From: Margaritifera margaritifera
Taxonomy: Eukaryota; Mollusca; Bivalvia; Unionida; Margaritiferidae
Direction of reading: 5' to 3'
DNA: 64,000 bases
Assembly: GCA_029931535.1 (NCBI GenBank)
Contig: JAQPZY010001186.1
Coordinates: 1-64,000 of the forward strand
In this document: positions 1 to 64,000 of the stretch, piece after piece
How positions within the stretch are numbered: position 1 is the first letter of the stretch
Layout: each line of letters begins with the position of its first letter
Program-made: the position numbers and the translations under genes
Notes under the pieces: generated by a model
Databases searched by the model: none
Seen by the model: the letters and a program-made list of their open reading frames with translations, nothing else
Told to the model about the DNA's origin: nothing

Positions 1-1319
1 GAACATTTATATTTCCCCGGCCATACGTTCAATGATGTAATCCTGCTGGAATCGCACCTAACTCAAAATAGAGCACGCCAAGTAGAAAATGGCAGAAAAT
101 CAATTGCCGGCTGCAAACAAACTAACCAGGCGTCTTAAATCAAGCAAACTGCAAACTGTCATTTTTTGTGCATAGGTAACAAGGAATCTCCAGGTTACCA
201 CAGTCACGTTTTCCTGCCATCAACTCGCTTTATTAAACGCATGGTCTTCAGTACCAATCTTCTGCAAAACAAAAAATGTCAAATGGAAATGTTCGCATAT
301 AAATGTATTAGTTTTTAATTTAATTTAAACTAATAATTAATACTAACTCATTCATTTAATACAACTTGAGAATATAACTTTTCCAAGTTTCAGGAAACCG
401 CCAGTTCAAGAAAACATACTAGATTCGAGATGCAACAAAATATGTAGTTATATAATTGTACATGGTGCAAAATCTCATTGCTGACCTACGTGCTTACGTG
501 ATCAATTGGAGACCTATGTTCAAGCCATTCACCTTACAAGGTTTGATCAGAATGCATCTTTAAATGTGAATGTTCAATGTATGTTCAGCGAGAACTTTTG
601 AAAGAAAGGAGAGCATACATATTTCCAGTCTATTTTGTTCGCCCTACGCGGTTTTATCTATGAATCTTTTATAATGTATTCGATTGAATTCGAAAAGCAT
701 TTATCATCCATTGTTTTTTTATGTTTCAACCCATTCATGCAAAATATATTTCTGTCCCACAATTATTGGTTTCAATTTAATAATGTTTAAATAAGGTCAT
801 TTAAATCATCATGTCTCCACCTAGTATTCACAATGCAATTTTTAGCAAACTGAGTGTTTAGATTGTCGAACATATCATTTAATACAATTCCCAATATGGT
901 GAACTATTTGTCTAATTGTGTTGAGCAATGAACGTTTTTATTTTTTATTTTTTTCTTCTTGATCTTTAGACACTAGAAACAAATTTTAAGTTAAAATCTG
1001 TACCCTTACATGTTGTGTTTGTTCACGTTTATGCCACTAATTTACGCAATGTCAGGTTGACTCTGAAACTCAAAGTTACAAATTTACTTTTTACCTCCTG
1101 TACTTTTATATGAATTAAACGTTCGGTTTTAAGGCAGAAAATCTCTTAATTTGTATTTACTGCAGCAAGCGATCTTTTTCAATTTGAAACAGTTTCTATC
1201 TACATTATAAACATTTCTCTCTACCGCGCAGACGTTTCTCCGCACATCTCTGTCTCTCTATAATTTCTATCTATATCTCCTACGACAAACAAACAAACCA
1301 AGCGTCGAAATATGTTTGA
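1..1319. other. AT-rich sequence without recognised content
   Basis: No open frame above 60 codons, no clear splice-bordered coding stretch and no simple repeat longer than a few units. Confidence 0.6.
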
Positions 1320-2690
1320 GTCATGAACTCTCCGTGTTGGTCTGGAGAGTTTTCTTCGCGATATTTGTGTTGTCGTCATCTTGTAAACACATCTTTCGGG
1401 ATCAATGAACGATGGAATAGTTTCTCCACACCACTTTCTGGATCAGTTGGTTGAAAGCACTTTCACTGTATTATAGAACCATCATTCCATTGGGACGCAT
1501 GTTCCACCATTCGAGGCTATGATTGTATTGTACTTGCTAATGAGAAAGGAATAGGATTGGTTGATGACTTTTTGAATTGGCAAACGATCAAAAAATATTT
1601 TGTGGTGTGAGTCTTTGAAAGCCATGCTGGTGATTTATAACATATAAATTTGCAATATTAAAAAAGTTTGACTTTTGCTGCTTCTAGATGAGGACGAATT
1701 TCAATGCTAAATTATGGAATTTCAAGTTTGGCTTTTTAAGCGTACAGTGATTGATTTTGAGCGTTCAAAATGACAATACATGCGGGATTATATGGATTAG
1801 AGAATAGTCTAGTAGTATAAGAAAGAAAGCGATGGTTTATTTGCGTCTTTATATAGGCTTCTCTAATGAAAAATGTTCATATGTTTGCAAAGCAAATTTA
1901 ATTCCCTGCGTGCTGTTTCTTACACATTCGATCTCGAATCAAGTTTGGATCCTACTGAAATCTTGCATAACCGAAGCAATACCTTCTGATGTGCTTTGCA
2001 ATCTGTGTGTGCTACGACTCATGTCAAATCTGGAGTTATTATACAATTCCCCCTGATGTATCTAAGTAAAGTAATACAATATTTCGTGCGTACAAATATT
2101 TCCATTCAGTTGAAAGGAGAGTTATGCAAATCCCAAATTGAGTACGAAGGACATGTCTGTTTGTTTGATACTATCACCTAAATGTTTTACAACATCGATA
2201 AATGCACATCGTCATAATAGGTTATGGTGTAGTCTAGTTTATTTCCCTAAGAAAAGCAAAATACAAAAAATACAAAAACACGATCAACAGTGTAAAATAA
2301 AACGAATGCGGGGTTATGTGGTCATAGTCTAGTACCACGGATACGACAATGATGTTAATCCGCTATGTTTTCTACATATGTTGCTAGATCAACAATAAAT
2401 ATTTGGCTGGTGTTTAATGTACCGCTTGTGTACTTATTTTGGCATATTTCTACATGCGACCTTTTCATGTTTTTGCTAATTTTCTAGACTTTATAAATAC
2501 ACATTTCTCACACAAGTTTAAGATCGTTCATGGACATCAAGCGACTGATCTTTGTGCAGTGTTTCCTTGATTGTTATCCCGCCTTGGAGTGTCTGCTCAT
2601 TTCCCTTTTTGGGGAATTTAGCGGTATCATAAGCAGCACTGATGTGGGTGTCAGATACCTCAAGTCGATTTTAAAAAAAAATATCTAATA
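1320..2690 (+). repeat. Dispersed repeat, left copy with first tandem unit
   Basis: 1,320-2,100 matches the reverse complement of about 61,000-61,700, for example GGTTGATGACTTTTTGAATT, CATGCTGGTGATTTAT and CCTACTGAAATCTTGCATAA-type blocks. From about 1,815 to 2,690 it is also the first unit of a ~960 bp tandem duplication. Stops occur in all frames; no protein family recognised. Confidence 0.65.
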
Positions 2691-2774
2691 TTCAATGGAC
2701 ATATGTATTAATCGGTTGGGGTAGCCATCCCTACGGACTAAGTCACATTTTTTCTTCCACATATGTCTTGTTGT

Positions 2775-3645
2775 CTATATGAAGGTTTCAAGCAGTCTAA
2801 AATTTGGGCTTTCTAATGGAAAAGTTCCCATATGCTTTCAGACAAAGTCTAACTTCCTGCGAGCTGTTTTCTTACACAATCAATCTCTATTCAAGTTTGG
2901 ACCCTACTGAGGTATTGTATAACCGGCGTAATGCCTTCTGATCTGATTCCCAATATATGTTTGCCACAAATTATATTAAATCTTGGGCTTTTCAACATTT
3001 GCCCTTTAGGTATCTCAGTAAACTAATCAAAATATGTAATGTGTACAAATATTAGCATATAGTTTAAAGAAGGGTTATGTAAGTCCCAAATTTAGTACGA
3101 AAGGCAAGGATCATGTATGTTAAATAATATCACTTAAATGTTGTATAACATTGATAAATCCGCTTCATCATAACAAATTATCGTATTGTCTAGTTGATGT
3201 CCCTAAGAAAAGCAAAAATAAAAATAAAAATTCAATCATCGGTGCCTAAATATATAAGTAAAACGCGTGCTTAGTTTTGTGACCATAGCCCAGTACCACT
3301 GCTATAACAATGATATTAATCCGCTTTTTTCTCTATATATGTTGCTGGAGAACTATAAACTAGTTGGCTTGTGTTTAATTTACCGATTATATATTTATTT
3401 CGGCAGCTTTCTAGATGCGATTGTTTTATTTTTTACTAATTTTCTAGATTTAAAAAAGACCGATTTAGCACACAGAAGTTCATGGACAACAAGCGACTGA
3501 TCTCTGTGCAGTGTTTCCTTGGTTGCTCTGCCGCCTTGGGGTGTCTGATCAAACCATGTTGGGGAATTTAGCGATATCATAAGAAGCACCGATATTGAGT
3601 GACATATACCATCATCTCCATCCTGGCTTTTTGATTTCCCCAAAA
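2775..3645 (+). repeat. Second unit of the ~960 bp tandem duplication
   Basis: Parallels 1,815-2,690 at an offset of 952-961 bases. Matching landmarks: CCTACTGA at 1,951 and 2,903, CCCTAAGAAAAGCAAAA at 2,245 and 3,201, and TTCATGGACA..AAGCGACTGATC near 2,527 and 3,478. Divergence of very roughly a fifth suggests an old duplication. Confidence 0.65.
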
Positions 3646-5582
3646 GTAAATAATTAAGATCCCTAATGCAATATTGGCAAGAACAATTTGCCTTAGACTG
3701 ATAGACTGATACTAGTACTGAATTTGTTAAAAGTTCGAGTGTGTGGCTGAAAAATATATTCGTTAATTACAAAAGCTGTTTGCTTAGCTTAAATAATTCC
3801 CATTATGACCCAGGGCAGCTAGTGCTTTATGATTTTCCATAATATGTCCTCCAGTTGTATTAACAATACCAATATATGAAGAAAACACACATACTCGCAC
3901 ACATATACATCAACGTACACACCCAAATAATTTAATATCATATTACCTCACTTCAAATCATAGAACTAACCCATTTGTGCACTTGCATTGACTATACTAT
4001 ACGACTGTATGTCAATATTACACTGCTAACATTATGTGGACTGTTGCATATTTGTGTTCCCAGATTGCAAAAATAGTTATATATGTTGATACACAGATAT
4101 GAAACAAGTAATTTGATCAGTTCGCGTCTTTCCTTATAACCCATCGATGCTATTATAACATGAAATCCTTTGGCTCAATCATATACACTTTTAACTGCCG
4201 AAATATTACACAATTGATTATTTTATTGTAATGCGCCAGGTGAGAAAGCCTTAAATGTAAACATATAAAACATATATGACCGTTATCAGGAAATATGTTG
4301 TAACATCGCAAACTGCACTTCTGAGCATCACTATCGGGTACAAAATACTGAAGCACTATGAATAACAATGTAAATCTAGAGTTATTACACGTGAAGCTGG
4401 GGACGCAAATGTTCGCTAATAAAATATATAGAATACAGGAAACTATAGTAATCCTTAGTATTGTCAGGGAAATGTATTGATGCCATATTTGAAACGCTAA
4501 ATGAAATGGAAAAATGGGGCCTACCCCAAGAAACAAAAATATCTCCTTAACATCGACAGCATGAATGGAGTTCTTAATATGTTGCTAGCAAATCCTGTTT
4601 AGTTAGTCTGATGATAGTCATGTCATGTGGTATGGTTAGTCTGATGATATTCATCTCATGTAGTACGATTATGACGTGCATAAACATGTAATTATAATAT
4701 TAACCATCTATAGATTGTTTTGCAAGGGTATTCAAATGTTTCCCCGTTATGTAGGTCTCGATGCACGTGTGCTGTTTGTAGCTAAATCATTTTCATAGCG
4801 CATAACTTGCTTTTTGGACAGTAAAGTTGTTCATATCAATAATTAAAAATGCTAAGAAATTTGCAATTCTTGTTTTGTATTCCTTTGTACAGCTTATGAT
4901 AATATATTACAATCGTTCCAATCAAGATTCCTCAATTTCAAAGCAATCTGCTTCCACACCCCATCCACCTTTCCTGTGTATTTAATCCTTATTTTATGTG
5001 TGTGCTTATTTGGTTTGCAAACAAGATTATGAAATACATTATTTGCAATTTAAGCCCTACCTTCCTCTTGCGCTTGCAATAACAGGATTTACGTTCTTCT
5101 TTAGTTGTTTATTTTGCTAATACTTGATGACTAATCGCCTTGTATTACCTAATCAATGCCCGTACGTGAAGCGTGACGTCATTGCTGACTTTTATTAAGC
5201 GCAAAGTGTGTTACTTACATGTATATATTAACAATGTTACAGAGGATGGATTCTTTTCATGATTGTCGCGACGAACATAATCGCACCTATACATAGCCAA
5301 CTCTCATAGGGTGTATCTGAACTTGGTTCTAAACGAAAGGGCGAAGGAAATTATAAGCGAATTATTCTTCAAGTAGATAAATACGGTATATATAATTATA
5401 TTTTCATTCAGCGAATTGACCATCAGCAATTGACACACTAAAAACATAAATATTTATAAGCATTCAATCACTACATGACATTATATACTTTCATATACAT
5501 ACACGCATGACATACATATTCATGTCCACATGTATATTCATTCGTTGTTCAATGCTGCTATGACCGGCCAAGTGCGCGTCAC
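3646..5582. other. Non-coding stretch apart from the repeat at 4,140-4,700
   Basis: AT-rich sequence. G+C rises abruptly near 5,560, which marks the left edge of the viral remnant. No coding signal seen. Confidence 0.5.
4140..4700 (-). repeat. Dispersed repeat, inverted relative of 62,600-63,235
   Basis: The reverse complement of this stretch matches 62,600-63,235, including TGTTACACGTGAAGCT-like, GTTGTAACATCGCAAACT and CTGTCGATGTTAAG blocks. At 4,590-4,680 two ~33 bp units with AGTCTGATGATA occur, seen as about four units in the right copy. A 127-codon frame on the minus strand is only partly preserved in the other copy and is not called as a gene. Confidence 0.6.
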
Positions 5583-6165
5583 CTACTTACGCGACCGATC
5601 GTGAATCAACAATTCCTGCGCGTACTGATGTCGGAACAATCGTTCCGCAAGTGTGCGGTTGAATCGTTCCACAATGGCTTGATCGCGATGCACGCCGGCA
5701 TGTCCACGACAAACCTGAACGTTGTGTTTCGCCAACAACGCAGTAACAGTTCCGACAAATTATTCTTCTACCTGCAGAAGATGCGGCCAACGCGTGCTGA
5801 ATCTTTGGACGTCAACGGCTCGGCTTCCTCGTACCTGCTGGCAGCATCTACGACGGTTAGTGCATATTTGTATGTGTGTAGACGACTTTGTCATCCACCT
5901 CCGCGTCCACGGCCAAGTATCTGATCACGCGGGAGGAACATTACATAAGCCTGGTGAACTTCGTTGAGCGTCGAAACATCAAATCATCCACATGAAATTG
6001 TCCTTGGCACTGGTAAATACATCTACCACAACACTCGTTCTGTCAGCCAGGCTCTGGCGACATGCAAGGAAACTTTTGCAATGCTCGCTAACTTTCCAGC
6101 GGCTTTTTCGCCCTTCCAAATAAACGTGCGGACTGTAGTATATCGCGGCCAGTTTCGAGTCAATG
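5583..6165 (-). pseudogene. Broken Polinton/adintovirus-type integrase
   Basis: Read leftward, several frames together show the retroviral-type integrase carried by Polintons and adintoviruses. First comes a helical N-terminal region with YYSPHVYLEGRKAAGKLAS, then KYALTVVDAASRYEEAEPL (first catalytic Asp), then RGHAGVHRDQAIVERFNRT with the last catalytic Glu, then AERLFRHQYAQEL. An in-frame stop sits at 5,760-5,762 beside the second acidic position, and at least one frameshift separates the N-terminal and core parts, so it cannot be active. The final stop is at 5,583-5,585. It lies directly downstream of the phospholipase-like remnant on the same strand. Base composition is visibly richer in G+C than the flanks, consistent with an inserted viral element. 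Confidence 0.8.
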
Positions 6166-6169
6166 TTTG

Positions 6170-6586
6170 TTATATTGAGGCTTTGCCTTCATGTCTTTCT
6201 CTGACAGCCGGTCCCGCAATTGCATTCAAGTCACGGATGAGATACACGTCCGCTTTTTGACGCGCACGTGTATCGCTTAATGTTTTGTACACGAGATCAT
6301 GTCGGCAACATGCAGCATCGACGCGGTTTACATGTTCTTCTCTGGGCTTTGGTGGGTTATTGGAATCAAATTTTACATACTACCGTGTTCCAGGCCCGCA
6401 GTTATTGTATCCAGGGATATGCGTTTCACCAGGATATTTACTACACGGTACCCCGGGGAGTTTCGTTAACGCAGTAGCGATATCCCCGCCGATTTTGTTT
6501 ATGGGACCTCGACCTAGAAGTTCACACAAACATAAACTTATTTGTGCCACATCGGGAATAAGTTCTAGCGATTCCATTTTTACCAT
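6170..6586 (-). pseudogene. Phospholipase A2-like virion domain, one in-frame stop
   Basis: One frame runs from ATG at 6,586 to a stop at 6,170-6,172, broken only by TAG at 6,380-6,382. It contains HIPGYNNCGPGTR (calcium-binding loop type, 6,383 upward) and RVDAACCRHDLVY (6,287-6,325), the H-D catalytic pair in the V/L-D-x-x-C-x-x-H-D-x-x-Y form. This pairing is that of the parvovirus VP1-type secreted phospholipase A2 fold, also reported in adintoviruses, where it is thought to help membrane passage. Its place between integrase and ATPase supports that origin. The stop falls between the calcium loop and the catalytic helix, so the protein is dead as it stands. Confidence 0.72.
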
Positions 6587-6688
6587 TATGCGTTATAACC
6601 CGAGTTGAATATGTGGTTCCGAGTTTTGATGCGGCATCGCACACAATATGAAGACATATTGATAAGTATACGACAAGTGCCATTCAAC

Positions 6689-7278
6689 ATGTCATCGCGA
6701 AAGAGAAAAATCGCCAAAGATTTGAAAAGCTCATTGACTTATCTGCGTCGGCGAAGCCCTGACCGCCCAAGCATAGTCCTGGTCATTGGCCCAATCGGAT
6801 CCGGTAAACCCCAACTGTTGCTGAATTTGATCATGCGATGGTTGGCAAGGGATTCGGTTGAAAGTGATTGCACCATTCGCGGACGATCAGCCGTGTTATG
6901 ACGTACTCGTCAGTGACCAGCGAAGCTGCGATCCAGTTTCTTTTTTCCACGATCGATGATGCCTCTACATTGACGTCGTGTACGACGATGTGATGCTTTG
7001 ACCGCCAATAAAACCCAGCGAAAATATTTTCCCCGGGCCGACTCAAAAAAGCAGACTCGATCTATGTGACACAACGATACAATCACGTGTCCAAAGTTAT
7101 CCGGCACAACGGCAACATGTTGATGATATTTTGTGGGGTCGACACACATGGCCTTGCAAACATTCATTGGAACTGGTGTGCCGCCGACCCTTCGTGGGAC
7201 GAGTTTCGGATTATGTTCGAGGAGGTCACCCGAGACAGGTATTTTTTCCTCACGATTGACGCTGTAGGAAACAAGTAA
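6689..7278 (+). pseudogene. Broken FtsK/HerA-type packaging ATPase (Polinton/adintovirus)
   Basis: From ATG at 6,689 a basic start (MSSRKRKIAKDL) leads to VLVIGPIGSGKPQLLLNLI, a Walker A loop at 6,788-6,811 in which the usual Thr/Ser after Lys is Pro. The frame stops at 6,901. A short stretch in another frame near 6,970-7,000 reads LYIDVVYDDVML and may be Walker B. From about 7,045 a third frame gives VTQRYNHVSKVIRHN and IHWNWCAADPSWDEF, matching the C-terminal part of Polinton A32-like packaging ATPases. At least two frameshifts plus the Walker A change mark it as a decayed gene. It is divergent from the phospholipase/integrase pair. Confidence 0.75.
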
Positions 7279-7389
7279 CTCGCGGGTCTGGACGCGAACA
7301 TGTGAAGAAATGTAACGATCACGATAAATGTATATAATGTCAAAACAGAGAATGCCGCCAGCGACGTTATAGCGAAGCTGCCTAAGAAG

Positions 7390-7802
7390 AACTGGAATTT
7401 CTCCGCGATTACATAGGCTTCTGCAAACGAGTCAAATATATGTTTCAATAGCGACAGACCGCACGGGAAGATCTCGCAGCGGGCTTCCAACACACGAAGC
7501 AGGCGCAACGGCTCGAAGCAGCTAAACATCAACACCTGGGGATAATTCTTAAGTTGTCAGCAGCAGGGGTTGCCGCGATGCAACATGAAGGCGGAATATT
7601 TCCATTTCTCGCGGCGATTCCAGCGCTGTTGGCGGCTGCATTCCCGCGGTTACAAAATGTTGAAAAAATATCCGATTTTTCTCGAGGCGTCTACAAGAAA
7701 AGGAAGAGGGTATTCGACTACGCGGGAGGACTTGGAGCTGAACAGATCTTCGGCTGCGGTCTCGCCGTTGACCACCGCAATGAGTCCATTGACCAATTTT
7801 GA
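7390..7802 (+). pseudogene. Possible capsid-associated small protein of the Polinton/adintovirus remnant
   Basis: One frame reads EELEFLRDYIGFCKRVKYMF, an internal stop, a basic/glutamine-rich helix, then GGIFPFLAAIPALLAAAFPR followed by KKRKR. A GG-x-x-P-hydrophobic segment beside a basic tail is the pattern of adenovirus pX-like core or minor capsid proteins found in Polintons, and it follows the ATPase. Overlapping open frames on the other strand make the reading uncertain. Confidence 0.32.
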
Positions 7803-8021
7803 TTTACCCGCGATGACAAAATCAGTCAATATTTCCGATGGGTCTTCGTGTGGAATGAACTTGCATCCACGATCCCCCTCACGTGGGAAACCGGCATCGT
7901 TAACATGAATTTTCAGCAGGACCTGGAACTTATTGGGTCGAATACACGGTAACACCTCGAAATATTTTGTGTTTTGACTTGTAAGGGCTTGCACCGCTGC
8001 GTGAAGTTGTTGATTATACAC
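7650..8021 (-). other. Unassigned open frame at the right edge of the viral remnant
   Basis: A 123-codon open frame on the minus strand, antisense to the capsid-like candidate. It reads PREGDRGCKFIPHEDPSEIL in its middle. I recognise no family. Its first bases fall inside the inverted terminus of the neighbouring transposon, so either its true start was removed by that insertion or it is a chance frame in GC-richer DNA. Confidence 0.25.
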
Positions 8022-8384
8022 TGGTCTACAATTTTTTCGAAGTCGTCGGCTTCAGTGATAAAATGTGCTATTTATTAGGCATTTTGATGTGCTGAAATCA
8101 AATATGACAATTAAAAAACCTATTTGGCTACTGTTTCCAATATATTGCAGTTTTTACATTTTACGTCTATGTATATTGTGTACATAGTAGAGTTTAAATC
8201 ATACATTTTAAACCTAGGTCTTTTCATGTGTTTATGGTTGCTTTACATGATAATATTACACCGGTCGTGCTCATGTAACACTTTACAAAACAGCAAAAGG
8301 GTTATATAAATAACAAATATATTGAAACAAAAGTCAAAAACTATTATGTATATATAAGTACATAGTTTAGTCCTTATTCAGTGT

Positions 8385-9921
8385 CTACTTCTTGGCTTGT
8401 CTCCTGTATTCATTAAATGGAGCATCTCTTGTCACTGTCCAGCAATAGTCTGCAAGCATTGATGGGCTCCATTTGCCCTGATAGCGTTTCCCCATTGTTG
8501 CAATGTCCTGGTGAAATCGCTTGCCGTGCTCGTCGATCACTGCTCCGCAGTTCGGTGGAAAACTATCTAGATGAGAGTGCAAAAAATGTATCTTTAGTGA
8601 CATGTTGCAACCAAGGCTTTCGTATGCCTTGAGGAGGTTTTCCAATAACTCCCTGTAGTTGTCTGCCTTGTTGTTTCCGATTAAATGCGTTGCCACTAAC
8701 TAGAAGGCTTTCCATGCCGTCTTTTCCTTTCCACGCAACATCTCGAAGAAGTTCACGAATCTGAGGACCAGCACACACACCTTCCTTTATCTTAGCTTCA
8801 CTTAACCTTGGAAATTTCCACGGAGGTATTTGAAAGCTGCTTGAGTTTTGTCCATGACCTTGACACAGTTCTTCATCAGACCCAGCTTGAAGTGCAAGGG
8901 TGTAAACAAAATCTTCCTTGGTTCAACACGTGGTTGATGCTGAACATTTTTAATCCAAGGTGCCAATGACTGTCGGAGTGGCCAATCTTTATTGATGTAG
9001 TGGGAATCTCTCTCCTCGACTATCCCATTCGCAGAGAAAACAGCAGTACTTTGTGTATCCAGTCTGCAGACCAAGGACGAGAGCAAGAACCTTGAAATCG
9101 CCACAAAGCTGCCACTGATATTGGTCATAGTTTATGCACCTCAAAAGTTGTTTCCTGTTTTCATAGGTTTCCCTCATAGGGACTGCATGACCAACTGGAA
9201 TTGATGACACTCCCATTATGCAGCAAAACAGCTTTAAGGACTCGCCTTCGATGAATCAATGAACGGTCCTCAATCATCTGGATCATGAATGATGTTGAGG
9301 GCTGCCATCACACCATCGATGTTGTTGCATGCTACAAGATCACCTTCCATGAAGAAGAATGGGACAAGATCCTTTTGACGGGCACGGAACATGGAAACCC
9401 TAACATGACCTGCCACGAGTTTCCTCTGCTGTAGTCTGGAGCCAAAAAGCTCTGCCTTACTCTTGTGTAGTTCCAAATCCCTGACAAGGTTATTCAGTTC
9501 ACCTTGTGTAATGAGGTGTGGTTCAGAGGAGGAGGATGGGAGAAAATATGGGTCATGTGACATTGATGGTTCAGGACTAGAAGTTTCATCCTCCTCCTCT
9601 TCTTCGTCTTACTCAAGTGAGAATGATTCTGGTGCATCAGGAACCGGCAGTCCTTCTCTGTGAGGTACTGGGCGTATAGCTGACGGAATGTTTGGATAAT
9701 GCACTGTCCACTTTTTCTTCTTTGACACACCTTTCCCAACTGGAGGCACCATGCAGAAGTAACAATTGCCACCTCTTGTCCTGATCTCCAATTTTGCAGT
9801 CAAAATAAAGGTGATAGACTTTCTCAACCATAATGGTTATACTGCTCTTTTGTGATGCAAAAGTCACTTCACCACAAACATGGCAGAAGTTATCTGCATT
9901 GTTCACACAAGTACGAGGCAT
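8385..9921 (-). pseudogene. Broken Cys/His-rich protein of the TIR element, candidate transposase
   Basis: Read from 9,921 down, successive frames give one protein broken by frameshifts. MPRTCVNNADNFCHVCGEVT has a Cys-x-x-Cys N-terminus. It is followed by IRPVPHREGLPVPDAPES, LITQGELNNLVRDL, GLQTGYTKYCCFLCEWDSRG, LHFKLGLMKNCVKVMDK, and finally KIHFLHSHLDSFPPNCGAV, RFHQDIATMGKRYQGKWSPS and DYCW. This set matches a highly repetitive uncharacterised protein family that I recall from arthropod and cnidarian genomes. The Cys-x-x-Cys-x-W/D core and the HLD...H.D tail resemble the layout of CACTA/KDZ transposases, but catalytic residues are not proven. Several stops and shifts make this copy inactive. 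Confidence 0.7.
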
Positions 9922-10108
9922 CTCTGCTCACTTTGGCTAAACAGAAATGTGTCCCTTTGCAAAAATCAAACACTGACAAATAAGAGAGCACGACACTGTA
10001 TGATTTGTAGAGCTGATCTAGGGCAATTTCTTCAGCAGAGTGATCTAAGCTTAGTTATGGTTGCATCATCCATGACTTCTAGGAAGAACATGATGTAATT
10101 CATATCAT

Positions 10109-10141
10109 GTATGATGCAATAATAAATTCAGATTGCATCAT
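10109..10141. repeat. Small inverted repeat inside the TIR element
   Basis: ATGATGCAAT, about ten bases of spacer, then GATTGCATCAT can pair as a hairpin stem. It lies between the presumed start codon of the element's gene and its terminus, where subterminal protein-binding motifs occur in many DNA transposons. Confidence 0.4.
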
Positions 10142-10432
10142 TCATTGTTTTGCCTAAAAAGTAAGTACTGTCCAAACCCGCTCATAGATTTATTCATAGA
10201 CCCAGTCAAAGATGTATTTTAGTGATTTCTGGTTTAAATTGAGATTCCTTCCCTTTATAACTCACTTATCCTCCTCCATTCCCAAGTCAAGGGTCATATA
10301 TACTGACCCAGTATAATATCTTTAATACTAGAGCCAACAAACATTTTAAAGTATCGTTTTCGTTCTCAGTGACCCATAATTAGTCACGTTTGACAACATT
10401 TATTGCGGAAACATTTTGGCCGTAGACCAGTG

Positions 10433-11449
10433 TTATGTGAAAGATAAGTACATACGTGAAATGCATTTCTTGTATGATTGTATCAAAAGAGAGAGAACAT
10501 TTTTATATACTTGGCAGTACTACATTAACATATATCATACTTTATTCATCAAGACTGAGCCGAAAATAAGTCTTGACACTCAATAAGCATAACATAAACT
10601 AATTATGAGAAGTATTTGAATCTAGGAATAAAAAAATAATGGCTACTCTGGAAGGATTACCAAACATATTTTATTATCAAGGCATTAATTTAGAGAAGCA
10701 ACTAACTATTTGTTTATGAAACACACTCACACACACATTAAAATTATTACTATTAATGTAAACAATATGTACACGGATCACCACTGTATATTGTTCATCA
10801 TCAGCAGTACACACTATAACATTGCATGGAACAGGCATACGTTAGCTAGTATGCAGCAGGGAATACGTCTGCAGATAAACATAAAAGAAAATATGGATAC
10901 ACATATAATGCATATTTACTTTGCTTCTGCTGCGCAGGTATATATTCAGAACAACCAACTAATGTATATTATGATTTGGTAATTCAAAGGACTTAAAATA
11001 CACATATACTGTGCTTATATGTGGTGTTACTAGTTGTGGAAACACAGTTTGGATCTGATTACTTTTTTAATATCTGCCCAACACGTATGTGCAATAACAC
11101 TTACAACAACAACATTGACATTTTGGAGACGATAATTTAATTGTAATAGATCCTGGTGATAAATTCGATAAATGGTTAGCATTCCTCATTATTATATAAC
11201 GACAAACAAATACTTTGTTTCTAATAAGCGATTATGTGGACCTAAATGACTTAAAAAAGAAAGCAACCAATCTACGTTATCATTCAGTAGTAGGTATTAT
11301 GAAATATCAATATGGGTCATAGTGTAAATATATAATGTAATTGTTCGTGACTTCGGTGAAATCACAAGGTTTAATGTTGTGTTTATACTCGAGACAAAAA
11401 AGCTGTAGATTGTATTATTGATGACAATTACATAATACCGGATGAAATA
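10433..11449. other. AT-rich spacer between TIR element and repeat copy A
   Basis: A 90-codon frame at 10,710-10,982 is His/Ile/Met-rich and looks like chance in low-complexity DNA. No continuation of the viral remnant is seen beyond the TIR element. Confidence 0.5.
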
Positions 11450-11996
11450 AAGGAGAAATTATAGAAAATATTAAAACAGAATAAACTTACATAGTGCGCC
11501 TATTGTATCCATTTGATTACAAATAAAATATATTTGCATAAGAAACCAACGTTCCAAAAAAAAGACGTTCACAATTTAAAATACAATTAAAAGTACAGTC
11601 AAAGTACTACAAAGTATGACGCAAAATCTCGTGTATGCAAAATGAAGAAGAAAAATCACACAAGACTACTGTAGTGTGACAAAGCACAACACAGTACCTT
11701 GTATGTGCAGTAAATGTAGAATATGTTTTTTCTAAATTATGATAGTGCACTAAGGTCTGGAAATAAAACTGCTCCATCCTTCTTTGGGTGGAAAAGTGGT
11801 TTATTTCATATGTCCAGCGCACAGGAGAGCATTTAAGAACTAAGGTGAGCATTATGTATAAATTTGTAATAAGTATTGCAATATTGTAATAATTAATTCT
11901 AAATAAATAACATTAGCTTTTGCTACGTGAGTAGCACGGGGCGTCTTCGCTCTAAATAATAGCCGACGAGCATATGGACACTAACCACCAAGACTA

Positions 11997-12060
<64 letters not shown>

Positions 12061-13085
12061 CGATCCCATAAGTCCAGATTTATTTACAAATTTTAATCAA
12101 TTTGTGGGGCAAATTAAATTGGATGAGAAGAATAAAATAATAAATGAAAATAATTATAACATATGCTGCCACAGAGATGTCTAGTAACAGAGATGCTACT
12201 CAAAAATACCAAACTATGTGTTTATCTTTGTTTTAGGCCTGCATATGTCTCTATATTGTTATCTTCAATAGAAACCTAATTCCCCATTCGAATGTCATTT
12301 ATTAATGTATTATAGCATAGCTGCTTTTGATTGTATGTTTGAGTGCAAGTGTAAGTGTCAGCACTCATACCCTTTCCTTTCACCCCACCTTGGGTAAGTA
12401 GGGTTGAATAAAAGCATGTATGGTTGTATGCAGAATTGCAGGGTTTTATGGTTGTCCTACTGTGTGTATGTATATGACTGTTTATATGCATGCATACGTT
12501 TGTCTATCTACAAACTGGTTTTGTATTTATTACATTTGATTTTGTTTAACGTAATCTTTTAGGTAAAATGTTTTCTTGGTAACGTGTGTGTGGTACAATT
12601 TTTTTAATTAAATTGTTCTGCTTGTTTCTTTTTGGTACAGTATTGTAAATGTTTTGTTTAAACTTTTTATGTTGCGCATGCGTAACATTTATATGTATTG
12701 CTTATGAACAAAAAATCAGACATTTGTCATTTCTTATGCGCATTTTATTCCAATGAGCTTTCGCAAAAAAACCTCAGTTGAGCAAAATATATTGCCGGCC
12801 ATGACGTCAGCAAAATATGCACAACGGTGTTGAGATACGTCGTGACCTTTGTCCTTTGACCTAAGCTCTTGACGCTCTGCAATCTTGGATTATAAACGTT
12901 ACATGAAGTCTTATATCATAAATGTGTTTTAGGCTCACTCAGAGCAGTAAGGATGTGCATTGCATTCAATGTTTAATTTCCATATGATCCCCAATGTGAC
13001 ATCCTAATGTCAAATTCACCTATGACTCCCATACCGACCAATAATGTTAAACATGCATTGACATCCATACCGGCCCCCAACTTTG
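11450..13085 (+). repeat. 1.6 kb dispersed repeat, copy A
   Basis: Matches 58,690-60,255 in the same orientation along its length. Shared blocks include ATAGTGCGCCTAT, ATCTCGTGTATGCAAAAT, GCCACGTGAGTAGC-like, TTACGATCCCATAAG and ACATCCATACCGGCCCCCAA at the right end. The (AT)n tract at 12,003-12,058 occupies the same place as the (AT)n of the other copy. No long open frame; family unknown, possibly a non-autonomous element. Confidence 0.8.
12003..12058. repeat. (AT)n microsatellite
   Basis: Pure AT run inside repeat copy A. Confidence 0.98.
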
Positions 13086-13159
13086 ACATATATAGAAGCA
13101 TGGAGAGAAGAATTTTATACAAAATGAACAGCTGTGAATACGATATTCACACGAAAAGC

Positions 13160-13567
13160 TACTATAATGTTAAAACTTCAGAAACAAATAGATGATAGCA
13201 AGAAGAATGTTTCAGATGCTCGAGATATATTTACCCAAAGATTAGTTACTATCGAAAGTGCTTTACAAGCTTTACAACCCGTTTGATCTGAAACATGCAT
13301 AAGACCTGTGGAAAATATACAGCAATACTTGCAACCAATTCAACAAAGGATAAATGTTCAAATATCAGCTTTAGGGAGTAACGATGAGGAAAGAAATAAA
13401 TCTTATGTAAATTACAATACTTTACAATTACAACTACAACAGCAGGAGAGTTTTAAAGTTCGTGTGAAAAAAATGGAAGATAGACTAGTATATGTTCGTG
13501 ATAGTCATGCACAATTACAGAGGAAGAATGATTTCGAAGAAGTCAATAGAAAGATTCCAGACTTATA
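13160..13567 (+). pseudogene. Coiled-coil coding remnant, family unknown
   Basis: Two adjacent frames read as a Gln/Lys/Glu-rich helical protein: QKQIDDSKKNVSDARDIF and TQRLVTIESALQALQPV then a stop, and after it YLQPIQQRINVQISALGS, LQLQLQQQESFKVRVKKMED and a second stop at 13,566-13,568. Heptad spacing of hydrophobic residues suggests coiled coil. It sits exactly between the end of a 1.6 kb repeat and the truncated TIR element. No family recognised. Confidence 0.35.
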
Positions 13568-13569
13568 GC

Positions 13570-14335
13570 AAAGGTTAATAATGCGTGGCGAGGACAATAC
13601 GGCATGTAAAGCCTTGCAGTTAATGGCAACACATTTGTTTGCACTCTCATCTAGATTTTGTTCCACCGAACTGCGGAAACAACAAATCAGACAACTACAG
13701 GGAGTTTGTGGAAAACCTCCTCAAGGCATACAAGAGCCTTGGTTGCAACATGCCACTAAAGATACATTTTTTGCACTCTCATCTAGATTTTTTTCCACCG
13801 AACTGCGGAGCAGTGAGCGCCGAACAAGCGAGCGATTTCACCAGGACATTGCAACGATGGAGAAACGCTATCAGGGCAAATGGAACCCATCAATGCGTGC
13901 AGGCTATTGCTGGACAGTAACAAGAGATGCTCAATTTAATGAATACAAGAGACAAGCCAAGAAGCGCCGAGTAGCCACTGAATAAGGACTAAACTATGTA
14001 TGTATATACACATAATATTTTTTTTACTTTTGTTTCAATATATTTGTATTTATATAATCCGTTTGCTGTTTTATAAAGTGTTACATAAACAGGAGAGGTG
14101 AAATATGATCATGTAAAGCAACCATAAACACATGAAAAGACATAGGTTTACAATTTATGATTAAATCTCTAGTATGTACACAATATTAACAGACGTAAAA
14201 TGTAAAAACGTAAATATCTTGGAAACATTAGCCAATCAGGTGTTTTAATTGTCATATTTGAATTCAGCACATCAAAATCCATAATAAATACCACATTTTA
14301 TCTCTGAAGCAGACGACTTCAAAAAAAGTGTCGAC
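13570..14335 (+). mobile_element. 5'-truncated second copy of the TIR element
   Basis: The plus strand here matches the reverse complement of 8,019-8,740, covering the last ~130 codons and the 3' tail. Frames give NNKSDNYREFVENLLKAY, KIHFLHSHLDFFPPNCGAV and ERFHQDIATMEKRYQGKW, ending KKRRVATE and a stop at 13,983-13,985. The tail matches closely to about 14,335, where GTCGACCA stands at the place of the terminus GTAGACCA. A ~40 bp segment is duplicated near the start (see findings). The 5' part is missing, so it is a dead copy. Confidence 0.75.
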
Positions 14336-15460
14336 CAATTATAACTAGCCACAAGTTGCGATGTAATACAGGAGACAAATATTGTCCAGTTCATAATATT
14401 GGTTCGTACCTTGTATCGCTTCAGATGCTTCTGCTTGTATACTTATAAATCTAAAGTCCCGTATGATAAAAAGGATGCAATGGGCAATGGGCTGTCAGTA
14501 TTTAAAAATCGAGCGGAATTCTAACTTTCCTTCCGCATGCGATACACTGATTAGCTTCAGTACACGTAATTATTTATTTATTTTTTTAATTTTTTTTTGG
14601 CATTACCACCTCCTGATCACAACTTTCTCAGTCTTTAGTTAAGTATGCTTTTCTCTATCTTAATTGTTCTCACATACGTTGGTAGTCATACATCTTTAAA
14701 CCGCACACAAATGATGTTCAGTCTAAGCATACCATCATTGCCGTAAGAGATACTTAGGTCTTGAAACGGCATTCTTCCAATAATGTTTACAGCTGTATTA
14801 TTTGCTTCTCCTTTATCCTATTGATCTAATAATCGAGAAAATGCATTATTCAAATTCAAACTAAAGTTATCCGTGGGAAGTTATGAGACTAATTTAATAG
14901 ATGCTCAAAATGAATATAATCTAAAGCGGGAGAAGAAACTAATCAGGATTTGTTTGATTTGTTTTTTAAGAGGTTGAGAGTACTTATGGAAAATAATACG
15001 TAGATAAATTAGATAATCAGGTTGAGTAAATGTCTAGACACATGTATCGATTAGACTAGGATTGAGAGAATATAGCATTATACATGTATACATGTTTTTA
15101 GATTGGTATCATAGAACTACGCCTATAAACATAATTAACAAAGTGAAATAGAAAGAAGGAATTAAACTATGCTTTGATATGCAAGCTACACAATTTAACA
15201 AGAAAATATATATTGATTCGCAATGTTTTTTTTTTTTTTTTTTTCTTCTTTTTTTTTGCTTTGTTAAATTAAATTTATTAACTCTGCACATTGATATATT
15301 TCGACCACTAGAGATAAATTGGATCAAACACAAAACCATACTTAAATGTTTTTTTTTTAATGCAATATAATCTATTATAAGCCCAGCAAGTGATCATTAG
15401 TAAAGGCCACAACGATATATCCTAAGTGAATATAAATATTGGATGAATAAATGTTCAACA

Positions 15461-15526
<66 letters not shown>

Positions 15527-16280
15527 CATATATATGAACCAGTAGTAAGACTGGTTAGAATAACTTAAACAGGAAGACACAGTCATGTAAATATGTATAC
15601 ACCAATATTTGATGAGGGAGAAAACAATGATCATTATTGTAGAATAAAGGATCTTTGAAAATTAGTATAATCTCAAATCAGTAAAGATGAATGAAAAAAG
15701 AAAACTTGTGTAAGAAGTGTCTTGCTTGTTTTTATTCTGGATTCATACTATTGGAATAGTATGCCACCAAATAGATAACACAATGGACATAATTCCAGAA
15801 AAGTATCAAATTGTAAAACTTCTAGCACTAATATGGGGTTCTTTTTGTTCTATATTGTGATTTTGAAAGTATTATTGAGTCAATAAGTAATTGAAAACAA
15901 ATCTCAAATACATCCTGACAACAAAACACAAAAAACTACAGAAAAACAAAAAACAGAACAATGTTCCCTTGACCTTAAATCAATCAGACTATAGTTTCCA
16001 TAGGACTAGACTGCATAAATAAATTTTGTGAAGATCATTAGATCAGTGTTTCCTCGTCTAAGTTCTTCATAACAGGTTCAGTAACATATTGTACATTTTC
16101 GTAAGAAAGAAACAAATGACTTTCTAAAAGATTTCTTTAAACTAATGAAAAATGTTGACATCGGAAAACACATCGACATTTATGTAGAGATCAAATCGAA
16201 AATAAATATTTGAAACATGTAAAAATATTATATTTGCAACGAGAACAATAATTCCAATTCAAGAATTTATTGGACTTAGA
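14336..16280. other. AT-rich stretch with poly-T and (AT)n only
   Basis: Poly-T at 15,225-15,258 and (AT)n at 15,461-15,534. No coding signal recognised. Confidence 0.5.
15461..15534. repeat. (AT)n microsatellite
   Basis: AT run with a few TACATA interruptions at its right edge. A poly-T tract (15,225-15,258) lies 200 bases to the left. Confidence 0.97.
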
Positions 16281-16668
16281 ATATATGTGTGTATGTATGT
16301 ATGTATGTATGTATGTATGTATGTATGTATGTATGTATGTATGTATGTATGTATGTATGTATGTATGTATGTATGTATGTATGTATGTATGTATGTATGT
16401 ATGTATGTATGTATGCATGCATGTATGTATGTATGTATGTAAATATGTATGTATGTATGTATGTATGCATGCATGTATGCATGCATGCATGCATGCATGC
16501 ATGCATGTATGTATGTATGTATGTATGTATGTATGTATGTATGTATGTATGTATGTATGTATGTATGTATGTATGTATGTATGTATGTACGTATGTATGT
16601 ATGTATGTATGTATGTATGTATGTATGTATGTATGTATGTATGTATGTATGTATGTATGTATGTATTG
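16281..16668. repeat. (ATGT)n microsatellite, ~390 bp
   Basis: Almost pure ATGT repeats with a central patch of ATGC units (about 16,411-16,508). Because four and three share no factor, all frames stay open on both strands, giving false open frames of up to 146 codons. Confidence 0.97.
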
Positions 16669-16911
16669 TATACATGTGTGTATTAGAGTTTAACGGCAAG
16701 TCAGCACAGCAACGGCCATATGGTGCATATTAAAAGTAAAAGTTGTAAAAGTATCAAAATGAAAAACTGCACAAAATTGATAATACGATACACCCTTCCA
16801 AATAATAATAAAGATGAAGTACCACCAGATAAAATATAAAAACGTAAAGATGATACAATTTTGTTAAAGGTTTACAAAATGAATTATAAAGGTAAAAAAT
16901 AGTTCAGACTC

Positions 16912-17036
16912 ATTTAATTCTGTATCACGGAGTTGAAGTCAACACATTCGACAAGAGTTTGTTCCACTGTCAATGGACACTAGCAGGGTGCGCGCTCTGG
17001 TCGAAGATCACCCTTCAGGAGGTATGAATGAATCAA
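16912..17036 (-). mobile_element. 3' scrap of a LINE related to 55,565-56,345
   Basis: The minus strand reads GDLRPERAP, CPLTVEQTLVECVDFN, the zinc-knuckle-like C-terminus that follows RNase H in jockey/I-type LINEs. The same passage occurs on the plus strand at 56,240-56,310. It is cut off by a (GT)n tract. Confidence 0.55.
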
Positions 17037-17078
17037 GTGTGTGTGTGTGTGTGTTTGTCTGTGTCTGTGTGTGTGTCC
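17037..17078. repeat. (GT)n microsatellite
   Basis: Imperfect GT run that truncates the LINE scrap to its left. Confidence 0.9.
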
Positions 17079-18746
17079 GATATGCGATCAGCACCATGCC
17101 ACCTCATCTCTATGATTTGTTCTATATGAGAGATACCACTCTCCAATATTGGGTTTGATATTCCGAAGCTTGTTTGTGTATGTGTTAATTCCACATATTA
17201 TGTCATGTATGAAGAACATGCCAAATATGAAGAACATGCTAATTTATATAAAAACTGAAGCCAGTAAATATAATCTAATATTTCGAAACGGATGATTCAA
17301 GGTTGCTATGGTTGCATTATTTGCCTTTTCATTACATTTAATAAGACTGTCACTTGGCAGACAACAGAACATTAAACCCTTTTTCCAGATTCTATCAAAT
17401 CGTGTACCTGTTACATCTAGGATATTAACGTGTTGTCAGGTTTAAGATTTTGCAAGGCGTTCAGTAAGGAAAGTCAATCCGAATAAATATATAAAAACAT
17501 TCCCTTTTTTTCAAGAGGTTTCAGTGTAGTTACAAGATGTAAGTGAGGCTGTAATTTCTGCATTAAAAATGGAGAAAGAAGCAAGCTAAATGCTGTTAGG
17601 ATTAACATAGATGAAATAAAGGCAAGAAAGAGAATTAAAAGATCAGTACTTAAAATAATCTAAATATAGACAACTACAAAGATTGCCATTTTAACCAAAC
17701 TATAAATCACCAAGAGACGAATGTATTTACATACTACGATCATAAGATGCACAATATCACGATACATAAGGTTGCTCTTTTACGATATGATCATAAACGT
17801 TTTTTAGTTGAGAGCATCAATACATTGCCTCGTGGCTACTCTTAACTAGCTATTTGTTCAATCCTTTGGAGCCTAATCTAATCTAACACCTTGTAATCAA
17901 AAGGGTATTTCAGTCTCATTACAAGTTTTTTTTTCCTTTTTATTTTATTTTTCAACTAGTTCATCTCTCATTACCACTGGTGCTACATTATTTGCCTCAG
18001 ACATATTTTCGGTACATTTCTTTTCTTTTGAGTAAAAGACCATTACAAATATAACATTTGCACCAAGATTTTTTATGTCTTGATTATACATTTGCACTAA
18101 CACACAAATATATATTCCATAATATCACTGAATGCTAACTTAGTTAGATTAGATGCTTTATGTTTAGATCATCTAAATTCGCACAATTGTCTATCAGAAA
18201 AAAATATTACCTTCCTGCTATATACTAATAAGTACTTCTTGCCATTTATCTAAATTATAACCAGGAACTATTATAACTACATTGTCATCTCTAAAAAAGC
18301 AATTGTCTGGTCATCTTCAAACTCGAAGGACGAATAACAGCAACAACAATATAAATGTTGGACAGATAAAGACAATAAAGTCAAAAAAGTGTGTATACTC
18401 TGTTTCAATTAAATGTAGTGTAAACGGTGTGTTGCCAGAATTTTCAACACACACATAATCATATTGTGAAGTTCTTTTTAGTACATTTATTTTCTGATTA
18501 TACGCCTCAAAACGTGTTGTTTCGCTCTGAAATTTGCTTTTTTAGAGGTTTCACTTAAATCCAACGAGTTCAGTATTGCTGTAATTTCTGGGGGAAAATG
18601 GAGGCAACTGCAACATTGTTTCCATCTTTTGAACTGTTACGACTGAGTTTGCTACACATTTTTGATAAAGTTAAATTTACATACTGGGTGAATGCTGCGG
18701 GAACGTATTGTTGCTTTCAGTGGAAACATATATTAAATAAGTCAGT

Positions 18747-18749
<3 letters not shown>

Positions 18750-18795
<46 letters not shown>
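18750..18795. repeat. (CT)n microsatellite
   Basis: Pure CT run of about 46 bases. Confidence 0.97.
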
Positions 18796-18798
<3 letters not shown>

Positions 18799-21700
18799 AC
18801 TGTTTATGCAGTTTGGGACAGATACTACTTAGTAGCGTAAAACAATTAAGTCGGTCGACTTTCTTCTGTATTCCTTTATTTAAATCAAATAAATATAATA
18901 TTGGATATGTCGCGTAAGAGAGTTTCTGTGCTTTACGTCTGATCGTGTGCCTTGCTCTACCTGTAAACTTAGGAATGTGCGTGAGAGCTTCTGCAACCAA
19001 AGGTTGCGTTAGCCACCTTTCACTATGTCATTTTGGGTGAGACTCTGCACAATCCGGACAGAGGAGTCTATATAAATGATTCCCTGGAAGCAGATACAAG
19101 CATAACTGCATCTGCATTATCCGAGAGCTATTATTCTCGTCATTACAGATATGTACTCGTCGTTACAGGTATGCAATCGACGTTACAGGTATGCACTTGT
19201 AATATTCATTGTAAATTCTACATTTTACCATCTGTTTCTTTGTAGATTTTAAATTATTTTAGTATATGCTAATAGTCTAAAAGCATTAGAGTAATTTCAA
19301 TATTATATTTTAAAAAATTCGCAATAATTGCTATTTTTCTTTAATTATTATTGTTTGAAATTGTAAAATGCAGAGTGCCATGGATTATTTGACCTTTATT
19401 ATTAATTTATATCTAGGAAATACAAACATGAAAGTGTTCTTAATAGTAGCAATCGATTAGTATTAATTGTGTAATTATTGCCTGTGAATATAATAATAGT
19501 TTTGTTGTTATAAAGGATTCCGCTGCGTACTTCATGCTCTAGGAAAATTATGTTTGGAAAGAAGTCTTCACACTTTGAAACCTTGACTTATTTTTACATT
19601 TATGGCCTAACATTAGAAATTTTTTATTTATTTGAACTGATCCACAACGATTTGAGTATTATTCAGAAAGATTGATTTCCTCCTACTTTTCAAGTATACT
19701 CGTCTACTTCTGGTTAATTGGTTATTTGGTTCTTAACATAACTTGATGTTTTTATTCAAAGACATACCTTTTAGGAAAATAGGAAGTTGATAGTCGTTAA
19801 TTAATTGCTATGATACAGTAAAATAATTTCTTGTTTGTTTTCTGGTGTAATTTTAGATTTGGAATTTGTTTGTTTTATTTAATGAAATATAATTGCATCT
19901 GCATCCTGAGAGATTTATTTTCTTTGTTACAGAGGATTTTCCAAAAAAGTATTGCATCCTATTCAGAATTCCCTTGAAGGTGTGACACGTCTCACGTCGC
20001 TGTGACGATGGCGAGCTAAACAGGCTGTCAGATACTCTCTTCTTTGGGTCTGGTGCAGGTAGCAACGTAGTTAGCATTGACACCGGAGTCCCACAGATTT
20101 TGTCATAGAAACACTTAAAAAAGGCATGAACAATATTGGTGATTATTTGTTTAAGTTACCTGAAAAAAACCTCGCAGCAGCATATATGTATTAGTATAAT
20201 CAGCTGTGGTTTATCATCCACCGTAAAAGTTATCTCTTTCATATCTGATAACACATTTTTGATAATTCTGACACGATAGGGATTGTTCACTGCAATTATA
20301 TTAAAAGGTTTGTTTTTAGTAACTAAAAGGGTAAATAAGAAACAACATTCCTAGAAAACAGCGGCAGTAAATAAAGAGCAAACTAGAAACACAAATTACA
20401 TGACTTCATGCAATTATATACATAATCATAATTATAAACGCGTGTTCATTTCTCTCATGACCATTGTATTATTTCTACCTTATTTACCGTTCTTATCAAT
20501 TTGTATTCTTCTTATATGCATCTTTATTGTCATTATTTTTTTCATACTCATTCTTTGTTTCATTAACATCACTCAGGCTGGCAAATTTAATCATTTCGTT
20601 TTCACCGTTTTTGCTGTTTTCAATTTGACGATTTTGTATCAGCTTTTTAAGTTATATTCCTTATCACCTAAGTATTTATGATAGGATTTGTTCCTTGAAA
20701 AATGTGGGGACTCTTGGAAATTGTTCTTGGAGCCTACTGTGCTACATATTTTCATAAACATATCGCAATGTAACAAAAATATACCATCACCACAGGTTAC
20801 ATAGGTTAGTCTAACTTTTGAACTTGAACTATATTTCTGCAATCTAAATCTTGAAATCTCGCAGTCAAAGTCCTGTTTGTCTAAAATGCATTTTTCCAAC
20901 AACTTTTTTAATGTGTTTTAACAGTAGAAACGGACCGTGTAATAATTGTTATATTTGAACCTGAGCAGTTAAAATATATATCACATACGATTTAATATTA
21001 TAATATATATGCGCTATTACTTCAGGTGTTAGTCCGCTACTAACTCGTGCAAAGATATCGATCCATCATTATTTTTCTTCAGGTATTCTTAGAGAGATAC
21101 AATGCTCAGAACTGTATCGTGTCCAACATTATCTATTACACCATATGTCTCCCTAATATGTTTCCTGTATTAGTCATTTCCCTCTCTATTTTCTAATAAG
21201 TTCTTGGACCCGTAATAATCAGTAATGGTTTGTATATAAAATATGCGTTTTCTGTATAATATATCTTCGTCGTGTTAAATATATATGCTATTCCTTTATT
21301 GGCTGGTGATACTAACATTAGTTGTACAACAAGAGTAACCAAAGTGAGATGTGCAACTTGTTTTTTATGTTTTAGATATGAATTCCATGATGTATTTCAT
21401 ATACAAGTTTTCATAACGAATAAATGCACTGACCATTAAAATCAGAGGTAAAGCGGTATGCGTCGGCTTTTAATAATTTAATAATTTTAGGTGAAAAAAG
21501 GTACGAGCTAATCTATATGACATAGCGTCTTTTTCATAAATATTTCAAGGCTACCTCAGTGTTTTTTGTCTTTTTTTCAAATATAGCAGAAACGACATAA
21601 AATAGGTGACGCCATGTTTCAAGTGACTGAGGATATACTCTGTGATTTTTCATAAAATTTTGATGACAAATGGTACATATTTTTGTACAATTATGACAAC

Positions 21701-22865
21701 CGTGGTTTTGTGTTTTAGCTACATCTGGCCCAAAATAACAATGAGTAAAAAGTGTTAGGAATACAGTTTAAAGATGTGGTATTTTCTCGAAAAGTGTTTT
21801 AAAACAGTGTTTCTGAGTCATGTTTGTTCAAATTGGCCACAAACCCCAAAACTTGACTCATAACTTATACCCAGTGGCCCAGGATATATCATTGATATAC
21901 TACTAAACCGTGACTGCGAGACACAAATCGCTTTTACACATATATTGCTAGTGAAATGTTCTTTAATATGGCTGATTATTGTAAAATTGCATTTTAATAT
22001 ACGATATCAGTCTCTTAATAGAGGAAAATTCGAAACCTCGCTTAATACTTTGAGATTGGGTCATTGGCTGTAATATCGCCTTGAAAGGTTTCTAATTTCC
22101 CGAGATTTGTGTCAGCACTTTCAACTTTCCATAGATCCTGTCTGTGCAAGTACACGATTTCCCATCTGTCTGGACAGGTTAAAATTGTATATGCCTACCC
22201 GGTGCCAAACTGATGATTAAAATAGCTGTATCGATATCCGGCTTATGACACATTTATCGCAAGAAAATGACCCAAAGCATATAGATTTTATTGGTCATAA
22301 TATGTTCGCTTTCTTAACGTACGTGCGTTGCGAATTTGGTCATCGAATGCAAAGAATGGCTTTATTTTCTCAAACGTTTATATTGATATCTACGGAAAAT
22401 GAATTAGTGCCCCGCTCCCTATAATTTCGAAGGTGCTTGCTAAGCTGAAAGACAATATAATCACATATTCGTTTGTGCTCGGTTGGTATACGGACAAAAT
22501 CCATCCAATAGACTCAGCAGTAAATATAATACACATAATAAATGAAATCACACTTCCACTGATATGCAAAACAGGTCATAGAGACCACGAAGGTAACAGG
22601 AAGAGGTCACTGACGAAGGTCAATGCACAATATCCGATTCATGCTTAAAAGATAATTGTATATAGTGAGAAAATGTCTGAGAGATCTGATCTAAATATTT
22701 GCTAATGTAAAACAGCTGTTGTTGTGTAATTCTGCATTTTCATGATTGTTTACGTGATATACGTTTGTATGTTGTAGGTGACTTATTGGCACGACGCTTA
22801 TTCAGTTGTTTTATCCTAAAATCAGCGAAGTATGAGATTTAGTACTCTGTTATAATATATACACA

Positions 22866-22868
<3 letters not shown>

Positions 22869-22922
<54 letters not shown>
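22869..22922. repeat. (AT)n microsatellite
   Basis: Pure AT run. Confidence 0.98.
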
Positions 22923-22925
<3 letters not shown>

Positions 22926-23750
22926 CATACATGCATATACACAGTGTTTAATTAAGTAGTGTACTTAGGCAATAATTCTAGTATTTTACATTACAGTGTT
23001 GTTGTTCACATGGATGAAAATGTGTGGATACAATGAGACGAGGATTTAATTATAAACAGGAAAGTTGTCTACCTGTAATTAACTAAAATGCTGGCATGTA
23101 TATATGCTTATTGTAATTATTAATTTAGATGGATCGTGGCTGTGCTTAAATCTTAAATCAAATATAATTGAAGAGATAAGCTACGTTCAAATATTATATA
23201 CAAATATGCCTAAGAACAGTTTGAATTTAATGCAGGAATGATATAGATAAACATTAAATATAATTTCGTTGATTATTTAATTATTCATTCCTTCATTTTT
23301 AATAATACGAATAATTAAATACTTCACGCTCTTTGTATTTAAGCGCTATCATTACCGATCTGAAAACACATCGATCTAGGCAGTGAGTAGAACTGACAGT
23401 CACATTGTGTTTCTTTCCAAGATAATTAGATGCTTCAGATAAAAAAAAACACATGTGAAATATAATATTGTATTGCTGTAATTAAGTTAAATGTTCATTG
23501 GATTGATTAATATATTTTGGTGTGAATTGTCAGGGTCGAAAATACAGAGACAGCTTTCACATATATCATTCAACTCGGAAGTCCTGGAAAGTTTCCAATT
23601 TCATACATTGCTGAGTGTGGTACACTGCGGCTTAGACCTGCAAAATACAAGGAGTGATCTAATTTACTGCCATTACCCATTATAATGAATCGGGGATATT
23701 TTCATTTCATACATTTTAAATAACAAAGAGTGTAGAATAATTGTAGTTGG

Positions 23751-23751
<1 letters not shown>

Positions 23752-23785
<34 letters not shown>

Positions 23786-23786
23786 C
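23752..23786. repeat. (ATC)n microsatellite
   Basis: About twelve ATC units. Confidence 0.95.
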
Positions 23787-23939
23787 AATTATCGGAGTTA
23801 GAAACCGAATAAACTGCAACTTCTAAAGTTTCACTAACTAATAACTGAGTTTTAAAAAATAAGGTTGTATGAATACGTTTACTAAGAAATTCCTCAGAGA
23901 TTTATATTTGAATGTTTGATGTTTAATGGAACATCACCA

Positions 23940-24169
23940 ACTAAAAGGTTATATCATGCAGAGGCAAAGTGAGTGATGCACCTTGGGAAAAGACGCCCAA
24001 TGTCTGCCTACCCCGCCTTGTCTAAGCAGGATTCGAACCAGCATCATTATATCCTTATATGATCGCGAGTCTGGTAGGCTAAACACTCTGCCGCCGTGTT
24101 CCCAACCGTAAGGGATATACTGACATATTTCGAACATTTTAAGACACGCCTTCCTTCAATGCACTACTG

Positions 24170-24172
<3 letters not shown>
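23940..24172 (-). mobile_element. tRNA-derived SINE, copy 1
   Basis: Minus strand holds an A-box-like segment (TTTAGCCTACCAGACTCG, around 24,064-24,083) and a perfect B box GGTTCGAATCC (24,029-24,039), spaced as in a tRNA gene. The element's outer part, TTCAATGCACTACTGCAA, runs straight into (AT)n at 24,172. Confidence 0.68.

Positions 24173-24231
<59 letters not shown>
24172..24231. repeat. (AT)n tail of SINE copy 1
   Basis: AT run directly attached to the end of the SINE. Confidence 0.97.
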
Positions 24232-24233
<2 letters not shown>

Positions 24234-24299
24234 CTTATTGTAAAACAGACTGAACAGTTTTATCATCACTTAGTGATTATGTCATATAATTCTGTTAGA

Positions 24300-24524
24300 A
24301 AATACAATCTGAGTGAAGTGACTTGGGAAAAGAATTCCCCGTAGAAGCCTAGCCCACAACGTCTGAACGGGATTCGAACCTGCATCATTATGATTGTGAA
24401 TCTAGTAGGCTTACAACTGTGATGCCGTGGTCCCAACCCTGAGGGATGTACTCACCTATTTATTTCGGACGTCATTTGTTCGCTCTCATGTTCTGAAAAC
24501 ACACCTTCCTTCAATGCACCACTG

Positions 24525-24526
<2 letters not shown>
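24300..24526 (-). mobile_element. tRNA-derived SINE, copy 2
   Basis: Same family and orientation as the copy 355 bases to the left: B box GGTTCGAATCCC (24,369-24,380), A-box region near 24,402-24,424, and the end TTCAATGCACCACTGCAA followed by (AT)n at 24,527. Internal differences show the two copies are old or independent insertions. Confidence 0.68.

Positions 24527-24564
<38 letters not shown>
24527..24564. repeat. (AT)n tail of SINE copy 2
   Basis: AT run attached to the SINE end, then GTGTGT-rich sequence. Confidence 0.97.
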
Positions 24565-24570
<6 letters not shown>

Positions 24571-24796
24571 CTGTATGTGCGTGTGTGTGTTACATAAACC
24601 AAAACCTGTATACTTGTTTTTCATAGCCACTCACGGGTTGTGAATTTGATTGACTTGCAAGGAAGTACATGTGGCTGTTTAGATGACTACATTTTAGTGT
24701 GAATTACTATCAAAATACGAAAGGGTTTTCTTATCACATCTGATAATAATTGCTATAACCTTGGAGACCCGTCTCTGGAGAGAAGGAGAGAGAGTA

Positions 24797-24914
<118 letters not shown>

Positions 24915-24923
24915 ACATATTAC

Positions 24924-25034
24924 CATATTTGGTCCACAGACTGTTCCTCTTGCTGCAATATAATGTTTCTTCCTGCATTTGCCCGTCTGGGGATCCGTAC
25001 ATCTCCATACATGGCATATATCTTTAAGTGTTTT
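24924..25034 (-). CDS. Metalloproteinase exon 14: Cys-rich region, last exon placed with confidence
   Basis: Phase 0 to phase 0, 111 nt. A T-rich acceptor ending TTTAAAG precedes it; donor GTAATA. Reads [16 protein letters not shown] and then [10 protein letters not shown], matching C-x-x-L/V-x-C ... C ... G-T-x-C-G of the ADAMTS disintegrin-like domain. In that family a W-C-x-x-G-x-C segment follows next; I do not see it clearly in the window. The intron before it is 6.5 kb. Confidence 0.82.
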
Positions 25035-28000
25035 CTTTAAAAAAAAATAATGTAAAGTGAGGTAGAGCTCGATACGTATTAGGTTACTGAAATACCCAGC
25101 CACGCTATGCCGAACCTTTTAACCTGAGTGGTATGTTCACAAGGTTTGCGAAACTGATGAATCAAGCTTGATTCCAGACGACATAAGTTATATACTGTAT
25201 CATTTTCCTGTTACATTTGGTTCCGCGAACAGTCCTCAACTGCCGGTTGCGCTGGGGATACGAGAACTCGTTTCACAGATGTAGATGTTGTGTTTGCAAA
25301 TTTCAAGGCATCATTACGCTAATTAGGTTGCTTATATATTTTCTTCCTTCTTTAAATTTTCGAAAAAAAAAAAAACAGTGCGTTAATTGCAAATTAAACT
25401 ACATCGAAGCTATCATACTTATATTAAGTGCTAAACTGGAAAAAAATATATATATATAGCAATTAGCAAAGATTACCTTGTATCAAAAAAGTTGATTTCA
25501 AATCAAATAAATGGAATTTGTATGGCATGTGACTATTCCAGAATCGACCAAAAATCACGGCTATCATTATATGATTGGCGGATTCCTTTTTTTATTTAAA
25601 ATAGAAGTGACGTAATAAAATGTTAATAACTGAATAAAGCAAAATAATAACTTTTAACTGCCGATACTCACCAATTATATACAGCTAGGCTTGAATGAAA
25701 ACAATAGATATTGTGCTATATGTTGGATGATAGGGTTAATTGTTTGCTTGCAACAAATACAAGTGCATTATAAATTGTACGATACCATTAATGACATAAC
25801 TATATATTGCTCCAGAAATTCGATTCGCGGATAAATAGCTAAACTAAACATATTACATAGCAACATCGTATCAAGTAGCAAATCCCTAGTAATTTCAGAG
25901 TCATTGGTTAACTCAGCTAAACCTACATAATATAAATAGTTTACTTATATGTTTGAAATGTAAATTTGTATGATGAGCCAATCTTAATATCTATGAGTGT
26001 TTTTACTAACACACGTTATGACCCAAAGCTAACATTGACGGTTCAAAAGTAAAATTCCTAAACTTCGTGAATATAGTCAAGCAATAGCAAAGTTTATGAA
26101 TAGTACTCCAATGTAGAATGTAACAAATCCGTACTTAAATATGTTGGAAGCTTGATGGAATCATACACCCGTTATAAATGACAAATGAACCTTGTGCAGC
26201 TCTTCACTTCTTGTAATTGAATTGGAAAACAAAAATATAATCAGCTTCAGCTATCAATTATTTACATTGCTAGTAATTGTTTTTCTCCCATCTATTTATT
26301 TGTGTACCGTACGATCCATTTTCGATGTCTTTCATTAGTTTGCTTTTTGAATTTTTCCAGAGGCTTGACTGTTTCTGCTGCTTTATGAAAAATGCTTGGA
26401 TCGAATGTCATAATGTATTTGTTGCTTGTTATCTTCTGGCTCGTCCTCGTACGTGTTTATATTATCTAACAACTGTTTCAAAGGATCACCTCGCATTTCG
26501 CAACGATGCATGTTGTGCGAGGCCTCGGATGACATATTTGCGTACGTATACAACTTTTAAAAGGGTTAGATGAAATATGCTGCTTTGATTCAAATTTAGC
26601 TTTCTCCTTTTGAATGCGCAACAGATTATTTCACTTGCTAATTTAACTAGCTCAGACATTCTATTTATCCTGGAAGATTCATTTGACTTTCAATATCATG
26701 TGTGCTTTTTTCACAATTTCTCCGTTATTTAGAAACATGTATGGTTTTTAAAAGCCTCCTCGTTCTGTATTGTAAGGTGACTTTTTGGATATATTTTCTT
26801 AATTTGTATGTCTTCGTCTTGTTATAGGCGGTTTATACCCATGTTGAAGTACTTCGTTGTTACCACCAAGTTAATCAAGCTCCTCTGGGAACTGTGTTAT
26901 TTTTGTTTTCCTGGTGTGTCTAATGTTTCTTCACATATGAATGGATATGGTATTCCGTGATCATTTATAATTATGTACTATCTGTTCCAGAGATACCTAC
27001 AGTTTTACTAGTTCTTTGTACGTCTCTGTCATTCTTAGGATCAGCTAATACCTTTAGCACTAGCGACAATTTGCAATGTTTATGAAGCCATTCACATCTT
27101 GGATTTGACAGATGCCATTTCAACACATATATTTCACAACAGCTGAGTCTAGCATATGGGACATCTCTATTTGATTGAATTTAAAATGTGATTTTTTACA
27201 ATTATTTAGTTGTGTCAGGATAGATTAACAAGCCTTTTTTGTTTCATCATGCAAAAAGTAAATACCGACAAAAGAGGTCTTAACAATAAAATGTTGACTC
27301 TTTTCCAACGGTATTTCGCAGTTTCTTATCTTTAAATTTGAACTTAATGTGGGATTACAGTTTAAAACTGTGCATTTTATTGGCACTATATAATCAGTTT
27401 CGTGGTTATATATAGCGAAACCATCTACATAACTATCTACAAAACTAACCACACAAAACGTACCTACCTACCTACTGTGACATGGTTTAAAAGTCATAAA
27501 AGAATAAAAATATAAAAAATTAATTATGTTATTCTTTCTTTTTTATGATATCAAAGAAGACGTCCAATCATGAGTTCATAAAACCCAGAGATTAATGTTG
27601 TAATTATAATTATGGAACATATATCACTGAATCAGCATATGTATTCCTACTTCTAACTGCACCGGCCAGAAATGACATTCAGAGTAGACTCAGATGTATA
27701 GACACAATAATTAACCCATGCTAGTAAACATAAAATGTAGGCCGCAGTGACTTATCTTTTGTTGTCAGGGTGTAGTAGCAACATAGATGGATCCGATTAT
27801 CAAATGTCATGACTGGAACATAAACATCCACCAAGAAATAAAGTTTAAGCATCTATCAAAGTCACTGAAGCATGAAATATAGTCGCATATACCAGCTTGT
27901 GCAATCAGAATGTATAATTTATCAAGATGCATCCATTTACCGAGTTTCATGATTATATATATGATATTATGCCTATATCATGCCCACAAGCTCGTGTGGT

Positions 28001-29431
28001 TGTGAGTTCAATGCAGAAAGTTAACTTGAGCCAGTAAGAGATGAAATTGAAGTCGCAATGAGCTTATTTTGCTGAAAGGGTTTGGTAGTGACAAGATAAA
28101 CATCATCTTCAATTTCGCGATTCTAACATGAACAGTGCCTGAAAAATGAACATGAAACACAAAATGTAACCCAAAGTTATGAAGAGTATAATATAGACCC
28201 TAACGAAGTACTATTGACCTGAGGGAGTAGTGCTCATCAATATATATATCCCCTCATCAAGTTTCATAAATCCAGATATGATACTATGTAATTAGCATTC
28301 CAAAACCTTATGTGGACATGAGTTAAATGCAAAATCAATAACCTAACCCATTAAAATGTGAAATGCAGGCCACGGTGACCATTTTGGTATAAGTGCAGTA
28401 ATAACAGTCATCTACTTCAATGATTTCAAGTACAGCATTATTATACAGGATATAAAGAAAACCGAGATAGTCATGAATTAAACATCAAACTTAACATTAG
28501 CCAGTAAAGGTGAAATATAGATCACAATATCCTTCTATTGCTTTAAGTGCATGGTACTAATATAGATGCATGCAATCATCTACTTTGATGACTCTGGAAT
28601 CAACAGTGAATGAAAGTGAATCCAAGTCAGAGAAGTATGGGATATGGGTCACAGTGAAGTCCTTTTGTGATGATAATGTAGTACTCAATATACACCTTCT
28701 CCCTAAATTTCAAGAGTCATGCTGTAACAGTATGTATACATACACTATTTGCTTATGAGCGTAACACACAAATGTAAGCTAAGGTTGCACAATGTGAAGT
28801 GTAGGTCGCCATGACCATTGTTTGCTTAACATCGACATGACCATCTTTTGTTTAAGGCTTAGGTCCTAATAGAGATGCATACAATCATCTAGTTTGATTA
28901 TTCTAGCATTTCCAGCATGAACAGCGATTGGGAAATTTGCTTAAAACGCAACATTTAAAACGTTAGGAAACGTTAACCCTGGGTCACAGTGACATAGTTT
29001 TGCCATCAGTGTGGATTACTCATCACGCTGCATCCCCTACCAAGAAGGAATGCTTGAGATTCATTAAGGCAGTACATATGTATAAGTTCGTATATGGGCG
29101 AACGCGCACGCGGACGCTACGGGGTAGTACTTATAGCTCTCCTGATCTTCGTAGAAGTTAGCTAATATTGAACATGTTTTAGACCATTTTTCCGCAATCA
29201 TCTTTGCTGGATTTGTAGGCCAAAATCATAGGTGTCGTCCCTTATAACATATATGTAACAGTGTAATATTGTGATAGTCCATGATGATAATAAATGTTGT
29301 TTATAATGTTGTCGCTGAATTAATTAATTAACTAATTAATTAAGTAATAAATACATAATTCAATTAATTAATTAATTATTATTATTAGTAGAAGTGATAG
29401 TAGAATTATTTGTACTTATATTATCAGTTGA

Positions 29432-29500
<69 letters not shown>

Positions 29501-30862
29501 CTACACTAATTTAGTTCTGTATATATTACCTTAATTTTCTACAATTGTTCAAAATCCAGTACATTAGTTATAAGTTCATACTCACCAAGAATATATTAAT
29601 TATGTCAGGTACTAACTTGTAAACACCATATCCAAAAACCAGCATAAGTTATATTGCATGTTCTAAAAAATAGTTCCAATCAAATGAACTGACTGCATAG
29701 TTTAATGCAAGTGACCTTTCCTGGATCTGTGGAGTCACACGTGTTTGCTTTGCAATCATGCGCAAAAGGCAACAGGTTGAACTGATTAATCATGTTATTT
29801 TCTGTTTATATTTTAATGTTGCTTTCTATTGAATGCAAGTAACATTCTTCAGTGGTCGGAATAAATCAGATAAAAATTGTATCGATTTCCTCTCTAATGG
29901 ACTACACTATGATGTAAAAACGGCTCATCGGATCAGTTAGAGGGGTGATATATATGAGTATACGGCTAAGTGGTTCTTAACTTCCAGTCGCAAAGATTAC
30001 CTCAGGACAAAAGTCAGCATAACAAGCTTTCATCTGCAGCTACTTATTGCACCAATTCGGTCAGTTTATGTTTATTGTGCTCATTGCAATATGGTTATTT
30101 CTGGTTTGCGTCGGTTTTTATGTAGCTACTAATTATTATCTAAAGTGTAAACACTCTATCATGCTTACACCCGCTGTAGTTTCAAATAAAATACTGTTTC
30201 TAAAGCGTTGAGGCGGAGGAGAACACGTGGCGGATAACAACTTGTTGGTCAGTACCAAATCTTGTGTTATTTAGCCCTTCGTTTCCAAAGATGTCTGTCA
30301 GATGGCCTTATCAAAACTGTGTTCAGAATGAACATATCTGTTTTATTACGTCAACGGCTTACTAGTTAGGAACAGTTTGGGATTTATAAACGAAGAATTA
30401 TTTGTAGTGAATATTAGAACAGGCGATTCAGTGTAAGAGTGTATTGCAGACTGAACAACAAGCCGGTTTTAAATTTAATATACCTGTAAAACGAATTCCC
30501 TAACTGCAAGCGTCTGAGCGTAACACTCACATCTCAGATTAGCAAAACATTCACACTATTTTCCATATTAACACAGCAGTGAAAATTGTATATATCTGTA
30601 AAATTGATTCCCTAACAGCGAGGGTCTGAGCGTAACACTCACATCTCACATTCGTAAAACAGGCAAAATATTTTCCATATTAACCCCACATAATTTTGAT
30701 TAGACAATCTTCCTTCCAATAATTTTCTAACCAAGGCGCGAAATATTTTCATATTATGCTACTTCAACAAAACACTTATTTTTCCTGCATCTACTTCCTC
30801 CCTGTGAGCCATCGTTTTGATAATGTGACACTGAAACAATTCTTGAACGCTCAAAAAACAAT

Positions 30863-30946
<84 letters not shown>

Positions 30947-31678
30947 GATAGATATATAGATAGATAGATAGATATATAGATAGATAGATACATAGATATG
31001 TATAGAGAGAGAGATAATAATACGCCTATATTCTAAGGATATTATCTTTTTTATCTTTGTCGTGTACTTTGTATACATTTCAACCTTCATCGTTTATTTT
31101 GTAAAACTTTATCATAATTTTCCTGTTTAACTTGTATCTCACTGGATTAATTTTTTTCTTAAAATCAGAGGGATTTATGTTCCTAAAGGTTCCCACAATA
31201 TTTTTTTTTACTTTCCCATTGTTAATATCTAATGTTTACTCGGTACTATATAGGCAGAAAAATGCTGATATACCGTTTAACCCTATACATATATACATAT
31301 TATTCATTCATTGTTCATTTGTGCTCTGTTTATATTCAAATACCTCAAAGAGGATTTTAAGTGAAATATGAGTGCGTAGAAAGGAAACGGTGTTAAGTCA
31401 TTTCAGAAGTTTACATCTCTTATCGTACTGTATACTCTTTCTGGGAAATGGGAACGCGCCTTCGCAAATGCACATACACACGCACACAGACACACAAAAT
31501 GTACATACCCCACAGTAGACAGAGTTGGGTCCTTTAATGAGATAACACTGCTCATCAAGAGTGAACACAACTGCTGGCTGTTTATTCATATGCATCGTCC
31601 ATTCATCCATGCTGTAGAAAATGCCTACATTGGTCAGGCACTGTCTGTAATACGAAAATGGACTGTTTCCTGTGATAG

Positions 31679-31736
<58 letters not shown>

Positions 31737-32307
31737 GGTATCTAGCTACCTACCTATCAACTCATCTTCCTCCTTGGAATGTTTGCTCACATATTGAAAG
31801 GCATGCGCACATATATATGTTGAATCAAATGAGTGCGCATACACACAGACCAACATTCCTGGACATACATGTTTCTCATGAGGTCGTGTTATCTGCTTTA
31901 CATATTTTGGCATTGCTTCTTAATTGCTGATATTCCAAACCAATAGGTACTTCCAAAATGGGTGCATACAATTATGTCCATCCTTAACAACTACTGGTAA
32001 AATATGTCACCTGTATCAAACAAACTCTGAAACGAAATGCAATTATATACTGCTATAGGTCTCGAAATAGACTTTACATACTTGTCTTTTAGTGTCTTCT
32101 TGAACGATTCCACGGAGCAGTTAGAGAAAATCCAGGGGTTTCTGGAGTATGGCCTGGTTTTGTTGAATTTTGTCAAAGAGGGAGTCATAATAAATAAATC
32201 CTCAGCATTACAAGCTGTGGCGTTTCCCTCGCCGTCGTGGTCTGCTCCAAGACTAGAACAACAGGGTAGGCGCATGACTACAGTACAGCTTTGATAATCA
32301 GAATTTC

Positions 32308-32371
<64 letters not shown>

Positions 32372-35300
32372 TCTTAGTAAGATATGGGCTTTCAAAAACA
32401 ATTCATACTCGTTTCCGATAGTATTAGTATCACAAAAGCAAACATAAACTTTCCTCTCAAGGAACATTCAAGTATCCACAAGTTTTAATGAGTAACTGGC
32501 TATTAGAATATTTGCATTTATACAGCGTTATACAGTCACTGGCAGGTAATGTTAGTAAGTAATTTTCCACAGTAAGCTCATTCTTTATTATCATATAGGT
32601 TATGCATGTACAATATTTTTGAATATTTGCATTCCAATGTTGGAGATATTCACATTTAAGGATATCTGTAGTTTTATTTTTCATTATTGTATGTAGTAAA
32701 AACTACCCTCCAGCCAAATGTCAAATAGTCCTATTTCAGAAAACAGAAATGGATGTAATGGCCCGCTTACCGGTCTAATCATCTTGCAATATGGGAATGT
32801 TCACCTAATCGTATTTTTGCTCCTACATGTGTAGGGTCGGTCACGCGTTATCTCGGGAGCATCAGAAGATCACTTATGTGACTTACTCTTTATATCATAC
32901 ACAATTCAAAGTCTCTAAAACTTCAACCTATCTCAATCAATTGTAATCAACATTTCACAAACAAACACGATTTAAGCTACAATAACAAGAGGGCTGACAA
33001 ATATGGCGCCTGGAGTTGACTTACTTGTGTCCAAGTTCGTGTGTTGCTGTTAACACCGTCCGAGAATAATCACGTGCAGTGATAACTGAAGTTATATAAC
33101 CCGTGACACACACACTCCCTGCATAGGTTATACCTGATAGGAAAAACATAAGAAGATTGGATATAATAATTACTTTTTTAAATGCTGGAGTTAAAAACTC
33201 GTCAGTTCTTCTGAGCTGGAAATGTAAAATATACAGATTATACAAACTCAAGAATGTATGTTTTTTTTTAGAAATACAGTTTGTTCCTCTCAATGGAATG
33301 ACATTCTATATACATTTGAGTGCATGCATTGCTAAAGCAGGGCATATAAATGCGTGAAATGTAAAGTTTATGTTACAACGATTACGTCGACATAAACTGG
33401 CTGACACATAAATATAGTGATTACACCCAATGCAAATATCGATATTTGTTCTACCGAGTGTGAGTGACTATATGCCTTTTTTGACGACAAGATAAAACTA
33501 TACACATACATGCATACATACACGCATACATACATCAGGTTAAATCTCTGTAAACCGGTCCCTTTATAAACCGGCATCCTCAGCAGGTTGGCTAAATAGT
33601 TTGATCCCAACAACATGTATGGACCTGTCACACCTGATCTTGCGACTGCCTGCATGCATGGACCACCAGTATATAAAACATAGATCCAACGGCTCTATTC
33701 ATACATAAACCATTGCAATTTTGCCTGTGCAAAAAGGCTACCTACTTATAAAGACCATTTTCCGATGGTCGTCTTAGTGTTTATTGATTTATACAAAATT
33801 ACAGTTGAATTACTTTAAGCAACGTAATATGTCATTTTACCTCCATCACGTCAACATGGCATTCCTTAGTGTCTTAAACCTACAATTTTGATGTCATGAT
33901 CATACGATATGTGGATATATTGCATATCACGTGACCTGCTTTCATTCAGTTAAAAGTCAGCTCTCACATGAATCATAATATACTACAAAACTAGAAAGAT
34001 CATACCGGTTATATGACCACCCATCTGAAACGACAAAGAAGTTTAAAGAACCGAAGTTAACCTTCAGCATTTAGATGTTTCCATTACTGCGACAACCTCG
34101 GTAATAAAACAACTTTTCTTTACTCCGATGTGTTGTCCATTATCAAGGTTTAACTACATAGGGATGTTTTACTATATTATATTCATTGTCACATAGTGTT
34201 CGCTTCGAATTAACAAATTAAATCATATGTCAAAATTGAAACCTATCTTACAAGACCTCTTTATAAACCCTAAAATATGGTCTCTGACATCAGATGGTCT
34301 TGCAATGCAGGTTTTTGTTGAGCATGTTAAGTGTCATATAGAGAATCAAATTTCCTGGTTAATTGAATGGGTGTTGTTTTATGGTATTACTGTATATCTT
34401 TGTGCAAAAATGCAGAGACAAAACCCTTCACAAATAATGGTAATTATGACTGCAATATAGTACTTCGTGTAGAAGGCACATTTGTCGTTCTAACAAATCA
34501 TATTATTCGAACAAATAACCGATACAACCGGTAGGAGGCTGTTTCGGTGACACGAACAAAATTATCTATTCAACTTTGAGCTTCTAGAATTATAGTACGT
34601 GTTATACTGCTTGGAAAAGGTTTACTACCAAATAAGTTGGTAGTGACTTGAGTGTAACTGTTTTAATGGATACTGGCTCCAAACTAAGAAATTTGTAACC
34701 TGCATGTATTAAACTTAATAAGAAAACGTATGACACATTATTGTAATTAGCGTGTGTGAGTGTGTGTGTGTGTGTGTTTATGTATTCGTGTGTACTTACC
34801 GTCAGTATAACCTTTACAAGAGGAGCCAAAATTCAAGTGATGCCTAAAAATAAAATTAATCGTTATATGTACTTGCATAATATATTTTACGACAGAATGA
34901 CAAAAATATTTAATCCTCATTTACAAACAAGAGCAAGGTATTAAACAAACTAGTATAGATACCTGATGAAAAATGGAACATATTCCATTACAAAAGGATG
35001 AGATTGTCATGAAGTCTGGAAGAAGACACGTATGGATTCAAATCACATTTTGTGACATAGTTTGCCATATGAGAAAGCCATGTGGAATATAAATCTACCG
35101 CACGTGACATGAAATTGACACTGTCATGCCATTAGCCCAATATATGTCCATTACAATTGCAGCACATACAGACATTGATCCGTAATTATCAATTTCACCA
35201 CATTATTTGACAGAGAAATGAGAGAAAGATTGTCCATCACATGCCTTGGTATTAGATGTGGAAAGATTCACACCAGTGTATAGCTTATAACATGTTTGCT

Positions 35301-38300
35301 ATAAATCATACATGACGTTCATAAAATGTGCATCTTTCGGTACAAAAAAGGAGAACAAAAAAGGTAACTTCCTCTACATTAGATGTGTAAAAACTATACA
35401 TATATTTTACTTATTTTTAACGATTAATTTATATACCGTACATACTACGCAAATATTTTATTTATAACACATACAAATATACATATTCAAGAGAGTTAAG
35501 ATTGACTCTAGGAAGTTGGGCATTGACGGGGTGAGCGACCATCTCACATCCCTGCCTAGTTTATCCTTTATAAAATATAGTTCTGTGGCTATTGCAGCTA
35601 TTCGCAATTATTATTTTTCTTTTTTGATTGGCCCATATTTTCATTCATATTGATTAAATAAATAAAAAACATACTCATAATTTAAACATGAACATTGGTT
35701 TAAATGAAGAAGTAAAGCACTGCAAACATTGTGTGGTTAACTTCTCGAACAGCAAACGCGCTGCCATTCAAGAATAAGAATGATTTTTTATGGAGTAAAA
35801 TTAATCCAGAACGTTTAAAACGTGTATAATTGTTTCATTTTTGTTTTCTAATAAAGTTTTAATTCCAATTACTTATCATTATCATAAGTAATTTCAATTT
35901 CACCGTTTACGTTTCAAACTTCCAGAACTATTGTATGGCTAATACAATATTATTCATTGCATCTTTTTAATAATCATTTGAATGGTATGGTACCTATGAG
36001 GGCTTTCAAACAATTATTGTGTTATGTTTATTATTTATCATTATGTAAAACATTTGATAAATATGTAAAGTATTTGTTCAGACATGTGTATTATATTAAG
36101 TATTTAATATAAATGCGTTACACTAGTTTGCAATATTAACAGACTCCGGTGGTACATATATACAGTTAGAAACTACTAAATGTGCACTAAAAGTGAAGTT
36201 ATAACTATTTAAAATGAGTTTAATGAATAGTTACATAGACGGGTTAAATTAAAACCTGGGTCCTCTGTTATGGAACACAATTTAAATATCAAGTGAAATA
36301 CGATTGTAAATTTAGGTAAGAGTGGTAAGGATCAATATGCTGGAAACAAAAAGAACCGATGATGAATTAAAAAAGTTGGATTTAAGATGGAAGATAATGT
36401 TAATGATAAAACAAGAAAGATTGATGCTAATCTTAACACAATTACAACAATGATTGGTGCTGTTGTTAACAATCATAAAGAAAAAGTTGATGATGAGGTT
36501 AAGAAGTTTGATCAGCAGATTAAACAATTAGACGAATCGTTTGCATTTAAAACTGGTGATATACTGACATGTGATCTTGTCTTAAAATAGATGACAGAGA
36601 CATAAAATTTCTTGGCTGTGATGATATTTCAGGATACAAATATTTTACACAAAAATTTCGTAACGATGAGAATATATAACATACACATATGATGATGATA
36701 AAAATGTGAGATCATATGTGATTAAGTGCATACGATGGCTTAATGATTAAAACAAATAGTAAACCGAATGTTCGCTTTGGAAGCAACTATATATATTGAT
36801 GACAAGATGTGATGATGGCGTAAATATGGGTGAGAAAAATATACCTAGATATATTACATCACAAATAGAATCCATAATCCCTAAACATATGTATTGTTAC
36901 GCCGCAGAACCATATTTGAGAAAAGTTATAACAAATACCATATAACATTGTTTTTAGGAATGACAGCAAATGAAGAGATGCATGTACCTCTTGGGGGAGA
37001 TAACAAAAATCAACAGATACTATGTTATTACACGGTTATCGTGTAAACATGAACGTTAGTCCAGACACTATGCTAATCGGTAAGTACACAAAATTGTTAC
37101 TGGTTATATATTCACTCAATTTTCCATTGACAAAAAACCTACCAATTGATGTATATATCTCAATTTTATGTTTATCTTATGATGATGGCACTTCTATTCA
37201 GAACGATATGTGAAATATAGATTTCAATCCAACTTTTATCTTAAGGAAAGCAATATAACTTCTGGACAGATCAGATAGACAAACCCATAAAACAAAATAT
37301 TTTGTGTCTTTAATGAGACATAAGAACAATTTCAGATGACCATTGTTCTGGTTGACGAACAGTGCTTTATTAAATCATATCTAGGGGCAACCAAAAAGCC
37401 ATACAGTTTATTTGTGTATGATAACTCAGCCACATATCCATCTGAAAATACAACAGTGATTTTTACCATAATTATACTGGAAAATATGTTTAATTGACAT
37501 GCAATATTTTACATTATCTTGCATTATGCTTACATTATATTACGTTTTTATTTGACATTATTTTAAATTATTTTTCATTATTTTGTAATTATCTTACATT
37601 ATCTTGCATTATCTTGTGTGATCTTAATTAAAATTTGAACATATCCTATTATATAACGTGATAATATGTATGAGTTTTGAAAACGTTGAAAGTCTTTAAA
37701 AGCAAAACAAATTATTGATAAATGGTTGGAAAATAGAGAGATGCTAAAACAGAGATTGCTTGGTGAAAAATTGGGTAAGCAATAATTTCAGGAACTGGTT
37801 GTAAAAAACTTTTCCACAACCAGTTATGCTAAAAACAAGACAACTGCAGGACGGAATATATAAAAAACAAAAACAGTTGATACAACAATTAGAAGAGAAA
37901 CAAGATCAGTTAATTGAGAAGAAACTCATTTAAGTATTGCTTGATTTAATAACAAAATCATTTAACACGAAAAGAGCATACATTATTAAGTATATTGACA
38001 TATTTTTAAAATTAGTAGAGTTAACATACTATCTAAAAAATCAGATATCAACCAAAGTCAAACAAGTTTGCACAATATTATATATTATAAAGTCAAGATG
38101 ATTTAATACAAAAATGTTCAATTACACTGCTCTAGTAAGCAGAATGATATTAAATAAAAATATATGGACAATGAGATCGTTTTCATACTTAATAAATTCT
38201 ATAATGAAACGATAATAAATAAATCGCAGTACAAAACAATATTTGAAAATAATATATAATAATCTATTAAAAATTGTATGGTACTTGAAACATGCTGTTA

Positions 38301-38769
38301 AAAATACTTGATATCAGAAGAGATAAATGATTAGAGGTTCAATATTTGCAAATAAATTGGATCCAATAACAGGTGTTTTTCAAAAGGAAACAACAATTTT
38401 AGCAAGTAAATTACCAACAATAAGCAGATAAATAATAAAACCGTTGGTATCTATGATATGTTTAAAAGCATGTATAGCTTACTGTTGAATCTGAAACAAA
38501 AACTTTGCCGAAAAAGCCATTGAAAAAATAGCTGAAAAAACAACACAACCCAAATTAACACCAAAGTAAATAATACAAGAATTAACAAATGAAAATACAC
38601 AGATAAAGAATGTACTGGATGATGCATCAAAGAAACTAATATCCAAATTTTAAAAAAAATACTTTCTGAACTGATGATTGGCTCCAAGTTGATGTCTGGC
38701 AGTGAAATTTAAAAAAAAAAACACATTTTAAAACACTTCTGAATAACATAATGTATGGAGGAGGAATAG

Positions 38770-38827
<58 letters not shown>

Positions 38828-41800
38828 TTATGTCTGAGTGTGTGTGTGTCACAGATATTATATCCGTATCTGAATATTTTCGAATATAATCCAAATGATT
38901 GAACCATGTTGAAAATTTGAGTATGTTGAATATTTGCCAAGATATGGTAATACTATGAGCAAAGATGGCCAACACAGTATTGAGACAATGGATAGAGATA
39001 TGTAAATGTTGCCACATAACAGCTTTATTTGAATCCGAGGTAGATTAAAACAGACGCAGCTCCCCTACTAAAGTATGGTGTGGATGATGCAATATCATTA
39101 ATTAATAATGTATGGAGTCTCTTTCACAGTGCCCAATATTTGATGGATGAATATGCGATATAACATATTTCGTTATATCTTCCAAAAAAGGTAGTAACAT
39201 AGTCGGACTAGTTTCAGATTGAAATGATTAGGCAAACTCCTCAGCAACCAATATGTTATGGTTTAAAGATAGTGGCAATGGTAATTGTTCTTTTAAAATA
39301 TTTAAAACTGGTACTATATCAATACCATTTGCTAAAGTGGCTCATTGTGCCACTGATGCGGCCAATTTAGCCGTTTTGTTACTGGAAAAAAAATCAGAAC
39401 AGAGTTTAGTGTAGGCTTAGAAGCTCGTAATAACAGAAAATTTACAACAAGGCGGCTTCTCACTACTGGCGACAAACAACTGTCATTATATTTATCATTA
39501 AGCAGTATAGTTGATGTATGTAGATATATAAACACAATTTGTTCATAGTGTTAAATACTACATATGCTTTATTAGCTATTCATTCTCATCAGAAAATGAC
39601 AGATAATCTATGACAAAAGAACTTAACTGTAAGTTTGTCTGGGAAGATATTTTTGATTAACATATGATTTATTTGGATTTAGGCACAATGGAATGTTAAG
39701 TACTGAAAAACAAATGTATATAGTGTATAGGGAATATATTATTTTACAGAGTCAATGTGAACTAATGGTCTTTTGGTTTAAGAAATGTTGCTAATACGTC
39801 AAGCTTTGTCAAACAGAGAGCCACTCTAGAAATCAGTCATAAAGTACACTCGCGATATCTTAAGACATATCAGAATGTTGGTTGATGTCTTTTGATAGAT
39901 GCATCATTGAAGATAACCCTAACGTTGTGGATGGAATAACCACACGTGGAATACGCTACATTTACGTGCGGAACACGTTCCAAAAGCATGATCAAAAGTC
40001 ATGTAAGGGTGCTTTCTTGACAATGTACTCCTTGAAGCTTTATACTTTTGAGAAAATGTGTAGCCCACGTAAAACTGCAGTCATTCTTGCCTCCAAAAAG
40101 CAATTGCTTCTGATGAATGTGTTGTGTTTTTTTTACAATTACTAAAATATATCTTTCTTGAGAAAGGCAGGTAAAATGAGTAATAATCCCGACAAAGGGA
40201 ATACCAAAGAAACAAGAAAGAGAAAGAACAGCGAAATTTATTCAGTGTTAATGTGAACACCCAGTACAAACAAACTTTAGGAGCGATTGATACATAATCA
40301 GAGTAAATGAACAGAGGGAGACAGAAACAATGATCATTTGTGAGTATCAAAAGAAAACTACCTTATTGGACAAAATTTAAAAATATTTGACAGAGATGGG
40401 CTGTGGAGGTGGGGGATGGGGATATGATCCTTCGTCATACAGCATTTCGATGCATCTCTTTCTAGCAACTTGCCGATTATTCTGCTTCAAAAACACAACA
40501 GTATTCTATTGAAAACAGTAGGGAAACAGGACATATAAATATTGGAACCAGGTTTATTGGGACCAGTTTAAATTTGTCGCCAAAAATTAAAGTGTACAAA
40601 TAATATTTGCTGATAGAACGAACAGTGACAAAGTAAGTAAGAGTGTTGCTATGCTTGATCATATTGATGAAGAAACACTGAAAGAAAGGAGAGCGTATAC
40701 AAATACAAATATCTTTAAATAAAAAAAAGTTCAAAAAAGACAATAAATAGTCGTGCAATTAACATAAATACTACTACTACTACTAATAATAATAACAAGA
40801 AGAAGAAGAATAAGAATAATAATACTCCATCCTGGAAAGTTGTAATGCGCTTGCGCTGTATCTTTGTGATCTTGACTAGAACTAACTAATCAACATTTCA
40901 ACATGTCCTACACACCTGTAAGTCAATAGCAGTTAATTTGACTTTCCCATTAACTTGTCACGGCCAAAGTGTGATTCGCTACATACAGACACCAGTTGTT
41001 CTAAGCTTTCTTTGACTAAAGGCACATACTGTACAAATAGTTAGACACCTGGACAGTTTGCACTACAAAATAGGTATACATTCAATGTATACTAATTCCA
41101 CCATTGTTTCGTCTAATTATTACTATCAACATAAATTATATATGTAACAAAGTGTCACAATTTTAGCAGACACAACTTCAGTTTTATAGAAGATGTTATT
41201 CTAAAGAGTCGGCGTTCTTATCTCTCTTTTTGGCGATTTGTTAGTTCCAGGTTTTAGAATTAGAAGCGTGGAAGTTTTGTATTATTGTGTTTTAAATTAC
41301 GAGTAATATCGAAAGGTGAAGAGTGGATTCAGTACGTGTTTTATACATTCCAATCAACATATATAAACATATCCCAACTGCGTTACAATTTGTATAACGT
41401 GTTTTTTATTTATCAAAAGCGCTGCCTAGAATTTTTATGATGCCACCCATAATCAGAATGTACCATCACGATTCCGAAATTGTCTGCTTGGTTTTTATTT
41501 AGCCATATACTTCATGAGAGCGATTGGTGTTTGCAAATAAACGAGATAAAGGTACAGCAAAAATTAGTTCATATCAGTGAAACTATAATGAAAGATGTTT
41601 CGTTTATGATTTGGAAAACAAAAACAAAGAGCCTATGAGACATGATAACCTATAAATCGCTGTTTTACCATATTCTTGGTGTAAACCAATGGAACGTATT
41701 ACCTAGCGCAATTTAGAAATTGGAAACACCAAACCTTATTTATAACAAATAATTTAGTAATATTCCGGGAGCTGCAACTTTGCTACAATGTATTATTCTT

Positions 41801-42595
41801 TAGTGCAAAAATAATTAAAACATATATTTGCTTATCATTTATCCACGCGTTTGAAACGTATTCCGCGCGTAATTCGGGTGCGTTGCGCGCGTAGCCATTG
41901 GGCCATCAACGTTAGAGTTATACCCGGTGTACATACACTTACCTCGTAAAGAGCATTGCATGGTCGAAGCTTGGATTATAGTTCACGCCGACGTCCATGT
42001 CCCACTTGTATAGATCATATAGATAGTCGTCGTCATTAATACATTGTTTTCCGTAAACTGTGGTCAGATTAGAACGATTGTATGGAAATAGGTCTTTTTC
42101 CTTTAAACAAAATAGGAAACAAATGGAAATCATTAGAAAATCAGTTTCGGTCTATAAGCAAAACTAGAAACAATTGACAACGATTTGTTTGTTGTTTTTG
42201 ATTAATTTGCTAAATTCATATAAAAATGTGTTCTTGACTAGAGATACAGGTGAGAAAGAAAAAGTTGTATTTTTTTTCTTCTTTCTATTCCAATGTTGTT
42301 TTCACGGAAAACTAACGTTGGTCGAGTCGAGACTCAAACTCACTCGAACAAAGGTGAGATGTGTTAGTGATCTGTAAAGATGAGAGCCTTAGACCACTCG
42401 CCAACCCGGGACCCCCATTAGCATGTAATGGCGCTGATAAACAATACACTTAGAATGCAATCCAAAGCCTATGGTTCAATGAAACCAAGGCAATCGTCTA
42501 ATGTTCCGTGTTCAAAGCTAATTGTTTTTCCAATTCAATTGTATATTTTAAGATATCTTTTATATGATTCTAAAAATGGTGTCTTCTTCGCCCAC

Positions 42596-42655
<60 letters not shown>

Positions 42656-45344
42656 GTTTTGTTTTTAATAAGATGGCATCCATCCTAGATTCTGCATTAC
42701 TGACTCTGACTCAATAAAACCAGAAGTTGCATTTTTTGCTGTTAAATTTAATTCGGTAATGTGTGCAAAAATATATATTTTTTATGGACATTCCTCAAAA
42801 ATACAAAAGATTATTTCCCAATTTAGTTTTCAAAGGGGTTCGTAATATCATTCATTACACTAATTTTAGTAAAGTAAGTATTAGTAAGTAGTGTCCTGTT
42901 TAATTACGTCGAGTAAGTTTTAGTAGCTAATATCCATCGTAATAATGTATTCCTGACCCACCAGAGATTAGTATCTTTATTAATTTTCTAGATGTGAGGG
43001 AAAACTCTTTTTCCAAGGAAAAGATGCAGGAACGATTGAATGTTTGAATAAAGTGTATAAATTAATCAAAAACAATTGTATACATATTGTAGGTACCTCA
43101 GGCATTACTTACCATAAGTGCAAGATGCACAGGTGTGGAAAGTCTACAATTACTTGTTTAATTTTGACAATGCGAGAGTTTTGACCTTTGATTCTCAACA
43201 GTTTTTCGTTTTGTTTGATTTTTAAAAAATAAATCATGTTCTATACCTGGTTTAGATAAATACAAAAATGAATAGATAAACCGTAAACGGTCTGCGTTCC
43301 CAGTTGAGATTAGAAGTTCCACACAACTTCTACATGCTGTGGTTTATACTCCCACACTAAGTAACTTTTGTCTTGTCTAGTTTGACGTAACGACACTTGA
43401 TATTTGAGGCTATAACTGGATTACATGCAATGTCCTACTTAAAGATTTTTCCGAGTCGTTTATAAATATTCGAGTGCCGGAAACATATTGAGCAATAAGA
43501 AAGTCTATGTCGTTTACTTTTATATCTATACTACTCTTGTTATGTGTTTGATCATTATTGATAATATTTCATCACACAGTAGAAGGAAATAAGGGGACAA
43601 TGGATCCCGTGACTACATCCACGCTGAATATTAAACCGTGAGGAAACGTGTCAATTCACTATAAAACAAGATGTGGTATCATTATATCATTATTATATAT
43701 AGTAAACAATCTTTCAAATTGAATAACCAAAACAAAAAAAATGTATTCAAACTGGCTTTTATATTTGTGTGCATAGACATTAAAACATAAATCAACCTGA
43801 TGTTTTCATCATAAAATCAACCAGAGATAAAAAAAAGGTGTGATCTTAAAAAATGTAGCATAATTTGTGTTATCAGAAATTTGGTCGTTTTATTCCATAA
43901 AACCGGCGATTTTGTCAACACCTCTTTTTGAATAAGGGAAATAGTATTGTTTCCAGTTGGCTGAAAATGTTGTCAGAACTACTTAGATCTTATTCAGTTT
44001 AACTTTAATCATAAATTCATATCAATAATAAAAAATACTCTATTGTGGTTTTAAACTTTGCCAACCGGGCTTTGCCATTTAAACATCAACCACATACTGA
44101 TGTCCATTGACGTGATGAAAATATCTAGTTAGATATTATGGCGTTGATGTAGAAATGGGTGGGGATTGTTTGAAAGTTATCGATTGTAGTAACCGTGTAC
44201 AATTATTTATAGATCATTCAAAGCATCAAATTTTTATTTGCAAAAGAGAGATATTCATGGATGTTATTGATATGCTTCTGGATGATCTAAGTGATTGCTT
44301 ATATCCAAATTAGAACTTTACAGTCATTTCGCCTACTTAAAGTCACTACAATCAACATCACTTCCCTTCATGTAGACTGCAAATCAGAATGCTACATTAG
44401 TTGTAATTGAGGATTTACTTTAAATCGTGTATTCACGGACATAACATATACTCTATCGCAAGCACTCAGGGACATGTAGGGAGATGCAGGAATCCGCAGT
44501 TCATAAAATATCTTACCTGGAAAAATATAAATCGTTGAAGTGTGATACTGATTGATATGCTTGTATCATCTATTTCTTTGTAGCGCAGGTTCACCTATGA
44601 CAAAAGAGAAGTAAATTATTTCAGAATTTATAATTTACAATATCGACATGACAATGTTAAAAAGTATGCATTCTTCAAAGACTTCCTCAAATCTACAAGT
44701 ATGGCATGCTTCACTGATAACATATCAGGCATATGACTTCCTTTACAATCAGAAAGGATAAGGACGGAAACATACTTATCTACGTTTGCTAAATTTTGTA
44801 AAGAAACATAAAACTTCTCTAAAACCAGACAATATTAATATCAGCATATTGACCGTTTCACAGAGGTGGCCAGTATAGTTATATTTAGTATTATAACTGC
44901 CTTTTTGTGACCAGAAATTATCCAGTCATACAGATGGACCTACTTACAGTGGATAGCGGGTTACAGATGGGCTTGCTTAGGAAGTTTCACTGTAATTACA
45001 TTAAAAAAACTACAGCACGGCCAATTTGCAGACTATTTCTCCAGAAAGACAATCAGGTGAAATGCGTTTAGGTAATTCCAAAATATACCCTGCTTAAGCC
45101 ATCACCACGAGGTGCGTATGTTCTGCTGGATCACAGATCGTTCCATTCCAGATCATCTTTTTGTTACAAAATATGAAGTGTGCATTTTAAAGGAATGCTA
45201 ATGTGTTCAGGGGTTACTAATTCATTACTTACACCGTTCATAATGTGTGAGTAAGCTTCTCTTATCTTTCTTTTCACTTCATCCTCTTTTTCTCGGGTAT
45301 TTGCGATTAGTACACTCATTGAATATCTGCAAGTAGAGATGAAA

Positions 45345-45429
<85 letters not shown>

Positions 45430-46074
45430 GCATGCGTTCTTGTGTGCATGTATATGCTTTCGTTTGCAACCAAAGAGAAGTAAAATCTGCAGCCGTGAAT
45501 TTCATAAATGTTCTCAATCTGGGGAAAGAAATAGCCGTATTAATTCACTTGTATATTAAATGATTGTGATGTCTTTTGTATATGTCTTCTTTGCACCGGT
45601 CATGACCTTTACTAAGTGATTCGGATACTTAATATTAAAACTCGGGAATTTAAAGGATTTGAATTATTACACTGAATTCATCATTAAACATATTTTCCAA
45701 TTGCAATCTTAATTACCAAAAATTGCACTTAAAATTCGCCGAAATTTGATAGGACTTAAGTGCAGCATTCGTGTATAAACAGAGACTTGTACATACGACT
45801 CAAGTTATTGCATAGGCGCTCAACTAAACTTTATTAAGGTCGACGTGTCTACAAGGACATTTTTGATGCGTACTGAAGCCACTATTGCCTTGTTTTCAAT
45901 TAAGCTCATTACTGCATAAACATTTCAGAAAACTTTGTCTTGCAGCACCGGCAGGGATAAATAAGTTGTGGGCGGTAAATTTGCAGGTAGGTAGGTATAT
46001 AGATAGACTCTTGGATGCAGTTGTGTAGGTTGATATATAGAAATAAGTATGTATTTGTTTATGCAAAGAGTTTA

Positions 46075-46150
<76 letters not shown>

Positions 46151-49100
46151 TATGTTTATATACAAAGAGAGCACTTACAAGTCCCATATTGATGAATCTA
46201 TCAGTACGGCAATCTCGACATAGTAGTCTTGCTTTTGTTGGCGAGTGTTATCTGTGGATATAATTTGCAATGAAAAAACATATGCATTATACATTGTATC
46301 TGCCGTCAATGATATAATTAGTAAAATATGTAACATTTTTGTATATTTGATGTATAATGCATTGAAGCAGTTATGTTCCAATAGTGTCTATGTACAATGT
46401 TATATTCTTTTGCTATACTAAGGTATATTCTCAGATGGTATGTAACATTTAGGAACATTAAAGGGATATCATGAGGAGCCATCTTACCATTTTCATAAGT
46501 GATAATATCTTACCATCCTAATATGAGATAATATGGTACCATCCCCGTTATTTTTTTATTTTTTTTTAATAACTGGTCTAACCTGTTGCTCCTCTTTTAC
46601 TTAAACCTGCTACATATCGGTATGCTAACGTAGCGTCTGAGCGAGGAAAATTATTTGCTTTGTCTCGCCCATGTTTGAAACGTTGGAGAAGAGCTCTGAG
46701 TTCTTGTTCTACATATTGCACATTGACGTTTGCTGCATCTGCAAGATGAAATATTCTGTATCACATACAAAACCGTGAGATAAGCTTAATTGTACTTTAC
46801 TGCATTTCTTCATTCACCTCTACCGTAAAATCAAACAAAATCGAATAGGGATTTAAACGAATGTCCCGAGATAGAGAGAGAAACAAGGGCATTAATCAGA
46901 ATGATGTTTTCGTACTTTCTCCCAATCTCGTTTTCTTTTTATATCAAGAGAGAAAAATGTCATTAAACCGTAATCGATGGCAGGACATAAATAAGTATTT
47001 GCTTAATTAGAATAATAAACATATACAATATACAGCCAAAAAGGAAATAATTAGTCATTTGTATGCGCCTATGTTCATCCACCGAATTACTGTAATTATG
47101 ACCAGAAAATACATAACATGAATTATAATAGATACAATATATCACAAAACAAAAACGAAACCATTAGTCATACGTAGACGTCATGCGTCGTCGCTATATT
47201 ACCGTAATTGCATTAAATAAAAAAATATTTTACACTTGAGGCTTTTCAGTAAAACAATACAAATAATTTTTCTGTATATGGTATGCTCTAAATATAATAA
47301 TATATTTTGCAAACCTTTATTATCGACCGAATTTGCTCTTTTCATGGTTGCTTGGTCCTGTAGAACATATCGTTTGCCAAGAAGATCGGAAACTTCCAAC
47401 AAGGTTCTCGATGTGACGTCAGCCTCCGCTGGTCGAAGATCATAATTACTGCCTCTTATTCCTATGTTTCCGTTCTATGTTAAGGTGTAAAAGAACATAT
47501 ATGTTTGTGTATATATAATCAGCATCATGGGTCAGATTGCATTTTCCCTGTTTATATTTACCTCGTGACTCATGTATCGTGTCATTTCAAATATTAGTGG
47601 TAGAGAACAAGGACATAAGTTCATCTATCCGGTTATATCTATATTCAAACATTTAGAAAGTATGATAATATATATCAAATACCCAGGAGATATCATATGG
47701 ATCAGTTGGTATATTTTCTCTATACTGCTCTGCTATCTACTCCATTTACACGTTTATAAGATACTGTTCTCTCTGTCTTCTCCTCTATATACTTCATAAG
47801 GTTAGCTTAGAAAAGAGCATATATGTATGTGTATATAATCAAAGAGATTAGTAAGATTATATTGCCCCTATCTATGTTTATCCCCTGAATCATTTATCTT
47901 GTCATTTCAAGTTATAGTGATAGAAAACAAGGATACCCATTCATAAAATCGGTCATATGCAGATTCATAAGATTGGTTTACAATGTGTACGTGCAACCGC
48001 ACGGAAAGCACGATAAACTACATTAATCGGAAATAGATTAGAGGTAACGTAAGGATTAAATAAAATATTGTATTTCCAGAATAATTTCTATCTACTAAAT
48101 ACGCAAGGTTATAAGACACTGTACTCTCTGTATAATCGTATCTATACACCATGAGGTATGGATGTAAAGGAGGTATAAATAGGTACTGAAAATAAGGTCT
48201 TGTATATAACTGGATAGACTAGCGAATAATATACTTAAGATTGTGAGTGAATGTAATACATGTTATGTTTTTCGATTCAAATGAAAATATGTCATGTAAC
48301 AAGTGCAATAAATGGGTAATATCCTATATGAATGATGATTGCAACATATCATTTACATACTGCCGAACACTTTTCTCGTACTTCTCTCATACCTCTTTGA
48401 ATCCTCTATACCTCTCGAGGTATATAATATTATCAGAAAGTATTTTGAAAAAAAAAGAAAAACTTATACAAATGGATACTAGATTGAAAAAGTATAACAT
48501 TCTGCTCAGTATTCTTCTCCAGCAATACAACCTAATCCTTATGTTAATCTTGGCATTACAACCGTATTAAGAAACGTAAATATCTACTATACGCAACACA
48601 AATAATTCATATATAGAACATTATATATTTTCTAAGACAACTCTCTCTGAATTGTAACAGTGGTGATTTAATCAATGGATACAGAGCCCAGTGCAATATG
48701 TGCGTTTGGCATAATCTACTTAATGATGCAGTATTATGTGTAACATTTGGATGTGGAATAAGTTATTGGCATTTATCCGATTCAGGAATATCATAATTAG
48801 TAAAATCAATTTGCATGTTTCAAATTTACTTTCAAATTGCAAGACTTAAATATGAATGTTAAATATATTTACAAAATGATCAGTCATTTAGTTCTGAATC
48901 TAATGGGATAACTTAAACTAGTAAAACTTAATTTGCAAGAACTTGAATATTCCACCAAATCGTTTTTGGAAATATCTAAAAGGAACAAAATTGACCATTA
49001 ATAACAGTCCTCAAATATTACAGACTCAAAAAGGACATGGCTGACGATTATATAAGTAGACACAAAATATAGCATACAGTCCTTAGCAATATAATTGACA

Positions 49101-50170
49101 AACAACACCAGAAGAAGTAATACGTTGGACATGCTTCTTTATACAATATAGAATATGATTCATACTAGGCACACTTTTGTCAGCTTTAAGTGCTAGTTTC
49201 ATAACTCTCAGACACTTAGGTCCAAAGTAGCGGGATGCAGAAGAAACAATCTTTTACACTCCAGTATAGCCCTATAGCTTTCCGTGGAGGACGATCCAAA
49301 TTTCTGTATTAGTAAGTATTATTTTATCTCTTAAGGTGTCAAGTGCAACATGAAGAAACACCGGGCTGCAGTTCAAGTCGGAATTGGCTATCTGTAAGTG
49401 TACAAAGCTTGCCTATGTCTACGTTCACCGAGCACAACCCCGATATTAAAAGTATTGTGTGCATGTGCGACTCACAACATTTTATTTTGTTGGATTAAGT
49501 ATTATCAAAAATGACTAAATATGACAACTAATGCCTACTGATTGGTTAATTATTCTGTGTGAAAAACGTGTTTGCAACACCTAAACTTCAACTAGCAATT
49601 TTATCAAATATAATGTACGTATGCTCTAGGTTTCACCATTCCTTGTCTCAGATATTGTTTCGGGACTATGCTGCGAGTAGTTTTCTTTTTCTTTATTTTT
49701 TAACTGGAACTACGTGGGTCTACGACAACCACGGGTTGTTGATCTTGCAGGGACTTTTTGAGAGCTGTTTTACCTGCAGCCATGCTATGTGGCTGTTCTT
49801 CTTGTCGTGGTTGTGCTGATGGTCACAAACCCCGTTTGTTCCTTAGGTAAAGCTCACCTACAACTTCCTAATAACTTCGACAACGGCGAATATACAGCAG
49901 CGATGAAAAATGTGTGTATTCTTATTAATGAAACATAAGCTTCAATCAAAGCGTAAAACAGTGTGTGCATGTATATGTGTTGTGTGTAAAGCCATGTAAC
50001 TCATTACTCAAATAATGGAGGAATTATTGCAAAACAAAACAACACAATAGGTACCAAGTTGGAGCAATAGGACCTTAGGTGAATTCTTCGACTTTATTCC
50101 GTACAAATGAGAACATGCGAACAATGTGAATTGTTAGTTTTTAGAGCTAACACACATAAATGTTTAGATG

Positions 50171-50217
<47 letters not shown>

Positions 50218-53200
50218 CCAATATGTTGTCGTAGACATTTTATCTGTAAGGCTTTGATAAAAAAATCCAATGGGTGGTCTAGAACCTTCAATTGCGCTTA
50301 ATCACCAGACCACTTACTTTTCGCCTCTACAGGGAAGTAATTCTGACATTTAAGTGTTGCCGCAGGTGCTGTGCACAGTCTGTACCTTATAATATCATAA
50401 TACACTTACGATGACTCTATCACACTGTTCGTTTGATCTTTTGACACATCGGACGGTCATGAATGCCCCATTATCCCTGTCCTGATAGTAAGCCACAGCC
50501 TATTAAAATAAATACGTGAACATTTAGATTGGAAGGTAGATAGTTAGTTAGGTATTTCAGCCTGCATATATTTAGGCAAGAAGCTAGCTAGATAAGTGTG
50601 TGAGTTGATTGCAATCAGTTTGTTCCTTAAGTAGCTACTTGCGTCATAAATTGGTAAGAATGTAATTGGGTAGGTAATACGAATTTGGACTGATTATTTA
50701 AGTGGATGACTAGATGATTAGGTAGTACATATTTGGCAGTATAGGTAGGTAGATGCATCTTGAAATAACTTGCGTAAAGCGAAAAGTGTCGACAAAAAAA
50801 TAATCTAACTGATATGTAAGAAAGTAGCCCATAGAGAAAACATTTGCGGCATCGTTTGGATTGTAAACAACTGCGCAATTAATATCGTTCCTGGATGTAG
50901 TGTTTTCTTGAACTCAAGATTATTTAAAACTAGTAGAAGTTCTGTTTTAAGGTAGCATTACAAAAATGAATTAGTACTAATTAAAAAGTAAAATAAACAC
51001 AATAAATTATTTTCATTTTTAAATTTAATTTTGTTTTTTTTTTTCAGAAGAAAGGAAGCTAAGATCATGGGTTTGAGAAAGCGAATTAATGGCAGGAAAA
51101 TGTGATTCTGTTAACATGAAAATTCACTGCTATCTATTGGGTTAGAGTATTCACAGCCGGCGAATGCAATAGGTTTCTTTGAATTTCGAATTGTATGTGC
51201 TCCATTTAGCGTTATGGACAATTCCAGTCAGGATTACATCTATGAAAGTGTGGCCGGGAGGAAGTGAAATGTTACGCAACTTAACTTCTATCGATTTTCT
51301 ATTATTGTATTTCTTTGTTTCTCCAACATATTTGACGCTGCATACACTACATGCAATGAGGGCGATCATAGTTTTTGTGTTGCTTGTTATATACTGAGTC
51401 TGAATGTGTAACATTTCACTCATGACTGTGCTTTTGTTTGTTTCTTTTATGTGCTGGCATGTCTTGCATCTTTTGTTTTCATAAGACTTTGATATTCCAG
51501 CTGTTGTTTGATTAGAGTGTGGCTTTGACTTGCAAAGTGCGAGGTCTACGGTATGCTTCAACTAATATATGTGTTTGTCTAGGAAGCGACCTTCTTGAAG
51601 ACTAGCTGTGTGGAATGTGCAGGATTTTAACCGGGTATTTTGTGGGTGGCGTCTTCACAATTGCTGTTGTACAAGCTTCTTAGAGGCCGGTATTCCATTT
51701 TCATGTGGACTACTAGCATATAAGGATGTTACGTCTAGTGAAACTAGCATAGTGTTGTTTGGTAACTATTCACTGGCTTTTCTTTGTTGTAGTATCGCTT
51801 TGACATATGTTTGGTTACATATCTGCACCTCTAATCGATTGGCTGCTAATCCACATACTTACACGTGGTATGTTTATGGTTACAAAACATTTAATTTTGT
51901 ATTGTTATATTTTTGTGATCAGTGTTTATTGTGGGTTGTTTGACTTTGATTTTCTAACATGTTGTGTTGCCTTCAATCTTAAATCATTTATGATTAAGTA
52001 ATATACTTTATTATGATTTATCATATATCTTTAAACTCAGTATTGTTTTTTTTGTATCTACTGATTATTTCTGCATAGCACTTTTAGAAGGAGTTGCAAA
52101 TGCACTGACACAATGTTCTGATTTTTATAAATCTGCCTCACCTACATTTCCAGATACTGCATAACTTTCATCCATTTGTCAATGATTTAAACAGCAAAGA
52201 AATTGATAAACTACAGTTCGAAAATGAATTGGGATTCATCTCAAGTGACGCTTTGCGATTGATCGAAATAAAATAACCATATTTCAACAGAAATCGAAGA
52301 TTATTAACAGGAATTGAACAATGCTATTGCAAATGAAAAATACCAAAATATAACTGGTAAAATTTGACTGAAACAGAGTTGAAAACAGCGAAGAGAAACA
52401 CATCAGGAATACGTATGAAAGTATGAAATCTTTGTAAATGCTACAGCTTCTAATCATTGTCAGATGTAGTAATTTACACTGTACCATCAATAATAAGCAA
52501 AACTATTGCAATCAAGAATTTTGGCAACTTACAAGTTGAACAAATTGATGAATACATGGCATCAAAGGAAACTTGATAAGTTACAGGAGGATGTCGTTTA
52601 AACTATATTTGCCTTTATTTGCATTGAGTGCGAGTTTGATAACTTTCAGCCCCACACCTTTCAAAACGCTAACTGAAAATAATGAATCCAAAAATGTTGA
52701 AAAATATATCTAACAAATAAAAAGTGTACCGGTTGGTTTGTGATTGATGTATTTTTTTCTATTCAAGCACACTTATTACAGTAGTTCTCATTGCAAGGAT
52801 TTGTTTATATTAAGCGGTAAAGTCTAACAAAAACAACTGATTACACAAAACTTTGGCAACGATGAAGTTAACCATCCTGAATGATTCAACATGTTTCGCG
52901 TGATCTTCTATTTCTTGTCTTGAAGGAATTTCACAATTGTTAAAACTGTTTTAACTTTTAATCGTGTAGTTTGTGTTTGATAAGTGAACACATTCCATTT
53001 CTTGTTCAAGATAAGACACTCGCAAAAGGAACACGGTATGCATGGTCAATTTGAAGGTCACAATCACTAACACCTTAGGATTTTGGTAATCTTTGCTTTA
53101 TTAGATTAAAAAAATCAATTGATGGTACATTCTTGCTCATTTAAGATCGTGCCTGATTCGATGTTTTCTTTTAGAGGTAGTAACATTATACTTCTTGACT

Positions 53201-54714
53201 TATTAATTAATCTAACGTTTTAATAATTGTGGTACCATTTTCCAAATTGCTCGTTATAGTGACATCTAGTTAAATTCTTATATTTTTGAAATTATCCTTT
53301 ATTTTCGTCATTCCGTTTTTTTTTGTGTTGTATTCCTTTTTACAAGTTTTCAATTCAAATAATGTTTGTTGAACTCAGTTATATCTTTTTCCTAAAAACA
53401 TTTTCCGTATTGTTTATTTAAATGAATATATTTCAAATAAAAGCTTCCACAACTCAAAGTAACGTTGTAAGTTGACGTATTATACGAGCCTTAATTTTCT
53501 TCTCATTTGCTTTGAAATCTGTAAATCGTGTAATACCGCCCTCATTCTTGATAAATTTAAAAAGCAATATTGTCAAGATATAGTTCATTATTTTGTATTG
53601 GTTGTTCTTTGTAATTCCTTTTTCACAGAGTGTTTTATTCTACATTGTTTCAAATTTTATAATTTTTAATTTGTAGTTTTATGCTCAGTGTTTTCATTTT
53701 AAACTTTCTGAATTTGTATTTTTATTGTAATTTTACGTGTTTCTAATTTGAAATTATGTTATATTGTTTATTATGTTTTTTTAAATATACGTGGTTTGTT
53801 CACTTCGTATTTTGCTACATTTTTATTTTTATTTTTGCAAGATACCCTCCTTTGGACCTAACTTCTCTGACACAGGTAGTAATAATCATATAAATATATA
53901 TATGTATATATATATTGAAGGGACATGCCACGTTTCCTATTCCAGCCCTTTTTGTACACTCTGTGGTATTTCCACATACTTATTGTTTCCAAGTTTATTG
54001 TTTATATGCCATTCTTAATTATAACATCCTGAACAATTGAGTTTGTGTCACAAGCATGGAGTGTTTGCTATCGATGTCACCATTGTATATATTTGTACAT
54101 TCGCCACTAATTTGTATAGAGATTATTTATTTTATTTTGTTTTACATCCCGTATGATTCAATGTAGTTATTATTTATTGGCATACTAATATCTTGTTTTG
54201 ACTTAGATACTGAGATGGACTTACATATTAAGATTGCTAATTCCGTGTTTATTGTGCTTGTTATCTTTAGAAAAAATATGGTTCATTTAGATAAATGTTG
54301 CTTGTCAAATATCTTTAAAAGTACATACACCCTCATGTTATTGTTTGAAACAATGTTGACAAAGACACATACTTTATTTAGATATCTTTACTTTTGTAAT
54401 TTTCTCATTAGTTGTTTGTAAATTTATGAACAAATCTTCAATAATTAACTTTAATGCAGTTACAAGGATGTAACTCATAATATCAATTGATCTGCCTTTG
54501 ACCATTTATTTGTGTAATCAACAAAATAGTTCAATAGCATGATATTATGCGCCTAGAGTTCATTTTGCAAGTATTTCAGAAATCCTAACCACGTGAATTT
54601 AGGGACCTGCACAAGTGTTTCAAACATCCAAAACACGTGTGTTTAAAACACCCACTTTCTTAAAAAAAACTACAATCGGAATATTTTAATAAATTTTACC
54701 AGTTTTAGAAGCAG

Positions 54715-54759
<45 letters not shown>

Positions 54760-55283
54760 ATCAGAACATGTACCTTTAAGAAACAGCGAGTAATGCAATA
54801 CTATATGTTGCTGGTTGAAATCAGTTGAAAACTTACCTCCTTTTCCAAATTTTGTGTTTTCTCTAAAAAGGATTGACCGTCTTTCAATTTTCGCAAAACA
54901 TAGATGTCAGCGTTTGGATTAATATCATAGTTCCTCTTCAAATATAGTGTCAGGACATCTGACCCGCGCGTGAGATGAAAGGTCAACTGATCAGGGAGGT
55001 CAAGGCCGCTGAGTTTCCGTTTGTCGGTCTGAAATCGTGTGGTCACATCTTTCAACCAGACCATTTCCGATGCTGCTGTTGCTGGTAAAAGCGAGATAAG
55101 AAAATGGTTGAGAATACAAAGTCAACAAACAAAGGAGCAAATAATTGAACGAGATAGCGTTCTCAGCCGTCAGTTACTTCTTATTAGTTGATATAAGAAT
55201 AAATACAAAAGAAGAAATCGTATTTTGAACAGCCAACTACACCTATATGTCATCTTCCTAATCAGTCAATACAGTCTCGTAAC

Positions 55284-55328
<45 letters not shown>

Positions 55329-57095
55329 GTAATAATAATAATAATAATATTAATAATAATAATAATAATCATCCTCTGTTATTTCTAGAATCAAGCGAAC
55401 CCCAGTTGCATTTAAATAGACTTTATTAAGACAGCATAAACAAAGGCGACAAAATAATTGCATTATTTTTTTTATATTTTTTTTTGTATGATTAAACTAC
55501 ATTTAGATTTTACTTTTATTCGGCTCTATACGGCCACCTCCCAAAGTAATATTTGACCTCTCCAAATTGAAAAAGTCATCACCAAATCCTCTCCTTTTTC
55601 AGAGTAAATTCAATCAAATCAGGTAGTTCCTATCGTAGATATACGTCTCTGTATATGGACGGTTCTAAAAATGGAGACAAAGTTGAAAGTCCCATTGCAG
55701 CATCCAATGACACCATCTTGAACCAGTTACCGAATTGAAATCTATTTTGTGCCGCAGCAATTACAGCCTTGCTAAAAGCACTCAACTTTAATGAAACTCG
55801 CAGAAACAGATTTTGTCTTTTCGGATTCAAGTTCCACGTTGAAAACCTTCAGAAATCGTAAATCTGACAATCCATTAATATCCCAGATATTACATAAACA
55901 CGATGTGCTCATACAATCTGGAAAACGTATTATGTACAGTTGGCTGTTTGGTAATATTGGTATAAATGCTAATGAAAGTACAGGTAAAAGCAACCAAAGT
56001 TGCCCTGTTGTCACCATTTCCGAATCGAATATTTCATATACTGACTTCAAATAATGTAAAATTCAGCACGTTAGTGATACTTGGCAAAATATGTGGAACG
56101 AGAACTCCAGAAACAAACTTAAAAAACATAAAATCTACTATTGGAGAGTGCAATCCCTTGGATGGAACAAATCGCAAAAATGACGTGTTATTGTACCAAT
56201 CACGTATCAGACAAATATCTGACTCGTGTATATCCCCTAACGGGTAAACCTCGACCAGAGTGCATACCGAGTCAGTGTCCACTGACAGTGGAACACATTT
56301 ATGTTTAGTGCGTCGATTTGATCCCTTTGAAACATAAGTATTTCACTTGAACTGCATGAAGAAAATGTATGATGATATAATAACCCAGAAAATATTCGAT
56401 ATTATGAGGGATTGGGGTTATATAAAGACAGTTTGTGGGATTAATTTCTTATAAAACAATCAACACCAGTGAGATATCAAGACAAGGCATGTACATACTA
56501 TATGTTAAAAAAACATCAGATCTGTAAAAAAAACTCAGAATAACATACCATGTTGCAAAAAAATAAACAACAACAGTCAATAAAGTATGTGTTTGCCCGG
56601 TCTTTTATGCTATAGAGAAATTGACCCACATGAATGGGCTCATTTGATTCAATAGATAAAATCAGAAAAAAACTTGTTATATTGTTATCTTTTTGATATA
56701 TGTCATCCTGACTAGGCGATGTGAACAAAGGATTATCAATGCATTTTGCCATCGGTTATGACCATACTAAACCAAATACATTTTCTGGTAGCCTAAACAG
56801 TACTACAGTTTTAGTATGAGTAGATATTTCCAGACAAAGCAAACTGGTAAATCAGAGCAAAGTACAGGATTATCCAGCTTCCTTTTAACAGTAAACAAAT
56901 GGCGCTTGTTCGCTGACGTATTATCAATTCTCCGTAAGAAATGTTGGTATTATCGGCTTAAATAGTGTTTTGTTGAAAAGTTGTAATATCAAAACGATGT
57001 TGAAAGTCGGTAAAACCATCTTAGTACTGCTATGAAACAAAAACAAATCAGAAAGGACGTTCACAATACATCCATTCATGCATTTGCAAATATAT

Positions 57096-57143
<48 letters not shown>

Positions 57144-57287
57144 ATATATATATATATATATTGATATATATATATATGTATATATATACAATGATACACT
57201 CGTCAATGAGACAGACAAAATAATAGACTTACCTGACCAAACAATAGCCAAGAGACCAACGACAAAAATAAATGCACCTTTCTTCAT
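24924..57287 (-). CDS. Secreted M12B zinc metalloproteinase (reprolysin/ADAMTS-like), 14 coding exons found, 3' end unresolved
   Basis: Split gene read from 57,287 down to 24,924. Fourteen exons with GT/AG borders and matching phases give about 543 codons. Order: signal peptide (exon 1), prodomain (exons 2-5), catalytic domain (exons 6-12), Cys-rich disintegrin-like region (exons 13-14). The zinc motif is HELGH at the end of exon 11 followed by LGADHDGEG at the start of exon 12, i.e. HExxHxxGxxHD, with an IMTP Met-turn 25-30 residues on. Family knowledge: M12B enzymes cleave extracellular matrix or secreted proteins after prodomain removal, in the secretory path or outside the cell; tissue and venom forms share this layout. 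I see no thrombospondin repeat, EGF module or transmembrane segment in the exons placed. The stop codon is not assigned. A role in venom is possible in a cephalopod but is not shown by sequence alone. Confidence 0.88.
27700..29060. repeat. Degenerate tandem array, ~140-160 bp units
   Basis: About eight diverged units, each with a segment like GAAATGTAGGTCACAGTGACC followed by TAATAGAGATGCATxCAATC and ATCTAGTTTGATGATTCTAG. Landmarks near 27,735, 28,040, 28,358, 28,505, 28,635, 28,795 and 28,980. In intron 13. A 62-codon frame here is chance. Confidence 0.6.
29438..29499. repeat. (AT)n microsatellite
   Basis: AT run; a cluster of AATT/TTAA words lies just left (29,315-29,385). Confidence 0.97.
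30481..30700. repeat. 112 bp tandem duplication
   Basis: Units start at 30,481 and 30,593; both carry CGTCTGAGCGTAACACTCAC-type sequence and ATTTTCCATATTAAC. Intron 13. Confidence 0.65.
30866..30991. repeat. (AT)n followed by (GATA)n
   Basis: AT run to 30,930, then AGATAGAT units with ATATAGAT interruptions. Confidence 0.95.
31509..31611 (-). CDS. Metalloproteinase exon 13: start of Cys-rich disintegrin-like region
   Basis: Phase 2 in, phase 0 out. Acceptor TTTTCTACAG, donor GTATGT. Reads [20 protein letters not shown], closely matching the D-E-Q-C-x-x-x-x-G-x-x-S-x-x-C segment that opens the ADAMTS disintegrin-like domain. Confidence 0.87.
31683..31732. repeat. (AT)n microsatellite
   Basis: AT run 72 bases upstream (minus-strand sense) of exon 13. 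Confidence 0.97.
32082..32252 (-). CDS. Metalloproteinase exon 12: third zinc ligand and Met-turn
   Basis: Phase 2 to phase 2, 171 nt, acceptor GTTGTTCTAG, donor GTATGT. Starts [11 protein letters not shown], supplying G-x-x-H-D of the zinc motif, then one cysteine, then FIMTPS (Met-turn), then [13 protein letters not shown], the usual end of the catalytic domain with its conserved S-x-x-S-x-x-x-F helix. Confidence 0.92.
32309..32371. repeat. (AT)n microsatellite
   Basis: AT run 57 bases before the acceptor of exon 12 in the minus-strand sense. Confidence 0.97.
33025..33133 (-). CDS. Metalloproteinase exon 11: HELGH half of the zinc site
   Basis: Phase 1 in, phase 2 out. Acceptor TTTTCCTATCAG, donor GTAAGT. 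Reads [11 protein letters not shown] and ends TATHELGH, giving the first two zinc histidines and the catalytic glutamate. The intron interrupts the codon just after HELGH. Confidence 0.92.
34800..34843 (-). CDS. Metalloproteinase exon 10: 44-nt microexon before the active site
   Basis: Very good acceptor (ATTTTATTTTTAG) and donor (GTAAGT) enclose 44 nt. Phase 2 in and phase 1 out match exon 9 and exon 11 exactly. It adds [14 protein letters not shown], supplying a cysteine where ADAMTS proteins have one between LFTR and the next G-x-x-x-x-G-x-x-C segment. A competing small candidate at 34,008-34,026 does not fit the phases. Confidence 0.75.
36300..37480 (+). pseudogene. Decayed coding tract with coiled-coil and strand-rich parts (intron 9)
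   Basis: A 67-codon frame at 36,387-36,590 reads [20 protein letters not shown] then a charged helix. Directly after, in a shifted frame, comes [20 protein letters not shown]. Later frames give [20 protein letters not shown], and [20 protein letters not shown] near 37,340-37,410. Amino-acid usage looks coding although stops are frequent. The helix-then-beta order recalls attachment/fibre-type proteins of mobile viruses, which is only a guess. Confidence 0.33.
37640..39600 (+). pseudogene. Further decayed coding-like tract (intron 9)
   Basis: Frames in series include [94 protein letters not shown] and [20 protein letters not shown]. They continue in the same direction as the tract at 36,300, as if several genes of one element decayed together. 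No domain recognised. (AT)n at 38,771-38,822 interrupts it. Confidence 0.33.
38771..38822. repeat. (AT)n microsatellite
   Basis: AT run within the decayed coding tract of intron 9. Confidence 0.97.
41943..42100 (-). CDS. Metalloproteinase exon 9: catalytic domain
   Basis: Phase 0 in, phase 2 out. Acceptor TTGTTTAAAG, donor GTAAGT. Contains one cysteine (KQCIND), YKWDMD and the diagnostic [10 protein letters not shown], equivalent to D-x-A-x-L-F-T-R of ADAMTS and related proteases. Reads open over 158 nt. Confidence 0.9.
42318..42415 (-). mobile_element. tRNA-like SINE head or tRNA pseudogene
   Basis: The minus strand begins GGTTGGCGAGTGGTCTAAGG, close to the A box of Ser/Leu tRNAs, and about 55 bases on has GAGTTTGAGTCTCGACTC, a degenerate B box. 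No clean acceptor stem is seen, so a functional tRNA is unlikely. Lies in intron 8. Confidence 0.45.
42598..42654. repeat. (AT)n microsatellite
   Basis: AT run in intron 8. Confidence 0.97.
44517..44594 (-). CDS. Metalloproteinase exon 8: catalytic domain
   Basis: Phase 0 to phase 0, 78 nt. Acceptor TTTTGTCATAG, donor GTAAGA. Begins [10 protein letters not shown] followed by [13 protein letters not shown], the beta strand pair expected after the V-N-x-x-Y motif. Confidence 0.87.
45233..45326 (-). CDS. Metalloproteinase exon 7: catalytic domain
   Basis: Phase 2 in, phase 0 out. Acceptor follows CTACTTG; donor GTAAGT. Reads [15 protein letters not shown], the helix preceding the conserved NG-V-N-L-R-Y segment of the family, which continues at the start of exon 8. 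Confidence 0.87.
45348..45423. repeat. (AT)n microsatellite
   Basis: AT run 22 bases upstream of exon 7 (minus sense), so it lies in or next to the branch-point zone of that intron. Confidence 0.97.
46077..46148. repeat. (AT)n microsatellite
   Basis: AT run shortly after exon 6 in the minus-strand sense. Confidence 0.97.
46179..46251 (-). CDS. Metalloproteinase exon 6: start of catalytic domain
   Basis: Phase 1 in, phase 2 out, with acceptor ATCCACAG and donor GTAAGT. Contains [15 protein letters not shown], matching the first beta strand of M12B catalytic domains (pattern xVExxVVxDxxxxxx), so the mature enzyme should begin just before this. Confidence 0.87.
46601..46738 (-). CDS. Metalloproteinase exon 5: prodomain end
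   Basis: Enters in phase 1 after acceptor TCTTGCAG and reads [20 protein letters not shown], an amphipathic helix pattern. Two donors preserve the phase: GTAAAA, giving an end at 46,601, and GTTTAA at 46,607; the first is nearer to consensus. The difference is two residues. Only one of the three frames is open across the exon. Confidence 0.78.
47315..47474 (-). CDS. Metalloproteinase exon 4: prodomain, third part
   Basis: Enters in phase 0 (acceptor ending ACATAG) and leaves in phase 1. Starts [19 protein letters not shown], the G-x-I-x-x-x-x-Y-x-L-x-P pattern common near the middle of M12B propeptides. The donor used (AAAG then GTTTGC) is not consensus; it is chosen because it is the one that fits the phase of exon 5. 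Confidence 0.78.
47480..48160. repeat. ~335-355 bp tandem duplication
   Basis: GTGTATATATAATCA at about 47,506 and 47,829, GTCATTTCAA..TTA.AGTG.TAGA at 47,581 and 47,902, and TTATAAGA.ACTGT.CTCTCTG at 47,755 and 48,110 show two diverged units side by side in intron 3. Confidence 0.55.
50172..50216. repeat. (GT)n microsatellite
   Basis: Pure GT run in intron 3. Confidence 0.97.
50410..50499 (-). CDS. Metalloproteinase exon 3: prodomain, second part
   Basis: Phase 0 to phase 0, 90 nt. Acceptor TTTTAATAG, donor GTAAGT. It begins [13 protein letters not shown] and carries two cysteines (VRC and EQC). Length and phase fit directly between exons 2 and 4. Preceded by a 4.3 kb intron that holds a Penelope-like relic. 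Confidence 0.83.
51151..51970 (-). mobile_element. Penelope-like element relic: RT fragment and GIY-YIG endonuclease
   Basis: Minus strand, in intron 2. Near 51,690-51,760 it reads [19 protein letters not shown], motif A of the reverse transcriptase type that has V-S-L-Y-T-x-I-P. An internal deletion removes the rest of the RT. From 51,561 a 136-codon open frame gives [27 protein letters not shown] and further basic residues, then [15 protein letters not shown] and RRL at the end: the C-x-x-C linker plus GIY-YIG-type nuclease (Y-V-G-E-T) of Penelope-like elements. The open nuclease frame suggests a fairly recent loss of function. Confidence 0.62.
52080..52590 (+). pseudogene. Coding-like relic, family unknown
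   Basis: Short frames in series read like one decayed protein: [57 protein letters not shown] and [18 protein letters not shown]. Stops separate them. It could be a retrocopy or part of the neighbouring retroelement. No family recognised. Confidence 0.28.
52591..54836. other. Part of intron 2 without recognised content
   Basis: T-rich sequence on the plus strand; short hydrophobic frames are a by-product of composition. Confidence 0.5.
54717..54755. repeat. (AT)n microsatellite
   Basis: AT run in intron 2 close to the exon 2 donor. Confidence 0.97.
54837..55081 (-). CDS. Metalloproteinase exon 2: prodomain, first part
   Basis: Enters in phase 1 after a pyrimidine-rich acceptor ending CCAG and leaves in phase 0 at GTAAGT. 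It reads [13 protein letters not shown], then a stretch with [19 protein letters not shown], the strand-rich pattern typical of M12B propeptides (lipid-like beta segment before the protease). 245 nt, open throughout. A second AG nine bases downstream in the same frame could also serve as acceptor, shortening the protein by three residues. Confidence 0.85.
55286..55369. repeat. (AAT)n microsatellite
   Basis: About 28 AAT units with two interruptions, just left of the LINE relic. Confidence 0.95.
55565..56345 (+). mobile_element. LINE relic: RNase H domain and C-terminus
   Basis: Frames in series show a retrotransposon RNase H domain: [16 protein letters not shown] (first Asp), [12 protein letters not shown] (Glu position now Ala), [20 protein letters not shown] (second Asp) and [15 protein letters not shown] (the H-x-G-x-x-G-N-E segment, degraded). 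It ends in [18 protein letters not shown]. This order is that of I/Jockey-group LINEs carrying RNase H. Internal stops and shifts show it is dead. It lies in intron 1 of the metalloproteinase gene, antisense to it. The reverse transcriptase part is absent. Confidence 0.68.
57099..57182. repeat. Interrupted (AT)n microsatellite
   Basis: AT run broken by TTGATATA twice; it lies 50 bases beyond the exon 1 donor. Confidence 0.95.
57233..57287 (-). CDS. Metalloproteinase exon 1: start codon and signal peptide
   Basis: ATG at 57,287 opens [18 protein letters not shown], a short basic N-region followed by a hydrophobic core, a typical signal peptide. The exon ends in phase 1 at a consensus donor (CAG then GTAAGT). 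The start was chosen because no earlier in-frame ATG precedes it and the hydrophobic core follows directly. Confidence 0.85.
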
Positions 57288-57371
57288 TGTCAACTCAAAA
57301 ACTGGCTGGCGTCTACTGGAATACTGATAGGCTTTACCGCTACAATCTAGCTATTAATACGATTCATTGGG

Positions 57372-57382
57372 GATATATTATA
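57372..57382 (-). promoter_or_regulatory. Possible TATA box of the metalloproteinase gene
   Basis: On the minus strand TATAATATATCC lies about 85-95 bases before the start codon. The spacing suits a TATA-driven start with a short 5' leader. AT-rich DNA yields such motifs by chance, so support is weak. Confidence 0.22.
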
Positions 57383-57673
57383 AATGTCAGGACTAATTTG
57401 CTACGGCCACGTGTCAATTTTCTCACTTAACCTATTGGTCGAAATTTAAGCAATACCGTCAATAATAGCTACGGTGCGAAACTTATAAAGTTATCTGACA
57501 ATGCGGCAGTGAAAGAACATTGCCTCCAGCAAGGACCTAACTCCAACATTGCGTACATTCATGTAACCGTATGAAACTCTATCATAACCAACTTTAAAAA
57601 CTGTAAAATGTATTAGAACTATGGTGTACTTATCGTATATTAGTCTACTTAGTATACTTGAAAACGCTATAAC

Positions 57674-57737
<64 letters not shown>
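57674..57737. repeat. (AT)n microsatellite
   Basis: AT run in the upstream flank of the metalloproteinase gene. Confidence 0.97.
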
Positions 57738-57738
<1 letters not shown>

Positions 57739-58243
57739 TGTTACGACTAGGGGTAATGTAACAAAAGAAAAGATTCGAACAAGCTTTCAAGATTAAATAC
57801 AAATATTTAATTTCCTAAAATATTAAAATAATTCAACAAACAATCAAAGTGAAATAATTAAAATAACTTACAGTATAGACTATCCTTAATAGTCCTAAAT
57901 TGTTCTAAAGGTCACTGATCCAGAAGTTAATCCAAATCTTCCGAATGAAGTGACATTCACTGTACTAATGTGATAATAAGAATCAGATATATCCAAGTGT
58001 TATAAATTCCAAAAAGTCCTTGCGAATATAGAATATCACAAGTTAAAGAAATGATTCCGATAATTCCACGGAGCTGTATAATTGAGAAAGGTTCAAGACA
58101 CAGTACTGAATCCTACATGCACTGTATTAAAATAAATATATATATCTCTGAAGTAGAATATCCACACACAAAAAGAACCAAATTCGTGTATGACCTCTCA
58201 ATCCAGTGTAGCTATGAAGAATGCCAGAATACTGCTAAAAATC

Positions 58244-58245
<2 letters not shown>

Positions 58246-58307
<62 letters not shown>
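58246..58307. repeat. (AT)n microsatellite
   Basis: Pure AT run. Confidence 0.97.
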
Positions 58308-58308
<1 letters not shown>

Positions 58309-58689
58309 CCTTTCTACGCAGAATCGAAATAAAAACAAATACTACGTCTTCGATAAACAACTGGATATTTCGAAATAATTTCCTGCTAATAAACACGATT
58401 CATTATTTGGATGTGACCTTAAACTATAATTCCTGGTCAATAGATTATTTACTCTTAAAAGTACGAGAACTATGTTAAAAGTTCAAACCTTCACGCGCTG
58501 GACCACGTGACATGATTCAGTGAAATATAGATCCAGCCTACCGTATGTGTCAATGTGTATATAACTTTTGATATTATAAAAATTTCACACCAGCGGCTCA
58601 CACGTTTGGACAATAGGATGTTTTCTTATTTCTATTAAAAGCATGTACATTATTAACATAAAAAAGGAAAATATTGATGAAATACAGGA

Positions 58690-59194
58690 GACATTATAGA
58701 AGAAGAAAAAATAAAACAGAGTAAACTTACATAGTGCGCCTATGGTATCCATTTGATTGAAGCCAAAATGTATTTGCATAAGAAGCAAACATTCCAACAA
58801 AAATAATAAGTTGAAAATATGAAATAAAAGTACAGTCAATGTGCAACAAAGTATGACACAATATCTCGTGTATGCAAAATTAAGAAGAAAAAACACACCA
58901 GACTGCGCAGTACATGTAGACAATTTGTAAAAAATATGATAGTGGACAAAGGTCTGAAAATAAAACTGCTCCATCCTCCTTTGCGTGTCTTATGTCATAT
59001 GTCCTGCGCACAGGAGAAAATTTAATACTAAAGTGAGCATTATGTATATAAATTTTAATTAAGTATCACAACATTTTAATAAATATTAATAAATAAATAA
59101 CATTAGTGTTTGCCACGTGAGTAGCATTGGACGCCTTCGGTCTAAATAATCACCGACGACCATACAGACACTAACCACCAAGAATCCAAGAAGA

Positions 59195-59264
<70 letters not shown>

Positions 59265-60255
59265 CGATCCCATAAGCCCAGATTTATTTACCAATATTAA
59301 TCACTTTGTGGGGTAAATTAAACTGGATGAGAAGAATAAAATAATAAATGAAAATAATTATAACATATTCTGCCGCAGATCTCTCTAGAAGCAGAGATGC
59401 TGCTAAAAAATACCAAACTATGTGTTTCTCTTTGTTTTATGTATGTATATTTCTATACATTTTTATCTTCAATAGAAACCTAAATCCCCATTCTAATTGT
59501 ATTTATTAATGTATTCTAGCATAGCTGTTTGTGATAGTAAGTGTCAGCACTCATACCCTTCCCTTTCACCCCACTTTGGGTAAGTAGGGTTGGATATAAG
59601 CATGTATGGTTGTATGCAGAATTGCGGGTTTTAATGGTTGTATGACTGTGTGTATGTGTGTGAATGTTTATATGCATGCATACGTTTGTCTATCTACAAA
59701 TTGGTTTTGTATTTATTACAGTTGATTTTGTTTAAATGTATTATTTTAGGTTAAATCTTTTCTTGGTAACGTTTTTGTGGTACAGTTTGTTTTATTAAAT
59801 TGTTATACTTGTTTCTTTTTTGGTGCAGTGTTGTAAATGTTTTGTTTACACTTTTCTTTTGCGCATGTGTAACATTTGTATTCGTTGCTTATCACCAAAA
59901 ATATTAGACATTTGTCATTTCTCTTCCGTATTTTATTCGAATGTGCATTCTCAAAAAAACCCAGTTGCGCAAAATATAGTGCCGGTCACGACGTCATCAA
60001 AAATTATTACGGTGTTAAGATAGGCTTTGTTCTTTGTCTCTTAACGCTCTGCAATCTTGGATTTAAAAACGTCACATGAAGTCTTATATCATAAATGCGT
60101 TTGGGGCTCAGTCAGGGCAGTACGAATGTGTATTGCATTCAATGTTAAATTTGCATAGGATCCCCAATGTGACATCCTAATGTCAAATTCACTCATGCCT
60201 TCTATACCGATAATAATGTTAAACATGCATTGACATCCATACCGGCCCCCAATGG
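58690..60255 (+). repeat. 1.6 kb dispersed repeat, copy B
   Basis: Direct-orientation partner of 11,450-13,085, differing by scattered substitutions and small indels. Carries (AT)n at 59,197-59,261. It lies just upstream (on the minus strand) of the metalloproteinase start. Short open frames inside it are shared with copy A but poorly conserved, so they are not taken as genes. Confidence 0.8.
59197..59261. repeat. (AT)n microsatellite
   Basis: AT run inside repeat copy B, at the position equivalent to 12,003-12,058. Confidence 0.97.
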
Positions 60256-60999
60256 TAACACTATACATGTTTTGACGTTAAATTCCTAGTTAGGTGCACA
60301 CTGGTTCAGTCAGATATGACGGAGAGTAAATTTTCCCCATTTCCCCATACAGGCATCCATCCGGAATACAACCCCCCGCCTCCCTTCCTATCACATGCAA
60401 AACATGTATCATATTCTGTTGTTTTCATATAAAAAAATCTTGTATGCTTCATATATATATATATCAATATCATTATATCCTAGCATGCACTACAGTTTGG
60501 TTGGGACTACTGGACTTTGCATGAGGCAGACTAATAAATTGACCTTTTCATGTGATCCTTCAGAGTCAGAGTTTTTATAAACTAGGACCAGATATTACCA
60601 TATTAATCCAATGATATGCAAAACCTACCATTTGCTACATTTTGCAAAGCAACCTAGGTATGTGTTTTAATATCCAAAACTAATGATCATTTTCAAAGCT
60701 GACTATGTTATTGACAGCTGTAATACAGAAATGGAATGTGGGATTGATGGATTGTTAAAAAAAAACAAAAAATTCTTGGCTATCCAATAACAGAGCCAGA
60801 ACAAAATAGTGGTTTAATATCACTGTTATAAAAGCGGTACTGGACCGTGGTCACATAACTAAGCAGACGTTTTGCTTATATCTTTAGCATTGATGATCGT
60901 GTTTTTGTAATTTTGTATTTTGCTTTTCTTATGGAGATCAACTAGACTACACCATAACATGTTATATTAGTTTACTTAGATACCTCTGGTTAAATGTAG
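60256..60999. other. AT-rich spacer between repeats
   Basis: No feature recognised. Confidence 0.5.
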
Positions 61000-61709
61000 A
61001 ATAGCCCCGGATTTAATATGAGTCGTGGCAAACGCAGATTGAGAAGAAGACCATAATGTATTTCTTCGGTTATGCAACACTTCAGTAGGGTCCAAACCGG
61101 ACTCTAGATCGAGTGTGTAAGGTTCAGCTCGCAGGAACTTTAACTTTTGGCTGCAACCATTTAGAACTTCCCCATCAAGAAGCCTCTATATAGAGGCAAT
61201 TACTATCAGATTGCTCTCTAATCCGTATGTTGTCATGTTTAGACTCAAATATCAATCACTAAACGCTTAACAAAAAAACAAATTCATTTCACTATTTAGC
61301 ATTCAGTTACGTCCTCATCTATAAGCAAAAATGTCAATCTTGTCGATACAGCAAAGTTATATATTCATAAATCACCAGCATAGCTTTCAAGCACCCGAAA
61401 CCCTAAATCTTTTTAGATATTTTTCCAATTCAAAAAGTCATCAACCAATCTTACAATATATGAGAGTAGATACCACGAAATTAGAGTCTTATATTGTTGC
61501 AAAATGTCCCAGTGTACAGACGGTTCTACGATGCAATGATTTGTGTTTTGCAACGATTGATATAGAAAGTTTTGCGGAGAAAATGTTTCATCGCTCATTG
61601 ATCCTGAAAGCTGTGTTCTCACGATGATGACGACGAAAATGTTGAGAGGACAACTATCCAGACCGAAAGGTGAAACTTCGTGAGAGCATATTGACCTTAT
61701 CTTTGTCAC
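61000..61709 (-). repeat. Inverted copy of the left-end repeat (1,320-2,100)
   Basis: Its reverse complement shares GATTGGTTGATGACTTTTTG, CTGGTGATTTAT, GATGAGGACG and GACCCTACTGAAGTGTTGCA with the left-end repeat. A 98-codon frame on each strand shows no recognisable domain. Likely the same transposable family. Confidence 0.6.
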
Positions 61710-62599
61710 AGTTACTTAAGAAGTATCTCTTCAAAGAGGAAACTCTGAATAGGTTGTTTCATTTTTCGGAGGTTGCGATGGATCACTGGGTTATATACTC
61801 TCAAAAACGAAGAGAAGTGAACACCTTGGATTGATATACAATTATGTTTCGTTAAATCAAAACAGCATTCTAAAAATAAAATTACACCAGAAAACATAGC
61901 AAAACAATATTATAATGTATGCTTACAATTCATTATGGACTACCAAATTTATATTTTCATTCCATTTATGTTTCTGAATTAACATAGAAAGTTATGTTAT
62001 TGATCAAATTACCCATTAACCAGAAGTAGCTTAGTATACATGAATTATAGTTGGAAACCACTATTTCTGAATAGTATCAATCGTTCTGCATGAATTTAAT
62101 TATATACAATATTTCTAATTGTGTACCATAAATGGCGAAATTTCAAGGCTTATAACTTTTAGAATATGAAGCAAAAACCTTTCTAATAGCAAAATTAAGA
62201 TTATATTCACATGCAATCATGACAAAATAATAATAATACATTTCGATTATTACTACATTTTCATATGTATTACTTTCAAATTTAAAACAAATGTTAACTA
62301 TCCGAAGATTTATGTATTTACAGTTTCAAATAATACGAATAAAAAGAGAATTGCAATTTTTGAGGATTTCGCAAATATAAAATTGAAACAATGGCTCTAA
62401 TGTTGTGCACACATTTATCACCACTATGCTGACACAGCATATAAGGAAAGGATTTCAAATCTACAAAGAATAAAGTTGCAAAATGTAGAATTTGCAGATA
62501 ATAGGAAGATTACATGTATGTAACGAAAAGAATAAGAACTCTCATAATTGAAGTACAAATATACCTTCCTATGCTTACCCTGAGAACTTGTGTACAGAC
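61710..62599. other. AT-rich spacer between repeats
   Basis: No feature recognised; minus-strand frames here are short and low in complexity. Confidence 0.5.
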
Positions 62600-62913
62600 T
62601 CAATGAGATGAATATCATCAGACTAACCATGCTACATGATTTGACTATCGTCAGACTAATTATAATACATGATATGACTATCATAAGACTATACATGCTA
62701 CATGATTTGTCTATCGTCAGACTAATGATACTACATGTTATGATTATCATCAGACTAACTAATCAGGATTTGATAAAACAATAATACGAACTCCATTCAC
62801 GCTGTCGATGTTAAGAAGATATATTTCTCCCATGCGGTAGGCCCCACCTTCAAATACCACCTAGCGTTTCACATTCGGCATCTATAAAGTTTCCTGGCAC
62901 TACTAAGGATTAC

Positions 62914-62962
<49 letters not shown>

Positions 62963-63235
62963 CAAAAATTTGCATCCACAGCTTCACGTGTAACAACGAT
63001 AGATTGACATTGTTTTTCAAAGTGCTTCATTATTTTGTACGCGACAACCTTGCCCAGTTGTGTAGTTTGCGACGTTACAACATATCTTTTGATAGCAGTC
63101 ATAACTTTTGCATCTATTTATACTTTAGGCTTTCTCAGCGGGTGCTTTACACAAATTATAAATTGTGTCATGTTTCGGCAATTAAAGATGTGTACGTTTG
63201 GGCTGAAGGATTTTTACTACCATTAAAAGGTTCAT
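62600..63235 (+). repeat. Right copy of the 4,140-4,700 repeat with a 33 bp minisatellite
   Basis: Contains about four ~33 bp units built on ATCGTCAGACTAATxATACTACATGAT between 62,610 and 62,762, then single-copy matches to the left relative up to 63,235. An (AT)n tract at 62,914-62,956 stands where the left copy has only a few AT units. Confidence 0.6.
62914..62956. repeat. (AT)n microsatellite
   Basis: AT run with one TACATA interruption, inside a dispersed repeat. Confidence 0.95.
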
Positions 63236-64000
63236 ATAGCTTCGCTGGGCTATACAGAATGATGGCAACTGATAAAATTATCTATTTTATATTTGTGTAT
63301 TAACATATTTTGCTATTTTCACATCGTGTGGACACAAAAATATCGACAGACAATCGTATAGTATAATGGATGCAAGCATTTTGAACAAGTCTATTTAATA
63401 GTTTATTGCTTTGTTAGAAATTCATCAGTTGTAATGCTGACAATTTTTGTAACACTAGGCAGGTGGCAGTACACGAATATGTGATCCTGCTTTTAGTTCG
63501 TCTGCATCAACTACTTTTCAGCAAACGTGCACCAACGCGTTAATTATATGATTGGATGTCAGGTAATATCAACATAAATTCTTTAGTGTGTGTGCGTGTA
63601 TATATACGTGGGTGTGTGGGTGTGTGTGTTTGTCTTTTCGTCATATATTGATATTGCTTATGAGACTGGTGGACCTCTTATGGAAAGTCATAGAGTCTTA
63701 GCTGTGCTGGCTTATAAGGACATTATTTAAATTAAACACTTAGCTTTATCAATTAAAACAATATAATTCTAAATTACTAAATCACGATTGATCTTTTAAC
63801 ATATTAAGTTCTATATCAGGCTAATGCAAATTACTCATGGCAATATTGTATTAGGGTTGAGAAGTTTGGGGTTTGGGAAAAATAAAAAAGTGAGTTCGAG
63901 ATGATTTTTTCTGACGCTCAATAGCAGTGCTTCTTCTGATACAGCTAATTGACCGTAAAGGAGCGATCATACGCCGCAAGGTGGGATAGCAACTAAGTAA
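63236..64000. other. Right end of the window
   Basis: AT-rich, with a short GT-rich tract at 63,595-63,640. Nothing else recognised. Confidence 0.5.

What the first reader, a model, noticed from the sequence alone, without database searches (positions are those of the whole stretch)
8019..10432. TIR-bounded element carrying a widespread but unnamed protein family
The exact 11-base inverted ends CACTGGTCTAC/GTAGACCAGTG enclose one gene remnant whose Cys-x-x-Cys, YTKYCCFLCEWDSR and RFHQDI motifs belong to a very repetitive, uncharacterised animal family. This links that family to a DNA transposon and suggests a CACTA/KDZ-like transposase that may not have been described as such. The terminal match and motifs are seen; the family memory and class are knowledge and inference.
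Basis: partly seen in the sequence, partly recalled or inferred. Interest (0 to 1): 0.8.

Follow-up and report, generated by a model that had tools for sequence, protein, structure and literature searches.

The report
Dead Chapaev3 jumping gene copy
The stretch is a decayed copy of a cut-and-paste DNA transposon of a kind already described in animals (Chapaev3), whose enzyme is predicted to fold like RAG1, the enzyme that cuts antibody genes.

The parts
8019..10432 (-). Decayed Chapaev3-type DNA transposon, 2414 bp (19 of 20 fetched copies 2468-2606 bp, one 1669 bp); transposase reads on the minus strand
   Evidence: ends; same ends and gene in 20 of 20 fetched genomic copies:
8019..8029 (+). 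Terminal inverted repeat beyond the 3' end of the gene, CACTGGTCTAC
   Evidence: in the 20 genomic copies the repeat is CACTGGTCTACA, 12 bp, at both ends
10422..10432 (-). Terminal inverted repeat upstream of the gene (GTAGACCAGTG on +)
10433..10435 (.). TTA, right-hand target site duplication, followed by T at 10436
   Evidence: sequence; TWA-T at the right end of 13 of 20 genomic copies as they lie in their contigs
8014..8016 (.). TTA preceded by A (8013): probable left-hand duplication, with two extra bases TA (8017-8018) between it and CAC
   Evidence: sequence; that the extra TA is a later slip is inference
8388..9921 (-). Transposase pseudogene: residues 1-51 at 9921-9769, residues 92-265 at 9767-9240, then frame changes down to 8388; residues 52-91 missing
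   Evidence: tblastn of P0122
13582..14337 (+). Second, partial copy in opposite orientation: transposon end and last part of the gene, with an inner 43-bp duplication (13635-13677 / 13767-13809); truncated or interrupted beyond 13582
   Evidence: blastn and tblastn; repeats I1, I4, I6, D18

Best explanation
The feature is an inactive copy of a single-gene cut-and-paste transposon of the Chapaev3 group. In an active relative, a ~560-aa transposase would bind the 12-bp ends CACTGGTCTACA, cut them with a RAG1/Transib-like DDE catalytic core, and insert the element at A-TWA-T, duplicating TWA. Shown here: ends, TWA duplication with flanking A and T, a coding unit without an intron, conserved acidic residues and zinc-ligand pairs, and a RAG1-like predicted fold. 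Inferred: which residues are catalytic (D260, D314 and E509 or E512 in P0122), nick-hairpin style cutting as in RAG/Transib, and DNA binding by the N-terminal Cys/His domain.
For: Genome: 20 end pairs, gene in 20 of 20, identical 3-bp flanks in 11 of 20, all TTA (7) or TAA (4); 1 of 20 for 2 bp, 1 of 20 for 4 bp, 0 of 20 for 5, 6 and 8 bp. Flanks of different copies agree at 3 bp at a rate of 0.216, so left and right agree beyond the shared TWA preference. A-TWA on the left 11 of 20, TWA-T on the right 13 of 20. PMC4079192 (passages and parts 2-4 of 6): Chapaev has CAC/GTG ends and 3-4 bp duplications; Chapaev3 has TWA between A and T and motifs C(2)C, LH, H(4)H; Garfield_BM 2289 bp with 556 aa, Merrow_PM 2451 bp with 78+484 aa; most other Chapaev3 transposases single-exon. 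Here: P0122 has 562 aa with C333/C336, L381-H382 and H490/H495 (that L381-H382 is the paper's LH is inference). Fold: Foldseek ranks 1-18 are RAG1, rank 19 P element; VIA-align Z for RAG1 entries 14.8-20.5, BbRAGL 18.4, HzTransib 19.1, 12.3, 12.1 and 11.8 in four entries, P element 11.9 and 11.3, Hermes 9.4.
Against: No sequence of a named Chapaev3 element could be compared. PF06918 (DUF1280, said to be Chapaev in PMC3985635, one passage) gave no hit in 26 members at E up to 10 (filters drop weak matches). Nine of 20 pairs lack an identical 3-bp duplication, and the window copy has two extra bases at its left end. Three of four HzTransib entries score no better than P element. No empty site was shown. 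Merrow and Garfield have two exons, this family one.
Confidence: 0.93

Rival explanations
1. A distinct lineage of the CACTA-Mirage-Chapaev-Transib clade beside Chapaev3, sharing ends and TWA target by common descent or convergence.
For: No Pfam or NCBIfam family matches; named Chapaev3 sequences not available for a tree.
Against: The Chapaev3 traits of PMC4079192 that could be tested (ends, TWA between A and T, motif set, protein length) are met.
Confidence: 0.06
2. A KDZ (Kyakuja-Dileera-Zisupton) element, as the reader also proposed.
For: CxxC motif after the second Asp; conserved DEHGER motif (the KDZ resemblance is recalled, not tested).
Against: 8-bp duplications in 0 of 20 copies; 3-bp TWA duplications in 11 of 20; RAG1-like fold.
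Confidence: 0.01
3. A Transib element.
Against: Transib and RAG-like elements have 5-bp duplications (PMC4411706 and PMC7204232, passages); 0 of 20 here. The protein has an N-terminal Cys/His domain, and canonical Transib has no identifiable domain besides the core (PMC4411706, section 6).
Confidence: 0.01
4. A chance inverted repeat around a gene fragment.
For: 66 of 200 shuffles hold a 12-base inverted pair.
Against: Same ends around the same gene in 20 of 20 fetched pairs, and the element at 6 of 8 single-end loci.
Confidence: 0.001

Closest known systems
Chapaev3 transposons (Merrow, Garfield, Conan; PMC4079192)
   Same: CAC/GTG ends, TWA duplication between A and T, C(2)C, LH and H(4)H motifs, ~560-aa transposase (Merrow, Garfield), 2.3-2.6 kb, animal hosts
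   Different: One exon here, against two in Merrow and Garfield; sequence identity to them not measured
RAG1 core / BbRAGL (ProtoRAG) / Transib transposase
   Different: 3-bp instead of 5-bp duplications; no significant sequence match in the PDB; the matched part starts at mouse RAG1 residue ~459, after the nonamer-binding domain (domain limit recalled)
EnSpm/CACTA
   Same: CAC ends and 3-bp duplications, C(2)C and H(3-4)H motifs (PMC12730594)
   Different: TWA target here; no CACTA model among the Pfam hits of 26 members
KDZ / Zisupton
   Same: CxxC-bearing DDE-type transposase (recalled)
   Different: 8-bp duplications, found in 0 of 20 copies here

Membership tests
Chapaev3 | 5'-CAC...GTG-3' ends | tested here: met
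   window; 20 of 20 fetched copies, which were chosen by these ends; 6 of 8 single-end loci carry the element exactly at the end
Chapaev3 | 3-bp TWA target site duplication, inserted between A and T | tested here: met
   11 of 20 identical at 3 bp, all TWA, 9 of 20 not; A-TWA 11 of 20, TWA-T 13 of 20. Window copy: right side fits, left side has TA extra
Chapaev3 | C(2)C, LH and H(4)H motifs | tested here: met
   C333, C336, H382, H490, H495 in 106 of 106 aligned relatives; L381 invariant; equating L381-H382 with the paper's LH is inference
Chapaev3 | DDE catalytic residues | tested here: met
   D260, D314, E509 and E512 in 106 of 106; RAG1-like fold; which Glu is the third residue is not decided
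Chapaev3 | N-terminal Chapa zinc domain (PMC4411706) | tested here: inconclusive
   C5, C13, C16, C57, C60, H89, C93, C96, H127 kept in 98-106 of 106, modelled with high confidence; no Chapa reference sequence to compare
Chapaev3 | Groups with Repbase Chapaev3 transposases in a tree | not testable with these tools
   no named Chapaev3 sequence was found in the tools used
KDZ (Zisupton) | 8-bp target site duplication | tested here: not met
   0 of 20
Transib / RAG-like | 5-bp target site duplication | tested here: not met
   0 of 20
Transib / RAG-like | RAG1/Transib core fold | tested here: met
EnSpm/CACTA proper | Match to its protein family model | tested here: inconclusive
   none among the Pfam hits of 26 members at E up to 10; filters drop weak matches

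The most novel reading that the evidence does not exclude
The many unnamed animal proteins of this family (1467 at E<=0.001) are Chapaev3-type transposases with a RAG1 core fold, no nonamer-binding domain, and an N-terminal zinc domain that is homologous to the RAG1 N-terminal region. An intact relative would then be a compact, RAG2-free model for the stem of the RAG recombinase.
Probability: 0.3. Interest if true: 0.4.

Novelty: new member of a known kind. Interest (0 to 1): 0.2.

Why it matters
Mostly a naming matter. A large set of animal 'uncharacterized proteins' that matched no Pfam or NCBIfam model here can be labelled as Chapaev3-type transposases, which would stop them from being read as host genes. 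The RAG1-like predicted fold of an intact relative agrees with the published placement of Chapaev3 in one tree with Transib and RAG1 (PMC4411706, passages), and gives a structural model for a family for which no sequence-level PDB match was found.

Tried and rejected
KDZ and Transib membership: rejected on duplication length. A 12-bp TIR with TAT duplication, or a 5-bp TTATA/TTATG duplication, for the window copy alone: both possible from the window sequence, dropped once genomic copies showed CAC ends and TWA. Two-exon structure as in Merrow/Garfield: considered because 6 of 120 relatives start at Met75 (P0145, P0154, P0174, P0179, P0210, P0228), but in four genome copies one alignment spans residues 1-562 without an intron. 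Lamprey protein P0178 as proof of Merrow: its best non-self match is 81% (P0121, protein identity), while 87-98% nucleotide identity is reported for Merrow between hosts (PMC4079192), so not used. Relatives in the viral, prokaryotic, phage and plasmid collections: none found (DNA pattern of the end). Viral fold library: no match at E<=0.001. RT_RNaseH Pfam hits in 2 of 26 members (best E 0.031) were taken as general RNase H likeness. Six motif strings searched in papers: in none; the end sequence: in 6 papers whose titles concern other subjects (listing only). An insertion in a tandem repeat (L023) was looked at as a natural empty site but its edges do not line up.

Rows dropped: A1 used 26 and A2 106 of the 120 proteins listed (14 short or truncated ones left out of A2). 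The 20 genomic pairs are all the close plus/minus pairs among the 100 places listed out of 3,363. L024 and L025 share flanks and count as one site. In one search L025 was read with a 10-base offset of my own making; corrected. Only the best 120 proteins were seen.

Full report
What is there. Bases 8019-10432 are bounded by CACTGGTCTAC and its inverse. Inside, on the minus strand, lies a broken gene: residues 1-51 at 9921-9769, residues 92-265 at 9767-9240, and further pieces down to 8388 in changing frames, with residues 52-91 missing. A second, partial copy in opposite orientation lies at 13582-14337, 89% identical, and its similarity begins at the same transposon end.

Is the inverted repeat more than chance? 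Not by itself: 66 of 200 dinucleotide shuffles of 7500-11000 contain a 12-base inverted pair at least 300 bases apart, and 15 of 500 contain an 11-base pair starting with CAC. The host genome (2.45 Gb, 1696 contigs; the window is G000:C350:1-64000) decides. The 11-mer occurs 1668 times forward and 1695 reverse, against 487 and 516 for the reversed control; 40 of the 100 listed places form 20 plus/minus pairs.

Genomic copies. All 20 pairs were fetched with about 200 bp flanks. All 20 carry transposase sequence. Nineteen are 2468-2606 bp and one (L009) is 1669 bp. In four of them (L010, L015, L021, L025) one alignment spans residues 1-562 of the relative P0122 over 1662-1692 bp, so there is no intron; in the others the gene lies in collinear pieces in changing frames, and L009 keeps residues 1-335 only. 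None of the 20, nor the window copy, has an intact frame: the longest stop-to-stop reading is 144-413 aa in the 20 and 119 aa in the window copy. Mean pairwise identity is 94.1% and mean K2P distance 0.062 over 210 pairs; the window copy is 88.2-93.2% identical to the others. In the 20 copies the repeat is CACTGGTCTACA, 12 bp; the window has one change in it on the right. Of eight further loci with a single end, six carry the element starting exactly there and two do not.

Target site. Eleven of 20 pairs have identical 3-bp flanks, seven TTA and four TAA; L024 and L025 are one duplicated site, so ten are independent. Identity at 2, 4, 5, 6 and 8 bp is found in 1, 1, 0, 0 and 0 of 20. Flanks of different copies agree at 3 bp at a rate of 0.216, which shows the TWA preference, and 11 of 20 exceeds it. 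A-TWA stands on the left in 11 of 20, TWA-T on the right in 13 of 20 (flanks listed). Nine of 20 do not show an identical 3-bp duplication; three of them (L011, L014, L016) are one base off. The window copy has TTA-T on the right and A-TTA plus two extra bases TA on the left.

The protein. A search with the window's reading found 1467 proteins at E<=0.001 among 7106 candidates, best 120 listed. The few named hosts in the listings are animals: Araneus, Helobdella, Diabrotica, Zootermopsis, Pyrocoelia, Eumeta, Ranitomeya, Lethenteron, Chrysemys. Neither Pfam (pieces of the window gene; 26 relatives) nor NCBIfam (4 relatives) gives a convincing match. In 106 aligned relatives D260, D314, C333, C336, H382, H490, H495, D508, E509 and E512 never change. 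The N-terminal part has C5, C13, C16, C57, C60, H89, C93, C96 and H127, kept in 98-106 of 106.

Comparison with the literature. PMC4079192 (passages and parts 2-4 of 6) gives for Chapaev CAC/GTG ends and 3-4 bp duplications, for Chapaev3 TWA duplications inserted between A and T, and the motifs C(2)C, LH and H(4)H; its Garfield transposase has 556 aa and Merrow 78+484 aa in two exons, most other Chapaev3 being single-exon. PMC12730594 (passages and sections 15-16) groups EnSpm, Mirage, Chapaev and Transib by C(2)C and H(3-4)H motifs, CA..TG ends and 2-5 bp duplications, and gives 8 bp for Zisupton. PMC4411706 (section 6 and passages) places Chapaev3 in a tree with Transib and RAG1 and gives it an N-terminal Chapa zinc domain. 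PMC7204232 (passages) gives 5 bp for RAG-like elements and Transib. The measured traits fit Chapaev3 and speak against KDZ and Transib as families.

What remains open. No named Chapaev3 sequence was available, so membership rests on traits, not on a tree. No empty site was shown, and copies were not sought by protein (request unanswered, last), so total copy number and the share of copies with these ends are not known. Mechanism beyond the duplication is inferred from the fold.

Noticed in passing
window 13635-13677 and 13767-13809: 43-bp direct duplication inside the second transposon copy, close to the point (13582) where its similarity to the first copy ends.
   Followed up: partly
window 11466-13080 and 58706-60252: Two copies of an unidentified interspersed repeat, pieces 84-100% identical, about 47.2 kb apart in the same orientation; one ends about 500 bp from the broken transposon copy.
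   Followed up: no
window 6831-8051, minus strand: A stretch richer in G+C (0.475 in 6001-8000) with several overlapping ORFs directly beside the transposon; the three scanned have no Pfam match at E up to 0.1.
   Followed up: partly
window 31991-32467, minus strand: ORF with a weak match to the reprolysin metalloprotease domain (E 0.0024, 18.3 bits against a cut-off of 20.8), perhaps an exon of a host ADAM-type gene.
   Followed up: no
window 4227-4663 and 62698-63151: Inverted pair of about 430 bp, 78-80% complementary, near the two ends of the window.
   Followed up: no
L024 and L025 (contig 48 of G000): Two transposon copies about 12.8 kb apart with the same flanks: probably one insertion copied by a segmental duplication.
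   Followed up: partly
L023 (contig 45 of G000): Transposon copy inserted in an AT-rich tandem repeat.
   Followed up: partly
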